Assembly: GCF_001953635.1 (NCBI RefSeq)
Contig: NZ_MEJH01000016.1
Span: 1-64,000 of the forward strand
Length of the DNA: 64,000 nucleotides
Source: Alteromonas abrolhosensis
GTDB lineage: Bacteria > Pseudomonadota > Gammaproteobacteria > Enterobacterales > Alteromonadaceae
Direction of reading: 5' to 3'
Every line of letters starts with the position of its first letter. Position 1 is the first letter of the stretch. The notes below the pieces were generated by a model. The model was not told the origin of the DNA, did not search any database, and saw nothing but the letters and a program-made list of their open reading frames with translations. Shown here piece by piece: positions 1 to 64,000 of this stretch. Made by a program: the position numbers and the translations under genes.

Positions 1-2
1 AG

Positions 3-212
3 TGCTCAATGACAGATGGCTACGACTGCTATCAAAACGCCCTTGCAGAGCGGATAAACGGTATTCTTAAAAATGAATACTTACTCCATAAGCCAAGAGA
101 TTTAGAAGAAGCGAGAAAGATGGTTGCAGAGTCAGTAGCTATCTATAATGGTAGGAGGCCACATCTGGCCCTTAAATACAAAACGCCCGATGAAATACAT
201 CGGGCGTTTTAA
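3..212 (+). CDS. IS3-family transposase OrfB, C-terminal part (partial)
   Basis: The reading frame enters from outside the window and ends at TAA 210-212. The visible 69 residues are the end of the rve-type integrase core of IS3-family transposases. Recognisable blocks are CYQNALAERINGILKNEY, which carries the last catalytic Glu of the DDE triad in the family pattern, and YNGRRPHLALKYKTPDE. The protein cuts and joins the element ends during transposition, usually as an OrfAB frameshift product. Integrity of the upstream part cannot be judged. The last codons lie inside a strong hairpin (181-209). Confidence 0.9.
   Translation, partial: CSMTDGYDCYQNALAERINGILKNEYLLHKPRDLEEARKMVAESVAIYNGRRPHLALKYKTPDEIHRAF
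181..209 (+). terminator. Hairpin across the transposase 3' end
   Basis: A perfect 12-bp stem (181-192 with 198-209) and a 5-nt loop, ending in TTTT, lie across the last codons just before the stop codon. It looks like an intrinsic terminator built into the coding sequence, although the T-tract is short. It may insulate the element or the host genes next to it. Confidence 0.55.
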
Positions 213-313
213 CCGAAATAAGTGTCAACCTATTTCAGGACTAGTCACTGAGATAATATGGCACCTGAAGAAATGCGATGCTAAGTCGCGAAAAAGGGCG
301 ATGCTAGTGATGA

Positions 314-472
314 TTAAGTTGGCGATGTAGGTGTATATTTCTTAAGTGCGCTTAGCAGTTGGCGATATTCCATACGCAAGGCTTCTGCATTTTGCTTTGT
401 GGGCGCGAAGTTAGACAAGCGTTCCGCTACGCGATGCAATTTCTCTTGCAACAACCGTAATTCATCATCCAT
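314..472 (-). CDS. Small hypothetical protein (52 aa)
   Basis: A 52-codon frame starts at ATG 472 and ends with TAA 314-316. A Shine-Dalgarno-like AAAGGG lies about ten bases upstream of the start, which supports translation. The product begins MDDELRLLQEKLHRVAERL and continues with a mixed-charge helical region, then ends in a short Thr/Pro/Ser tail. It has no signal peptide or membrane segment, and leucines recur with near-heptad spacing, so a small coiled-coil or helical bundle is likely. I do not recognise a family. The gene reads toward the insertion sequence, whose end is about 67 bp away, and it may be transcribed separately. It is too short for common ORF cut-offs. Confidence 0.6.
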   Translation of the reverse strand: MDDELRLLQEKLHRVAERLSNFAPTKQNAEALRMEYRQLLSALKKYTPTSPT

Positions 473-681
473 GATTATGCCCTTTATTTTTAAGCCTGTG
501 TATTCGGCTTGATAAACGTTTAGGTAACGTGCGACGAGACAGGTTTAAAACGCCCGTTGTGCCCCTACATTTGTATGCAATAAGTGCGCGTACGCTGCAC
601 TCCTGATTATTTAGTATACAGCCAATGGCGCTTACCACAAGCCCTTTGGCTATTCGGTTTTTCTTTGAGTGATAAATAGAA

Positions 682-1536
682 ATGCAAGCCTCTGAACTTC
701 AAAATAAATTTGAACGCATACGAGCCAATAAATGGTTCGAAGCCTTTGTAATAAGCGTTATTGTTATTTCAGCGCTACTCGTAGGTGCCAAGACCTATGA
801 ACTGCCAGCTGGTATGTCGTCAGTAACACTATTTTTAGATTGGTTTATCAGTGCCTTCTTTCTAACAGAAATCACCATTCGTTTTTTAGCTGAAAAACGT
901 AAGCGTTACTTTTTCAAAAGCTTCTGGAACTGGTTTGACACACTGATTGTGGTCATCAGCCTCATTCCTGCAGACGACACTGAGCTGGCACTTATCGCTC
1001 GTTTGGTGCGAGTATTCCGCGTCCTGCGTATGATCTCGATCATCCCCGAGCTTAGGATCCTGTTAGTGTCTTTGGTTAAAGCATTGCCTCAATTAGCTTA
1101 CGTAATGCTGTTAATGTTTATCATCTTCTACATATATGCCGCAGTAGGCAGTACCTTATTTGAAACCATCAACCCTGTACTGTGGGGCGATATCACTATC
1201 TCAATGCTAACGCTCTTTAGAATTATGACATTCGAAGATTGGACTGACGTAATGTACGAGACCCAGGAGATTTATTCGCTAAGCTGGATTTTCTACCTTA
1301 CCTTTATTTTCTTCACCGCCTTCGCGTTTTTAAACATGGTGATTGGTATCGTAGTGAACGTGATGGAAAGAGAAAACGAAAAAGCACGAGCAGAAAAAGA
1401 AGCCGCTTTACTTGAAGAGCAAATTGCCCAAGGGAACATAGAGCCAACCCTTCAAGATGTGATGCAAGAATTGCGAGAGCTGAAGGCACAGCTTGCCGCT
1501 AATAATCAGAATAGCACGGTAAACAAAAACAGCTAA
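682..1536 (+). CDS. Voltage-gated cation channel, BacNav/Cav-like (ion transporter)
   Basis: A 284-residue, six-helix ion transport protein of the inner membrane with the layout of bacterial homotetrameric voltage-gated channels. S1-S3 lie at about 19-100. The S4 voltage sensor has arginines every third residue (R107, R110, R113, R116). S5 lies at about 137-158, the pore region at about 170-192 and S6 at about 200-228. The pore filter reads TFEDWTD (183-189), while the usual bacterial sodium-channel pattern is TLESW. A charged C-terminal helix (229-274) matches the assembly coiled coil of the family. The start at ATG 682 keeps a short N-terminal helix before S1. It stands alone and is followed by a shared terminator. 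Ion preference is uncertain: the extra acidic residues argue for some calcium permeation. Confidence 0.85.
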   Translation: MQASELQNKFERIRANKWFEAFVISVIVISALLVGAKTYELPAGMSSVTLFLDWFISAFFLTEITIRFLAEKRKRYFFKSFWNWFDTLIVVISLIPADDTELALIARLVRVFRVLRMISIIPELRILLVSLVKALPQLAYVMLLMFIIFYIYAAVGSTLFETINPVLWGDITISMLTLFRIMTFEDWTDVMYETQEIYSLSWIFYLTFIFFTAFAFLNMVIGIVVNVMERENEKARAEKEAALLEEQIAQGNIEPTLQDVMQELRELKAQLAANNQNSTVNKNS

Positions 1537-1563
1537 ATACGTTCTATCCGAATAGCGCAATTG

Positions 1564-1591
1564 AAAAAGGCCACAGTGATGTGGCCTTTTT
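1564..1591. terminator. Bidirectional intrinsic terminator
   Basis: A 12-bp perfect stem (1564-1575 with 1580-1591) with loop GTGA and A/T runs on both sides. It sits between the convergent channel gene and the PrsT-type gene and can serve both strands. Confidence 0.85.
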
Positions 1592-1650
1592 AGTTTCTCA
1601 AAAATGGTGATGCCTAGATTTAAGCTAAAGCAAGATACGCCCGGGCGAGC

Positions 1651-4425
1651 CTAAAGCCCGTATTGCTGCTTAAGTGATTCCGCTCTTTGCTTGGCTGCCT
1701 CTGACTTAAATTCTCGGCTTGCCAGCTTGCGCGAGGCGAGCGCCTTTTTATCGAGTTCAAGTAATACACTCACATAATTTAAATATACATCGTCATTGGC
1801 AATAGGACGTGCAGCGACTTCCTCGTACAGTTTAAGCGCTGCGGCTTTATCACCTTTAGCAATGTAAATTTGCGCTAGCGTGTCCGCAGCATCTGCATTC
1901 TCTCGCTGCAGTGATACCGCTTTTTTAGCGAGCTCTTCTGCTCGGGTAAGTTTTTTATCTTCCAGCGCCAAAAACGCCAGGTTATTTAATACGACAAAAT
2001 TATCTGGCGTTTTAGCTAGCACCTGTTCATAAGTTTTAATGGCTGCTGCTCGGTCTTTGCCAATTTGACGCTCGGCTAACAGCATTGCACTTGGGATGTC
2101 GTTGCTGTGCATCTGAACGTGTTTTTCAAGGAACGTATAGGCCTGAGCTTTTTTATCCGACATCTCTAACGCTGCCATTAATAACAAAGCATTGTCAGAG
2201 TTTGGTGTGGCGTCATAAGCAGCTTTTGCATGCTCTACCGCTTGCTCTGGCGCGTTATCAATAAGATACAAACGTGCAATCACACCTCTTACAAACGGCA
2301 GCGCTCTTACCTCTTCAGCGGTACTATTTATTATGTCCCACGCAGGTTTAGCCTGACCCAGACGGCTGTGGAAGTATGCTTTCAATAAAGTTAGCTGTGC
2401 GTCAGGACGTTTAGCTAATACCTTATTTATTAATGTTAGCCCCTGTTCAAATTGCTTTTGCGAATCAACAATTAACAATTTTCCCAATACCGCGTTTTTA
2501 TCTTGAGGGTAAAACGATAGCCAGCGATCAAAGAACGCTGTCGCATCTTTCAAATTGTTAGTTGCGATGAGCGCTTGGCCTTTTAGATTCCAAAACGCTT
2601 GCGGTGACGCTTCATTCCCTTCTACATCAGCTAAAAGCGAAACCGTTTTATCAAGCTGGTTGTTAAGCGAATACATTCTTGCAAGTAAAAGTCTTAAATT
2701 CAGGTCGCCTTTTTTAGCGTTAAACTGTTGTTGGGTATGTTTAATTACTTGCTCTGCGTTACCTTTTTCAGTGGCTAACGCAAACCACAGCGCCAACGCA
2801 GGCACGTCGGCAGGGTTCTTATCAATGAACGCGCGAAGAGAGGAAATCGCGTCATCTTTTTTGCCTTCTGCTACCAGTAGTTTTGCGCGAGAGTAAACTA
2901 CCTCATTTTCAGCACCTTTCAGTTTGCTTGCCTTATCGAGGTATTGGGCGGCTTCTTGATAAGCTCCTTCTGCGGTAGCGATATTGCCTAAGTAGATAAG
3001 TGGCGCGGCGGTGTCAGGCGATTGTCCGTGCCACTCTTTGGCAGCACTTTTTGCTTTTTCCAACTGGTTGGTAGCAATGTAAGCTCGTAGTAACGTGGCT
3101 TGTGACGTCACTGATTCTGGCGACTTTTCAACGGCCTGTTCAAGATTCACAAGGCCATCGACATCGTTTAACGACAATTGCAGCACACCCAAACGAGAGA
3201 GATCCTCTGCCGTGGTACTCACCGCTTCAGATTTTTCCACCATTTGCTTAGCGCCAACCACATTGCCGTCTTTTAACAGCTGGTAACTAGCTTTTGAGAA
3301 TAACGCAGCATCAACACCTTCTTCACCTTTCACTCTGGCTAACACTTTTAGCGCTTCATCGTTCTCACCTAACTGCAACATACTGTCTGCCAGCATGCGA
3401 AGGCCAGGATGGTTGTCTGGAAGGCTAGACGCAACCATTGTGAGGTGACGTTGCGCAGCTTCAAAATCTTGTATTTGGTAGGCGCTAAAGCCCGCAACCA
3501 AACGCACCACTTGGTCACTTCTGCCGTTTTGAACGGCTATCTCAAGGTGTTTTAAGGCTTTTGCGTAATTTTCGTTGGCCGACTCAATAATTCCTTTAAA
3601 GGTATTAAGTAGCGGATGATTTTCATTAAGAGCTAACAAGTCATCAACGATAGGCTCTGCTTTATCGAGTTCTCTTGTCTCTATCAGCAATGCAGCATAA
3701 GCAAACTTACTTGTTACGTCGCCAGGGAATTGATTAACATACACACCATACACTTCTGCGGCTTTTTCTGATTCGCCTTTTTGAAGATAAATTTTTGCCA
3801 GCTGCTGCAATACATCTTTATTCGTAGGTGCTTGTTCACGCAGCTTCTGCGTAGCAGCCAGCGCTCCTTCCACATCGTTATCTAGAACATAGGTGTAGCT
3901 GTCTATTAAGCCTTTATAAATAGAACGGGTATCTAATGTCGATAAATCTTCCAGTAACGCGCGGGCCTCTTCGTTTTTGCCCAACTGCATTAATGCCTGA
4001 AGCTTGTAAAAGCCCACCTCAGCTGATTCAACGGCTGTCATACCTTCTGCGCGATAATCTACTTCAGCTAAGGCGTTTTCTGCCCCTGACTGCTGGTAGG
4101 CTAACGACAATAGAGGAATGACCTGACTTACGGGATGCCCTAGCTCCATTGCCTTGTTGAGTTCTTTTTCGGCAGCAGAAAAATTACTTTGCTGTAGATA
4201 CAGCTTACCTAGTTCAAAGCGTGGCGATGCGGCATCGGGCGCTTTTTGAATGGCATTTTTATATTCTACGATAGCGGCGTCAATTTGCTGAGAAGAGGCG
4301 TAGTTCCTTGCATCTGCCAAGTGGCTTTCCATTGATTTTTCGCTACAACCAGACAAAAGCGCGCTGGTTAGCATCACCGCCAACGTCGTGCGTTTAAGTA
4401 ATGTATTGGGATTATTTTTTATCAT
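1651..4425 (-). CDS. prsT: TPR-repeat lipoprotein, PrsT family (PEP-CTERM-associated type)
   Basis: A 924-residue protein with a lipoprotein signal peptide: positive N-terminus, hydrophobic stretch 13-24 and lipobox LLSGC with Cys27. Almost the whole mature part is TPR-like helical repeats (A-x-x-x-Y/L-x-x-A patterns), for example at about 35-110, 205-290 and 790-860. Length and composition fit the PrsT family of large TPR lipoproteins, which in many bacteria are encoded with exosortase/PEP-CTERM and exopolysaccharide genes. None of those partners is in this window, so the pathway is inferred from the family only. It likely acts as a scaffold at the inner face of the outer membrane or on the periplasmic side. 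The start at ATG 4425 follows an AAGGA site about eight bases away. A generic TPR lipoprotein is the alternative. Confidence 0.75.
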   Translation of the reverse strand: MIKNNPNTLLKRTTLAVMLTSALLSGCSEKSMESHLADARNYASSQQIDAAIVEYKNAIQKAPDAASPRFELGKLYLQQSNFSAAEKELNKAMELGHPVSQVIPLLSLAYQQSGAENALAEVDYRAEGMTAVESAEVGFYKLQALMQLGKNEEARALLEDLSTLDTRSIYKGLIDSYTYVLDNDVEGALAATQKLREQAPTNKDVLQQLAKIYLQKGESEKAAEVYGVYVNQFPGDVTSKFAYAALLIETRELDKAEPIVDDLLALNENHPLLNTFKGIIESANENYAKALKHLEIAVQNGRSDQVVRLVAGFSAYQIQDFEAAQRHLTMVASSLPDNHPGLRMLADSMLQLGENDEALKVLARVKGEEGVDAALFSKASYQLLKDGNVVGAKQMVEKSEAVSTTAEDLSRLGVLQLSLNDVDGLVNLEQAVEKSPESVTSQATLLRAYIATNQLEKAKSAAKEWHGQSPDTAAPLIYLGNIATAEGAYQEAAQYLDKASKLKGAENEVVYSRAKLLVAEGKKDDAISSLRAFIDKNPADVPALALWFALATEKGNAEQVIKHTQQQFNAKKGDLNLRLLLARMYSLNNQLDKTVSLLADVEGNEASPQAFWNLKGQALIATNNLKDATAFFDRWLSFYPQDKNAVLGKLLIVDSQKQFEQGLTLINKVLAKRPDAQLTLLKAYFHSRLGQAKPAWDIINSTAEEVRALPFVRGVIARLYLIDNAPEQAVEHAKAAYDATPNSDNALLLMAALEMSDKKAQAYTFLEKHVQMHSNDIPSAMLLAERQIGKDRAAAIKTYEQVLAKTPDNFVVLNNLAFLALEDKKLTRAEELAKKAVSLQRENADAADTLAQIYIAKGDKAAALKLYEEVAARPIANDDVYLNYVSVLLELDKKALASRKLASREFKSEAAKQRAESLKQQYGL

Positions 4426-4729
4426 TGTAATTCCTTGCCCTGCCTCAACTTTTTATTGTCACATCGCTACATATAGAAAATAACACGTGCGCGCTGTCTA
4501 TTATTTCATCGAAATTGTGCAATTTCGTGGCAACCTGTCCATTATTCGAATATAATATGGGTTTTTGCAACACTGCTGGCAAGCATATCGCGAAATACGC
4601 TAGAAATAAGCCAATTAAACTCGCCTCATGTGCTAGTTAACCGCTGTATAGCGTCTTGCGTTAGTAAACCGTTACGGAACGGTTTAGTCGTATGCCGCAC
4701 CCTCCTTACTTAATGCACCAGGACCCTTA
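4426..4729. promoter_or_regulatory. Divergent control region prsT / deaD
   Basis: This 304-bp gap holds a perfect TATAAT at 4551-4556 with a GTGGCA -35-like site at 4527-4532 (18-bp spacer), reading toward deaD. It would give an mRNA leader of roughly 165 bases, as is common for cold-inducible RNA helicase genes. A 16-bp inverted repeat (arms 4511-4517 and 4520-4526) lies directly upstream of the -35 site and could be an operator. The regulator is unknown. Confidence 0.45.
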
Positions 4730-6523
4730 ATGACCACAACTGTCGACATGACATTTAAAGACCTCAATTTACCAGAACCTATCTTACAAGCCCTTGAAAA
4801 AGTTGGCTACGAGAAACCGTCTCCTATTCAAGCAGAGAGTATTCCTCTTTTACTTGAAGGGCACGATTTACTCGGTCAGGCACAGACAGGGACAGGAAAG
4901 ACCGCTGCGTTTGCCCTGCCTATGTTGGCAAATATCGATCCTGAGCAACGTAAGCCGCAATTACTGGTATTGGCCCCAACCCGTGAACTAGCTATTCAGG
5001 TTGCAGAGGCGTTTCAGGTTTATGCGAGCTTTAGTCAAAAAATTAAAGTACTTCCAGTATACGGCGGTCAGTCGTACGACAACCAAATTCGCCAGCTTAA
5101 ACGCGGCGTTCAAGTGGTTGTGGGTACACCAGGCCGTATCATCGACCACATTAAGCGCAAGACACTAGACTTAAGCGAGCTTAAGTTCCTAGTTCTAGAC
5201 GAAGCTGATGAAATGCTTCGCATGGGCTTTATTGATGATGTTGAGCTTATTCTTAGCCACGCACCAGAAGAACGCCAAACGGCCTTATTCTCAGCAACTA
5301 TGCCTGGCCCAATTAAGAAGATCACTCAGCGTTACTTGAAAGACCCTAAGCACGTTAAAATTGCGTCTAAGGTAAGTACGGCTAGCACCATTCGCCAGCG
5401 TTACTGCCAAATTGCACCGCACCACAAGCTTGAAGCGCTAACGCGTATCATGGAAGTGGAAGTGTTTGACGGCATGATTATTTTCGTACGCACAAAAACG
5501 GCAACGGTTGAACTCGCTGATAAGCTATCTGCTCGTGGTTACGATGTAGAGCCGCTGAACGGTGATATTCCTCAGGCTGCCCGTGAACGTACTGTTGAAA
5601 AACTTAAACAGGGTAAGATCGACATTCTTGTTGCTACCGACGTAGTAGCGCGTGGTCTTGACGTTGAGCGTGTAAGCCACGTTATTAACTACGATATTCC
5701 TTACGACAGCGAATCTTACGTACACCGTATCGGCCGTACGGGTCGTGCTGGTCGTCAAGGTGATGCGATCCTATTTATCTCTCACCGTGAAAAGCGCTTG
5801 TTATTCTCTATCGAGAAGACCACCAAGCAGCCTATTGAAGCAATGCCAATTCCTTCAATCAGCGAAATTAACGAAACCCGTTTAAGCCGCTTCAAACAAT
5901 CGGTTGCCGAAGCAACCCAAGACGATAGCATTGAATCATTAATGCCTATTGTTGAGATGATTAAAGAAGAAAACGAAGCGTCTCCTGAAGTATTGATGGC
6001 AGCACTGCTTAAAATTGCGCAAGGCGACGAACCGTTAATTCTTAAAGAATCAGATCGTCCAGATATTAATAGCAAGCCTCAGCGCGATAGCCGTGACAGA
6101 AATGCTCGTGACGGTCGTGACGGTCGCGAAAGAAAGCCAAAAGTTCCTCGCGGCAACCGCAAGCCTGAGGAAGGTATGCAGCGCTTCCGCATTGAAGTAG
6201 GCCACGTACACGGTGCTAAGCCAGGTAATATCGTAGGCGCTATTGCTAATGAAGCTAACATTAATTCTAAGCACATTGGCGCTATCGAAATTTATGATAA
6301 CTTCAGTACAGTTGACCTTCCTGAAGGCATGCCAAAAGAAACTCGAGACACCCTACAAGGTACTCGTGTTGCGGGTCAGCGCCTGAACATTCGCGAATGG
6401 TCAGACACGCCACCAGCTAAAGGTCGTGGCGATCGTGGTAACCGTGGTGACAGAGCGCCTCGCGGCAATCGTGAAGACCGCCCTAATCGCGGAGATCGCG
6501 AAAACCGTAAGCGTAAGAACTAA
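4730..6523 (+). CDS. deaD: DEAD-box ATP-dependent RNA helicase DeaD/CsdA
   Basis: A 597-residue RNA helicase that remodels structured RNA in ribosome assembly and mRNA decay, especially in the cold. The Q motif is at about 8-38, Walker A AQTGTGKT at 51-58, the DEAD box at 157-160, the SAT motif in LFSATMPG, and motifs V and VI in VATDVVARGLDVERV and HRIGRTGRAG. After the two RecA lobes comes the DeaD-specific region. It includes a DbpA-type RNA-binding domain (about 480-560, starting near RFRIEVGHVHGA), flanked by two Arg/Gly/Asp-rich tails (about 450-480 and 565-597). This C-terminal layout separates DeaD from the shorter RhlB, RhlE and SrmB. It is monocistronic, with a long leader and its own terminator. 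Confidence 0.95.
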   Translation: MTTTVDMTFKDLNLPEPILQALEKVGYEKPSPIQAESIPLLLEGHDLLGQAQTGTGKTAAFALPMLANIDPEQRKPQLLVLAPTRELAIQVAEAFQVYASFSQKIKVLPVYGGQSYDNQIRQLKRGVQVVVGTPGRIIDHIKRKTLDLSELKFLVLDEADEMLRMGFIDDVELILSHAPEERQTALFSATMPGPIKKITQRYLKDPKHVKIASKVSTASTIRQRYCQIAPHHKLEALTRIMEVEVFDGMIIFVRTKTATVELADKLSARGYDVEPLNGDIPQAARERTVEKLKQGKIDILVATDVVARGLDVERVSHVINYDIPYDSESYVHRIGRTGRAGRQGDAILFISHREKRLLFSIEKTTKQPIEAMPIPSISEINETRLSRFKQSVAEATQDDSIESLMPIVEMIKEENEASPEVLMAALLKIAQGDEPLILKESDRPDINSKPQRDSRDRNARDGRDGRERKPKVPRGNRKPEEGMQRFRIEVGHVHGAKPGNIVGAIANEANINSKHIGAIEIYDNFSTVDLPEGMPKETRDTLQGTRVAGQRLNIREWSDTPPAKGRGDRGNRGDRAPRGNREDRPNRGDRENRKRKN

Positions 6524-6536
6524 ATAGCAATACATT

Positions 6537-6575
6537 CAGCCTTTATATAACTAATAGCAATATAAAGGCTGTTTT
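6537..6575 (+). terminator. Intrinsic terminator of deaD
   Basis: A 12-bp perfect stem (6537-6548 with 6560-6571), an 11-nt loop and TTTT, 13 bases after the deaD stop codon. Confidence 0.75.
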
Positions 6576-6653
6576 CGTTGTTTTCTAATTAAAAAGAATT
6601 GGCGCAAAATAGTGTCAGTTCTTTTTTTTGTATTTGAAGCTAAGAAAACCTTT

Positions 6654-8039
6654 ATGGATTACTTTCCGTTATTCCTAGATGCCAGAAAACTTAATGTCCT
6701 TATTGTTGGGGCCGGTGAGGTAGCAGCCCGTAAGCTAGAGCTTATTATGAAGACGCCTGCGACCATTACCGTAATCGCGCCTTGGGTTTGCGATACGGTC
6801 AAGCAGCTAGCATTAAACGAAAAAGTAACGCTGATTGAACGCGAGTTCGAAAATAGCGACCTTACTCATAAAGACATGGTTTTCATCGCCACCGATAAAG
6901 GCGATGTTAATCAGCATATTCACGACCTGGCTCGCGCTAACAAAGTGTTGGTAAACGTGGTAGATAATACGCCGCTTTGCCAATTTATTACCCCCTCTAT
7001 TGTCGACCGCTCGCCCATTATTATTGCCATGAGTAGTGGCGGTGTAGCGCCTGTGCTACTTCGTTATTTGCGTCAGAAATTAGAAACGGTACTGCCTGCC
7101 AATTTAAGCCGGCTTGGTGCGTTTTCTGAAAAATTCCGCGAAAAGGTAAAGCAAACACTTAACGGTGTAACCGCCAGACGCTATTTCTGGGAAGACATGC
7201 TGGATGGCGATATTGCTGAAATGGTGGAAAAAGGCCAGGACAAAAAGGCCGATGATGCGTTTGAATTGGCATTAAACGCCGCCGCTAAAGACAAAAAAGT
7301 GCAAGGCCAAGTTTATCTGGTAGGGGCAGGTCCAGGTGACCCTGATCTTCTGACATTTCGCGCATTGCGTTTAATGCAAAAAGCCGATGTAGTGGTATAC
7401 GACCGCTTGGTATCGCCACAAATTCTGGAACTGGTGCGCCGCGACGCAGAAAAAATCTACGTGGGTAAGGCTAAAAGCAATCACACACTTCCTCAGGACG
7501 ACATTAACCAACTAATGGTTGATGAAGCCAAAAAAGGCAATCGCGTGGTGCGTTTAAAAGGCGGTGACCCGTTCATTTTCGGGCGCGGCGGAGAAGAAAT
7601 TCAAACCCTTATTCAGCATGGAATTGAGTTTCAGGTAGTTCCTGGGATCACCGCAGCAAGTGGAGCGTCTAGCTACGCGGGCATTCCGCTTACCCATAGG
7701 GATCATGCCCAATCCGTAGTGTTCGCCACCGGACATTTAAAAAACGGTACTATAGACCTTAACTGGCCTGCCCTTGCGCAAAAAAATCAAACTGCAGTTT
7801 TTTACATGGGGTTAACGGGTCTACCAATTATCTGCGAGAAGATGATTGAGCACGGTTTAGACGCCACAACACCTATTGCACTAGTACAATCTGCAACAAC
7901 AGAGAAGCAGCAAGTGCTAACTGGCACACTGGAAAATATCGTCGCCAAACAAGAAAAAGCCCAACTTCAACCCCCTACACTCATTATTGTTGGAAGCGTA
8001 GTAAGTCTTCACGACGAGTTAAATTGGTTTCAAGAATAG
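6654..8039 (+). CDS. cysG: Siroheme synthase CysG (uroporphyrinogen-III methyltransferase / precorrin-2 dehydrogenase / ferrochelatase)
   Basis: A 461-residue trifunctional enzyme that turns uroporphyrinogen III into siroheme, the cofactor of sulfite and nitrite reductases. The N-terminal half has the NAD-binding motif VGAGEVAARK (about 18-27) and does the oxidation and iron insertion. The C-terminal half, from about residue 217, is the SAM-dependent methyltransferase with VGAGPGDPDLLT, LKGGDPFIFGRGGEE and VVPGITAASG. The frame is open from a GTG at 6612, but ATG 6654 gives MDYFPLFLDARKL, matching the start and length (457 aa) of the E. coli protein. No sulfur-assimilation gene is adjacent. 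Confidence 0.95.
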   Translation: MDYFPLFLDARKLNVLIVGAGEVAARKLELIMKTPATITVIAPWVCDTVKQLALNEKVTLIEREFENSDLTHKDMVFIATDKGDVNQHIHDLARANKVLVNVVDNTPLCQFITPSIVDRSPIIIAMSSGGVAPVLLRYLRQKLETVLPANLSRLGAFSEKFREKVKQTLNGVTARRYFWEDMLDGDIAEMVEKGQDKKADDAFELALNAAAKDKKVQGQVYLVGAGPGDPDLLTFRALRLMQKADVVVYDRLVSPQILELVRRDAEKIYVGKAKSNHTLPQDDINQLMVDEAKKGNRVVRLKGGDPFIFGRGGEEIQTLIQHGIEFQVVPGITAASGASSYAGIPLTHRDHAQSVVFATGHLKNGTIDLNWPALAQKNQTAVFYMGLTGLPIICEKMIEHGLDATTPIALVQSATTEKQQVLTGTLENIVAKQEKAQLQPPTLIIVGSVVSLHDELNWFQE

Positions 8040-8076
8040 GTAACGAGTGTCGCCTTGTTTTTTAGGCGTATACGCG

Positions 8077-8110
8077 CATACTCTATAAGATGATGAACTT
8101 ATAGAGTATG
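8077..8110. repeat. Inverted repeat at the start of the transglutaminase-like gene
   Basis: Perfect 13-bp arms (8077-8089 and 8098-8110) flank an 8-nt spacer. The right arm contains the annotated ATG (8108-8110). There is no T-tract, so it is not a clear terminator. It could be a dyad operator, or an RNA hairpin that hides the start codon. Confidence 0.6.
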
Positions 8111-9133
8111 GTGCGCCGCCCAGTGTTTAGAAAAGCCCTGAATAAGAAAGCCTCTTTGCTTTGCTTTCACTCGTTTTGTAGCTCAAGGCTGGCGGGCGTA
8201 TTTTTGCTACTTTCAGGCCTTCTACTGTCATCCGGCGCATACAGCGAACAGCTAAAATATCAAAAGACGAAAACCGATACGGGCGTCAAGTTCAGCTACG
8301 AGTGGTTAGACATTGAAAATGAACGCCAGTCGATTACATTTGAATTACCTAAAAGCGCACTGAAAGATGCTCCAACGAGGCAGGCCAATTACAAAGCCAA
8401 AATCGCCCAACGGCATGTCACCGTTGCGCTCATGGAAGAAGCCAAAAAGATTAACCCAAGAACCGCCCGCGTAAAAATAACGCCAAAGCGAGAGTCGATA
8501 GATATCAAAGTAAAAGGTACTAACGAGGAAGCTGTTGAGGAAATACTGGCTAACTTGAAGCAAATACAGCAGCGTGAATATGACAAATACTTACACGCTC
8601 ACTATTTCACTCGCTTCACTACACTTTTTAACCAACAAGCAATTAAGCCAGACCACGTAAGATATGTCGCTGAGTCGGTTAAGCCTTTGGTGGCAGCATC
8701 GCAGGCATTCTACGAAAAAGTCGCTTCCGAGTCTGATTCTAGAGCGTATTTTTCGCTAATTCTTAGTTGGCTGCAAAGTATCCCCTACGACACATTAGAA
8801 GATAGAGTAGTGAGCAATGGCTCTGGCTATGCACCGCCTGTCAGTGTACTCATGCAAAACCTTGGGGATTGTGACAGTAAAGCGGTGTTGGCTTCATCGA
8901 TGGTAAGAGCATTCATGCCCTCCACCAAGATGATTATTGTATTTCTTCCTAATCATGCCCTGCTTGGCATTGCGCTAACTCCAATGGCAGAAGATAGAAC
9001 CATAGAACACGATGGTGACACCTATGTGCTATACGACCCAACAGGCCCAGCCCTTATTCCTTTTGGACAAGTTTCTGAAGATGCAGAGCGCTTTATCGTA
9101 ACAGGACGTTATCAAGTAGAAGCAATAGAGTAG
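8108..9133 (+). CDS. Exported transglutaminase-like cysteine protein
   Basis: 341 residues as framed. A long basic N-terminus precedes a hydrophobic segment (about 29-45) ending in SSGAYSEQ, which looks like a signal peptide or membrane anchor. The C-terminal third carries a transglutaminase-like triad: Cys in LGDCDSKAV (about 259), His in PNHALLGIA (about 282) and Asp in YDPTGPA. The middle is charged and helical. The substrate is unknown; this fold includes proteases, amidases and cross-linking enzymes. Start choice is uncertain: ATG 8108 lies in a hairpin and has no clear ribosome binding site, and GTG 8111, GTG 8123 or a downstream TTG could be used. It is probably monocistronic with its own terminator. 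Confidence 0.7.
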   Translation: MVRRPVFRKALNKKASLLCFHSFCSSRLAGVFLLLSGLLLSSGAYSEQLKYQKTKTDTGVKFSYEWLDIENERQSITFELPKSALKDAPTRQANYKAKIAQRHVTVALMEEAKKINPRTARVKITPKRESIDIKVKGTNEEAVEEILANLKQIQQREYDKYLHAHYFTRFTTLFNQQAIKPDHVRYVAESVKPLVAASQAFYEKVASESDSRAYFSLILSWLQSIPYDTLEDRVVSNGSGYAPPVSVLMQNLGDCDSKAVLASSMVRAFMPSTKMIIVFLPNHALLGIALTPMAEDRTIEHDGDTYVLYDPTGPALIPFGQVSEDAERFIVTGRYQVEAIE

Positions 9134-9148
9134 CTAGGTGGGAGTGAT

Positions 9149-9181
9149 ATAGGCGAGTAACTATTGCTCTTACTCGCCTAT
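9149..9181. terminator. Bidirectional hairpin between convergent genes
   Basis: A 12-bp perfect stem (9149-9160 with 9170-9181) and a 9-nt loop, between the transglutaminase-like gene and the phoH-like gene. Flanking A/T is modest on both sides. Confidence 0.7.
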
Positions 9182-9208
9182 CATATTTACTTTGTCTACC
9201 TTACCTGG

Positions 9209-10606
9209 TTAGAGGTTTTCTTCTGCAAAGCTTGCAAGTCGGCTTCTGACCACACCATCTAAATTGATGGTAGCACTGCCTGAGAAGTCTTTAAATTTCT
9301 CAACCAGATAGGTTAACCCCGAGGTAACTGCACTTAAATAATTACTATCAATCTGCGCCAAGTTCCCGCCCACTATCAGTTTAGTTCCCTCACCACAACG
9401 GGTGATGATGGTTTTTAGTTGTGAGGCCGTTAAGTTTTGCGACTCATCCAAAATCACAATAGCGTTTTGAATGCTTCGTCCGCGCATAAAGTTCACCGAT
9501 TTATACTGAATATTCGCTTTCTCCATGATGTAATTCATGGAGCCTTTAGTGTTTTCATCGTGTTTGTGAAGCACTTCAAGGGAGTCGGTAATAGCGGCCA
9601 ACCAAGGCAGCATTTTTTCTTCCTCCGTTCCCGGTAGAAAGCCAATAGACTCTGCGATTTCCGGTGTACTGCGCGTAACGATGATTTTGTCATACATATT
9701 GCGCTCTACCACCATCTCAAGGGCCGCTGCTAGCGCAAGGAGTGTTTTACCACTACCTGCCGGGCCGGTAAGGATCACCATATCAATATGCGGGTCTAGC
9801 AGCGCATGAAGTGCCATTGCCTGCCCGATATTTTTAGGCGTTATGCCCCACGCGTGGCGACCCATTAAGCGTTCGTAACCTAAATCCAACACCTCTAAGT
9901 GATCGTCGGTAATCTCTTCTACCAAGCCAGCAAATTGCTTAGTTTCATCTAGTAGGAACTCGTTTACATACGCTTCTGGCAACATAGACTTGGGAATGGT
10001 GTGAATCGTATCGCGTCCTTCGCTGCGACTATCCACGCTCTTTACGCTGTCCCAAAAGTTACCTTCAAAGGTGTGAAACCCGCGAGATAGATATTTAATG
10101 TCAGTAATAAGCTGATCGGTACGATAATCTTCAACATGCGCAAGGCCTGCTCCTTTCGCTTTAAGGCGCATGTTTAAATCTTTAGTAACCAACACGACCT
10201 TCTGCGGCGCGAAAGTCTTCTGCAGATGTAGCGCTACGTTAATAATGCGGTTGTCGTTTTCATTGCTGGTGAACACTTGTTGAGCCTCAACCATGTTGAG
10301 GTCGGCAAAAATAGATAAACTCCCTGTAGGTGCCGTTTGCCCTGCGCCCAACCCTTCCATTGATACACCGGCAAGCATATCTTCCGGTGTTGCATCGTGG
10401 AGCAAATCCTCCATCGCCCGAATGGATACCCGCGCATCTCGCGCCACGTCTTTCTTGCTGTCTTTGATGTAGTCGAGCTCTTCCAATACGGTCATTGGAA
10501 TAACCACGTCGTGTTCTTTAAATGAGAGAAAAGCGTGAGGTTCGTGCAGCAGAATATTGGTATCGAGGACGTAAATCTTAGTATCGGTAGAATTTTTTCT
10601 TGGCAT
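9209..10606 (-). CDS. PIN-PhoH family ATPase/ribonuclease (PhoH2 type)
   Basis: A 465-residue two-domain protein. The N-terminal PIN domain (about 9-140) begins IYVLDTNILLHEP with the conserved acidic Asp15, a metal-dependent RNase fold. The C-terminal PhoH ATPase (about 240-460) has Walker A GPAGSGKT ending near Lys287 and Walker B IVILDESQNL. Characterised PIN-PhoH proteins act as sequence-specific RNA helicases with ribonuclease activity. It differs from the single-domain PhoH of the ybeZ-ybeY cluster. The start at ATG 10606 has GGAG six bases upstream. No antitoxin-like partner gene is next to it. It lies between convergent and same-strand neighbours with their own gaps, so it is probably transcribed alone. 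Confidence 0.9.
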   Translation of the reverse strand: MPRKNSTDTKIYVLDTNILLHEPHAFLSFKEHDVVIPMTVLEELDYIKDSKKDVARDARVSIRAMEDLLHDATPEDMLAGVSMEGLGAGQTAPTGSLSIFADLNMVEAQQVFTSNENDNRIINVALHLQKTFAPQKVVLVTKDLNMRLKAKGAGLAHVEDYRTDQLITDIKYLSRGFHTFEGNFWDSVKSVDSRSEGRDTIHTIPKSMLPEAYVNEFLLDETKQFAGLVEEITDDHLEVLDLGYERLMGRHAWGITPKNIGQAMALHALLDPHIDMVILTGPAGSGKTLLALAAALEMVVERNMYDKIIVTRSTPEIAESIGFLPGTEEEKMLPWLAAITDSLEVLHKHDENTKGSMNYIMEKANIQYKSVNFMRGRSIQNAIVILDESQNLTASQLKTIITRCGEGTKLIVGGNLAQIDSNYLSAVTSGLTYLVEKFKDFSGSATINLDGVVRSRLASFAEENL

Positions 10607-10896
10607 CCTTCACTCCGGTAAATAAAGCCAGGCTAGACGTATTGTTCATTTATGAACGCACGCGCTAACAAGCTACAGTTACGGTCGTAGAAGAATGCCG
10701 CTCGAAACAGGACTTCTTCCCCTACTCGCGTCGACTGAGAAGCAGTACTACACTTTCTGCCTCGGGAGTTCGCGGTAAATTTAACGAACCCTTAATTCCA
10801 CCATAATCCAGTTTTTGAGATTTCGCACTGTTTTTCTCTTTTTTATTTTTCCTTTACCTATGAACAGTAATAGCGTGCACCGTCACATTCTGAGCG

Positions 10897-12972
10897 TTAA
10901 TTATGGTTAGAAAAATAACCAGCCCGCTCTAAAATTATCTGCGTCTGATTCTGAGCATTCTCTAATGCACTTTTAACCGTCTTTTTACCGGCAATAACGT
11001 CGTTGATTTGTGCCCCCACCGCATAGCCAATCGCGGTAAACTCCGGAATTGGTACAAATTGCTTCCCAATCATAGACTGTTCTGTAGTGTCACTCGTTAG
11101 CGCTTTAAGCGCCTGATACTCGAAAATGGCGTAGGGTAAGGCTTCCTGGTAAGCAGGGGTGTAGGTCGAATGCCGGGTTCCAGATGGTGCTGCATATTCT
11201 CCGCGAGCTTTCTTAACCTCAGAAATAAAGTGCTTTGAAGTGAGCCAGTGCGCTAACTCCTGCGCCTCTTCTGTGTATCGGGATAGTTTGGGTACAGCAA
11301 AGTTCCACGACCAAAACCACTGCGCTCCCTTGCGTTGAACGCCAATAGGGGCATAAGTAACACCAATGTGTGGCGCTACACGGGAAAATCGTTCGTCAAA
11401 TAAAGCCCCTCCCAATGAAGAGGCATCTACGAAGAAGCCCAATTTGCCGTCGGCAAAAAGCCGCTGGTTTTCTTGCCACCCCAAGTCATCTTTGTCGTCC
11501 GGGCCAAAACGCCGAACCAAGTGAACATACGTCGTTACTGCGTCGAACCATTCTTTTTTATTTAACTGAGGGTGCATCTTTTCATCTAGCCAGGTAGCGC
11601 CATACGTATTCGCCATGGTGCTTACCAGCGCCATATTTTGGCCCCAGCCGACCCTAGTTCTCAAACCTATTCCATACACCTCTTTTTCAGGACTATGTAT
11701 ACTCTCTGCTAACGATATTAAGTCCCTATAAGTCAGTGCAGTTGGCATGGTAAGGTTGGCATTTTCTATCAGATCTTTGCGAAAGAAAGTCAGCGTTGTT
11801 TCTGCTACAAACGGCAAGCCATAAAGCTGCTCGTCAACCCTGTTCGCTTGTATTGCGGCAGGGATGATATCGTCTATATCATAGTCAGCAGGATGCTGAT
11901 TAAAAGGAACCAAGGTATCGCGCTTCGCCCAAATAGGTATGCCGTAATTACCGATAAGAACTAGGTCGAAACTGTTTTCATTAACCGAAAAATCCCCCAG
12001 TAAGCGACGCCGCAATACCGTTTCATCCATTATCCGCCATTGGATATTTAGCTGTGATAAAGCCGAGTCATACTTTTCGAGAAACTCCTTCGCATGAACG
12101 ATAGCGTTGATGTCCGGCGCCCCTATAATAAGTGCATTTTCGCTTTCGATTGCTTTGTCATACACCCCGTATTTTTCGAGCGTTTTGGTTAAAAAGCCGT
12201 TTTGCATTAGCTTTTTCAACGCTAAATCAAATCGCTTTAACATGTGAGTGGATTCTGGAAACTGCTTAGAAAACGCTAGGTGAAAAGTATTACTCTCTTC
12301 AAGTTTAGGGATAAAGACTAGCTTTCCAATTAGATTGGGCCTTTCATTAACCAACGCCTCTTTAACGCTATATTTATCAATAAATACAACATCTATTCGC
12401 TTCTTATCCAGCAGATCTAATAGGCTGCTGGCTGATATACCCGGATAGAAACTAAAATATTTATCATCCGCACTAACGCTGGGTAACCGGGTTCCCCGTA
12501 AATACCCTACGCCTTTCAACTCATTGCGTTTCAAGAGACTTGCGGCGTCTTTGGTTAATGCAAAGTCACCTTTAAAATCTGACCTAATGAGATACCCGCT
12601 CGTGCCCGCAGGTATTGCTGCAGACAGAAAAAATTCACTTGTTGTTCGCTCGTTCTCGTGGACAGGAAAAACGCCATTTACAGACCCCTTTTCCGCCAAC
12701 ATGACAGCTCTAGCATGAGGAAAATATTCAAACTCTACAGGCAGGTTAAGCTCGTCGAAGACTTGGCTGACTATCTCGTTTATATACCCTTTTGAAAGGT
12801 CAAACTGACTGCTAAACGGGCTTAGATCTGAAGTTGCTAAAGTAACAGGGCTAGCGAAAGTGAATTGGCTGTAGCTCAATGAGATAACGACAAAACTATA
12901 AAAGGCGACGACCGTATTTTTTACTGCAGATTTCCAATGACCCTTTACTAAAAAACACCCTACCTTTGGCAC
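10897..12972 (-). CDS. Fused periplasmic binding protein (SBP family 3 + SBP family 1)
   Basis: A 691-residue exported protein. The signal peptide covers about 1-41 (hydrophobic core 20-35, cleavage near FAS-PVTL). Residues about 42-265 resemble amino-acid-type binding proteins (SBP_bac_3), with LSKGYINEIVSQVFDEL and NGVFPVHENERT. From about 280 a second lobe pair resembles sugar-type binding proteins (SBP_bac_1/MalE-like): YGLPFVAETTLTFFRKDLI, WGQNMALVSTMANTYGATW and a typical C-terminal NDVIAGKKTVKSALENAQNQ. GTG 12972 was chosen as start because GGAG lies eight bases upstream. No permease or ATPase gene is adjacent, so it may feed a distant transporter or a sensor. The ligand cannot be told from sequence. 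Confidence 0.8.
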   Translation of the reverse strand: MPKVGCFLVKGHWKSAVKNTVVAFYSFVVISLSYSQFTFASPVTLATSDLSPFSSQFDLSKGYINEIVSQVFDELNLPVEFEYFPHARAVMLAEKGSVNGVFPVHENERTTSEFFLSAAIPAGTSGYLIRSDFKGDFALTKDAASLLKRNELKGVGYLRGTRLPSVSADDKYFSFYPGISASSLLDLLDKKRIDVVFIDKYSVKEALVNERPNLIGKLVFIPKLEESNTFHLAFSKQFPESTHMLKRFDLALKKLMQNGFLTKTLEKYGVYDKAIESENALIIGAPDINAIVHAKEFLEKYDSALSQLNIQWRIMDETVLRRRLLGDFSVNENSFDLVLIGNYGIPIWAKRDTLVPFNQHPADYDIDDIIPAAIQANRVDEQLYGLPFVAETTLTFFRKDLIENANLTMPTALTYRDLISLAESIHSPEKEVYGIGLRTRVGWGQNMALVSTMANTYGATWLDEKMHPQLNKKEWFDAVTTYVHLVRRFGPDDKDDLGWQENQRLFADGKLGFFVDASSLGGALFDERFSRVAPHIGVTYAPIGVQRKGAQWFWSWNFAVPKLSRYTEEAQELAHWLTSKHFISEVKKARGEYAAPSGTRHSTYTPAYQEALPYAIFEYQALKALTSDTTEQSMIGKQFVPIPEFTAIGYAVGAQINDVIAGKKTVKSALENAQNQTQIILERAGYFSNHN

Positions 12973-13148
12973 CTGACAAGCTCCGTTATCTTAAAGATGT
13001 ATGTTAAATAGCAGATAAAAACACAACTCGCCTCCCAAAGAACGCAATAGATTCAATAAAACTACTTTTTTAATGTTCGGCAAAATAAGAAGTGCGTTGA
13101 GCCGTTTGTGTAATTGCATTATGTTGTTTGATATAAAACCATGTATTA

Positions 13149-14540
13149 ATGCAAAAAAGGATAAATTTGACAGTGAGTCACGCTTTAAAAAGTTTAAACA
13201 CAGTATTCGTGGTTTTCTTTCTATCAGCCCTTCTCGTTGCCAGCAGCACTGTGAGCTTTGCAAGCCCTATTTCAGCTGAATTGCAAAAAGTCGTGGTCAA
13301 CGACAAACCTGAATGGACAGTAACCTATAGACTAGACAAGCCCGCAGAACAGATAGTTTTTCTTCGAAACCCCGATAGGTCACGAACAACACGCTGGCTC
13401 CCTCAGGATAGTGATATTAAGATTGCTTATGACGACGCTTCCCATCAAGAAGTTGTGCGTTCTCAATCTGGCAAACCGCTTACAACCGTAACTTTTTTAC
13501 TAACTCCTACCTACAAGCATTTAGGCAAAGACTACGCACCTTTTTCTCCCTTTTCAGATGGCGGTAACGCCATCCATACCGGGCGGCTTTTTGCTTGCGC
13601 TAATACTTGTTCTGAAGAAGATAATGAGTGGCACCTGACACTTACCGTTCCAAGTGATGAACATATTATATTGAATGGCAAGGTAGCCCAGAGAAGTGTG
13701 TCGTGGATAGATAACAACGACGGGAGAAACGTGTATGTGGGTAAGCAACAACCAATTATTACCGAGAACGTGGTTGCGTTAATTGACGCTGGGCTTCCCG
13801 AAAGCATTAAGGTTTCGCTAGAAGAAGACATACCTAAAATTATGGCGTTTTTCTCCCACTCTCTTAATCCACTTAGAGGCGAAAAACCTATGCTACTAGC
13901 CTCTTACGCAAACGTAGATGATCACTCTACACAAGGAGGCACATTACCCAATCAGATATTTATGCACTGGAACAGGCAAGATTTAGACGAACAGGCCAAT
14001 AACAGAAACTTCATTAACCAAACGCTTTGGTTCTTTGCTCACGAAGTTGCACATTTATATCAGCCAGGGAATACCGACGGTGTATCAAAAAATAATGAGC
14101 AATCTTGGCTGCACGAAGGCAATGCCGATTATTTTGCAGCACTGGCAATGAACTTCCTGTACGAAGATACCGGCAGCTATGTAGAAAGTCGCACAATCCG
14201 CGCCTTTGAAAGCTGTATTGAAGGGCTAGAGCAAACCACGCTTGCCAATGCTTACAAAACTGGGCATTTCAACCTTTACTACTCGTGCGGCATGATAATG
14301 CACCGCGCCATCGACAATGTGGTTCAGCAAAAAACGTTTGGTGAAGAGTCGCTATTCACAGTATGGCAGCGACTTCAAAAGGCAGTGAGCAAAGGCATGC
14401 CACCCGGCACCACAACGTTTTTAACGTTGCTAGAACCTTACAACGCACCTGAACTTATGAACGCCATTAATGATGCAACAAGTAATGATGCTCTAAAGGC
14501 CATTCAAGGTATTGAAGCGCTTTACCAAATGAATCAGTAG
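13149..14540 (+). CDS. Exported zinc metallopeptidase (gluzincin-like)
   Basis: 463 residues with an N-terminal signal peptide (hydrophobic 18-33, cleavage near SFA-SPIS). The zinc site is FFAHEVAHLY, with His298, Glu299 and His302. A downstream WLHEGNADYFAALAM supplies the third ligand Glu, the HExxH...E pattern of gluzincins such as the M1 and M61 clans. Four cysteines may form disulfides. The substrate is unknown. ATG 13149 has no good ribosome binding site, whereas TTG 13167 has AAAAGGA five bases upstream and gives a cleaner signal peptide, so the true start may be there. It is convergent with the DUF4019 regulator, one base between the two stop codons. Confidence 0.8.
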   Translation: MQKRINLTVSHALKSLNTVFVVFFLSALLVASSTVSFASPISAELQKVVVNDKPEWTVTYRLDKPAEQIVFLRNPDRSRTTRWLPQDSDIKIAYDDASHQEVVRSQSGKPLTTVTFLLTPTYKHLGKDYAPFSPFSDGGNAIHTGRLFACANTCSEEDNEWHLTLTVPSDEHIILNGKVAQRSVSWIDNNDGRNVYVGKQQPIITENVVALIDAGLPESIKVSLEEDIPKIMAFFSHSLNPLRGEKPMLLASYANVDDHSTQGGTLPNQIFMHWNRQDLDEQANNRNFINQTLWFFAHEVAHLYQPGNTDGVSKNNEQSWLHEGNADYFAALAMNFLYEDTGSYVESRTIRAFESCIEGLEQTTLANAYKTGHFNLYYSCGMIMHRAIDNVVQQKTFGEESLFTVWQRLQKAVSKGMPPGTTTFLTLLEPYNAPELMNAINDATSNDALKAIQGIEALYQMNQ

Positions 14541-14561
14541 GCTACTTGATGAAGTAGCCTA
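14538..14561. terminator. Hairpin containing both convergent stop codons
   Basis: A perfect 10-bp stem (14538-14547 with 14552-14561) and loop GATG. The left arm begins with the metallopeptidase stop codon, and the hairpin encodes the last codons of the opposite gene. T-tracts are poor on both strands, so it may terminate weakly or act as an mRNA 3'-end stabiliser. Confidence 0.5.
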
Positions 14562-15324
14562 TTGCCTTGTATTCACCATCAACTTCCACCATAGAAAGGG
14601 TTTCCACTTTCATGGTGGTGTTCGCATCGAAGTCAGTCGAGAAAGACAAGAGAAGATAGTTACCCTCGGGCAGTCCCGGAAACGATGATGGCGCTTGCGC
14701 AACAGCCAGTTCCCGCTTTTTAGCATCGCCTAACGGCTCTCTGACTAACTGCATAGCTTCAACCCACTTTGCTTGCGAAATACTGCTCCTGAAAATAGCA
14801 GCGCTCTCTTCCCAGCTTTGGGCATACTCACCGCCGTCGATAAGTTCTAACCAGTTTATGGCGCTTTCCAGGACTTCGTCGCTTATATTGACTGGCTTGC
14901 CCGCCTCTATTATCTGATTGCTACCGTTATTCGCATTAACCGTTTGCGCGTAGTAAATAGCAACGAATAGGCTAATGGCGAGCGCAAGCGTAAGCCAAAG
15001 AACATTTTTGGGGCTCAAGGACGTTGGGCGATTAATTCGGTGCTGGTCTGCATGATGAGATATCGCATTTTCGCCTGCCTTTGAAGCTTGCTGCGCTTGA
15101 GCATGTTGAGTAACTGCACTTGATTCATTCATCAACAACGCATCGGGTGTTATTTCGAATACCGAAGCAAGTGCACCTATCGAATCGTGCGATGCAGATT
15201 GCGTTTTCTCAATGCGCTGAATAGTACGCAAACTCAATCCAGACACATCTGCCAGATGCTGTTGACTCCATGCCTTAGCATTGCGAAGTTGTATAAGCTT
15301 TTGACTGTCTACTTTCATATCCAT
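14542..15324 (-). CDS. Membrane-anchored XRE-family regulator with DUF4019 domain
   Basis: A 260-residue protein with an N-terminal Cro/C1-type helix-turn-helix (about 8-62; KLIQLRNAKAWSQQHLADVS and SLRTIQRIEK). A polar linker follows, then one membrane helix (about 107-128), and an external DUF4019 domain (about 150-260) that starts near INWLELIDGGEYAQSWE. The frame is open further upstream, but ATG 15324 is preceded by AGGAGG nine bases away, so the 18-residue extension is dropped. This topology puts DNA binding in the cytoplasm and a sensing domain in the periplasm. The target and signal are unknown; the convergent metallopeptidase gene is a possible functional partner. Confidence 0.8.
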   Translation of the reverse strand: MDMKVDSQKLIQLRNAKAWSQQHLADVSGLSLRTIQRIEKTQSASHDSIGALASVFEITPDALLMNESSAVTQHAQAQQASKAGENAISHHADQHRINRPTSLSPKNVLWLTLALAISLFVAIYYAQTVNANNGSNQIIEAGKPVNISDEVLESAINWLELIDGGEYAQSWEESAAIFRSSISQAKWVEAMQLVREPLGDAKKRELAVAQAPSSFPGLPEGNYLLLSFSTDFDANTTMKVETLSMVEVDGEYKAIGYFIK

Positions 15325-15627
15325 CTCGCGCTTCCTCCTGTTAGCTGCGCTACACATACGTTTATAACGTAACGCCATTAACAGTAAGAAATATCCATGG
15401 TCAGTGATACGACAGTTTTACGCCAACCCTGTGACAAAGCAAGTCTGACGGACATGTTAACGCCACTCATTTTTTCACTAAGCTTCGGTGGTAAACCATT
15501 TATACCGCGTATTAGCGAGATAGAAAATCACGCCTTCCTGCAACCGTAAATCAAATGAGCTAGTATTAATGACTTATCACAACGCAATGCGTACAATACC
15601 GCCCCCCGAAAAACAGGTTGGTGATTT
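15325..15627. promoter_or_regulatory. Divergent region DUF4019 regulator / rapA
   Basis: This 303-bp gap contains a plausible sigma-70 promoter toward rapA: ATGACT at 15569-15574, a 17-bp spacer and TACAAT at 15592-15597. The ribosome binding site for rapA is weak (CAGGTTGG about 10 bases before ATG). I see no other clear signal. Confidence 0.45.
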
Positions 15628-18501
15628 ATGAGTTCAGATAGTCAATTTTCAGTTGGTCAGCGTTGGTTAAGCAACACAGAAATAGAGTTGGGGTTAGGTG
15701 TCGTTATCGGCAGCGATTTCCGTTCAGTAGAAGTGCTTTATCCAGCAACGGGAGAAGCGCGAAAATACACTAAACAAGACGCCCCGCTTACGCGACTAAT
15801 TTTTGAAATTGGCGAGACGGTCAAAAGCCAAGACGGCTGGGAAATGACCATTACTGAAAAAGAAGAAAGCCAAGGGCTTTTCATTTATCACGGACTTCGC
15901 GAAGACACCAAAGCGCAGGCCCGATTACCTGAAACCATGCTAGACAGCCACATCCGCTTGAACCAACCTGAAAAGCGTTTATTCAGTCAGCAACTGGACA
16001 ACCCAAAGTGGTTCGACTTACGCGAACGTGCTCTCGACTATCAATACGATTATTTACGCTCTAGCACTATCGGCCTTGCTGGCGCACGTATCTCACTTAT
16101 CCCGCACCAGCTGCACATTGCATCAGAGGTAGGCGGCAGACATGCACCTCGCGTTCTGCTTGCCGATGAAGTAGGTCTTGGTAAAACCATTGAAGCTGCG
16201 TTAATTATTCACCAGCAGCTTAAAACAGGCCGCGCAGAGCGCGTGCTTATTTTGGTTCCAGACTCGCTTATGCACCAATGGTTGGTTGAAATGCTACGCC
16301 GGGTGAACCTTCCTTTTGCCATTTACGACGAAAGCCGCTGCGAAGCGATAGAGAAGAGTGAAGGACTAAGCGAAGGCTTCGAAGATGACGAAACGTCTGA
16401 TGCAAGCGCTGTGAACCCATTTGAAAACGATCAGCTGGTACTTTGCAGTATCGACTTTCTAAGCAAAAGTGAAAAACGCCAGCAGCAAATTCAAGCTGCA
16501 GGTTGGGACTTAATGGTTGTCGATGAAGCCCACCACCTTGCATGGTCAAGTGAAGCGCCATCTGCTGAATACCTGTGTGTTGAAGCGTTAGCCAATAAAA
16601 CACCTGGTGTATTACTGCTTACCGCAACGCCTGATCAACTTGGCCACGAAAGCCACTTTGCACGCTTGCGCCTGCTTGACCCGGCTCGCTTCCATAGCTA
16701 CGACGCTTTCTTAGATGAAGAGTCGAAATACAGCCAGCTTGCCGATGCGGTAGCGCCATTACTTTCAGACGCCGAGCCTAACGACAAACAGCGCAGCAAA
16801 CTTGCTGAGTTCGCGCCTGACGTAATGGAACATGCGGGGGACTTAAGTTCACCAGAAAATCGCCACGCGCTATTGCATCAACTTATCGACTGTCACGGCA
16901 CCGGTCGTATGCTGTTTAGAAACCGCCGAGCCAATATCGAAGGCTTTCCGATGCGTAAATTAAGCGCTTACGAGCTGGCTTTACCTGAGGTTTATTCAGA
17001 TGCAGTGAGCGGCGGCGACTTAACCTATTCACTGTATCCTGAACGTATGGCAAGTGTGGTTAACAGCTGGACTAAACACGACCCTCGCGTTGAATGGCTG
17101 CTTGATTTCATGCAAAGCGTTAAGCCAGAAAAAATTCTGCTTATTTGCGCAAGTGCCCGCACAGCACAGGAGCTGGGTGAGGTTATTCGCACGCAAACCG
17201 GCATTCGCCACAGCGTATTCCACGAAGGCATGAGCATTGTCGAGCGCGACAAGGCGGCCCATTACTTTGCCGATGAGGAAGACGGCGCACAAATTCTATT
17301 ATGTAGTGAAATAGGTAGTGAAGGACGTAACTTTCAGTTTGCACACCACTTGGTGCTGTTCGATTTACCTATTACGCCTGACCTGCTGGAACAACGTATT
17401 GGTCGTCTTGACCGTATTGGACAAACTCAAACCGTACAAATTCACGTGCCATATTTGGCGAAAACCGCGCAGCACGTATTGCTAGATTGGTATCACGAAG
17501 GGCTTAATGCCTTCGAGAAAACTTGCCCTACGGGCTCTGGCGTGTTCGACGATGTTAAGCCTTTGCTTATTGGTGCTTGTTTACACCCTGACGATATGAG
17601 CGCGCGTGACGAGCTAGTAAACATGAGTGTTACGCTAAATAGCCAGCTCGTGGCGCAGCTTGAAGCCGGTCGCGATCGTCTTCTTGAGCTTAATGCCTCG
17701 GGCGAAGGCCGCGTAGAGCAACTGCTTGAAGATATTATTACCCTTGATAGCGAGCAAGATTTGTCGCGCTTTATGGGTCGCGTTTTCGATGCTATCGGTG
17801 TTCAGCAGGATGAAAAAGGCAATGACTGCTTTATTCTTATGCCAACAGAATCGATGGTGAGCCAGCTTCCAGGTCTTGACCCAGAAGGCATGACAGTGAC
17901 TTACAAACGTCGCGTTGCCACAACACTAGAGAACGTGCAGTTTTTAAGTTGGGACCACCCGCTGGTACATACTGCCATTGACGTTGTACTCACTGACGTA
18001 CATGGTAAAAGCAGCATGGGCTTTATTGCCGAGCCGTCTTTACCGAAGGGCGCTTACTGGATAGAAGCGCTGTTCGTACTGCAAGCCCAAGCACCGAAAT
18101 CACTTCAGCTAGGCCGCTTCTTGCCACAAACCCCAGTGCGAGTTTGTTTAGACGCGCAAGGCAATCCGTCTGATTTAAGCTTCGATGTTAAGCGTAAAAT
18201 TGGTCGTAAGATCTCTGCGCAACTTTTAAAAGCGTTACAGCAGCCCCTTGAACTTGCCATTGAGAAGGCGCGCAAGCTTGCCCACCAGCAGGCGAATCAA
18301 AAGCAACACGACGCGCTTAACAATATGCATAGCACGCTTAACGAAGAAATACAGCGCCTACGCGACCTTCAAAAGCGCAATCCAGCTGTTCGCGACAGCG
18401 AAATTGAGTTTATTGAAACCCAAATGAATGCCTTAGATAAAGTTATTCAAGAGGCTGACGTGCAGCTGGACGCCATTCGAATTGTGGTGAACAACCCGTA
18501 A
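15628..18501 (+). CDS. rapA: RNA polymerase-associated ATPase RapA (HepA)
   Basis: A 957-residue Swi2/Snf2-type ATPase that binds RNA polymerase and helps recycle it after transcription. The N-terminal Tudor-like part (1-110) begins QFSVGQRWLSNTEIELGLG, matching E. coli RapA (968 aa). The helicase core has LADEVGLGKTIEAALI (Walker A, about 179), VVDEAHHLAW, LLLTATP, and in the second lobe SEIGSEGRNFQFAHHLVLFD and EQRIGRLDRIGQ. The C-terminal 300 residues are the RapA-specific region. It is followed 49 bases later by rluA, the same order as in E. coli, so the two are likely cotranscribed. Confidence 0.95.
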   Translation: MSSDSQFSVGQRWLSNTEIELGLGVVIGSDFRSVEVLYPATGEARKYTKQDAPLTRLIFEIGETVKSQDGWEMTITEKEESQGLFIYHGLREDTKAQARLPETMLDSHIRLNQPEKRLFSQQLDNPKWFDLRERALDYQYDYLRSSTIGLAGARISLIPHQLHIASEVGGRHAPRVLLADEVGLGKTIEAALIIHQQLKTGRAERVLILVPDSLMHQWLVEMLRRVNLPFAIYDESRCEAIEKSEGLSEGFEDDETSDASAVNPFENDQLVLCSIDFLSKSEKRQQQIQAAGWDLMVVDEAHHLAWSSEAPSAEYLCVEALANKTPGVLLLTATPDQLGHESHFARLRLLDPARFHSYDAFLDEESKYSQLADAVAPLLSDAEPNDKQRSKLAEFAPDVMEHAGDLSSPENRHALLHQLIDCHGTGRMLFRNRRANIEGFPMRKLSAYELALPEVYSDAVSGGDLTYSLYPERMASVVNSWTKHDPRVEWLLDFMQSVKPEKILLICASARTAQELGEVIRTQTGIRHSVFHEGMSIVERDKAAHYFADEEDGAQILLCSEIGSEGRNFQFAHHLVLFDLPITPDLLEQRIGRLDRIGQTQTVQIHVPYLAKTAQHVLLDWYHEGLNAFEKTCPTGSGVFDDVKPLLIGACLHPDDMSARDELVNMSVTLNSQLVAQLEAGRDRLLELNASGEGRVEQLLEDIITLDSEQDLSRFMGRVFDAIGVQQDEKGNDCFILMPTESMVSQLPGLDPEGMTVTYKRRVATTLENVQFLSWDHPLVHTAIDVVLTDVHGKSSMGFIAEPSLPKGAYWIEALFVLQAQAPKSLQLGRFLPQTPVRVCLDAQGNPSDLSFDVKRKIGRKISAQLLKALQQPLELAIEKARKLAHQQANQKQHDALNNMHSTLNEEIQRLRDLQKRNPAVRDSEIEFIETQMNALDKVIQEADVQLDAIRIVVNNP

Positions 18502-18550
18502 CTGAGAAACGTGAACCATCACAACCGCGATAGTGAAGCAACGAGTACAT

Positions 18551-19267
18551 ATGGCTAACCCAAGTTTTGTTTATAACCCGCCGATGACACCTTATCTTGA
18601 TATTTTGTATCAAGATGACGATATGATAGTTGCGCATAAGCCTAGCGGGCTATTGAGCGTTCCGGGTAAAGCATTAGAGCACCGCGATTCTTTGATTAAC
18701 AGGGTAAACCTTGTGTACCCCACTGCCACAGTTGTCCATAGGTTAGACATGGCGACATCGGGTATCCTGGTGCTGGCACTTAACAAAGATAGCCACCGTC
18801 ATATTTCAAAACAATTTGAGCTTCGACAAACCAAGAAGCGTTACTTTGCCCGTGTTCATGGGCATGTAGAACAAGACAGCGGAGAGGTTAATCTTCCACT
18901 CATTTGCGACTGGCCAAACAGGCCAAAGCAGATAGTAGACTTCGAGCGCGGTAAAAAAGCAGTGACGCGCTTCGATGTTGTCGAGCGCACGCAAGATGAA
19001 AAAGGGCAGCCATATTCTCTCGTTGCCCTTTATCCCATCACCGGTCGCTCTCACCAACTGCGCGTGCATATGCTTGCTTTAGGTCACCCCATTTTAGGGG
19101 ATAGACTCTATGCCCATGAAGAAGCGCTATCCATGGCACCTCGCTTACAACTACATGCGGAAAGCTTAAGTTTTTCACACCCCACACATGGGCATTGGCA
19201 GCACTTTCAAACTCCTATTCCCTTTAGCCACTATCGACCCGAAGCGCTTTCACTAAGTATTGAGTAG
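18551..19267 (+). CDS. rluA: Dual-specificity rRNA/tRNA pseudouridine synthase RluA
   Basis: A 238-residue pseudouridine synthase. The catalytic block is VVHRLDMATSGILVLAL with the conserved Asp in HRLD. LICDWPNRPKQ and PITGRSHQLRVHMLALGHP are specific to the short RluA type that modifies 23S rRNA position 746 and tRNA position 32. There is no S4 domain, which separates it from RluC and RluD. ATG 18551 was chosen over an in-frame GTG at 18533 because it matches the E. coli N-terminus (short lead before NPP). It is downstream of rapA in the same orientation. Confidence 0.9.
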   Translation: MANPSFVYNPPMTPYLDILYQDDDMIVAHKPSGLLSVPGKALEHRDSLINRVNLVYPTATVVHRLDMATSGILVLALNKDSHRHISKQFELRQTKKRYFARVHGHVEQDSGEVNLPLICDWPNRPKQIVDFERGKKAVTRFDVVERTQDEKGQPYSLVALYPITGRSHQLRVHMLALGHPILGDRLYAHEEALSMAPRLQLHAESLSFSHPTHGHWQHFQTPIPFSHYRPEALSLSIE

Positions 19268-19438
19268 CATAAAAGCGCTATCCTACTTTAATTACTGTTA
19301 TCAGATTGCTTTGCGCACTGACTTTAGTTTTACACTAACTTGCCGATATCCTTGATAGAACGATTTAGTGGTTAAATTGATTTCGCGCTGGCGCTCCCGC
19401 ACGAATCAGAGTAATAGCGAAAGGCACTTCACTTTTTT

Positions 19439-20326
19439 ATGAAAAGGCACGCTCTTCTTTTAACATTTGCAGTTATCGCTTCACTACTGCCTATGACAGC
19501 TCACTGTGACTTTTTCACAGACGTGAGTCATGCCTATTTGCCAGGAGAAGTAAAACCTTTGATGATTGGCGAAGTAGAAGCCCCCATTATAGAAATTGAA
19601 GCGCAAACACCATTACCTTTGGGTGTGGCCATCATCCTCACTGAGCCTTTTCCTTCTAGCCTAACGCTTTCTCAAGGACACAGCCTTGCCAATTTGCTTG
19701 CTGAAAAAGGCTGGAATGTAGTGATAAGCCCGTTTAATTTACCTGTGGATGTTACTTCCCCTCAAAACACGTTAGAAGAAACCGACAGCGCAACAGGCCC
19801 AAGTGAAGCGTCAACGGCCACGCAGGTAGAGAGTATCCATCCAAGAAGCAATCAACTTACCCAGTACCTCAACTTTGAATCTTCAACTTCTGCACTTAAC
19901 GTGCAGCTGAACGCGCTGAATAATTATCTACAAGACAGAGCTGGCTACCGAATGGTAATTGCGCAAGGCATGCTTGCTACAACCTACTTGTCTGTCGTGG
20001 AGAAACAACCTCAGCTACACCCTGACACCTTTGTCGCCATTTCCCCTTTTTGGCCAGAAGAGACAACGAATACATTAGTTATAGATAATATAGCGCAATC
20101 CAGTTTTCCAATATTAGATTTGTCACTCAGTGGATTTAATGACTGGGCGAACAGCACTACGCAAAAGCGAAAAGTAAGCGCGAAGAATGCACTAAAAATG
20201 CACTATCGTCAGATAATTATTCCAAGTAATTTATTAGCCTTTAGTATAAAGGAATTTCAGAAACCCCCTCACATTCAACTAGTTGCAAATAGCACTATCG
20301 GCTGGACACGGCACCTAGGCTGGTAA
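19439..20326 (+). CDS. DUF3530 family exported protein
   Basis: 295 residues with a signal peptide (MKRHALLLTFAVIASLLPMT, cleavage near AHC). The body matches the DUF3530 family, described as alpha/beta-hydrolase-like: PLPLGVAIILTEPF near the start, SLANLLAEKGWNVV, then YRMVIAQGMLATTYLSV where a hydrolase would carry its nucleophile elbow, and PDTFVAISPFWP. The usual GxSxG is not present (AQGML instead), so catalysis is doubtful. A low-complexity Thr/Ser/Glu-rich insert covers about 105-140. There is no obvious operon partner, and the preceding 171 bp show no terminator. Confidence 0.65.
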   Translation: MKRHALLLTFAVIASLLPMTAHCDFFTDVSHAYLPGEVKPLMIGEVEAPIIEIEAQTPLPLGVAIILTEPFPSSLTLSQGHSLANLLAEKGWNVVISPFNLPVDVTSPQNTLEETDSATGPSEASTATQVESIHPRSNQLTQYLNFESSTSALNVQLNALNNYLQDRAGYRMVIAQGMLATTYLSVVEKQPQLHPDTFVAISPFWPEETTNTLVIDNIAQSSFPILDLSLSGFNDWANSTTQKRKVSAKNALKMHYRQIIIPSNLLAFSIKEFQKPPHIQLVANSTIGWTRHLGW

Positions 20327-20468
20327 TTCTCTCATTAACCCATTACGCTAAATTAGTATCCAAAACAATTACCTAAATTTTAGGGTGTAAATAGCAAGCC
20401 TCTGTCCTAAGCAGTAAAATTGTTATGAACTATAATACTTTTAGCAAACATAAACGGTTGAGTAACTT

Positions 20469-20792
20469 GTGAGTGTTCAAGATTTCGTAGATAACAAAGC
20501 AAAACAGCTGTGTTTCTATTTGAGAGCATTTTGGCAAGGAGAGCTTCCTATCGAGGAGATCGAACTATTCTTTTGGGATAGTATGGAAGAATGGGGGCAA
20601 ATTGATTACACCTTAACGCAGCCCTACACGCAGAAAGAGCGAGTTTTTTGGCACTTACTTCATCAAGTACACTACTGGAATGAAGACAAGCTAATTAACG
20701 ACCAATTTTTGGTTGATGAGTTAAACAACTGCGTGAATTTCCTTGAAGGTTTGGGACACTGCCCCTTAGACTGCGTTGGCATTCGCCCATAG
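20469..20792 (+). CDS. Hypothetical protein (107 aa)
   Basis: A soluble 107-residue protein with many aromatic and acidic residues (CFYLRAFWQGELPIEEIELF, FFWDSMEEWGQIDY, ERVFWHLLHQVHYW). It has four cysteines, two of them close together near the C-terminus (GHCPLDCVGI). There is no signal peptide or membrane helix. It starts at GTG 20469; ATG is absent nearby. The composition looks like a real, well-packed protein, but I recognise no domain. The AmpG-like gene follows on the same strand after about 85 bases, so the two may share a transcript. Confidence 0.7.
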   Translation: MSVQDFVDNKAKQLCFYLRAFWQGELPIEEIELFFWDSMEEWGQIDYTLTQPYTQKERVFWHLLHQVHYWNEDKLINDQFLVDELNNCVNFLEGLGHCPLDCVGIRP

Positions 20793-20877
20793 TAAAACTT
20801 TCACTTCAACGCGTTATTGCTTCTCACTGTGGTTCGTGGCTCAATATGCCTTTGTTTTCCCATCCAAGGCTGCAGTT

Positions 20878-22182
20878 TTGCTTAATGCTTTAAAAACGTT
20901 TAACGACAGACGATACCTCAGTATATTTCTTTTCGGTATTTCCAGTGGCTTTCCGTGGATCATGATTGGCTCAGTGCTATCTGCCTGGTTGAAAGATGAA
21001 GGATTGTCTCGCTCAGCCATTGGCTTATTCGGTATTATCTTTGCCACTTATTCCTTTAATTTTCTCTGGTCTCCACTTGTCGACAAGATCAAGCCCCCAC
21101 TGTTAGGTCAACGACGAGGTTGGATATTCGCCATGCAAGGCTGTGTAGTTTTGCTGTGTCTAGTCATGTCTCAACTCACTACCGACCAAGATTTGTTTTA
21201 TGTTGCTTTGGTTGGTTTACTCATTGCTATTGCCTCAGCCACGCAAGATATCGCCATTGATGGTTTTCGTATCGACTGTATCGCGCAAGATGACAAAGAT
21301 GGCATGTCAGCTGCGTCTTCGGTAGCTACCGCTGGATGGTGGACAGGTTATGGCGGGCTCGGCGCTATCCCCTTCTTCTTGGCTGACATGACATCTTGGA
21401 CTTGGCCAAACATCTATCTTTTACTCGGTGCTCTCATGGCTTTATTGATGTGCGCCACGTGCTTTGCTAACGAACCGCAAATTGACCGCGATGCTTTGCT
21501 AGAAAAGATAACGGCCAAGAATGAAAACCAGTCTCCCGTTTTTCACTGGATTCAATCTACGCTGATCACACCCTTCGCTGAGTTCTTCAATCGCAACGGT
21601 GTTAAGTTAGCGGCGTCATTTTTGTTGTTCATTTTTCTTTTTAAAATCGGCGAAGCCTTTCTAGGCCGTATGAGTATCGTTTTTTATAAAGAAATTGGTT
21701 TTTCTAATAGCGATATCGCTACCTACTCAAAGTTGCTTAATTGGTGGGTAACCATTGTATTTTCACTGCTAGGTGGTTTGGTAAACATTCGCTACGGTAT
21801 TTACCGCGGGCTAATGATTGCAGGCGTGGCAATGGCGGCGTCGAACTTACTATTTGCACTGATTGCGCAGACAGGCCCATCTACATCGCTTCTGGCTATA
21901 ACAGTTATCGTCGATGGCTTTACCGGAGCGTGGAGTACCGTGGCAATGGTGGCGTTCATTTCGCTCTTATGTAACCGCGCATTCAGCGCGACTCAGTATG
22001 CACTTATGGCGTCACTCAGTGTAGCGGGCAGAACTCTGGTCGCTTCAAGTAGCGGTTTGGTAGTAGACAGCCTAGAAGGTAATTGGAGTTTATTCTTTAT
22101 TCTTACGGCAGTTATGGTGATTCCAAGTCTCTGCTTTCTATACTCAATTAGACATCATATAAAGCAAGTAGAAGCGACGTAA
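20878..22182 (+). CDS. AmpG-like MFS transporter
   Basis: An MFS permease of about 434 residues with roughly twelve membrane helices. The N-terminal block FLFGISSGFPWIMIGSVLSAWL, the motif FNFLWSPLVDKIKPP and LGQRRGWIFAMQ match the AmpG muropeptide permease family, which imports anhydro-muropeptides for cell-wall recycling. Later motifs such as ATQDIAIDGFRID are also typical. The start is uncertain: TTG 20878 has AAGG eight bases upstream and matches the family N-terminus, and GTG 20836 and TTG 20776 are in frame. No other recycling gene is adjacent, so the substrate remains inferred. Confidence 0.75.
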   Translation: MLNALKTFNDRRYLSIFLFGISSGFPWIMIGSVLSAWLKDEGLSRSAIGLFGIIFATYSFNFLWSPLVDKIKPPLLGQRRGWIFAMQGCVVLLCLVMSQLTTDQDLFYVALVGLLIAIASATQDIAIDGFRIDCIAQDDKDGMSAASSVATAGWWTGYGGLGAIPFFLADMTSWTWPNIYLLLGALMALLMCATCFANEPQIDRDALLEKITAKNENQSPVFHWIQSTLITPFAEFFNRNGVKLAASFLLFIFLFKIGEAFLGRMSIVFYKEIGFSNSDIATYSKLLNWWVTIVFSLLGGLVNIRYGIYRGLMIAGVAMAASNLLFALIAQTGPSTSLLAITVIVDGFTGAWSTVAMVAFISLLCNRAFSATQYALMASLSVAGRTLVASSSGLVVDSLEGNWSLFFILTAVMVIPSLCFLYSIRHHIKQVEAT

Positions 22183-22247
22183 TTTAATCTTACTTTCTTG
22201 CAAGTTAGCATTAGTTGCCTACATTTAAGGTAGGTAACTCTACCGCA

Positions 22248-24455
22248 ATGTATTTGCAAGGAAGAACGTTGAGCTCGAACAAGGCCAGTCAGTCGCAACG
22301 CAATTCATCATATACTTCGCGTGCATTCACGTTTCCTAAAGTGAATGCGACTGCGCTGCTAATAGCTACCATTACCATAGTGGTGTTGCTTGTATTAATG
22401 AGCAAACAACAAACACTCATAACTTCCCTAAAACATCAAAGTTATTTAGAAGATAGCATTCTCGCCACCGAGCACAGGCTCACTCAGTTTAAAACTCTGA
22501 TGGAAAGCGGTTCCACGCCGACTGCCGCATCCTATGCTATTTTAAAGCGAGAGCTTCAAGTCAGCTATCAAAGCGTTTCCGAGTATCTTAACAACCATTC
22601 AGATCAACTAATTAGCCCCCTAGTTTTGTCGAAGGAGGACTTTCTAAGTGCAGAGGAAGGCCTGGCTCACGCATCCGCAAGGCATATTGCTAAAACAACC
22701 CTGAACTTACTCCATACACTGATTGAAGTTCCACCGTCTGAGACTGCACAATATATCCAACAGCAATTCAGCCTCTTACCAATGGTTACAGCCATACAGG
22801 CGGAAGAAAAAGCGGTACTGCTCCGTATTCAGGAATTACGTCATAAAATGCTGCTTACCACTATTTTTGGTGTGATTATCATTGTGCTTTGGTACTTTGT
22901 TACATGGCTCTTTTTCAGAAGCAACATCAATAAATCACCTCAAAAGTTTGTAAGGTCTAAACTAAGGCTTGCGATTGTCGATGACGAACGAGATTTACAG
23001 AACAAGGAATTTCTGAAGCTGATTAGCCATGAGTTCCGAGCGCCAATAAGTGCAATTATCAGTGCTCTTGAGCTTATTCCTAACATGGAAGAACAGCGCA
23101 GCAGATTAATTCAGCAGGCAGAGCAATCAAGCTATCGGCTACTCAACCTTACCAACAGCCTCACCGATGTGTTAAGTAACAACTCTGAAGACGACCTTCA
23201 CTTTTCAGAAGTTGATTTGATCAGTTTACTCGACGAATGTATCTCGCCTTTTTCTGTAAGAGTGAAAGACAAGAAGATAGAATTTAATATGCACTGTAGT
23301 CACAGTGTACCTCACTTCGCTGAAACCGATCCTGTTGCACTTTCAAAAGTAGTGGTGAACATTCTTGATAATGCCGTTAAGTTTACGGCAAATGGACTGA
23401 TTGACGTCACGGTCACTACGCTGGTAAAAAATCAGGGAATTTTTCTAGTTATTATTATCAGCGACACGGGTATTGGCATTGACGAGGCAACGCAAAAACG
23501 CATGTTTGAGCGTTTCTATCGAGGGGAACATTCAACTGGGCAACGCTTCCCAGGTGCCGGTATCGGCTTATCTGTAGCGAAGCGTAGTATTGATAAGCTG
23601 GGTGGAGCGTTACAAGTTACCAGCACGGTGGGGGTTGGCTCAGAGTTTAAAATTCTCCTTCCCTTAAAGCCTGTAGACGAGCTTCCCGTTACTAACGCCA
23701 CGCCATCTAACGCTATCTTTGCCGTTGTTGACGATTTGGAAATTTCGAGACTGCATTTACAGTCGATAATCACTAAGGAAGGCTTTAGTGCGCGCTCGTT
23801 TTCATCTGGCGCAAACTTGCTTAACCTGCACGAAGAAATACTGCAGTTTTCAGGCATTATTGCCGACTTGTATATGCCGGGCATGAACGGCCTTGAGCTA
23901 GTAAAAACCCTTCAGGCCATATTTGGCGAACGAGTCCCACCAGTGATTGTCTTGTCGGCCACGCCAGACATTGCCAATATTATTGCCAACAGCGAACTAC
24001 CCATTTACCAAAGCTTTGTTAAGCCCATTGATAGAAACAGGTTCGTGGATGCGCTGCACCACCTTACCGCTAGCAATGCAAAAACTATTGAGAGTTCAAA
24101 AAAGGCTAATGTGTTAGTCGTAGAAGATGAGCCTATTAACGCGGAGATGGTGGAATATATGCTTCAGTGTATGGGGCACGAGGTCACTGTAAGTTACACG
24201 GGAGACGATGCAATTAGTAGAGTGAATGAAAATGCTTTCGACTGCGTGCTGCTTGATATCAATCTGCCGGATATCAATGGCTTGGAAGTCGCTAAAATTA
24301 TGAAGGAGGGCCACCCAGACCTTCCAATTATTGCCCTCACGGCGAATGCCCACAGGAACGATAAAGAAGCTTCACTTCGGGCTGGCGTTCGCTACCACTT
24401 GGTGAAGCCGGTTACCTTTCAAGAGCTTAAAAACACATTGCGCTTAGCGCTTTGA
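22248..24455 (+). CDS. Hybrid sensor histidine kinase with two receiver domains
   Basis: About 735 residues. Two membrane helices (about 35-52 and 200-222) frame a periplasmic helical sensor region. The kinase core has the H-box FLKLISHEFRAPISAI with His261, the N-box VVNILDNAVKF, G1 DTGIGID and G2 GAGIGLSVAK. Two receiver domains follow: REC1 with Asp540 in IIADLYMPGMNG and REC2 with Asp670 in VLLDINLPDINGLE. No phosphotransfer domain is present, so an external Hpt or direct transfer to another regulator is expected. The frame is open from TTG 22215. ATG 22248 or TTG 22269 (AAGGA six bases upstream) are better starts. It converges with the diguanylate cyclase gene, 11 bp between the stops. 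Confidence 0.9.
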   Translation: MYLQGRTLSSNKASQSQRNSSYTSRAFTFPKVNATALLIATITIVVLLVLMSKQQTLITSLKHQSYLEDSILATEHRLTQFKTLMESGSTPTAASYAILKRELQVSYQSVSEYLNNHSDQLISPLVLSKEDFLSAEEGLAHASARHIAKTTLNLLHTLIEVPPSETAQYIQQQFSLLPMVTAIQAEEKAVLLRIQELRHKMLLTTIFGVIIIVLWYFVTWLFFRSNINKSPQKFVRSKLRLAIVDDERDLQNKEFLKLISHEFRAPISAIISALELIPNMEEQRSRLIQQAEQSSYRLLNLTNSLTDVLSNNSEDDLHFSEVDLISLLDECISPFSVRVKDKKIEFNMHCSHSVPHFAETDPVALSKVVVNILDNAVKFTANGLIDVTVTTLVKNQGIFLVIIISDTGIGIDEATQKRMFERFYRGEHSTGQRFPGAGIGLSVAKRSIDKLGGALQVTSTVGVGSEFKILLPLKPVDELPVTNATPSNAIFAVVDDLEISRLHLQSIITKEGFSARSFSSGANLLNLHEEILQFSGIIADLYMPGMNGLELVKTLQAIFGERVPPVIVLSATPDIANIIANSELPIYQSFVKPIDRNRFVDALHHLTASNAKTIESSKKANVLVVEDEPINAEMVEYMLQCMGHEVTVSYTGDDAISRVNENAFDCVLLDINLPDINGLEVAKIMKEGHPDLPIIALTANAHRNDKEASLRAGVRYHLVKPVTFQELKNTLRLAL

Positions 24456-24466
24456 CTCAACAAGCC

Positions 24467-25441
24467 CTAAGCATAAACGCGATACTGATTTCGACCTTTT
24501 TCCTTTGCTTCATAAAGCGCTTGGTCTGCGCATTCTAGCCAAGCCATTGCTCCTTTAAAATCAGAAGAAAACTGTGCAAGACCAAGGCTTACCGTAAAGC
24601 TTATCGACTCGCCTTCGTGCTCGACAACCAACCGCTGAGCAAGCTGACGAATACGCTCGGCAACGACCTTGGCATCTTCGACCGATGAATCATTCAAAAT
24701 AATAGCGAACTCCTCACCGCCGTAACGCCCTGCAAGGTCGGTTTCCCGTACACAGCGCTTAATCAGCGCTGCCAGCATCTTAATGACCTTGTCCCCAGCC
24801 TGATGGCCGTAGGTATCATTAATGCGCTTAAAGTGGTCGATATCGAGCATAAGCGCAGTACTTGGCTTCTCTCTGCGCACACACAGCTTGTGCATCTCAT
24901 CAAAGCGTTCTTGCCAATAACGACGATTAAAAAGACCTGTCAGGCCATCTACACGACTTGCTGTTTTCAGCTCTTCGTTAAGATGTTCCATTCCTTGCTT
25001 GCCAAGCGCCTGTTCAGTTACGTCGTACACCAGCATGCAAAATCGTTCTACGCTGCCACGCTTATCAACGATAGGAAACATAGTCACGTTTTGGTACATA
25101 AACTCTGCGGCGCTGGTTACAGGACGGTTGCAGCCAAACTTAAACAAGTAAGGGCGCTGCTCCCAAATAATAAACACCGGGCTTTTTAAGTTAAATACGG
25201 GGTCAACTTTGGTTCTAAGCCACTTTTCTTCTATCTCGGGGAAATGAGCAAAGAGGCTGTCTCCAATAATTGCTTCCGCTTTTTTTGCACCGTGGTTTTC
25301 AAGAAACTTATTCCACACTTGAACCTTGAAGTTGCGATCCAGAACCGCAATACCAACCTCAATGGAATCAAGTAATTCTTCAGGCACTTGAGATGAACTC
25401 ATTAAAGCGCCTGTAGCAAGCGCATCTGTTGAAGCATTCAT
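24467..25441 (-). CDS. Diguanylate cyclase (PAS-GGDEF)
   Basis: 324 residues. A PAS domain (about 26-140) precedes a GGDEF domain (about 160-324) with MLDIDHFKRINDTYGHQAGD, the active-site GGEEF at 241-245 and an inhibitory-site RxxD (RETD 232-235) five residues before it. It should make cyclic di-GMP and be feedback-inhibited. No membrane segment is seen, so it is cytoplasmic. The start codon overlaps the stop codon of the receiver-CheC gene by four bases (ATGA), which implies translational coupling; the upstream protein probably works with it. Confidence 0.92.
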   Translation of the reverse strand: MNASTDALATGALMSSSQVPEELLDSIEVGIAVLDRNFKVQVWNKFLENHGAKKAEAIIGDSLFAHFPEIEEKWLRTKVDPVFNLKSPVFIIWEQRPYLFKFGCNRPVTSAAEFMYQNVTMFPIVDKRGSVERFCMLVYDVTEQALGKQGMEHLNEELKTASRVDGLTGLFNRRYWQERFDEMHKLCVRREKPSTALMLDIDHFKRINDTYGHQAGDKVIKMLAALIKRCVRETDLAGRYGGEEFAIILNDSSVEDAKVVAERIRQLAQRLVVEHEGESISFTVSLGLAQFSSDFKGAMAWLECADQALYEAKEKGRNQYRVYA

Positions 25442-26508
25442 AGACCTTCCTTGTCTTGTGTGACAGCGTCATCATCGAGCAGCCGAGAATAGATATGGTT
25501 CATGGCATCACCAGGAAATAGCAACAGCAGGTCAAAGGAAATATCTCTGGCCTTAATGGCATAACCTATTTCGATAGCCATGAGCTTACCCCAACGCTGC
25601 ACGTTATCACTTAAAAGCGTTGATAGTCCTTGGTGCTGCCCCAGTAACACCGGATGCGTGTGGCTAAAGGCGACATTTAACTGCTCAGACAAACCGTTTA
25701 AACAGGCACCGATGAGAATGTTGGAAACATCCATTAGTGCTTCTAGCGCTAGTTTGTCTGAGGAAGCCGACGGCGGATACTTTAATAGCTCAACGATGTT
25801 TTGAGAGTTTGTGTCGTTAAAAATGACCAGCGCTTCGCCGCTTATCCCTTCACTAATAAAGCCTTTTGAAACTGCCGATACGCTGTCGTTACGATTAATT
25901 TCTGCAACCGCCATAGACAGTTCGTTGCTTTCAATTAGGTTGACGTTAGGAATGGGTAAATCAATAAATTCACCTAGCAACTGAGCGAGGTTTTCACCTG
26001 CACGCCCCATGGCAATATTGACCATTTCACGACATGCGTCTAATTGGTCTTCTTTACTCATCTGGGGTTTTGCTAAAACGGCATTGGAAGCGCCTTCGCC
26101 TTGCGCTTTTTCTAAGCTCGCTCCGGATGAATGACTCTCTCCGCTGTAAATCCCGTACGAGGTCAAGATGTGGCTAAGCTTGTCATTATCGATAGGCTTA
26201 CGAATAAAATCCAACGCGCCAAGCGCAAGCATTTTTTCTCTCGCTTGCACTTGTACATCGCCAGAAACCACAACCACTAAGCAAGGTAGATCCTGCTGAC
26301 GAATGGCTTCCATGGTTTGATAGCCATCCATTACTGGCATGTTTAAATCGAGAAATACAACATCTCCCTTACCTTCGCGAATAAGCTCAAGGGCTTGCTC
26401 GCCATTTTCGGCAAAAGAGATGTCTACATCCCACCCATCAGGTAAACTGCGCGCCATCTGGCGCCTTGCGAAACCTGAGTCGTCGCATATTAATATTGGA
26501 GTACTCAT
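25438..26508 (-). CDS. Response regulator with CheC-type phosphatase domain
   Basis: 356 residues. The receiver domain (about 3-118) has the acidic pair D9-D10, phospho-acceptor Asp54 in VFLDLNMPVMDG and Lys104 in RKPID. A linker leads to a CheC/CheX-like domain (about 155-345). The first active-site signature is intact: D157, E161, N164 and P187 with exact family spacing. The second is altered to E256, D260, N263, P286. CheC proteins dephosphorylate CheY-type receivers, so this protein may control its own or another receiver's phosphate. It lies nine bases after thyA and overlaps the cyclase gene. Confidence 0.88.
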   Translation of the reverse strand: MSTPILICDDSGFARRQMARSLPDGWDVDISFAENGEQALELIREGKGDVVFLDLNMPVMDGYQTMEAIRQQDLPCLVVVVSGDVQVQAREKMLALGALDFIRKPIDNDKLSHILTSYGIYSGESHSSGASLEKAQGEGASNAVLAKPQMSKEDQLDACREMVNIAMGRAGENLAQLLGEFIDLPIPNVNLIESNELSMAVAEINRNDSVSAVSKGFISEGISGEALVIFNDTNSQNIVELLKYPPSASSDKLALEALMDVSNILIGACLNGLSEQLNVAFSHTHPVLLGQHQGLSTLLSDNVQRWGKLMAIEIGYAIKARDISFDLLLLFPGDAMNHIYSRLLDDDAVTQDKEGL

Positions 26509-26517
26509 GGTAACTCC

Positions 26518-27351
26518 TTAAATGGCGACAGGGGCTTTAATGTGTGGGTGTGACTGATAGTTTTTAAGCGTAAAGTCGTCGAAGGAAAACCCGAAAATAT
26601 CCTTAACTTCTGGGTTAATTTCCATGGTTGGACGCTCAAACGGTTCACGACTAAGCTGCAACTCTACCTGTTCAAGATGATTTGAGTAGAGGTGAGCATC
26701 ACCTAGCGTATGGATAAAATCACCCGGTTCAAGGTCGCACACTTGCGCCATCATCATTGTTAGCAAGGCGTAGCTTGCGATGTTAAATGGCACGCCTAAG
26801 AAAATATCACCGCTACGTTGATAAAGCTGACAGCTAAGTTTGCCGTCTAAAACATAAAACTGGAAAAGCGTATGGCAAGGCGGCAACGCCTGTTTACCCA
26901 TAGCCGCATTTTCTTTTGGAGAATAATTCGTATCTGGTAATACTGCAGGATTCCAGCCGCTAACAATAAGACGACGGGAGTCTGGGTTGTTTTTGATTTG
27001 CTCAACTACCTCGGCAATTTGGTCCACCGATGTGCCATCACCGCGGTCCCAGCTACGCCATTGGTGACCGTAAACTGGCCCTAATTCGCCTTCATCTGTA
27101 GCCCATTCATCCCAAATGCTCACACCGTGCTCTTTCAAATACGCGATGTTCGTTTCGCCTTTAAGAAACCAAAGTAACTCGTGAATGATAGACTTAAGGT
27201 GACACTTCTTTGTTGTCACCAAGGGGAAACCTTCCTGTAGATTAAAACGCATCTGATAGCCGAATACACTTAACGTACCTGTACCAGTTCGATCTTCCTT
27301 TTTCACACCCGTATCACGTACATGGCGCATTAGAGCGAGATATTCTTTCAT
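26518..27351 (-). CDS. thyA: Thymidylate synthase
   Basis: A 277-residue enzyme that methylates dUMP to dTMP with methylene-tetrahydrofolate. Conserved blocks are [17 protein letters not shown], the catalytic Cys159 in [44 protein letters not shown] and GDAHLYSNH. It is 13 residues longer than E. coli ThyA (264 aa) because of a short insert around 140-154 before the catalytic Cys. It lies eight bases after lgt, the conserved order in gammaproteobacteria. The dihydrofolate reductase that regenerates its cofactor is encoded at 50391-50900. Confidence 0.97.
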
Positions 27352-27359
27352 CGTTATTC

Positions 27360-28172
27360 TTATATTTTTTGCTGTTCAACATGGTCTTTTCCGCGCATAT
27401 ACGCACGGACTATTAATCCTATTCCTAAAGCAATCATAGGTAAACAAAGAAGTTGCCCTTGGCTTAGTCCCATTTGATATAAGCCAATATGTGCATCGGG
27501 TTCCCTGAAGTATTCTACGATAAATCGGAAGGTGCCGTAACCAAGTAAGAACAGGCCGCTGACCGCCCCTACTGGACGCTTTTTGGCAGAGTAAAGCCAC
27601 AGAATTATGAAGAGCAGTACCCCTTCAAGGGCAAACTCGTAAAGCTGAGACGGGTGGCGAGGAATATTACCCGCGTTAGGGAAGATGACCGCCCAAGGCA
27701 CATCAGTGCTACGCCCCCAAAGTTCGGCGTTTAAGAAGTTACCTATTCGCCCTGCCCCCAGACCGATGGGCACTAACGGGGCAACGAAGTCCCCGAGTCG
27801 AAGGAAGGTCGTGTTCATACATTTGGCGCGCCAGAATAAGGCTGCTAATACCCCTAATAGCCCACCGTGGAATGACATTCCGCCAGCCCAAATCTTGAAT
27901 AGGTACAAGGGGTCATCGAGGAACATGCCAAACTGGTAGAAAAATACATAGCCAATGCGTCCCCCCAAAATCACGCCTACAAAGCTCCAGAATAGCAAGT
28001 CGCTTAATTGCTCACGGCTCCAGTTAGTTTGTGAAAGACGCTTTTGCGCTAACAAATAGGCGGCGATAAAGCCCACCAAATACATTAGGCCGTACCAGCG
28101 TACACTTAACGGACCGACACTGAAGATAACGGGGTCGATACTGGGAAATACCAGATAACTGCTCTGTTCCAT
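27360..28172 (-). CDS. lgt: Prolipoprotein diacylglyceryl transferase
   Basis: A 270-residue inner-membrane enzyme with about seven helices that attaches diacylglyceryl to the lipobox Cys of prolipoproteins. The signature [14 protein letters not shown] (Arg142, Asn145) and His102 in MSFHGGLLG are present. ATG 28172 gives [20 protein letters not shown], matching E. coli Lgt; the longer frame from TTG 28184 would overlap the upstream gene. The lipoproteins PrsT-type (1651-4425) and NlpD in this window are expected substrates. Confidence 0.96.
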
Positions 28173-28176
28173 TACT

Positions 28177-28983
28177 TTATTCAATTCCTAAAATCATTCT
28201 AATACTTACCAAAACAAGTAAGCATGCCAACATCGCTTTTAACACACGTACGTTTACTCGCTGCCCAAGCTTCGCTCCTATGTTTGCGGTAAACATAGAA
28301 GTGGCAACAATACCAGCTGTAGCGGGCAAATACACATAACCCAAACTGTGTTCTGGTACGTCTATCGCATTGTAACCAGCAACAACAAAACTCGCCGTTC
28401 CAAAAACGGCAATAATGAGCCCACAAAAGGCGGCACAGCCAATTGCCGCGCGTACATTAACACGAAACCATACTAATGCAGGTACTAGTAATGCGCCTCC
28501 TCCAATACCCATAAGCGCACTGAGTAGGCCAGCTCCCCCACCAACAGCAGCAAGCGTACCTTTAGAGGCTTCATTCTCTGATGCTTTTTGCTTTCCGAAA
28601 ATCATTTGCAGGGCGATAAGTATAACGAGTACAGCGAAGACATCTTTTAGCAATTCACCAGAGATATGGCTAGCTACCTGAGCTCCAACGATTGCGCCAA
28701 GCGCAATACCTACACCCGTGTAAAACACAACATACCGCTGAATGTTGCCCAGCTTATAATGGGCAAATGCCGATGCCATGCCGGTGAAAATAATAGTAGA
28801 TAAAGAGGTAGCAATGGCGACGGGCATCACCGTTTCAGTGGTCATTCCCATAAAGTGTATAAGCAAGTACGACAAAGCAGGAACAATAATAAGCCCACCG
28901 CCAATGCCTAACATGCCTGCAAGAATACCAACAACAGAGCCTAAAACTAGGCAGCTGACAATGATTACAACTAATGGATCCAT
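28177..28983 (-). CDS. TauE/SafE (TSUP) family membrane transporter
   Basis: 268 residues with about eight hydrophobic helices and the two glycine-rich repeats of the TSUP family: [19 protein letters not shown] (about 20-38) and [19 protein letters not shown] (about 153-171). Members export sulfite, sulfoacetate or other small organic anions; the substrate here is unknown. It sits three bases after ptsP and four before lgt, so it is part of the same transcript. Its place inside the rppH-ptsP-lgt-thyA series is an addition compared with E. coli. Confidence 0.88.
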
Positions 28984-28986
28984 TCC

Positions 28987-31278
28987 CTAAGCACCTGCTC
29001 GGATTAGGCCTCCCAGGCCCTTGGTTTCAAGATATTGATTCAAATGCACAAAGACTTCTTCTTGGCTAACAGAGGTAAGTGCCAATGACAGTAATTGCTT
29101 ACATTCATCCAACGTCACTTTTCGAATCAGCCAGTTTATTTTCCTCAAGTTGAACCCGTTCATGCTTAATCGGCGATAGCCCATTCCCATCAACAGTAAC
29201 GCACCCGCAGGCTCACCCGCAATTTCACCACAGATAGTCACGGGCACCTGATTTTGATTGGCTTTTTGAACCACATCGTAAAGCGCCCCTAATACAGCCG
29301 GATGATAGCTATTGTAGAGACCTGCCACCCGCGTATTGTTTCTATCAACGGCTAACAGATACTGAGTTAAGTCGTTGCTACCAACAGAAAAGAAATCAAC
29401 GTGTTTAGCCAGTTGAGGTAATTGATAAAGTACCGAAGGGACTTCTAGCATGATCCCTAATTTAGGTTTATGCAGTGTTTCGCCTGACTCTGCAATTTCA
29501 TCAGAAATTTCGTAAAACGCCTGATTAATTAACCGCTTAGATTCCTGAACCTCTGATACGGTGGAAATCATAGGCAGCATAATTTGCAAATTGCTTAAGC
29601 CAACACTGGCACGAAGCATGGCGCGAACCTGAACCAAGAAAATTTCTGGATGATCAAGGGTAAGGCGTATTCCTCGCCAGCCCAAAAATGGGTTTTCTTC
29701 ATTAATCGGGAAATACGGTAGTGGCTTATCGCCTCCTACGTCGAGAGTACGCATAGTAATTGGTAGTTCTGGCGCTGCTTCAAGTACTTGGCGGTACAGC
29801 TTTACTTGCTCTTGCTCTGAAGGAAAACGCTCGCGCAGCATAAACGGAATTTCCGTGCGATAAAGCCCGACACCCGCGCCAATTTGCTCAGCGTTTAGCT
29901 CTACTTCAGCTGAAAGCCCCGCGTTGATATATAATGACATTCTACAGCCATCAACACTTTCGCACGGTTTGTCAGCCTCTGCGTCAATTTTCTCTGCAAT
30001 GGCCGACTCTTCTTCAATAAGCTGTATGAACTCGGACTTGATGTTGCGCTCGGGCGAGACAATAACTTCACCTGAATACCCATCAAGTAAAATCTCTTTG
30101 TCTTCAAGCAGCGCTGGCGTTACGTTTTGACAGCCCATTACTGCCGGCACGCCCATGGCTCTTGCTAATATTGCCGCATGCGAGTTATTCGAGCCACGAA
30201 TAGAGATGATGCCCTTAAGCATTCCCTTCGGGAACTCGGCAAGCATAGGCGCTGATACTTCTTCGGCAACAAGAATACTGGCTTCGGTTATGGTTTTCTC
30301 GGTAACTTTCTTGCCATTAGCTTCATACAAGATGTTGGCAAGGATACGGTCAGACAAGTCGACAATATCAATGGCTCGCTCTTGCATGTAAGGGTCGTCC
30401 ATGGCTTGAAAGCGCGCGGCATAGCCTTCCACAACCATCTTCAACGACGACGCAGCGTCCCAACCTTGGCGAATCTTTTCTTCTACTTCGCGCCCAAGGC
30501 TGTTGGCATCTAGCAGATGATGATACAGCTGAAATATAGATTTAACGTCATCGGGAATACCATCGTCTAGCCGCTTCGATAGCGCGTCGACGTGGCCCCG
30601 CGTGACTTCAACGCCTTTACGGTAAAGTTGAATTTGATCCTGAGGGGAGTTAGTGCGCTTTATAACCCAGTTTTTAAGGTTAATTGATTTGTCGGGCGAC
30701 ACCCCTTTACCTATGGCGAGGCCAGGAGAACCAGCGATACCACGCACGTTTTTCTGACGTGCAGTATTATCATTAGAGCTTGATAGGGTTAACGCACCGC
30801 GAATATCAGCATTGGTTATTTCTAACGCCAATTGGGCGGCAAGGGTAACTAGAAACGCCTCTTCGTCTTCACTGAAGCGGCGCATCTGTGATTGCTGAAG
30901 GGTAATAACACCAAGCACACGCCTTTGATTAATAATTGGCGTTCCCAAAAAGGCGTTGTAGTTCTCTTCCTGTACTTCAGGATAATGTTTGAAACGAGGG
31001 TGACTATGGGCGTTAACGATGTTGAGAGGTTCTTCTCGTTGGCCTACAAGGCCGATAAGCCCTTCAGAGAAGCCAATGCGCACTTGCTCTACCGCATCTG
31101 GATGCAGACCGTCAGTGGCTTTAAGAATAAACTCTTGAGTGTCGTAATCGGCAAGATAAATAGAGCATGAGTCCACATCCAAGGTGTGTTTAACCCGTGA
31201 GGCTAGCCTAAACAACGCCGTATCAAGAGCAGGAATTTGATTCATTTCCTGCACGATACGTTTTAACGTGGTTAACAT
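28987..31278 (-). CDS. ptsP: PTS enzyme I-Ntr (phosphoenolpyruvate-protein phosphotransferase PtsP)
   Basis: 763 residues. An N-terminal GAF domain (about 1-165) is followed by an enzyme I module. Phosphohistidine His367 lies in GSNNSHAAILARAMG, and the PEP-binding TIM barrel has LYRTEIPFMLRERFPSEQEQ, TMRTLDVGGDKPLPY and FSVGSNDLTQYLLAVDRN. It passes phosphate from PEP to NPr in the nitrogen PTS. ATG 31278 gives MLTTLKRIVQEM, matching E. coli PtsP, and has AAGGA just upstream; an in-frame GTG at 31305 is less likely. No npr or ptsN gene is in the window. It follows rppH by 123 bp, as in E. coli. Confidence 0.95.
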   Translation of the reverse strand: MLTTLKRIVQEMNQIPALDTALFRLASRVKHTLDVDSCSIYLADYDTQEFILKATDGLHPDAVEQVRIGFSEGLIGLVGQREEPLNIVNAHSHPRFKHYPEVQEENYNAFLGTPIINQRRVLGVITLQQSQMRRFSEDEEAFLVTLAAQLALEITNADIRGALTLSSSNDNTARQKNVRGIAGSPGLAIGKGVSPDKSINLKNWVIKRTNSPQDQIQLYRKGVEVTRGHVDALSKRLDDGIPDDVKSIFQLYHHLLDANSLGREVEEKIRQGWDAASSLKMVVEGYAARFQAMDDPYMQERAIDIVDLSDRILANILYEANGKKVTEKTITEASILVAEEVSAPMLAEFPKGMLKGIISIRGSNNSHAAILARAMGVPAVMGCQNVTPALLEDKEILLDGYSGEVIVSPERNIKSEFIQLIEEESAIAEKIDAEADKPCESVDGCRMSLYINAGLSAEVELNAEQIGAGVGLYRTEIPFMLRERFPSEQEQVKLYRQVLEAAPELPITMRTLDVGGDKPLPYFPINEENPFLGWRGIRLTLDHPEIFLVQVRAMLRASVGLSNLQIMLPMISTVSEVQESKRLINQAFYEISDEIAESGETLHKPKLGIMLEVPSVLYQLPQLAKHVDFFSVGSNDLTQYLLAVDRNNTRVAGLYNSYHPAVLGALYDVVQKANQNQVPVTICGEIAGEPAGALLLMGMGYRRLSMNGFNLRKINWLIRKVTLDECKQLLSLALTSVSQEEVFVHLNQYLETKGLGGLIRAGA

Positions 31279-31401
31279 TGTTCCTTGCTGGCTTTGAGGG
31301 CTCACCGGTTTTTCCTTTTTTACTCGCAGATTACTCGCTGCTTACTCCGCACACCGCAATATTGCACACCCCTTTTTTGCGTACCTCTGTTTTGCATACG
31401 C

Positions 31402-31944
31402 TTATCCACGCCTGCGTTTTTTGCCACGTTTGTGTGGCGTGGCATTCTGGCGCGGCTGAGGCCGATGCTGCGCTGACATAACTACAGGTGAGAATTCCTT
31501 CATTACTCGTCTGTAGACATCGCGCTTAAACGATACAACGTTTCTTATGGGATACCAGTAACTGACCCACCTCCAGTCATCAAATTCAGGATGACCTGTT
31601 TTAAGTACATTAACGTCTCGCTCGTTGCAATCGAGTTGCAACAAGAACCATTTTTGTTTTTGCCCTATACAAACAGGGTTACTGCCTTGTCGAATTAATC
31701 GTTTTGGCAGCTTATATCTAAGCCAGTTACGGGTAACACTTAAAATAGTGACATCTTTCGGTGTCAGCCCTACTTCTTCGTGAAGCTCGCGGTACATAGC
31801 TTGTTCAGCAGATTCCCCTTCATCAATTCCGCCTTGAGGGAACTGCCATGAATGTTGACCATAACGTCTTGCCCAAAATACTTGACCCATTTTGTTGCAA
31901 ATCACTATGCCCACATTCGCACGGAATCCATCGGCATCTATCAC
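31402..31944 (-). CDS. rppH: RNA pyrophosphohydrolase RppH
   Basis: A 180-residue Nudix hydrolase that removes pyrophosphate from mRNA 5' ends and so starts RNase E-dependent decay. The Nudix box is [20 protein letters not shown], followed by [20 protein letters not shown] and [15 protein letters not shown] are RppH-specific, and the C-terminus is basic. GTG 31944 was chosen because it gives [17 protein letters not shown] like E. coli [17 protein letters not shown], and has GGGAG five bases upstream; the frame is open to 31983. It is the first gene of the series leading to thyA and is divergent from mutH. Confidence 0.96.
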
Positions 31945-32057
31945 ATAGACTCCCGGGCACACTATACTGTTATATGTTTTCATTCTTCCACAAACTATGC
32001 TCCAATCATAGTCTTAATGTTCGCACTCGCTTTTCAAACAGGAAATAAACCGTATTT

Positions 32058-32735
32058 ATGCAACCACCAGCGTCACCACCATCCTCTCCTGATAGCCTTA
32101 TAGCCCGTTGTCATGCGATTGCAGGCCTTACACTTGGAGAGTTGGCAGAAATGGCAAATGTTGCCATTCCGGCTAATTTACAGCGTCATAAAGGGTGGCC
32201 AGGTATGTTGATAGAAAAGTGGCTTGGCGCCAGTGCGGGTTCAAAGCCTCAACAAGACTTTCCTGAACTTGGCATTGAGCTTAAAACTATCCCCATCGAC
32301 GCTAATTTTTCGCCCTTAGAAACCACCTATGTGTGTTTTGCTCCGCTTTTGATGACGCCTGGCATTACGTGGGAGACTTCAAATGTACGTAACAAACTAC
32401 AACAGGTGTTGTGGCTGCCTATTGAAGGTGACAGAGCCATTCCACTGGCTGAACGGCGGGTTGCCACTGGGTTTTATTGGCGCCCAAATGAAAGCGAAGA
32501 TACCTTGCTAAGACGGGATTGGGAGGAGTTGGTCGAGCAAATCGCAACTGGACAAGTAGAATCCATCACATCCCGCCAAGGTGAGGCGCTACACATCCGC
32601 CCAAAGGCGGCAAATGGAAAAGTGCTCACCGATGCGTTAGGCCCCGAAGGACAGCGCATTAAAACCCGCCCCCGCGGCTTTTATCTGCGCAAAACCTTTA
32701 CCCATCAAATACTGTTAAATGCTTTTGGCGGTTAG
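32058..32735 (+). CDS. mutH: DNA mismatch repair endonuclease MutH
   Basis: A 225-residue endonuclease that nicks the unmethylated strand at hemimethylated GATC sites in Dam-directed mismatch repair. Catalytic residues Asp67, Glu74 and Lys76 lie in DFPELGIELKTIP (E. coli D70, E77, K79). KGWPGMLIEKWLGA and the C-terminal PRGFYLRKTFTHQIL are also conserved. Its presence implies that the organism has Dam methylation, which matters for the GATC cluster at 53919-54010. It is divergent from rppH with 113 bp between the starts. Confidence 0.96.
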   Translation: MQPPASPPSSPDSLIARCHAIAGLTLGELAEMANVAIPANLQRHKGWPGMLIEKWLGASAGSKPQQDFPELGIELKTIPIDANFSPLETTYVCFAPLLMTPGITWETSNVRNKLQQVLWLPIEGDRAIPLAERRVATGFYWRPNESEDTLLRRDWEELVEQIATGQVESITSRQGEALHIRPKAANGKVLTDALGPEGQRIKTRPRGFYLRKTFTHQILLNAFGG

Positions 32736-32809
32736 CCAAGCGCCCAAGAAGTGCCTAAAATAGTACCTAGGTAATTCACAAGCAGTGCCCCAGAAACGCC
32801 AGGGGATGA

Positions 32810-33889
32810 TCATCTAGCAGACGGGGAATTTAAGTGCTTCACTAAATATTCACTTAAAAATTTTTCTGAATTTATGCCTATTCGTTTGGCAACCGCTTCA
32901 AGCTTAGCGTCACTTCGAAGCAGTACGTTCTTGGCGTACTCTAAGCGATAATGAAAAATAAACCGCCTGAAGTTTTTCTTTTCAGTGAGTTGAAGAGCTA
33001 TCGCAAGCGAGGTGGGATCAATATCCGCCCCTTTGCAAAATTCGCTCAGGGTTAGGAAGCGCGTTTTATACGCCTTTGATTCAATGGTGTAGCGTTCTGC
33101 TTTAGAAATAATACTGCTAATTTCATAGGGCGTTGCCTTGCCTTTGTCTAAACGCTCATAATCAAGCGGCGAAGGTGATGTACGGCGTATAAAAGTTAAC
33201 GAAAACAGCACAATTAAAATGGCCGCTCCCATCATTAAATGATGAAACCCTTCCCAAAATGGCACGGGGAAAAAACCGAATGTGGCGGCAGTAACAAGTA
33301 GAATACTCATAAACGAAACGCCCACTAAACTGCCCATTACTCCGGCAAGTCTGGGCATTCTAAGGTTTTTGATATCTACAGCCTGCTCTGGCAGATGCCT
33401 GTGATACATTTGAATATGTTCGGTGATAAGAATACCTATAAGCAACACGCTAAAACCGGTTAGCAGCGATGCAATGTAGGCAGGCCACAACAGGAGTGGT
33501 TGTCCATGCGGTGACGAGGATAGCCATTGCTGTTTGTCGTCCACGGGAATAAGGAGAATCGCGAATTGAAAAACACCGGTAACAAGCACTGGCCACCACA
33601 AACGCTTTCTTGCTGTAGGGTAAGCTAATAGCATGGGCTTTATGGCACGGTAACAACACGTCACAGCAATAACAGCAAACACTTCTGATAATCCGTAAAT
33701 ATCGGCCAGGCCTGTGGCATTTGCCATACGAAGCCATTCATCCAACATAAATAAAGGCCAGCACAAAAATGCCGCGGTAAGCCAGCGCGAACTGCTCAGA
33801 TTAACCTTTTGAACGAATAAACGCGCGAAACCGATGATGTAAATACCTATCAGCGCGTAAAGAAAATAGTCATATATGGCTGAGGTCAT
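32810..33889 (-). CDS. Multi-pass membrane protein with C-terminal AraC-type helix-turn-helix
   Basis: 359 residues. About seven hydrophobic helices fill residues 8-250 (for example YALIGIYIIGFARLF, LLLWPAYIASLLTGFSVLLI, LMMGAAILIVLFSLTFI). A cytoplasmic C-terminal part (about 265-359) ends in an AraC-like DNA-binding fold: NFRRFIFHYRLEYAKNVLL and LEAVAKRIGINSEKFLSEYL. It is thus a regulator held in the inner membrane. The start ATG 33889 has GGAGGG five bases upstream. Neighbours give no clue to the regulon or the signal. The helix-turn-helix is somewhat divergent, so DNA binding is inferred. Confidence 0.8.
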   Translation of the reverse strand: MTSAIYDYFLYALIGIYIIGFARLFVQKVNLSSSRWLTAAFLCWPLFMLDEWLRMANATGLADIYGLSEVFAVIAVTCCYRAIKPMLLAYPTARKRLWWPVLVTGVFQFAILLIPVDDKQQWLSSSPHGQPLLLWPAYIASLLTGFSVLLIGILITEHIQMYHRHLPEQAVDIKNLRMPRLAGVMGSLVGVSFMSILLVTAATFGFFPVPFWEGFHHLMMGAAILIVLFSLTFIRRTSPSPLDYERLDKGKATPYEISSIISKAERYTIESKAYKTRFLTLSEFCKGADIDPTSLAIALQLTEKKNFRRFIFHYRLEYAKNVLLRSDAKLEAVAKRIGINSEKFLSEYLVKHLNSPSAR

Positions 33890-33961
33890 CAGCGCCCTCC
33901 ATCCCTGAGATTCGATCTGCCTTTACCATGCGCGTTCGCAGAAACCGCATGTAAAGGGCAA

Positions 33962-35467
33962 TTACCAGTAAATATCACGTTGCATGGCCACCGTACGCGT
34001 GCGCTCCATAATGCGAATTAACGTACTAAGTTTTTCTGACGTCCACTTACGCACCTCTTCATGAGAGTCTACATCGGCATCATCAATTGACTGTTTTAAC
34101 ATAAGAAGTGCGTTCAACTCATCAATCCCAGTGAGCAAGTCTAACCACGGTGCGCGAAAGTTGCCTCGCTCCTCAACGAATAAGTCGCCAAGCAGAAACC
34201 CGCTCCATAAGGTTTGTCTAAGCATGATTTCAACAGCACTGTAATTCGCAGGCCCCATGGTTTTGCTCAAAGGCATACTTTGCTGCACGGTTTGCCACCC
34301 TTGCGACAACCAACCTTTTGCGTGGTCAAGCACCGGGTGGTCAAAACCCGTCGCAACCTTCTGCCACGGCTTGTTCTGGATAAGGCTTATGGCATGTAGC
34401 TTAATGTCTGTTGCGTCATTGTCGAAAAACAGCTTTTCAGGCTGATGAGCCTGCATTAAACCTGCTTGTCTTCCTTGAAGGTAACTCACTACCGCTGGGT
34501 GCTTACTCAAGGTTTTATTAAACATGCTTTTTTTAGACAGTAAGTAACGCAAACTTTGCAAGTCGTCCTGCCAGCCCCACTTTTGTGCGTGGGTAACTAA
34601 CTTTTTATGCAAGGCGAGCAGCTCTGGGCACTGCAGAACTGGCAAATAAAGCGACACACTTTGCAGTAACAGACGTACGCTTTTAGCAACTTCAGCCAGC
34701 ATTTTTATTGAGCCGCTTTCGCAAAACACATGCTCGTGATGCTGCCAATGCGCCAGTGCAGTTTGCACTGCTAAGCAGAACGCCTCTTCCGTTGAGGTGG
34801 TATCTTCAAGCGCGAGAAAATCCGGCAGATGGTTAACTTTAGCGTTAAAGCCGTGGAGTAATTGATAGCCCTGCGCTGCCTTCGATACATCGCTAAGTCG
34901 AACTGGCATATTATCGTTAATCAATACCGCCAATGAAAATAAGCTGTTGATATCCCCCGACATCAGCTCTAGCTCGATTTCGTTGATAGGCGAACTGGCT
35001 TTGTCTGTACTGGCTTCACCGCAGTCCAGCACAATTTCAACCACACTGTCACCAACGCTGACCACATAGGCATTGCGCGTGAAGTGAGTACTAAACTGTT
35101 TCGATAAGCGAGTATTTTTGGCCGCTACATCCCAGTCTTGCGGCCAGGCGCTGGCGTCGAATAACGTAAGATCGGGCCTTGAATTATCAAGACTGACGTT
35201 GTATTCCATGCGCTTGTGTAGGCCACCGCTCACTACACCATTCGTTTTTAGCGTTTGCTCATACTCGCCGTTGTTACCTCGAACCCTAAACCCCATTTTA
35301 TTGTTCTGAAAATCGAGTTTGTCGGTATCGTAATAATCATTCTCTAAACGCATTTCGCGATGAGAGTTGACCTGGATACTGTGTTTTTCGAAAAGTGGGA
35401 GAACACGTTGCGTAAACGCTTGGTGAGCGTTGTCACCCGTTACAAATTTTAATTCTATTTCTGACAT
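33962..35467 (-). CDS. CYTH-CHAD inorganic triphosphatase (YgiF-like)
   Basis: 501 residues. The CYTH domain (about 1-210) starts MSEIELKF with the metal-binding ExExK motif (E3, E5, K7) and continues with basic and acidic residues lining the tunnel (MGFRVRGNNGEYEQTLKT, EIELELMSGD). The CHAD domain (about 240-500) is helical and His/Lys-rich. E. coli YgiF has the same order and hydrolyses tripolyphosphate. ATG 35467 was chosen because it places ExExK at the N-terminus; the frame is open to 35596 but the extension overlaps the divergent control region. The next gene is ygiM-like, and ygiF and ygiM are neighbours in E. coli as well. Confidence 0.88.
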   Translation of the reverse strand: MSEIELKFVTGDNAHQAFTQRVLPLFEKHSIQVNSHREMRLENDYYDTDKLDFQNNKMGFRVRGNNGEYEQTLKTNGVVSGGLHKRMEYNVSLDNSRPDLTLFDASAWPQDWDVAAKNTRLSKQFSTHFTRNAYVVSVGDSVVEIVLDCGEASTDKASSPINEIELELMSGDINSLFSLAVLINDNMPVRLSDVSKAAQGYQLLHGFNAKVNHLPDFLALEDTTSTEEAFCLAVQTALAHWQHHEHVFCESGSIKMLAEVAKSVRLLLQSVSLYLPVLQCPELLALHKKLVTHAQKWGWQDDLQSLRYLLSKKSMFNKTLSKHPAVVSYLQGRQAGLMQAHQPEKLFFDNDATDIKLHAISLIQNKPWQKVATGFDHPVLDHAKGWLSQGWQTVQQSMPLSKTMGPANYSAVEIMLRQTLWSGFLLGDLFVEERGNFRAPWLDLLTGIDELNALLMLKQSIDDADVDSHEEVRKWTSEKLSTLIRIMERTRTVAMQRDIYW

Positions 35468-35639
35468 GGTTGCGCTAAGCACAGCTTGTGATGCTGACAC
35501 CTTACCTTTGTCGCCTACTTTTCGCAATGCTGGCGCCATGAAACAAGATGCTTTAATTAGACAAAAGTGGAACAAACTTGCCTTTATCGCGGTCAACCAA
35601 TACCATCTTCACGTTTTAAATTCTAAAATTGGACTTCAT

Positions 35640-36242
35640 ATGATTCGAAAGTGGTTAGCAGCAGCCCTTATTGCATGCTCTTTTCAAGCATTTTCGCTAC
35701 AAGATACCGCTGATTTAGAAGCGTCTTCTTCGCATTACATTAGAGATGACTTGTTTATCTTTATGCATACTGGACCTGGTCGTAACTACCGTATTCTGGG
35801 TTCAATTGAAGCAGGCACACCTATTACTGTGCTTGCGCGCGACAACGATGCTGAATTCACGCAAATTACTGACAACGAAGGTCGCGAAGGCTGGGTTGAA
35901 AGCCGCTTTGTGTCTAACACGATGTCTCAAGCAGAACAGCTTCCTATCATCAGTGAAAAGCTTGCTGAAAGCCAAAGTGGTTTACAAGCTGCGCAGTCAG
36001 AAAACGCCAGACTTCGCCAACAGCTTAACGATGCGCGCCAGCAAGTATCAAAGCTAACAACCACAAACGAAGAACAAGCCTCTGAAATTGTGCGTCTTAC
36101 CGCTAAGGTAGAAAGCGCTAATAAAGATGAACTTGTGACCTGGTTTACTCGCGGCGGTATGGTAGCGGGTGTAGGTATTTTGTTGGGTGTAATGCTGACC
36201 TATCTTCCGAAACGAAAGCGCAGAAACAGCGAGTGGATGTAG
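35640..36242 (+). CDS. SH3-domain membrane protein YgiM-like (TIGR04211)
   Basis: 200 residues. It has a signal peptide (MIRKWLAAALIACSFQAFS) and a bacterial SH3 domain (about 30-92; YIRDDLFIFMHTGPGRNYRI, REGWVESRFVS). A coiled coil follows (about 97-162), then a C-terminal membrane helix (about 167-187) and a basic tail KRKRR. This matches the TIGR04211/YgiM family, probably anchored in the inner membrane with the SH3 domain in the periplasm. ATG 35640 was chosen for the signal peptide and the GGA site eight bases before it; the frame runs open upstream to 35430. It is divergent from the CYTH-CHAD gene. Confidence 0.85.
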   Translation: MIRKWLAAALIACSFQAFSLQDTADLEASSSHYIRDDLFIFMHTGPGRNYRILGSIEAGTPITVLARDNDAEFTQITDNEGREGWVESRFVSNTMSQAEQLPIISEKLAESQSGLQAAQSENARLRQQLNDARQQVSKLTTTNEEQASEIVRLTAKVESANKDELVTWFTRGGMVAGVGILLGVMLTYLPKRKRRNSEWM

Positions 36243-36276
36243 CGCCAGCGCACCGTTTTTTTCTAGCTTGATATAA

Positions 36277-36308
36277 AAAAATGGCCAGCTTTAAAGCTGG
36301 CCATTTTT
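36277..36308. terminator. Bidirectional intrinsic terminator
   Basis: A 32-bp perfect palindrome (arms 36277-36292 and 36293-36308) with GC-rich core and A/T ends, between the convergent ygiM-like and putA genes. Confidence 0.9.
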
Positions 36309-36377
36309 GTATTTAACATTTTGATTTTAAGCATTAGGGTCTGCTCAACGTTAGTGAACAAACCCTAGGTTTACTGC

Positions 36378-39300
36378 TTACTCATCGTCTTCAACAAGCG
36401 TCATCAACGATGTATTACCACCTGAGGCAGTAGTATCGATACTGATGGTTTTTTCCGTCATCAATCGCTGAATAAGGTTGTCATTATACTCAGCGGTAAT
36501 TACCGGTAAGATTGCTCCTTCGCGTGATGACAGCATTGCCGTGATACGCGCAGTACGATCAGTACCTGAATCTACCACTACGCCCGACAAGTCTTCGTCC
36601 ATTAGCAAGGTGTCTAGGTGTGCAAGACGTGCTACTTGGAATAATCCTTTTGGTGCACCTGTCGATTCAAACTTATTCTGAATTTCTACTGCTTCTTCGT
36701 AGAAAATTTCAGACACTACTGATACTACCGGGTTACCCGTTGATAGTGCCGTTACAATAGAGAGCAACCAGTATTCGAAGGTCACTTCTTTATCGGCGAA
36801 ACATACTAAGATACCGCGCGGCTCTAGATACAGTTTGTTCGACTCACCTGTTGGTCCAGGCAGTACTTGCGGCTTAGCAAGCTTACGTTCAACGCTGGTT
36901 AGCTGCTGACGTGCCGTCGCAAGTGTGCGGTTTAAGTCATCGGCAAGCTCATCAACAATATCAACTTTCGCAATTTTCGCCAGAAGCTGACGCACCATAG
37001 AGATACGGTCATTCAACGGCGTATGACGCCATTTGGCTTCTACGGCTTTAGCCTTATCCATCATCACGTGCGCACGCTCAGCAATTTTTTCATCGCCAAC
37101 TAGCGCTGCATCAGTACCGTCTACATCATCAATGTGAGAAGGCTTAGGTGTGGCGCGCTCCATCATTAGACGAGGCAAGTAGTTTGGACCACCCGCTTTT
37201 GGACCTGTGCCCGAAAGGCCTCGGCCACCAAACGGCTGAACGCCAACTATGGCACCAATCATATTACGGTTGATGTAAACGTTACCTGCGCGACTTTTCG
37301 CTGCAAGCTCGTTCGCACGCTCTTCGATGCGTGAGTGAATACCCATGGTCAGGCCGTAACCTGTGCCATTAATTTGATCTAGTACGCTATCAAGCTCTTT
37401 CGACTTAAAGCGAACAATGTGAACCACTGGGCCAAACACTTCTTTTTCAAGCACATCAATGTTTTTGATTTCATATAACGTTGGTGTGAAGAAAGTACCG
37501 TTGTCAAAGCCCGCAGGCATTTCATTGCGATAAAGTAGCGTCCCCTTGTCTTCCATGTATTTTTGATGGTCAGTCAGGCTCTTGAGTGCCTTCTCATCTA
37601 TTACCGGACCAACATCGGTAGCAAGCTGTGTCGGGTCACCAATTGTCAGCTCTTTCATCGCACCAATTAACATGTCGATAAGGTCGTCTGCAATTTCCTC
37701 TTGCACGTACAATACGCGAAGTGCTGAACAACGCTGACCGGCACTTTGGAAACCAGAGTGGATCACATCGTCAACGACTTGCTCTGGCAGTGCAGTTGAG
37801 TCAACAATCATGCAGTTTTGACCGCCCGTTTCTGCAATTAGCGGCACCTGCTCACCACCACGCTCTGCAAGCACTTGAGAAATTAACGTACCAGTTTGCG
37901 TTGAACCAGTGAACATTACCGCTTTAATACGCTCATCAGGCAGTAGCGTTTCACCAACTTCTTTACCCGGCGATACGATAAGTTTCAATGCATCTTCTGG
38001 TAGACCTACAGAGTGCATAATATCTACCGCACGCTGTGCAATGATGCTGGTTTGTTCAGCAGGCTTAGCCATAACAGTGTTACCTGTTACCAGTGCCGCG
38101 GCAACTTGGCCTAAGAAGATTGCCAACGGGAAATTCCACGGGCTGATACACAGCACAACACCACGAGGAAGCAAGCGCTGATCTTCAGCCAGCTCTTCAG
38201 CACGAGCGGCATAATAGCGACAAAAATCTACCGCTTCACGCACTTCATCAATGCTGTCTTGCGCTACTTTACCCGCTTCACGCATACAAATAGCGATGAG
38301 CTCTGCCATGTGACGCTCTAGTGCGTCAGCGGTACGATTGAGGATTTCAGCGCGCTCACTCACGTCGCGTTTAGACCATGCTTCAAATCCAGCTTCGGCT
38401 TCATCTAATGCCTTGCGCATGTCATCAGGCGTAGCGTAATGGTGATAACCTACCACGTCGTTGTGGTTAGTTGGACTAAGTACCGGAGTAGCACCTTCTG
38501 GCACTTCACCAGTAAACTTGTAGTAATCCTGCCAGCGCTCTAATTCGTGTTTAAGCGCCGTTACCGCGTTGGTATCGGTCAAATCCAGTCCGCGCGAGTT
38601 GTCACGCTCCGGGGCATATAAACCACGTGGCGTTTTAATCAGCTTGTTGTAACGTACTTTTAAGCGTTGTGTTTTCTCTACCGGATCTTCAAGCAAAGAC
38701 TCAACCGGTTTTTCATCGTCAACGATAGCGTTTACGAACGACGAGTTCGCGCCATTTTCAAGAAGACGACGTACCAGGTAGGCCAATAGGTCTTCGTGTT
38801 CACCTACAGGTGCATATACACGGCACTGAATCTTATCCTGTGTTACCACTTGGTCGTAAAGGGTATCACCCATTCCGTGTAGACACTGGAATTCAAAACC
38901 TTCTTTGTCGTCACCGGCAAGTTCAACAATAACAGATGCCGTGTAAGCATTGTGTGTAGCGAACTGCGGGTAAATAGTGTCGCGGTACTCAAGCAATCGG
39001 TTAGCGCACGCGTGGTACGACACATCCGTCGACGACTTACGGGTAAATACAGGAAACTCTTCAAGACCTGCCTGCTGAGTAAGTTTAATCTCAGTATCCC
39101 AATAGGCGCCTTTAACTAAACGCACCATCAGCGGGCGGCCTACTTCTAGGGTAAGCTCACGTAAGTATTCAATAACGTGAATTGCACGTTTTTGATATGC
39201 CTGTACAGCCAAGCCAAAGCCTGTCCAGCCGCTTAGGTCTTCATCACGAAAAACCGCTTCGATAATGTCTAGAGAAAGCTCAAGACGGTCTGCTTCTTCC

Positions 39301-40175
39301 GCATCTACCGTTAAGCCAATATCGTATTCTTTCGCCATCATACACAGCGCTTTTAAGCGCGGCGGAATGTCGGCCATGGCGCGTTCGCGATGCGAAAATT
39401 CAAAGCGTGGGTGAATAGCTGACAGCTTAACTGAGATGCCCGGTGAACGCTTAGGTCCACGTCCGTTAGCCGCTTTACCAATAACTTTAATGGCTTTCAC
39501 GTATGCATCGTAGTAACGATCAGCGTCGCGCATAGTGCGTGCGCCTTCACCTAGCATGTCGTAAGAATACACATACCCTTTGGTTTCTTTCTCTTTAGCG
39601 CGATCTACGGCATCTTCAATGGTTTCGCCCATAACGAACTGGCGACCCATAACCCGCATAGCAATATTCATAGCACGGCGAATAACAGGCTCACCTAAGC
39701 GACCCAGGGTTTGTTTTAACAAGCCAAACTGTTCTTTCTTGCGCTTGTCGGCATAGTTCACCATATTACCCGTGAACAACAAGCCCCACGCAGATGCGTT
39801 AACGAACAATGATTCTGAATTACCCAGGTGAGGTGTCCATTGACCCTGAGACAGTTTGTCACGAATAAGCTCATCTTGAGTGGCCTTGTCAGGCACACGC
39901 AGCAAGGCTTCTGCCAAGCACATCAATACCACACCTTCTGCAGTAGACAGCGAGTATTCGTTTAATAGTGCATCAACACCACCGTGCCCCTCTTGTTCGC
40001 GTCGGATTTGAAGCACCATCTTTCGGGCGCGTTCCCATGCACGGCTTCGAGCACGTGGATTTACCTCGGCAATAGGAAGGATTTGATCCACAGCCACCGA
40101 CTCACTAATGCGATAGTAGTCTCTTATACGCTGGCGTAGGGGTGAAGTTGTATGAAGTGTGTCGTTAATGAGCAT
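36378..40175 (-). CDS. putA: Bifunctional proline dehydrogenase / L-glutamate-gamma-semialdehyde dehydrogenase PutA
   Basis: A 1265-residue enzyme that oxidises proline to glutamate. The FAD-dependent proline dehydrogenase barrel covers about 170-480 (GPKRSPGISVKLSAIHPRF, RLVKGAYWDTEIK). The aldehyde dehydrogenase covers about 550-1010, with SPWNFPLAIFLGQ, GGQNCMIVDSTAL and the catalytic Cys in GQRCSALRV. A C-terminal ALDH-like domain follows (about 1100-1250). The N-terminus lacks the ribbon-helix-helix DNA-binding domain of E. coli PutA (1320 aa), so it is not expected to repress its own gene. The start ATG has AAAGGG five bases upstream. No putP proline permease is adjacent. Confidence 0.95.
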   Translation of the reverse strand: MLINDTLHTTSPLRQRIRDYYRISESVAVDQILPIAEVNPRARSRAWERARKMVLQIRREQEGHGGVDALLNEYSLSTAEGVVLMCLAEALLRVPDKATQDELIRDKLSQGQWTPHLGNSESLFVNASAWGLLFTGNMVNYADKRKKEQFGLLKQTLGRLGEPVIRRAMNIAMRVMGRQFVMGETIEDAVDRAKEKETKGYVYSYDMLGEGARTMRDADRYYDAYVKAIKVIGKAANGRGPKRSPGISVKLSAIHPRFEFSHRERAMADIPPRLKALCMMAKEYDIGLTVDAEEADRLELSLDIIEAVFRDEDLSGWTGFGLAVQAYQKRAIHVIEYLRELTLEVGRPLMVRLVKGAYWDTEIKLTQQAGLEEFPVFTRKSSTDVSYHACANRLLEYRDTIYPQFATHNAYTASVIVELAGDDKEGFEFQCLHGMGDTLYDQVVTQDKIQCRVYAPVGEHEDLLAYLVRRLLENGANSSFVNAIVDDEKPVESLLEDPVEKTQRLKVRYNKLIKTPRGLYAPERDNSRGLDLTDTNAVTALKHELERWQDYYKFTGEVPEGATPVLSPTNHNDVVGYHHYATPDDMRKALDEAEAGFEAWSKRDVSERAEILNRTADALERHMAELIAICMREAGKVAQDSIDEVREAVDFCRYYAARAEELAEDQRLLPRGVVLCISPWNFPLAIFLGQVAAALVTGNTVMAKPAEQTSIIAQRAVDIMHSVGLPEDALKLIVSPGKEVGETLLPDERIKAVMFTGSTQTGTLISQVLAERGGEQVPLIAETGGQNCMIVDSTALPEQVVDDVIHSGFQSAGQRCSALRVLYVQEEIADDLIDMLIGAMKELTIGDPTQLATDVGPVIDEKALKSLTDHQKYMEDKGTLLYRNEMPAGFDNGTFFTPTLYEIKNIDVLEKEVFGPVVHIVRFKSKELDSVLDQINGTGYGLTMGIHSRIEERANELAAKSRAGNVYINRNMIGAIVGVQPFGGRGLSGTGPKAGGPNYLPRLMMERATPKPSHIDDVDGTDAALVGDEKIAERAHVMMDKAKAVEAKWRHTPLNDRISMVRQLLAKIAKVDIVDELADDLNRTLATARQQLTSVERKLAKPQVLPGPTGESNKLYLEPRGILVCFADKEVTFEYWLLSIVTALSTGNPVVSVVSEIFYEEAVEIQNKFESTGAPKGLFQVARLAHLDTLLMDEDLSGVVVDSGTDRTARITAMLSSREGAILPVITAEYNDNLIQRLMTEKTISIDTTASGGNTSLMTLVEDDE

Positions 40176-40620
40176 TGCAACCCTTTCATAGAAATAGCTG
40201 TAACAAAAAGCGTTCCCGCCGTGTCAGACTGCTCACGGTTACATGGAAGCGGCTAAAAAACAAGCAAAGTCGAAACCCTGCGTTGACCTGTCGTTCTTCT
40301 TTTAACTTTATACTTTTGTATGAAGATCACGACAGCGCCAAATTTGCGCGGATGGTAGCACACAAAATTCCCCTGCCAAGCCCCTACCAGCAAAGTTTTT
40401 TTGATTCTCTGTCAAGCTACGTATTCAGTGCGTTAGATGACATTTTTTATCCCCTTGAGATCAGATTATTTTTCGCTTCTTAGACATAAGTATTGTTGCT
40501 TCTAAAGTCGTAGAAAAACACTTCGATAAATGGTGTATTTTTAATCGCAATAAAAAGCGGTTAATAAAAAACCGTCTACACTATAAAAAAACAAAAATAT
40601 AAATAGATAGGTAATTGCCG
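40176..40620. other. Intergenic region between divergent putA and chemoreceptor genes
   Basis: 445 bp without a convincing gene. A TATAAA at 40582-40587 is a possible -10 site for the chemoreceptor gene, preceded by a weak 5-bp inverted repeat (40558-40562 with 40570-40574). I saw no clear putA promoter or operator. A 102-codon open frame on the plus strand has no ribosome binding site and unnatural composition. Confidence 0.5.
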
Positions 40621-42243
40621 ATGTGGTTAAGAAAATTCAGTTTAATTCAACGTTTGGGCATCATAGTTGCTCTTATTACGTTGTTATTTGTATTACTTAC
40701 TGCCGTTGTTCTAAATAGGCATTATGAAGCTTTAAAGCACAAGTCTTATGAAGAAAACCAGCACCTTGTTGAAGTTGTTCATACTATGCTTAGCAGCTTT
40801 GCTGCACGCACTGATATAGATGAAGCAACAGCCAAGCAACAAGCGCTAGACGCAGTTAAAGCGCTGCGTTATGACGGCAGCAATTATTTTTGGATTCAAG
40901 ACCAAACGCCAACCATGGTCATGCACCCTATTAAGCCAGCGCTTGATGGACAGGACCTGAGAACGTTTAAAGACGGAAATGGAAAAGCGTTCTTTATCGA
41001 GATGGCGCAAAAGGTAAAATCTAAAGGTGAAGGCTTTGTGGACTATGTATGGCCGCTGCCCGGCGAGGAGTCACCCACGGATAAAATCTCTTATGTAAAA
41101 GAGTTCAAGCCATGGGGTTGGACGGTAGGTTCTGGTATTTACCTGACAAACCTAGAACAGGAGTTTTCTCACCTACGCAACCTGATTGTGGTGTTCTGCG
41201 TGGTAAGCGTAATTTTAGTCGTGCTACTTATTTACGTAATCGGTGGAAGCATTGTCAAACCGGTGCAAGAAGTTAGTGAGCGCATGAAGGACATTTCACA
41301 AGGTGAAGGTGACCTAACCCGCTCACTGCCAGAAACTGGTCAGGATGAGGTGACTCGTCTGGCTCGCTACTTCAATGAGTACACCGAAAAAATGCGCCAA
41401 TCGCTATTGGGTATCCGTGAGAATATAAACTCACTAACCCAACAAGCCGAACTGGTAGAAACGTCGAGCAAGAACAGTAACGCCCAAGCTCAGACCCAAA
41501 ATGAAAACATGCTTCAGGTTGCCGCTGCGATGGAAGAAATGACCACGCAGATAAATGAAGTTAGCAATAATGCTGACTCGGCAGAGAAAAGTACAAGCAG
41601 TGCCCGTGGTAACGTGCAGCACGGCGCCTCGGTCGTAGACAGCACAGTAAAAGATATCCGCTCTTTAACCTCGGATATTGAAAGTGTAAGTAGTGCAGTG
41701 ACCGAACTTGCTGCGCAGACCGAAAGCATTGGTGCGGTACTTGATGTTATTCGCGGCATTGCCGAACAAACGAACCTACTTGCGCTTAACGCTGCTATAG
41801 AAGCCGCGCGAGCGGGCGAGCAAGGACGAGGGTTCGCCGTTGTAGCTGATGAAGTTCGCACGCTAGCAAGCCGTACCGGGCAAAGTACCGATGAAATTCA
41901 GGCGATGATTGAAAAACTGCAGAACAACGCCAAAAACGCGGTTGATGCAGTAAAAGTGAGCCAAGCGGCGTCGACTAAAACCGTCGATAACGCCATACAA
42001 GCGAACCAAAACTTGCAGGAAGCAGATCGCCTGATGACCGAAATTGCCGATATGAGTAGCGAAATAGCTCGGGCGACGGAACAGCAAGCAGAGGCTGCTA
42101 CAGAAGCCAATATGCGTATAAATGCGCTATCTGGTGCTGCTGATAGCAGCTTGCGTACGGCTGATGAATTAGCCGCTGCAAGTCAGGCGCTACGCACAAG
42201 CTGTCTGGCTATTATGGATATTGCGAACCGCTTTAAGCTATAA
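40621..42243 (+). CDS. Methyl-accepting chemotaxis protein (single Cache)
   Basis: A 540-residue chemoreceptor. Membrane helix 1 is at about 12-30. A periplasmic single Cache domain follows (about 35-185; [29 protein letters not shown]), then membrane helix 2 at about 190-212, HAMP at 213-265 ([20 protein letters not shown]) and the signalling domain. The hairpin tip reads [20 protein letters not shown], followed by [15 protein letters not shown]. No C-terminal CheR-docking pentapeptide is seen. ATG 40621 was chosen over TTG 40615 because AGG lies about ten bases upstream. The ligand is unknown; Cache domains of this kind often bind organic acids. Confidence 0.92.
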
Positions 42244-42348
42244 ACTCTCATCCAATAGTTGGCCTGCTGCACCTTGCTTGAAAGCCTTAAAGGTATCGAA
42301 AGCATCGGAAAGCAGGCTAATATTAGTGTTGTCCACTGCACTGCGCAT
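42238..42348 (-). CDS. Possible 36-codon small protein or gene remnant
   Basis: An antisense frame with ATG at 42348 and TAG at 42238-42240 overlaps the last bases of the chemoreceptor gene. The translation (starting [20 protein letters not shown]) has a balanced composition typical of real protein, and ends QLLDESL. There is no clear ribosome binding site, and a stop codon lies four codons upstream of the ATG. It may be a small gene, the decayed end of a former gene, or chance. Confidence 0.25.
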
Positions 42349-42612
42349 ACGGCTGTGTTATGCCTTTTATAAAGAAAAAACTAAACTTTACTGTTATTTG
42401 CTTCTCTTACCCTCATTACGTGCTTTCGCATTCTCTGTTTAAACAATACACCTACCTTATGCGTATGGAAGAAACGACCTGAGTGCATTACACTCAGAAG
42501 CACCATAAGTGGCTGTTCATCAATTGCCGTTTTGTAATTGGTATTGCACCACATAAAAGTAGTGGCTTTTGCGCAATAAACCTTAAACGCGCAACAAATC
42601 AAGGAGTTGAAT
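42244..42612. other. Intergenic region after the chemoreceptor gene
   Basis: 369 bp. Besides the doubtful antisense frame at 42238-42348, it holds a 7-bp inverted repeat (42479-42485 with 42491-42497) without T-tract. A strong AAGGAG site sits directly before the next gene. No promoter could be assigned with confidence. Confidence 0.5.
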
Positions 42613-44328
42613 ATGAGTAGTGGTTCAAAGGGCAAGCCTATTTTATTATGGGTGGTTGGTATTTTTGTGGTGCTATTTCTGGTGTATTTTTTGTTCGCCA
42701 ACACCATAATCAAATCTATTCTCGAGTCCAAATTAGGCGAGTCATACGGCGCTGAAGTGAATATCGACGAGTTCGACCACTCTCTTTTTCCGACCACGGT
42801 TACACTAAAAGGCATTTCCCTAACTAACCCTACAAAACCTTCGCATAACCAGGTTTTTGTGGGTGAAGCTTATGCTGACGTTGAACTCAAGCCGCTTTTG
42901 AACGACCAGGTTATTGTTAACAACCTTAATTTACTGAAAGTACAGTTCGACACGTTGCGCGAGACTGAAGGCGAAGTGTATCGCGTACCAGAGCGCTCAT
43001 TGTCATTTGATGAAATCAAAACCAAAGCCAAAGAAGCGGTGCCTACGGTCGATGAGCTACTCGCTCGTAACCCGCTAAAAACCACCGCTGCCATTGAAAA
43101 AGCAAAATCTGCCTACGAAACTTACGGTAAGGGCCTTAAAGACGATTATGAATCTTTACCTGATAAGGCGCGCATTGAGTACTATAAAACGCAAGTTGCC
43201 CAGCTAAAAGAAACGAACTACAAAGACCCTCAAGCCTTGGTACAGGCGAAGTCATCGTTTGATAAGTTAAAAGAAGAAATGCAGGCAGACCGCGCGCTTA
43301 TTAGTAACTTCACGGAAAAAGCGAGCGATGCTAAAAAAGCGTTCAGTGAAAGCGTTGAGGCACTTAAAAAAGCGCCACAAGAAGATTACGCTTTGTTAAA
43401 AGGCGTAATTGCAGGCGATCAAGCTGCGCTTTCTCAAGTGACTTACTTTGTGTTTGGTGACAAGGCGGCGGAATACACTGAGTACCTCATGGCAGCAATG
43501 CAAATTGTTATGCCGCTCATTCAAGGTGAAGAAAAAAGTGAAGCGCCGACTGAAGTGCCGTCAATCTTGGTGAAAGAAGCCAATGTATCAGTGCTTTGGC
43601 AAAATGAAACTATCACCAGCAAGTGGAATAACATTACAAACGTTCACGAAGTCTTCGGTAACCCCACCACCTTTACTATTGAAGCGGCGGGAGACCTATT
43701 AAAATCGTTTACTTCAAGCGGAGAATTCTGGATTGACGGCAACGGGGTTGACGCTAGCCAAGTATGGCAGCTAGCCGGTGTGAATATGTCTGACATTACA
43801 TTTAGCGGCAATGAAACGCTAAATGCTGTACTTAAATCGGCGTTGATGAAAACCAATGGCTCGATGAAAGTCACTGATAACATATTAAGTGGTACTGGCG
43901 AAGTTGATCTTCAGCAGCTTGTTATGGAAGCCACTGGCACCAGTGATATTACCAGCGCGATCGCGCAGGCACTGCAAACGTTAACCAGCTTGAACATGAC
44001 CATGCTACTTGACGGTACGCTTTCAGACCCTGGCTTCAATATTAAATCCGACCTTGATAATAAGCTTGCTAAAGCGGCGCTTTCTCAGCTTACCGCAAGT
44101 CAAAAAGATAAGTTAGATGAGCTAAACAACAAACTCAACAGCATGATAAGCAGCCAGCAATCACTGTTATCCGGCGAACTTGTTGATGTAAACAGCATGC
44201 TTAGCGCAGCGCAAGGCGACAGTGCCGCTCTTCAGGAACTACTACAAGCTCAGCTTAACAACGTTGTTGAGCAGCAAAAAAGTAAACTATTTGACAAATT
44301 GAAGGGAAAATTGGGCCAAGGTGAATAA
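42613..44328 (+). CDS. TIGR03545-like membrane-anchored protein
   Basis: 571 residues. One N-terminal membrane helix (about 10-30, LLWVVGIFVVLFLVYFLFA) leads to a long periplasmic part. Near the helix, ESKLGESYGAEVNIDEFDHSLFPTTVTLKGI resembles the start of AsmA-like proteins that run along the envelope. A central helical region (about 110-290) is rich in Lys, Glu and Ala, and the C-terminus is Gln/Leu-rich helical. The overall layout fits the TIGR03545 family of unknown function. ATG 42613 has AAGGAG six bases upstream and is preferred to TTG 42607. It has its own terminator; the neighbours do not explain its role. Confidence 0.65.
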   Translation: MSSGSKGKPILLWVVGIFVVLFLVYFLFANTIIKSILESKLGESYGAEVNIDEFDHSLFPTTVTLKGISLTNPTKPSHNQVFVGEAYADVELKPLLNDQVIVNNLNLLKVQFDTLRETEGEVYRVPERSLSFDEIKTKAKEAVPTVDELLARNPLKTTAAIEKAKSAYETYGKGLKDDYESLPDKARIEYYKTQVAQLKETNYKDPQALVQAKSSFDKLKEEMQADRALISNFTEKASDAKKAFSESVEALKKAPQEDYALLKGVIAGDQAALSQVTYFVFGDKAAEYTEYLMAAMQIVMPLIQGEEKSEAPTEVPSILVKEANVSVLWQNETITSKWNNITNVHEVFGNPTTFTIEAAGDLLKSFTSSGEFWIDGNGVDASQVWQLAGVNMSDITFSGNETLNAVLKSALMKTNGSMKVTDNILSGTGEVDLQQLVMEATGTSDITSAIAQALQTLTSLNMTMLLDGTLSDPGFNIKSDLDNKLAKAALSQLTASQKDKLDELNNKLNSMISSQQSLLSGELVDVNSMLSAAQGDSAALQELLQAQLNNVVEQQKSKLFDKLKGKLGQGE

Positions 44329-44370
44329 TGCGACTTTGACTCGACGCTGCTTCGCGGCATAATAAGACAC

Positions 44371-44399
44371 AGCAGAGGCGCAGAGCCTCTGCTTTTTTT
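44371..44399 (+). terminator. Intrinsic terminator
   Basis: A 9-bp GC-rich stem (44371-44379 with 44385-44393), loop GCAGA, then seven T. It ends the TIGR03545-like gene and separates it from the ftsB series. Confidence 0.9.
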
Positions 44400-44427
44400 C
44401 CGCTTAACCACATTGTCAGGTGAATCT

Positions 44428-44718
44428 GTGTTGCAAGGTAAATGGCTTCCCATTGTATTGATAGTACTGCTTGGTCTATTGCAATACAGGCTATGGTTTG
44501 GAAAAAATAGTATTCCCGATTACTTCAACCGAAAACAAGAAGTTCACTCTCAAGCCCTTCAAAATGCAAATCTTGCTCAGCGCAACGCCCTACTCAAAGC
44601 TGATATTAACGATTTAAAAATTGGTTTAGAAGCCATTGAAGAAAGAGCGCGAAACGAACTCGGTTTGATCAAAAAGGGAGAAACCTTCTACCGTATTTTG
44701 CCCGCAGATTCTAAGTGA
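44428..44718 (+). CDS. ftsB: Cell division protein FtsB
   Basis: A 96-residue bitopic division protein that joins FtsL and FtsQ in the divisome. One membrane helix (about 7-22, PIVLIVLLGLLQYRLWF) is followed by a periplasmic coiled coil (about 35-75) and the conserved EERARNELGLIKKGETFYRI. GTG 44428 was chosen because AGGTGA lies four bases upstream; an in-frame TTG exists at 44413. The stop nearly touches the ispD start, so the two are coupled, the usual ftsB-ispD-ispF order. Confidence 0.93.
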   Translation: MLQGKWLPIVLIVLLGLLQYRLWFGKNSIPDYFNRKQEVHSQALQNANLAQRNALLKADINDLKIGLEAIEERARNELGLIKKGETFYRILPADSK

Positions 44719-44723
44719 AGAAC

Positions 44724-45485
44724 ATGACATCGCCCCGCGTTGTTGCGGTTATCCCCGCAGCCGGAGTTGGCAGCCGAATGCAGGCTGACCGCCCTAAGCA
44801 ATACCTCACCATAAATGGTAAAACTATTCTTGAACACACGATTGACGCATTGCTACATCATCCGTTAATCGACGAGGTGATCGTAGCAATAAGCCCGGGC
44901 GACGGGTATTTCGATCGATATGGGTTGCGTGACAAACCCATTCACGTTGTTGACGGCGGCAAAGAAAGAGCAGATAGCGTTTTAAACGGTATTGTGAATC
45001 TTGGTGAGAACGACTGGGCACTGGTACACGATGCAGCAAGGCCTTGTGTGGAGCAGAGCGATATTTCTGCACTTATCGAATTAATACACTCCCCTGACGT
45101 TGTAGGCGGTATACTGGCTACTCCTGTTCGTGACACTATGAAACGGGTCAAGTCTTCGTCGAATGTGATTTCACACACCGAAGATAGAGAGGGTTTGTGG
45201 CACGCGTTAACGCCTCAACTTTTCCCAGCCACATTGTTAAAACGCGCTCTTCAAAATGGATTATCACAAGGCGCCAACATTACCGACGAAGCGTCAGCCA
45301 TGGAACTTGAAGGCTACAAGGTTGCCATGGTGAACGGAAGCCCGGCGAATATAAAAATAACGCACCCTGCCGATCTTCCTTTAGCAGAATTTTATCTTAA
45401 GCAAAAATTTAGCGCGCAAGGCCAGGACGCTCAAAGCTACAGCGCACAAAGCTACAGCGCACAAAATCAAAAGGCACAATCATAA
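44724..45485 (+). CDS. ispD: 2-C-methyl-D-erythritol 4-phosphate cytidylyltransferase IspD
   Basis: A 253-residue MEP-pathway enzyme that joins CTP and methylerythritol phosphate. Conserved blocks: [20 protein letters not shown] at the CTP site, [35 protein letters not shown] and [10 protein letters not shown]. The normal domain ends near AEFYLKQKF. After it comes a Gln/Ser/Ala-rich tail of about 24 residues with a repeated SAQSY unit, absent from E. coli IspD (236 aa). ATG 44724 was used; GTG 44715, overlapping the ftsB stop, is the alternative. It overlaps ispF by one base (TAATG). Confidence 0.95.
45433..45462 (+). repeat. 15-bp tandem repeat in the ispD 3' end
   Basis: Two perfect copies of a 15-bp unit (45433-45447 and 45448-45462) encode the pentapeptide QSYSA twice in frame. 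Looser copies flank it. It looks like recent slippage growth of a disordered tail. Confidence 0.8.
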
Positions 45486-45958
45486 TGCGAATTGGACACG
45501 GATTTGATGTACACAAGTTTGGCGGTGAAGGTCCCATCACAATAGGTGGCGTAAAAATCGACTACGAACAAGGGCTATTAGCCCACTCCGATGGGGACGT
45601 TTTACTCCACGCGCTATGCGATGCCATGTTAGGTGCGGCAGCACTCGGTGACATAGGCAAGCACTTTCCTGACACAGACGACGCCTACGCGGGCGCAGAC
45701 AGCCGTGTGCTGTTGCGTCACGTCGTCAATGTGGTAAGGGAGAAAGGTTACGGCTTAAGTAATGCAGACATGACCATTGTGGCGCAAGCACCTAAAATGG
45801 CGCCGCACATTTCGGCTATGCGCGAGATTATTGCCCAAGACTGCAACGTAGCACTTGATGACATTAACGTAAAAGCAACGACCACTGAAAAGCTCGGTTA
45901 TACCGGTCGTAAAGAAGGCATTGCCTCTCACGCCGTTGTTCTACTGGAAAAATTATGA
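45485..45958 (+). CDS. ispF: 2-C-methyl-D-erythritol 2,4-cyclodiphosphate synthase IspF
   Basis: A 157-residue MEP-pathway enzyme that follows IspE and forms the cyclic diphosphate. Metal ligands Asp8, His10 and His42 lie in GHGFDVHKF and [26 protein letters not shown] and [17 protein letters not shown] are conserved. It starts inside the ispD stop codon and its own stop overlaps truD by four bases (ATGA), so the three are translationally coupled. Confidence 0.97.
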
Positions 45959-47031
45959 AGCCTTTACACACTGACCACTGGCAGTACTATTTCGCAAAGC
46001 CTGTATCCACCGGCATTTTTAAATTCCAAGCCGACGATTTCCAAGTTGTCGAGGATTTGGGCTATACCCCTTGTGGTGAAGGCGAGCACCAGTTTGTTTT
46101 TATTGAAAAAACCAACACAAACACTGCGTTTGTTGCTGAGCAGTTAGCCCGTTTCGTTAACCTACCACTACGTCAAATTACCTATGCTGGTCGCAAAGAC
46201 AAGTATGCGGTAACTCAGCAGTGGTTTGGTATTCACGCGCCCGGTAAACCCGATTTCGATTTTAGTAATTTCGAACTTGAAGGCGTTAAGGTGCTTAAGC
46301 AAATGCGCCACAATAAAAAACTGCGTACAGGGCAACTTAAAGGCAACCACTTTACTATTACCTTACGTCAGGTTCTGCATCCAGAAGCCATTGAAGAGCG
46401 TCTTCAAGAAATTGAAAAGCACGGCGTGCCAAACTATTACGGCGAACAACGCTTTGGTGTAATGCGCTTAAATGACATGGGTGAAGTGCAGCGCGGTGGA
46501 AACCTGGTAATGGCAGAGCGCATGGTCAATGGCGAAACCATTAGACATCGCAACAAACGCTCAATGGCGCTTTCAGCGCTACGCAGCTGGCTATTTAATG
46601 AAATGCTTTCTGCGCGATTAGAAAAAGGGTTGTTCGACAACGTCGTTACCGGCGACGCGCTGGTACTGTCGGGCTCCAATAGCTTTTTCATCAATGAAGG
46701 TTCAGAGCAGCAGCAAGAGGCACAACGTCGCTTTGATGACAAAGATGTGTGTCCATCGGCTCCACTTTGGGGTAAAGGCGCGCTTGTTACGCAAGCTGAC
46801 GCACTCGTACTAGAGCAGTCTGTCGCAGAGCAAAATAGCGAAGTTATCGACTTTTTAAGTCAGTGCGGGTTCGAACAAGAGCGCCGAGCGATAAAAATTT
46901 GGCCTTCACAGCTTGAATGGCAGAGTAAGGGTGATACATTTACTATCTCATTTGCGCTTCCTAGTGGCTGTTTTGCAACCTCAGTCCTTAGAGAGTGCGT
47001 TGAAACCCTGTCGCCAATTAACAGGGTTTAA
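45955..47031 (+). CDS. truD: tRNA pseudouridine(13) synthase TruD
   Basis: A 358-residue enzyme that makes pseudouridine 13 in tRNA-Glu. The catalytic Asp82 lies in [23 protein letters not shown] and [10 protein letters not shown] are further family blocks, with the TRUD insertion domain between. It overlaps ispF by four bases. In E. coli surE follows directly; here the next gene, 82 bases on, is pcm. Confidence 0.95.
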
Positions 47032-47113
47032 AGAAAGTATTGAGAAAGCGTGGCGCGCAATAGACTAAACCTCGCGTGGCTGTGGATAATAATAAAGGAA
47101 AGTACGCAACATC

Positions 47114-47749
47114 ATGAGAGCTTCTAGAAAAGGAGACGCGTTAGCAGAACTGCTTTACAACGAGGGAATACGTTCGCAAGCAGTATTAAACGCCATTGCT
47201 GGTACGCCGCGGGAAAGCTTTTTACCCGATGCGCTGAAACACAAAGCCTATCAAAATACGGCGTTACCGATAGGTCAAGGCCAGACAATTTCGCAACCAT
47301 ATATTGTTGCGAAAATGACTGAGTTGCTGCTGGATAGCCCTAATAAACCCGAGAAAGTTTTAGAAATAGGCACGGGCTCTGGTTATCAAACTGCTATTCT
47401 GGCGCAACTATTTGCCAAAGTATTCAGTGTTGAACGTATTAAGTCATTGCAGTTCCAAGCGAAGCGTCGAATGAATCAACTCGACCTTCACAACATTGCA
47501 ATGAAACACGGTGATGGTTGGAAGGGCTGGGCGTCCAAAGGTCCTTATGATGCTATTATCGTTACTGCCGCTGCTGCGAGCCTGCCTCAGGACTTGTGCG
47601 ATCAGCTTAAAGAAGGCGGGCGACTCATTATACCCGTAGGCAACGAACAACAATCGTTGCTATGTATTGATAGGATTGAAGGTGAACTAACGACATCGAC
47701 CATTGAATCGGTCCGATTTGTTCCCCTTGTAGCAGGAGAGCTAATGTGA
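47114..47749 (+). CDS. pcm: Protein-L-isoaspartate O-methyltransferase
   Basis: A 211-residue SAM-dependent enzyme that repairs isoaspartyl residues in aged proteins. The substrate-side block is [19 protein letters not shown], and the SAM-binding motif is [16 protein letters not shown]. Later blocks are [14 protein letters not shown] and [12 protein letters not shown]. Its stop overlaps the GTG start of the YqaA-like gene by four bases. It belongs to the nlpD-rpoS neighbourhood and to stationary-phase survival. Confidence 0.95.
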
Positions 47750-48324
47750 AGCTTTTTGAGCCATGTTATGACATGGCGTTACGCTGGGCGAGGCATCGCC
47801 ACGCAACCAAATATTTAGGTGGGTTAAGCTTCTCAGAGTCAGTATTCTTCCCTATTCCACCTGATGTAATGCTTGCTCCAATGGCATTGTCACAGCCTAA
47901 TAAAGCTTGGCACTTTGCCTTTATTACCACGATTGCATCTATTTTTGGCGGCATTGCAGGCTATTGGCTAGGCTATTTTGCATTTGATGCATGGCTTGCC
48001 CCGCTTATTGAAAGTTGGGGTTATACCCACAAAATCGAGACCGCAATGCAGTGGTTCAAAGACTACGGTGTGTGGGTAGTTTTTCTCGCAGGCTTCTCCC
48101 CTATCCCCTATAAAATATTTACTGTAAGTGCTGGCTTCTTGCAAATGGCTTTCTTGCCCTTTGTACTGGCATCTGCCGTGGGGCGTGGCGCACGATTCTT
48201 TTTAGTCGCCGCACTTATGCGCTGGGGTGGCGCTGCGATGGAGCAAAAGCTAAGGCAATATGTAGAGGTGCTTGGCTGGGGTGTAGTTGTCCTCGCAGTT
48301 TTCGCTTATTTACTATTGCGATGA
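47746..48324 (+). CDS. YqaA family (DedA/VTT-like) membrane protein
   Basis: 192 residues with about four hydrophobic helices. [21 protein letters not shown] and [19 protein letters not shown] are the paired re-entrant-loop motifs of the DedA/VTT superfamily, members of which move lipids such as undecaprenyl phosphate. The YqaA subgroup is short and its substrate is unknown. The GTG start at 47746 overlaps the pcm stop (GTGA), and nlpD begins one base after its own stop, so it is part of the pcm-nlpD-rpoS transcript. Confidence 0.85.
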
Positions 48325-48325
48325 T

Positions 48326-49195
48326 ATGCGTAAGCACTGGTTTTACCTAGGCTTTTCCTTATATATCTTTGCACTTCTTGGGGGCTGTGCAGGTCGAACA
48401 GCACCCGCTCCCGTTGTTTTGTTAAATAGCCAAGTATCAGATGGAAGCGAAGAATACACTAAAAAAACCTACAAAGTTCAACGTGGAGACACCCTTTACG
48501 CGGTCGCATGGTACACCGGAAACGACTATCGTGACTTAGCGAAATACAACCAATTATCAGCCCCTTACACCATTTTTCCCGGTCAAATTTTAGCCGTGAC
48601 ACCTCCCTCGAAAGTGGCTACACCCCCTGTTATACCTAAGTCTAAGACCAATCAGTCGACAACTCCGACCACTTTAAATGTAGACAAAAGTTTGGTTGAC
48701 CGTCCACAACCACAGGCGTATCGTGAAAGTGAAAAAATTGTTAAGCCACAAAATGTTAAAGCTGTCAAGAAGCCGTCACAAAGCGTCAAAAAACAAACAC
48801 CGACGAGCTTCCCCGACAAAGTACAAGAGTGGGTATGGCCTGCAGAGGGTAAAGTAGTTGGAACCTTCAGTAAGTCAGAGTCAGGTAACAAAGGTATTGA
48901 TATCGCTGGTGCTAGAGGCAGTAAAGTCGTAGCGGCAGCAGATGGAAAAGTTGTTTACTCAGGGAGTGCACTAAGAGGTTACGGTAATCTGGTTATTATA
49001 AAACACACAGATACCTTTCTAAGTGCCTATGCCTACAACGACACCATTTTAGTCAAAGAACGAGAATGGGTATCGGCGGGGCAACAAATAGCAACCATGG
49101 GTGACAGCGGAACAAATTCGGTAAAACTTCACTTTGAAGTTAGGTATAGAGGGAAATCATTAGACCCTATGAAGTACCTGCCAGTATTAAAATAA
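48326..49195 (+). CDS. nlpD: Murein hydrolase activator NlpD (LysM-LytM lipoprotein)
   Basis: A 289-residue lipoprotein (lipobox LLGGC, Cys21) of the outer membrane. A LysM domain (about 50-95; YKVQRGDTLYAVAWYTG) binds peptidoglycan. A proline/lysine-rich linker leads to a LytM/M23 domain (about 170-285). As in E. coli NlpD, the zinc ligands are degenerate (NKGIDIAG in place of an HxxxD site), so it activates an amidase (AmiC in E. coli) during division instead of cutting. ATG 48326 places the lipobox correctly; the frame is open to 48287 but that part overlaps the previous gene. rpoS promoters often lie within nlpD. Confidence 0.94.
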   Translation: MRKHWFYLGFSLYIFALLGGCAGRTAPAPVVLLNSQVSDGSEEYTKKTYKVQRGDTLYAVAWYTGNDYRDLAKYNQLSAPYTIFPGQILAVTPPSKVATPPVIPKSKTNQSTTPTTLNVDKSLVDRPQPQAYRESEKIVKPQNVKAVKKPSQSVKKQTPTSFPDKVQEWVWPAEGKVVGTFSKSESGNKGIDIAGARGSKVVAAADGKVVYSGSALRGYGNLVIIKHTDTFLSAYAYNDTILVKEREWVSAGQQIATMGDSGTNSVKLHFEVRYRGKSLDPMKYLPVLK

Positions 49196-49267
49196 TAAAA
49201 ATAAATAACAATAAAAAAAGACAAAGGAGAAACGTCATAAGGTAAACCTTGTAGCAGGAGATTCACG

Positions 49268-50260
49268 ATGGGTAAGTCAAATAAAGCCTTAGAATCAAAA
49301 CCGCAAGATGACTTAGATGTCATCGATATGCCAGCTGATATGAAAGCTGACGAGACCTTAATTAACGACGCTGAACTAGAAAATGACGATGCCATTTTCA
49401 GTCAGGACGACCAACCTAAAAACCTAGATGCCACACAGCTTTATCTAGGCGAGATTGGTTTTTCACCACTGCTAACCGCAGAAGAAGAAGTTTATTTTGC
49501 GCGCCGCTCACTGAAAGGCTGCGAAGCCTCTCGTAAACGTATGATTGTAAGCAACCTTCGCCTTGTTGTTAAAATTGCTCGCCGTTACAACAACCGTGGG
49601 TTGGCACTTCTAGATTTAATCGAAGAAGGCAATTTAGGACTAATTCGTGCCGTAGAGAAGTTTGATCCTGAACGTGGATTCCGCTTTTCAACATACGCCA
49701 CATGGTGGATACGCCAAACCATCGAACGCGCTATCATGAACCAAACGCGCACCATTCGTTTGCCTATTCATGTAGTGAAAGAACTGAACGTGTATTTACG
49801 TGCTTCTCGTGAACTTTCACAAAAGCTTGATCATGAGCCGACCGCAGAAGAAATTGCACTAGCGCTTGATAAGCCTGTTGAAGATGTCACTAAGATGTTG
49901 CGTTTAAACGAGCGCATTACTTCTGTCGATACACCCATTGGCGGAGAAAATGATAAAGCATTACTAGACATTATTGCGGACGAGAAAGAGTTTAGCCCTG
50001 AAGAGAGCTTACAAGACTCAGATATCAAAAGTAATATTGTTACGTGGTTAGAGGAGCTTAACCCTAAACAGCGCGAAGTACTTGCACGCCGTTTTGGATT
50101 AATGGGTTATGAGCCTTCTACACTTGAAGATGTGGGTGCCGAAATTGGCTTAACACGTGAACGTGTTCGTCAAATTCAAGTAGAAGCACTTCGCCGTCTT
50201 CGCGATATGTTGGGTCATCAGGGTCTTTCATTAGAGAATTTGTTCGATCAAATGAAGTAG
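49268..50260 (+). CDS. rpoS: Stationary-phase sigma factor RpoS
   Basis: A 330-residue sigma-38. Region 1.2 starts near [21 protein letters not shown]. Regions 2.1-2.4 contain [31 protein letters not shown] and [19 protein letters not shown]. Region 3 and region 4.2 ([20 protein letters not shown]) complete it. The N-terminal 50 residues are acidic. The start has AGGAG seven bases upstream. It is the last gene of the pcm-yqaA-nlpD-rpoS series and has a long terminator hairpin behind it. No regulatory upstream RNA pairing could be judged. Confidence 0.97.
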
Positions 50261-50284
50261 CTTCTACGCGTAACGTAGAAAACT

Positions 50285-50339
50285 AAAATGCCAGTGTTGC
50301 GAAGCTTTACGTTATTGAGCTTCCCAACACTGGCATTTT
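50285..50339. terminator. Long bidirectional terminator rpoS / folA
   Basis: A 15-bp perfect stem (50285-50299 with 50325-50339), extended inward by a 6-bp pairing (50301-50306 with 50318-50323), followed by T-runs. It lies between the convergent rpoS and folA. Confidence 0.9.
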
Positions 50340-50390
50340 TTATTTTGGATTGAAAGAATGACTTAGTGAGCGTAACTTCTAAACCCGATG

Positions 50391-50900
50391 TTAGTTCCTG
50401 ACAAGAGTAACGAATGTGTAAGAGTGCGCATTTTTCTCATCGGCACTGTGCGCCTCTCGCGACACTTCTTTCCAACTTGCTGCTGCTTCGTAGTCTGGAA
50501 ACTGCGTATCGCCATCAACGTCTAAATCGATATGCGTGAGGTACAAGGTGTCTGCTTTATCCAGAAACGATTGGTAAATAGTACCGCCACCAATAATCAT
50601 TACTTCATCATTTTCGCTCTGCTCTGGGCTCAATGCTTTAGCAACCTCAAAGGCTGACTCAGGCGAATCGACCACTGTAGCGTCAGACAGACTGTAGTCT
50701 GCATTGCTTGTGATAACTATGTTTGGTCTGCCTGGCAGTGCCCTTCCAATTGACTCATAGGTTTTACGGCCCATTATAACTGCCTTACCCAAGGTGATAG
50801 CTTTAAAGTGCTTTAGATCTGCCGGTAAATGCCACGGCATATCATTGTCGGCACCTATAATTCTGTTTTTCGCCATAGCAGCAATCATCGCTATCTTCAT
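50391..50900 (-). CDS. folA: Dihydrofolate reductase
   Basis: A 169-residue enzyme that reduces dihydrofolate with NADPH. Blocks: IAAMAKNRIIGADNDMPWHL with the active-site Asp, FKAITLGKAVIMGRKTYESI, GRPNIVITS, VMIIGGGTIYQSFL and YLTHIDLDVDGDTQFP. It closes the folate cycle with ThyA (26518-27351). The start ATG has AAAGGT six bases upstream. It is monocistronic, with a divergent unknown gene on its upstream side. Confidence 0.96.
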   Translation of the reverse strand: MKIAMIAAMAKNRIIGADNDMPWHLPADLKHFKAITLGKAVIMGRKTYESIGRALPGRPNIVITSNADYSLSDATVVDSPESAFEVAKALSPEQSENDEVMIIGGGTIYQSFLDKADTLYLTHIDLDVDGDTQFPDYEAAASWKEVSREAHSADEKNAHSYTFVTLVRN

Positions 50901-51070
50901 TTCATTACCTTTAAAGCCGTTTTAATTTGTTGAACCGCGGCAGTATATCAACAACGGTGACCAAATGTGTAATGGCTCAAAGTATATAGCTGCACCATCA
51001 ACAAATAGAAACAGTTATCATTTGCATTATTATTTTAACTGTTCTAGTGTGTATATAGGAGGTCGCTACA

Positions 51071-51436
51071 ATGCAAATAAACTATTTATGTCCTAAACAC
51101 GCAGACTGGGTTTATAACAACCCAGAACAGGCGTTACACGTAATGGCGCGCGACGAATTGCAAGGCACTATGCTTATGCAGAGCGGTCAATTCAGTGACG
51201 CAATTCCCTACCTTGGCTGTGCGTTTGATATCGCCGTTATTCTGCTAGAAGTAGATGGTGGAGAGAATAGCGCTATGACCGCCAAAATTATGGGTTTAAC
51301 AAGCTTACTTGAAGAAGCCTACTTTCATCTGAAACTGCCTCACCACAGAAACGCTATTGTCGACAGAGCTCATACTGTCATCAGCGCCTCGAATAACATG
51401 GTAAACAACCATCTACCACTGCGCTTCGCCGTGTAG
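51071..51436 (+). CDS. Hypothetical protein (121 aa), helical
   Basis: 121 residues, soluble, mainly helical by composition. A pattern such as MLMQSGQFSDAIPYLGCAFDIA looks like one TPR-type helix pair (G-x-x-x-A-I/L spacing), followed by LLEEAYFHLKL. It has no signal peptide. A strong GGAGG eight bases before ATG 51071 supports expression. I do not recognise the family. It is divergent from folA and convergent with obgE, with a shared terminator behind it, so it stands alone. Confidence 0.75.
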   Translation: MQINYLCPKHADWVYNNPEQALHVMARDELQGTMLMQSGQFSDAIPYLGCAFDIAVILLEVDGGENSAMTAKIMGLTSLLEEAYFHLKLPHHRNAIVDRAHTVISASNNMVNNHLPLRFAV

Positions 51437-51455
51437 GAGTTAGATACACCAACAA

Positions 51456-51494
51456 AAAAGCCCGCATCTTGCCTTGGCAATAATGCGAGCTTTT
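51456..51494. terminator. Bidirectional terminator
   Basis: A 12-bp stem with one mismatch (51456-51467 with 51483-51494) and a 15-nt loop. A-run on the left and T-run on the right allow use by both the 121-aa gene and obgE. Confidence 0.75.
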
Positions 51495-51617
51495 ATCCGT
51501 TTCATTACGTTGTTCTGGCGAACCTACCGCTTAAATTTGTAGCAGGTTTAACATGCGCTATGTTCACTTGCCAGCAGCGGATTGTCATTAGCAACTTAGC
51601 GGCTGGCTTTTAACGCC

Positions 51618-52804
<1,187 letters not shown>

Positions 52805-53005
52805 TTATCACTCCGGGCTGTAATGCCGTGGGTTATTAACTTATTAATGCGAATACTAAGTTTACACCAAATTGCTCATCGGCGCTTTTGTGTCTGTTCA
52901 GCATTCTAAAAAACGAGAAGTAAAACCTTGCCTAACGCTAAACTATGCTGGATTTTCAACGCTATTAATTAAGAACAGAAAAAGAAAGAAAGGTTTCATA
53001 AAACA

Positions 53006-53031
53006 AAAAACCCCGCAAGCGCGGGGTTTTT
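53006..53031 (-). terminator. Intrinsic terminator rpmA / obgE
   Basis: An 11-bp perfect stem (53006-53016 with 53021-53031), loop AAGC, with T-run on the minus strand. It lies 30 bases after the rpmA stop and may separate or attenuate obgE expression. Confidence 0.9.
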
Positions 53032-53061
53032 CTAAGCCTGTTCGGCGAGAAGCTTACGCGC

Positions 53062-53319
53062 TTACTCAGCTACGATGCTTACAAATTTACGGTTCTTCGG
53101 TCCTTTAACGTCGAACTGAACTTTACCGTCTTTTAGTGCAAACAACGTGTGGTCTTTACCGATACCCATGTTGTCACCAGCGTGGAAACGAGTACCACGT
53201 TGACGAACAATGATGTTACCAGCAAGAACAGATTCACCACCAAAGCGCTTAACACCTAGGCGTTTACTTTCTGAATCACGACCGTTTTTGGTACTACCAC
53301 CAGCTTTTTTGTGTGCCAT
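53062..53319 (-). CDS. rpmA: 50S ribosomal protein L27
   Basis: 85 residues, the usual length. The N-terminus [20 protein letters not shown] reaches the peptidyl-transferase centre, and [20 protein letters not shown] is the family core. No cleavable N-terminal extension of the Firmicutes type is present. It lies 15 bases after rplU in the conserved rplU-rpmA-obgE order. Confidence 0.98.
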
Positions 53320-53334
53320 GTGTTCGTGCTCCTA

Positions 53335-53646
53335 TTATGCGTTGATACCAGTGATTTTCACTTCTGTGAACCACTGACGGTGACCCGCTTGCTTACGAGA
53401 ATGCTTACGACGACGGAACTTAACGATTTTTACTTTATCGCCACGACCGTGTGTAACAACCTCAGCAGTCACCTTACCACCAGCAACGATTGGTGTGCCG
53501 ATTTTTACGTCGTCACCGTTGCTTACCATTAAAACTTTGTCAAATTCAACCGTTTCGCCTGGGGCTACTTCGATTTTTTCAAGACGAACGGTTTGGCCTT
53601 CGGCCACACGGTGTTGTTTACCGCCACTTTGGAAAACCGCGTACAT
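53335..53646 (-). CDS. rplU: 50S ribosomal protein L21
   Basis: 103 residues, family length. It starts [18 protein letters not shown] and ends FTEVKITGI, with the basic [14 protein letters not shown] segment that binds 23S rRNA. It has a very good sigma-70 promoter at 53700-53728. It is the first gene of the rplU-rpmA series and is divergent from ispB, as in E. coli. Confidence 0.98.
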
Positions 53647-53699
53647 AGTTAACTCCGCTCTGCGTCCACTGACGCTTCAATTCAAAAAACAGGGCGCGA

Positions 53700-53728
53700 A
53701 TTGTACGTGAAACATCCGTAAATCACAA
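53700..53728 (-). promoter_or_regulatory. Sigma-70 promoter of rplU
   Basis: On the minus strand TTGTGA (53728-53723), a 17-bp spacer and TACAAT (53705-53700). Predicted transcription starts about 45-50 bases before the rplU ATG. The spacer contains GAAACATCCGTA on the plus strand, a sequence seen again behind ispB. Confidence 0.75.
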
Positions 53729-53918
53729 CCCCGATTCGCAGAAAAATAGATTATTTTTCCAACATGGGGGGAATTATGCCCCAATTGCTTATTTGATGCA
53801 GCTTCAAATGCCTAAAAAGCGTTAAAAAATCACAATTTTTTTTGAGAAAACTGGAAAAAAGTTGAAGTCATAACGAATAAAAATTGAAGTATTAATAGGC
53901 CGGACTGACGCATATGGC

Positions 53919-54010
53919 GATCAAACTGATAACCGATCTGCCAGTAAGGATCGACAAAAGATCCCTCAAAAAGGGCTGCGATCCTAATGCGATCCCTCCA
54001 TTGGATCGCA
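53919..54010. repeat. GATC cluster with TGCGATCC repeats
   Basis: Seven GATC sites start at 53919, 53935, 53949, 53960, 53980, 53991 and 54004; chance would give fewer than one in 89 bp. The octamer TGCGATCC occurs directly at 53977-53984 and 53988-53995 and inverted at 54003-54010. I could not find a DnaA-box-like 9-mer in the gap. The arrangement suggests a Dam-methylation-sensitive element or an iteron-like protein-binding site. Confidence 0.75.
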
Positions 54011-54415
54011 CTAAAGAAATTCAAATACTTTATCTGCCATAAAGCGATGTAATTTCGATTCGCCTTTAACGCCTCGACTTCTGGTTAACAAAAGAAGTTA
54101 CTTGTATGCTCACGGTTTTCTTTATTTAAATATCAAAAAATAGCGCGTTGGCAGGAAAAAATAGCAAGAGTCTCTATAATTGCATGTAATTACTTAATTT
54201 AGGGGCATGCTAGCTGCGCGCCGACATACATAGAACGAAATTTATGTTAAGAATGTCACCCGCCCTATTTCATATCCGGTTTAACCGTATTTGAGGAATT
54301 ACACATAAATGCGTTAAGCCGTCACTTTTTAAGACAATTTGGTGGATAGTACGGATGATTAAGGTACAATCGCCCCCAATAATTGCCCAAGACGTAAGAG
54401 TAAGTATTTATTGCC

Positions 54416-55396
54416 ATGCCTATGGATATAGATCAAATCCGCGCCCTGTCTAATGATGATATGCAGGCGGTCAACCAGCTGATTCAACAACAAGTCGATT
54501 CTGATGTTGCCCTTATTAATCAGCTAGGTTTTTACATTGTAAACAGTGGCGGCAAACGCTTGCGCCCACTTCTTACCGTGTTAAGTGCGCGGGCCATGGG
54601 AATAGACAACAACGATCACCATACCCTTGCGGCGATTGTGGAATTTATTCATACCGCTACCCTGCTGCATGATGATGTCGTTGACGAGTCGACCATGCGC
54701 AGAGGGCGAGAAACGGCTAATGCCATTTTTGGTAATCAGGCATCGGTATTGGTGGGTGATTTCCTATACACCCGCTCTTTCCAAATGATGGTAAGCCTAA
54801 AGCGTATGCGCGTTATGGAAGTACTGTCAGAAGCCACAAACCAAATTGCTGAAGGCGAAGTTTTACAGTTGATGAATTGTAACGACGCCAGCACTACAGA
54901 AGCCCGATATTTTGACGTTATCTATGGTAAAACGGCACGTTTGTTTGAAGCCGCAACACAGTTAGCCGCAGTGTTAACCGACCAAGATGAGCACATTGAA
55001 CACGCTATGCAAGAGTACGGCAAGCACTTAGGGACTGCCTTTCAGCTAGCTGACGATATACTTGACTACATGGCTGACAGCGAAGAAATGGGCAAGAATG
55101 CTGGTGACGACTTAGCCGAAGGTAAGCCTACTCTGCCATTGCTTTACGCGATGTGGCACGCCAAGAACGACGACGATAAAGCACTTATTCAAGAAGCGAT
55201 TGAACAAAGCAATGGCCTACCACACTTAACGCGAATTCAAGGCATTATGGAAGAAACCGGTGCGTTGGATTACACACGGGAATGTGCGCAAAAAGAAGTG
55301 CAAATGGCCATTGATAGCTTAAACGCTATTGAAGATTCAGAGTACAAAGAGGCATTAATCGCGCTGGCACATATTTCAATTGAGCGCACGAGCTAG
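54416..55396 (+). CDS. ispB: Octaprenyl diphosphate synthase IspB
   Basis: A 326-residue trans-prenyltransferase that makes the side chain of ubiquinone and menaquinone. The first Asp-rich motif is DDVVD (86-90) in HTATLLHDDVVDES, the second DDILD (about 213) in FQLADDILDYMAD. GGKRLRPLL and GKTARLFEAA are further landmarks. The start may be ATG 54416 or 54422; neither has a strong ribosome binding site. It is divergent from rplU, the conserved arrangement, and ends at its own terminator. Confidence 0.95.
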   Translation: MPMDIDQIRALSNDDMQAVNQLIQQQVDSDVALINQLGFYIVNSGGKRLRPLLTVLSARAMGIDNNDHHTLAAIVEFIHTATLLHDDVVDESTMRRGRETANAIFGNQASVLVGDFLYTRSFQMMVSLKRMRVMEVLSEATNQIAEGEVLQLMNCNDASTTEARYFDVIYGKTARLFEAATQLAAVLTDQDEHIEHAMQEYGKHLGTAFQLADDILDYMADSEEMGKNAGDDLAEGKPTLPLLYAMWHAKNDDDKALIQEAIEQSNGLPHLTRIQGIMEETGALDYTRECAQKEVQMAIDSLNAIEDSEYKEALIALAHISIERTS

Positions 55397-55448
55397 GGCC
55401 TGTTGACTTCAGATTTACTAGCTTTGGTGATAATAGAAGCCCTTTGAT

Positions 55449-55477
55449 CGCGAAACATCCGTGCGCGAAACATCCGT
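55449..55477. repeat. Tandem 14-bp repeat behind ispB
   Basis: Two perfect copies of CGCGAAACATCCGT (55449-55462 and 55464-55477) with a 15-bp period. The core GAAACATCCGTA also occurs at 53709-53720 inside the rplU promoter. Function unknown. Confidence 0.7.
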
Positions 55478-55505
55478 ATAAACCTAGTGGGCTAAGTTGT
55501 ATGAT

Positions 55506-55535
55506 AAGGCGTGTTGTAAGTAACACGCCTTTTTT
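55506..55535 (+). terminator. Intrinsic terminator of ispB
   Basis: A 10-bp perfect stem (55506-55515 with 55522-55531), a 6-nt loop and a T-run. Confidence 0.85.
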
Positions 55536-55591
55536 AATGGCGCAGCCTAACTACGATAACTTATGAAGAAAACTAGCTCATTTTCAAAACG

Positions 55592-56308
55592 CTAGCCTTC
55601 AAGCATAAAACCTATCATCCCCACTAAGAAACCAAGAATACCGCCAAGGGGAGGAAGCCAGTGATTTTCCATGCGGATTTGCGGGGCAATGTCCTGAAAC
55701 ACCGAATAGAGAATACCGCCAGCTGCAAACAGCATAATGCCGCTCATTATGACAGGAAATTGCGCTAAATAATAAAACCCTAGCAAGCTAAACAAGGGGC
55801 CAAGCAGTGCCATCAATACAAAAATTATAATGAGCTTGGTACTGCGCCGCTTATTTTTGGGCAGCATTTCTCGATAAGCGTTGAACCCTTCAGGTAAATT
55901 TTGCACCGCAATGAGGATACCTAATAGCATGGTGCCTCCACCAAGTGCCGCAGTGGTACCAAGAGCAATAGATTCAGGGACGAAGTCGCTAAGCATGGCG
56001 GCGAGTTGACTGCCCGCGGTTTTCTTTTTGGCTAAGTAAATATCTAAGGCCATAAAAGCTAAGGCACCACCAACAAAACACGATATAGCAGCGAATACGG
56101 ATACGTCTTTTATGCCTTCAGGAACAAGTACAAGGCCTACTGCCGATATTAGTGCCCCCGCTCCCAACGCTAAAATACCGTGTCGCAACTCTTTCTCTAG
56201 CCACTTAGGCTGGACCCCTTTAAAGGTAGCTAAAATAGCGCCTGCGGGCATGGCAAGCCCTGCGACCGTTGCCATAACCAATAAACTTATTATGTCGCCC
56301 TGAGGCAT
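55592..56308 (-). CDS. ZIP family divalent metal transporter
   Basis: 238 residues with about eight membrane helices. The metal-binding helices carry DFVPESIALG (helix 4) and QNLPEGFNAYRE (helix 5), the HExPE-like and paired motifs of the ZIP/ZupT group; the first His is replaced here (D-F-V-P-E-S). Members import zinc, iron or manganese. The start ATG 56308 has AAGGAG five bases upstream. No zinc-uptake regulator site was recognised. It lies after pepQ but is separated by a terminator. Confidence 0.85.
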   Translation of the reverse strand: MPQGDIISLLVMATVAGLAMPAGAILATFKGVQPKWLEKELRHGILALGAGALISAVGLVLVPEGIKDVSVFAAISCFVGGALAFMALDIYLAKKKTAGSQLAAMLSDFVPESIALGTTAALGGGTMLLGILIAVQNLPEGFNAYREMLPKNKRRSTKLIIIFVLMALLGPLFSLLGFYYLAQFPVIMSGIMLFAAGGILYSVFQDIAPQIRMENHWLPPLGGILGFLVGMIGFMLEG

Positions 56309-56415
56309 AAAGACTCCTTCCTAACACTTTTACCGTTACTCTATGGTTACTTTCAAGAGCATCAATGGTTTACATGCAAAGCCAAAATTTAATATCACAC
56401 AGAAGTTAGCACAAC

Positions 56416-56446
56416 AAAAAAGAGCAGCGTCGCGCTGCTCTTTTTT
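56416..56446 (-). terminator. Intrinsic terminator of pepQ
   Basis: A 14-bp perfect stem (56416-56429 with 56433-56446), loop TCG, T-run on the minus strand after pepQ. It may also work in the plus direction. Confidence 0.9.
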
Positions 56447-56493
56447 TCGTAAGGCTGTTGATAATCGCTAGTGGCGATATATGCCGCACCCAA

Positions 56494-57843
<1,350 letters not shown>

Positions 57844-57958
57844 TTAGTCGTTAGATCCACTAGTGTAACACGAGGCCAGCATGACATGCATACTGGCTCA
57901 GACCGATACGTCCTCATTTACGCTAAAGCGCGCATAAGCACGCCCTAACTGCATGTTG

Positions 57959-60013
57959 CTATCGCGGCGCTAGCTGTAGAGTACCGGTCACCGGATGTGT
58001 ACTTACGGCATCTGCCGATGGGATCATATCGCGGGTGAGTTGGGGGAAGATATTCTCATTTCCGCCTAACTGTTGGTCGTAAATATGCTGATACGCCATC
58101 ACCGCTTTGACGTAGGCACGGGTTTCTTTGTAAGGAATATTCTCAATCCAAATATCCACAGGCAGTGCTTCATTGGCAGGCAGCCACTCCAACACTTTGC
58201 GCCATCCCGCGTTATAAGATGCAGACACCAACACTGGATTATTATTAAGCTTATCCATCAGGTAACGAAGATACTGCACACCGTATTCCACGTTATCATC
58301 CACCTGAAAAAGCGTGCTTCTGCTTACTTTTTCCTTCGCTACATAACGCGCCGTTCCAGGCATAAGCTGCATGAGTCCTGCCGCTCCCACGGAAGAAATA
58401 GCATCGCTTCTAAACGAGCTTTCACGACGTGCAATGGCCATAGCCAGTGACTTTGAAATGCTGTAGGCCTGCGATTTTTCACTAAATACATCGTTAAAGG
58501 CTAGCGGGAATCGGCGCTCAACATCATCCCAATAGCCGCTTCGCGCAAAGCTGGTAATAGCCTGATCGTATAAGCCCCATTCATACGCCAAAATGCCCGC
58601 ATCCGTTACTTTAGACTCGGGTAAATGTGAGAGTAAGTAAAACCACTCGCGGCGCGCCTCTGTGGTTCTATCTAGCCTAAAAAACTCAACAGCTCGCAGG
58701 GTGGCTGGCGTTTTCGCTACGCTTGCAATAGCCGCTGTATCTCTTGGCGCCGGCGTATGTTCTAGCGATGGTATCTCACCAATATGAGCACTTGCCATAA
58801 AGCCATAGTAATGACGCTCTTGCGCAAGTTCTTTGTATAGCACCGTTGCCTGCAAACTTTGCCCAAGCGCCTCTAGGGCACGAGCTTTCCAGTAACGGTA
58901 GTTTTCTTCTCGTTGCAAGTTAGCAGGGGCATTATCAACAACGTCTACCACCTCCTGCCACTTTTTCGTACGCAGCAAATGGGAGATATGCCAAAGCTTT
59001 ACGTCTTCACTGGCTCCCTCTACGTCAGCAAGTTCAAGCCAATGGTGCGCTTGAGGAAGGCGGTCTAGCGTGTAGCTAAGCGCTATTGCTCTTCGCATAA
59101 CGTGCTGCTGTGCTTGTGAAAAGATGTTCTTGTCGTTGTAACGGTTAAAAACCGTGCCGGCTAAATCAGGGTTTCGCCATGCAAGTTTTTCTACCGCCCA
59201 TACAATGACCTCCGCTTCATGGGATGTATTTTTTAACGGGAAGAGTGCTGCTTTGTTAACTCGGCTTGAATCCCGGGTTACTGATAACCACGCATCTGCA
59301 AGATATTGCTTATCACTGGGTAATTGGCGCTTAAGATAAGAGATAATACTTCGATTATCTTCCTTCGCGGCAATCTCAATACGTTTTATCACCATTTCTG
59401 GTGTCATCATGCCCGCTTTTTTCCACTTAGCAAAAAGCGGATCGCACTCATCAGGTTGAGACTGCCCATGAAGCCACAATGCATCAACTTCAGGTAAAAT
59501 ATCTTTTTCGCTTTCACCTTCTTTTAAGCGGTAATTAAGTGCAATACAGGTAAGCCTTGCACCCATACCAGGGCGATAGTTTTCTAAAAATGTGCTGCGG
59601 TAGTCATTTTTTGCAAGGTAGTTAAGCCACTTATAACGCACACCATAGCTAACCGGCTGTCCATTGAAGTCTTCCAGAAACTGTTTTACATCGCGCTTTG
59701 TCTTAATCGACATGGTGCGTTCAAGCTTAAGCCGAAGCAGATAAGGATAAAGTGGGTAGTGCGCTAACTCATAAATGTCGTTATCAAGATGCTGAACACT
59801 GCGTTTTGAGTAAGTTAATAATTTCTTTTCAACTTCTAAATAGCGAGCGCGATCTTTTTCGAATATGTCTTCGGGTAACGTTAAGGGCTGGGTTGCCCAA
59901 GCACCAAAGGAAGAGAAAGAACACATTAGTGCTCCCACTACGGTGGCGAGCAATTTATTGTTTTTTGTCAGCGAGCGCTGACCTAACCACGAACTAAAAT
60001 AAAAACCAGACAC
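57959..60013 (-). CDS. slt: Soluble lytic murein transglycosylase Slt
   Basis: A 684-residue periplasmic enzyme that cuts the glycan strand and leaves 1,6-anhydro ends. A signal peptide (hydrophobic core about 23-37, cleavage near FGAWA-TQPL) precedes the superhelical U/L domains. The SLT catalytic domain is near the C-terminus (about 515-650): AIARRESSFRSDAISSVGAA with catalytic Glu531, GLMQLMPGTARYVA and ASYNAGWRKVLEWL. GTG 60013 was chosen because AGGAG lies seven bases upstream; the frame is open to 60124 but that part is basic and has no such site. Its anhydro products would be the cargo of the AmpG-like permease. Confidence 0.93.
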   Translation of the reverse strand: MSGFYFSSWLGQRSLTKNNKLLATVVGALMCSFSSFGAWATQPLTLPEDIFEKDRARYLEVEKKLLTYSKRSVQHLDNDIYELAHYPLYPYLLRLKLERTMSIKTKRDVKQFLEDFNGQPVSYGVRYKWLNYLAKNDYRSTFLENYRPGMGARLTCIALNYRLKEGESEKDILPEVDALWLHGQSQPDECDPLFAKWKKAGMMTPEMVIKRIEIAAKEDNRSIISYLKRQLPSDKQYLADAWLSVTRDSSRVNKAALFPLKNTSHEAEVIVWAVEKLAWRNPDLAGTVFNRYNDKNIFSQAQQHVMRRAIALSYTLDRLPQAHHWLELADVEGASEDVKLWHISHLLRTKKWQEVVDVVDNAPANLQREENYRYWKARALEALGQSLQATVLYKELAQERHYYGFMASAHIGEIPSLEHTPAPRDTAAIASVAKTPATLRAVEFFRLDRTTEARREWFYLLSHLPESKVTDAGILAYEWGLYDQAITSFARSGYWDDVERRFPLAFNDVFSEKSQAYSISKSLAMAIARRESSFRSDAISSVGAAGLMQLMPGTARYVAKEKVSRSTLFQVDDNVEYGVQYLRYLMDKLNNNPVLVSASYNAGWRKVLEWLPANEALPVDIWIENIPYKETRAYVKAVMAYQHIYDQQLGGNENIFPQLTRDMIPSADAVSTHPVTGTLQLAPR

Positions 60014-60508
60014 AATAGAACTCCTACCCTGCTCTACACTCGAACGCTTATGAGCGCTGGCAAATTTGCCGAATCGAGCTGATTGTAAAATGTTGCTGAA
60101 AAAGCAGCATTGCGACTGACCCACTACGTTCGTTTGAAAAACGAAGGGAAAATTTCAGCCTGGCTCCTTGCCAAAGAAGATGTTGTGCCAGCTGTCGTTA
60201 GCTATGCTTTACACACATAGTTGACATGATTGTAGATTATTCTTTTGCTGGATTGGCGCTTTGCGTCAATAACGCTCATTATACAACCACCAATGGCGAA
60301 ATGAAGCTTGAATTCGATATTTACACTTGAATTTAAGTCATCCGACCACTACCTTAGACAAATTGAAACGCTTGTTTGATTTTTTGTTGAAATTTTGTGT
60401 GGCTTTGTAAAGAATCTAGCCACCCTAACGCGTTAGTGAATGCATACGACCCTACAAACTAGTTGGATTACTTCACTAACATCCTGGCCAATGCCGAAGG
60501 AGATGATA
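60014..60508. promoter_or_regulatory. Divergent region slt / fadB
   Basis: 495 bp without a gene. It carries the PsrA-like dyad at 60365-60378 and AT-rich sequence (60375-60420) in which the fadB promoter probably lies, though no strong -35/-10 pair stands out. AAGGAG at 60497-60502 is the fadB ribosome binding site. Toward slt only the AGGAG site is clear. Confidence 0.5.
60365..60378. promoter_or_regulatory. PsrA-like operator upstream of fadBA
   Basis: GAAAC, four bases, GTTTG (60365-60369 and 60374-60378). It fits the AAAC-N4-GTTT core reported for PsrA, the TetR-family fatty-acid sensor that controls beta-oxidation genes in several gammaproteobacteria. It lies about 130 bases before the fadB start. 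The match is short, so this is inference from context plus motif. Confidence 0.5.
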
Positions 60509-62659
60509 ATGATATACACAGGCAAAAGTCTTTCCGTCAGCCTGTTAGAAGACGGCTTTGCTGAGCTGGTATTCGACGCCCAAGGTTCAGTAAACAAGTT
60601 CGACCGCCAAACGGTAACCGAGCTTGACGAAGCAACCCAAGCCCTACTTGCCAAAGGCGATGTTAAAGGCTTAGTAGTACGCAGTGCAAAACCTGCATTT
60701 ATCGTTGGTGCTGATATCACCGAGTTCACTGGCCTATTCGCCATGGACGATGCAGAAGTACTACAGTGGGTTGCTAATACATCACAAGTATTCGACCGCT
60801 TCGAAGACCTACCTTTCCCTACCATCGCTGCAGTTAACGGCTTCGCTCTAGGTGGCGGCTGTGAAATGGCATTGGCGTGTGACATGCGTATTGCAGACAC
60901 TACTGCTTCAATTGGTTTACCAGAAGTTAAACTAGGCCTAATGCCTGGTTTTGGTGGTACGGTTCGTCTACCTCGTCTTATTGGCGCAGACAATGCCCTT
61001 GAATGGATGACCACTGGCCGCGACAGAAAAGGCGCGAAAGCCCTTGCTGAAGGCGCTGTTGACGCCGTTGTAGCACCAGAGGCACTTGTTGAAGGCGCAC
61101 TTTCAATGGTGAAAGACGCAGCAGAAGGCAAGTTTGACTGGCAAGCTCGTCGTGCGGTTAAGAAAGCCCCACTACAGCTAAATAAAAACGAAGCTATGAT
61201 GAGCTTCTCTACTGCTCAAGCTATGGTATTTGCACAAGCTGGCAAACATTACCCAGCGCCGCACAAGATGGTTGAAACGGTACAAAAAGCAGCGGGTCTA
61301 GACCGCGACGGCGCACTTAAGCTTGAAAACGAAGGCTTTGTTGCCCTTGCGAAAACCGACGCTGCGAAAGCACAGATTGGTATTTTCCTTGCCGACCAAC
61401 TAGTTAAGAGCAAAGGTAAGAAGCAAGCGAAAGCAAGCACAAAAGAAACCAAGCTTAATGCTGTACTAGGTGCAGGCATCATGGGCGGCGGTATTGCATA
61501 CCAAAGCGCCGTGAAAGGCACGCCAGTTATCATGAAAGACATTAACCAAGGTGCACTAGACCTTGGCCTTTCAGAAGCAGCGAAGATCCTTGGTAAAGGC
61601 ATGCAGCGCGGTAAAGTAGACGCGGCCAAAATGGCGCAAACACTTAACGCTATCACGCCTACCCTTGAGTACAGCACACTGAAAGATGCAGACCTTGTTA
61701 TTGAAGCGGTTGTAGAAAACCCGAAAGTAAAAGGTATTGTACTAAAAGAAGTTGAAGAGAACGTAGCTGACGACGCTATCATCACTTCAAACACTTCTAC
61801 TATCTCTATCAATCAGCTAGCTGAAAGCCTAGACAAGCCAGAGCGCTTCTGTGGTATGCACTTCTTCAACCCAGTGCACCGCATGCCGCTTGTTGAAATT
61901 ATTCGTGGCGAAAAAACGTCAGAAGAAACCATCAATGCAGTAGTAGCCGCTACCCTTAAAATGGGCAAAACCCCAATTGTGGTTAACGACTGCCCAGGGT
62001 TCTTGGTAAACCGCGTATTGTTCCCATACTTTGCAGGCTTCAGTAAGCTTCTTATCGACGGTGCAGACTTTGTAGCCGTTGATAAAGTAATGGAAAAAAT
62101 CTTCGGCTGGCCAATGGGCCCTGCTTACCTAATGGACGTTGTAGGTATCGACACTGGCGATCACGCAGCAGACGTTATGGCAGCGGGTATTCCAGAGCGT
62201 ATGGCTCGCCTAGACAACGACCCTGTAACACTGTTCTACAAAGAAGAGCGTTTAGGTCAGAAGAACGGTAAAGGTTTCTACAACTACGGTGTTGATAAGC
62301 GCGGTAAGCCGTCTAAAACACCTGCAGAAGAAGCATACGCACTAATGGCGCCACACGTAGCTGACAAGACAGACTTTGAAGCTGACGAAATTATTGCACG
62401 CCTTATGATCCCTATGGCAAACGAAGCAATTCGCTGCCTAGAAGAAGGCATTGTAGATAGCGCGGCTGAAGCAGATATGGCGCTACTTTACGGCTTAGGT
62501 TTCCCTCCATTCCGCGGTGGTATTTTCCGTTGGATTGAAACCATTGGCTTGGCGAACTTTGTTGCTATGGCAGACAAGTACGCTGAACTTGGTCCTATTT
62601 ATCAGATCTCAGACGGCGTTCGTGAAATGGCCGCTTCTGGTAAATCCTATTTCGCATAA
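60509..62659 (+). CDS. fadB: Fatty acid oxidation complex alpha subunit FadB
   Basis: A 716-residue multifunctional enzyme. The enoyl-CoA hydratase/isomerase domain is at about 1-190 ([49 protein letters not shown]). The 3-hydroxyacyl-CoA dehydrogenase starts near 315 with [16 protein letters not shown] and continues with [35 protein letters not shown] and the C-terminal [13 protein letters not shown] 60509 gives [10 protein letters not shown] like E. coli FadB and has AAGGAG six bases upstream; the frame is open to 60440. With FadA it forms the alpha2-beta2 complex of aerobic beta-oxidation. Confidence 0.97.
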
Positions 62660-63841
<1,182 letters not shown>

Positions 63842-63875
63842 GCGTTTGAATAAGAGGTTTTAAAGCTAAGTTTTG

Positions 63876-63899
63876 AAAAGGGCCTTCGGGCCCTTTTTT
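63876..63899. terminator. Intrinsic terminator of fadBA
   Basis: A 9-bp stem (63876-63884 with 63889-63897) closed by a TTCG tetraloop, then T-run. It is convergent with the integrase gene and may serve both. Confidence 0.92.
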
Positions 63900-63922
63900 G
63901 TTGGTTTTAGTTACTTTTCAGA

Positions 63923-64000
63923 TTACTTCAAAACACGAGATAAAGGACTTACCACACCCTGCGCACCTTGCTGAAGCACGTGGGTATAAATTTGCGTGGT
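63923..64000 (-). CDS. Integron-type tyrosine recombinase IntI, C-terminal end (partial)
   Basis: Only the last 25 codons and the stop (TAA 63923-63925) are inside the window. They read TTQIYTHVLQQGAQGVVSPL, then SRVLK. The Tyr in QIYTHV is the nucleophile position of tyrosine recombinases. The tail THVL-x(3)-G-x(2)-GV-x-SPL matches the end of integron integrases and differs from XerC/XerD, which end without the G-V-x-S-P-L block. The gene starts beyond the right edge; in integrons the attI site and cassette array lie on that 5' side. The call rests on a short segment, so other integrases of the family remain possible. Confidence 0.7.
   Translation of the reverse strand, partial: TTQIYTHVLQQGAQGVVSPLSRVLK

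Follow-up and report, generated by a model that had tools for sequence, protein, structure and literature searches.

A chromosomal integron beside fadA in Alteromonas abrolhosensis, with detached attC arrays and a repeated gene-free cassette

The integrase gene that enters the right edge of a 64,000-nucleotide stretch of Alteromonas abrolhosensis DNA (the window, C8:1-64000) belongs to a locus that can be assigned with high confidence to the sedentary chromosomal integrons with detached arrays, this being the best explanation of the observations. The locus encodes an IntI with its specific insert and has an attI site with a G|TT crossover, followed by cassettes that mostly carry one gene each and end in a foldable, matching attC site. 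The genome comprises 4.43 Mb in 29 contigs, and contig C8 ends at 69167. An integron is a known kind of element in this genus; a gene-free, structured and repeated cassette is the part for which no description was found. A hint of 25 residues has thus been extended to a complete integron locus, with an attI crossover mapped by species comparison.

The integrase gene and its setting

Positions 64000 to 63926 of the window, read on the minus strand, encode TTQIYTHVLQQGAQGVVSPLSRVLK, with a stop codon at 63923-63925. A sequence-only reading of these last 25 codons and the stop (63923..64000, minus strand) had attributed them to the C-terminus of an IntI-type recombinase. It is confirmed that the fragment is the 3′ end of a genuine integron integrase gene, intI. 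Extension to the right, which that reading had proposed as a check, completes the open reading frame on a single contig (C8:63923-64891 including the stop, 322 amino acids) and brings in cassettes up to the contig end. In a profile search, the NCBIfam model TIGR02249 “integron integrase” matches the full length of the protein with 466.4 bits against a cut-off of 265. The best solved relative is PDB chain 2a3v (“site-specific recombinase IntI4”; E 5.9e-122, residues 2-320 on 2-320), which we take to be the Vibrio cholerae enzyme. These full-length matches rule out a chance match of the 25-residue tail. An alignment with the XerC and XerD of this genome and six other IntI proteins also reveals the IntI-specific insert, a further check proposed earlier: residues 196-221 and 227-237, plus a few single columns, are present in IntI only.

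The placement of the integrase next to fadBA holds as well. On the plus strand, fadB (60509..62659) lies upstream of fadA (62678..63841), which adjoins intI. The two products score 1142.3 bits with TIGR02437 and 691.5 bits with TIGR02445, above the equivalog cut-offs of 933.55 and 591, respectively. A pattern scan places a terminator-like hairpin followed by a T run between fadA and intI (63875..63898, plus strand; L014:75-98), one of four terminator-like sites in the 1420 bp scanned, with 1.4 expected from shuffles. From left to right, the order of the locus is fadB, fadA, the terminator-like hairpin, the leftward intI, a LexA-type box, attI and the cassettes. The same 1420 bp contain no sense-strand promoter-like site for Pc; the single promoter-like site in the scan is on the minus strand, with 3.5 expected in shuffles.

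Just upstream of intI and outside the window, a motif match identifies the LexA-type box CTGTAAATAAATACAG at C8:64909-64924. The exact motif CTGT-N8-ACAG occurs in 19 of 23 relatives, the copy of this genome included, and the other four are without it. LexA control of intI is established in Vibrio and predicted for many integrons, according to the available text of PMC3108266; at the fadA locus of this genome, such control is predicted. An alignment of 23 species shows conservation over approximately 220 bp upstream of intI, as far as AATTGTT. The sequences part right after GTT(A) in all 22 that reach this point, and only L027 and L031 begin alike thereafter. As conservation ends at GTT across species, the attI crossover is placed at G|TT, C8:65109/65110, beyond the window. 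The attI site and cassette array had been predicted to the right, outside the window, and it is there that attI and seven attC sites are located on C8.

The address of the integron recurs across the genus. An IntI match at E 1e-60 is found in 56 of 59 Alteromonas genomes, and the best-match identities form a group of 23 genomes at about 80-100%, with the remainder at 61% or below. The address is chromosomal and stable among close relatives, outside any mobile element, and intI adjoins fadA in every one of these 23 genomes; in 13 more (54-59% IntI identity) it lies within about 2.5 kb of fadA by coordinates. Across Alteromonas, fadA thus recurs as an integron address, occupied by two integrase lineages and with broken intI in two genomes. 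The broken genes are located in G020 (L237:8024-8572) and G012 (L238:4493-4918), where the adjoining stretches retain two and eight attC sites, respectively, on the cassette strand; the platform can therefore decay in place. Altogether, intI or its remains lie beside fadA in 38 of the 59 genomes. Reading the fadA flanks of eight genomes without a nearby intI match gives five with neither intI nor attC (G036, G019, G014, G016 and G002), and in G022 the contigs break at this point; 16 of the 59 genomes fall outside both counts. Arrays are also dispersed in relatives: the complete genomes G006, G024, G047 and G041 have attC sites at several distant places, with intI of G006 at 0.63 Mb and its arrays at 1.28-1.31 and 2.09 Mb. 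At least 11 attC sites are present in G020, with its broken intI, and at least 12 in G019, which has a weak IntI match only.

Cassette arrays and their cargo

Seven attC sites of 106-116 bp extend from 65520 to 68898 on C8, to the right of intI. At E 0.01, a covariance model built from them recovers at least 61 sites genome-wide (C8 7, C18 17, C6 29, C10 5 and C24 3), a lower bound as 150 of 478 candidates were scored, and none within the 64-kb window. The search for attC that the sequence-only reading had recommended yields foldable sites. In a true cassette, the bases directly after G|TT agree with the 5′ end of the attC that closes it. Beyond GTTA, this self-match averages 5.15 of 8 bases in a set of 53 cassettes (four C6 cassettes without a clear box and all of C24 omitted), against 2.83 with the attC sites permuted, and none of 10000 permutations is as high. 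Together with the empty window, this rules out a chance or repeat artefact. The self-match reaches at least six of eight bases in 27 of the 53 cassettes and is three or fewer in ten, nine of which are in the detached array of C6.

C8 at its right end and C18 at its left share 45 identical bases, and C18 (8,502 bp) carries cassettes along its whole length. For the array end of C10 there is no sequence overlap with either contig, but the far flank of this array is 88% identical over 2272 bp to that of the fadA-linked integron in the complete genome G020. By the overlap, the fadA array continues onto C18, and by synteny with G020 it very probably continues onto C10. Over the three contigs, this array thus most likely contains a minimum of 29 attC sites. 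Two detached arrays have no nearby integrase: one of 29 sites from L156:8634 to L157:6916 (C6:96634-114916) and one of three sites at L159:7417-13924 (C24), both at E 0.01. There is no IntI match on C6 or C24. The crossing of a contig break, the detached arrays, the recurrence of the locus in the genus and its earlier publication there all go beyond the sequence-only reading.

Two features of the assembly touch the arrays. Cassette 3 (L014:2405-2892) is an apparent tandem repeat, with 243 identical bases on either side of a single N, and this points to an assembly join, so that the cassette is shorter than it reads. A similar join, with 66 bases flanking a single N, is located at L156:9011.

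A chromosomal integron had been expected to be a source of uncharacterised accessory genes. This is in keeping with the cargo, as a scan of 47 proteins from cassettes and array edges left at least 31 without a Pfam match at E 0.001. The 47 proteins omit near-identical copies (cassettes 13 and 23, C6 cassette 29), gene-free cassettes, the doubtful ORF of C6 cassette 5, C6 cassette 20 and second ORFs; cassette 8 is included as a contig-edge part, and an antitoxin and a GFA-like protein at the C10 edge are added. The 16 member matches fall into 15 Pfam families, among them RraB, signal peptidase II, GFA, a ParE-like toxin, a Phd-like antitoxin, an IS110 transposase and several DUFs. The reading of the arrays as a store of anti-phage defence is rejected, as none of the 47 proteins matches PADLOC-DB at E 0.001 (library from 2023). 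So is that of a known RNA family among the cassettes, since each of the four Rfam matches on L014 falls well short of its gathering score and none is in cassette 7. IS110-type insertion sequences are present in the arrays at L158:5057-6650 (C10) and L156:11828-12877 (C6 cassette 7). The C10 element abuts an attC site, and related 1.6-kb copies occur three times in the array region of G041.

Alternative readings and known integrons

Two other readings of the locus have been weighed. In one, the gene encodes a housekeeping XerC/XerD-type or a phage-type tyrosine recombinase, and its IntI-like tail is a shared motif. The tail does sit in a motif region common to tyrosine recombinases, and the XerD and XerC models also match the protein, with 161.5 and 150.9 bits. 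These scores are far below the respective cut-offs of 329.6 and 335.15, whereas TIGR02249 is far above its own. The XerD and XerC of this genome are encoded by separate genes on C13 and C25, and against the IntI model they reach only 142.6 and 110.6 bits. A tree drawn from 110 of 129 rows, after removal of duplicates, short rows and rows with stop codons, puts the protein inside a 100/100 clade of 23 Alteromonas sequences. The branch of the sole non-IntI row, the XerD of this genome, is very long; the argument against a Xer-type enzyme is therefore built on the model scores, the separate XerC and XerD genes and the IntI insert. With attC arrays adjacent as well, this alternative is refuted and its probability is negligible; the grouping with XerC/D or phage integrases and the lack of attC sites that had been named as grounds for abandoning the claim did not occur.

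The other reading is that the platform is past recombining and its arrays are relics. The broken genes beside fadA in G020 and G012 are examples of such decay, and stop codons interrupt intI in G026, one of the 13 genomes placed by coordinates. The detached arrays without integrase and the degraded cassette ends in C6 point the same way. Against this, intI is intact here and the open frame is kept throughout the 23-member clade; the LexA motif is retained in most of these relatives, and the first cassettes vary between species. In A. macleodii, strain-specific cassettes adjoin the integrase, according to the available text of PMC4119200. A decayed integron is therefore improbable in this case.

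If the locus is a working sedentary integron, established integron biology suggests that DNA damage would relieve LexA repression of intI and that IntI would act on the folded single strand of attC. The enzyme would excise cassettes both from the fadA array and, acting in trans, from the two detached arrays (C6 and C24), and incoming cassettes would be inserted by it at attI. As entry would be at attI, the cassettes nearest intI should turn over fastest. The expression of distant cassettes probably leans partly on cassette-borne promoters.

The integron has been described as a variable island of A. macleodii and A. australica by Lopez-Perez et al. 2014 (PMC4119200), whose available text reports integrases with two different affinities, and attC sites that occupy two additional regions lacking an integrase. 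The likeness to the present locus extends to the genus, intI, strain-specific cassettes and integrase-free attC regions. The attC sites reported there are 55-87 bp long, in contrast to 106-116 bp here, in another species. Expression of integron cassettes in Alteromonas has also been reported (PMC4223743, available text). The words “fatty”, “acyltransferase”, “LexA”, “noncoding” and “non-coding” are absent from the available text of PMC4119200; what is added here relative to that text is thus the naming of fadA as the address, together with the LexA box and the gene-free cassette. The locus also resembles the Vibrio superintegron in its IntI (aligned over residues 2-320), a LexA-type control site, long arrays and attC sites with shared ends. 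Unlike that system, it lies beside fadA and its arrays are split over several chromosomal places.

The gene-free 421-bp cassette

Cassette 7 of the fadA array is gene-free and 421 bp long (L014:4672-5092; C8:68472-68892). The genome has five copies with 86-94% identity, namely cassettes 7, 9, 10 and 19 of the fadA array and cassette 6 of C6, the further copies beginning at L155:246, L155:667, L155:5401 and L156:10644. All five are attC-flanked, with longest ORFs of 38, 38, 40, 56 and 45 amino acids, hence none above 70. For the 318-bp body, at least 103 full or partial matches are spread over 23 of 59 Alteromonas genomes, which include both integrase lineages, a lower bound as at most 12 candidates were scored per genome. 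Among 295 genomes of the order, with the best two candidates taken per genome, there is no match outside Alteromonas at E 1e-10 (matching genera 1/99), a search that distant homologues may escape. An exact 22-base core is present in one of 114 genera and four of 394 genomes. There is no match in phages or in 56 integron loci of other genera (up to ~9 kb per side each). Eight plasmid records match: two, both named A. macleodii, span the whole cassette, and the other six match only from base 316 on, which is the attC part.

The family has a steady form. In 48 aligned copies of the 51 distinct bodies, the body length is 316-321 bp and the mean column identity is 88%. A two-part hairpin pairs columns 107-111 with 201-205 and 129-140 with 175-185, with one bulged base. 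In this alignment, standard pairs make up 98.0% against 92.4% in shuffles, double-changed cells number 52 against 20.6 and covariation is 0.204 against 0.107, none of 500 shuffles being as high in any of the three; as the hairpin was read from the same copies, these statistics favour themselves to some degree. There is no clear excess of pairs with a double change (4 against 3.1; 51/500 as high) or of further pair types (7 against 8.7; 500/500 as high). When the partners are slid by one to three columns, 25-42% of cells pair. The main stem is fully paired (11 of 11) in 42 of the 51 copies and occurs in three main versions, GCGCATT/AATGCGT, GTGTAAT/ATTACAC and GCGCAAT/ATTGCGT. The three most variable double-changed pairs need at least 8, 2 and 7 changes on a tree, counts that bear on the independence of the double changes and that recombination between copies can inflate. 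G-U pairs favour the cassette plus strand, mostly through one pair column. The most conserved block, near the 3′ end, contains TTGTTT or TTGTCT, 17 bases and TATGCT, an arrangement found in 41 of the 47 copies that have the anchor ATCAATCG, among 48.

Gene-less cassettes of the Vibrionaceae offer a comparison. Most of 29 tested had sense-strand promoter activity (PMC11014356, available text), and a section heading of that paper states that such promoters cannot be identified in silico. The present cassette is similar in having no ORF above 70 amino acids and in residing in long arrays; unlike the Vibrionaceae cassettes, it makes up a single family of many copies, in which a hairpin covaries. 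Neither “Alteromonas” nor “hairpin” occurs in the main text of PMC11014356, as available. Given the activity of most tested Vibrio cassettes, the conserved promoter-like block and the hairpin, we infer that the 421-bp unit is a candidate promoter or structured-RNA cassette, and it would be the best candidate for that role in this integron.

A fuller reading, put forward tentatively and as possible rather than probable, is that of a genus-specific, highly copied mobile regulatory unit. It would combine a structured RNA or single-stranded-DNA hairpin with an outward promoter. IntI would have carried it into the fadA array, the detached arrays and some plasmids, and it would either switch on its neighbours or act as a small RNA. 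If so, the family would be one of integron cassettes that carry a covarying noncoding structure as their cargo. A precedent is a single cassette-encoded small RNA, sRNA-Xcc1 of Xanthomonas. The family could instead be a decayed gene cassette, copied by chance and functionless. It has no conserved reading frame and no codon-phase pattern, and an ORF of 72 amino acids appears in one of the 51 distinct bodies; a decayed partial copy lies at L157:8538-8731, and a few Vibrio gene-less cassettes contain truncated genes (PMC11014356, available text). The constant body length and column identity, the excess of double-changed cells in a hairpin that most copies pair in full, and the number of matches across the genus argue against such a remnant, which is considered unlikely.

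No description of the gene-free family was found among the open-access papers searched. As a regulatory cassette, the unit would be a compact, testable case for the expression of long arrays and for regulatory RNA as cassette cargo.

A second multi-copy cassette is present in the genome. Cassettes 3, 13 and 23 encode the same hydrophobic protein of 113 amino acids (L014:2680-3018, L155:2203-2541 and L155:7244-7582), the L014 copy of which is without a Pfam match, and their DNA is 95-100% identical.
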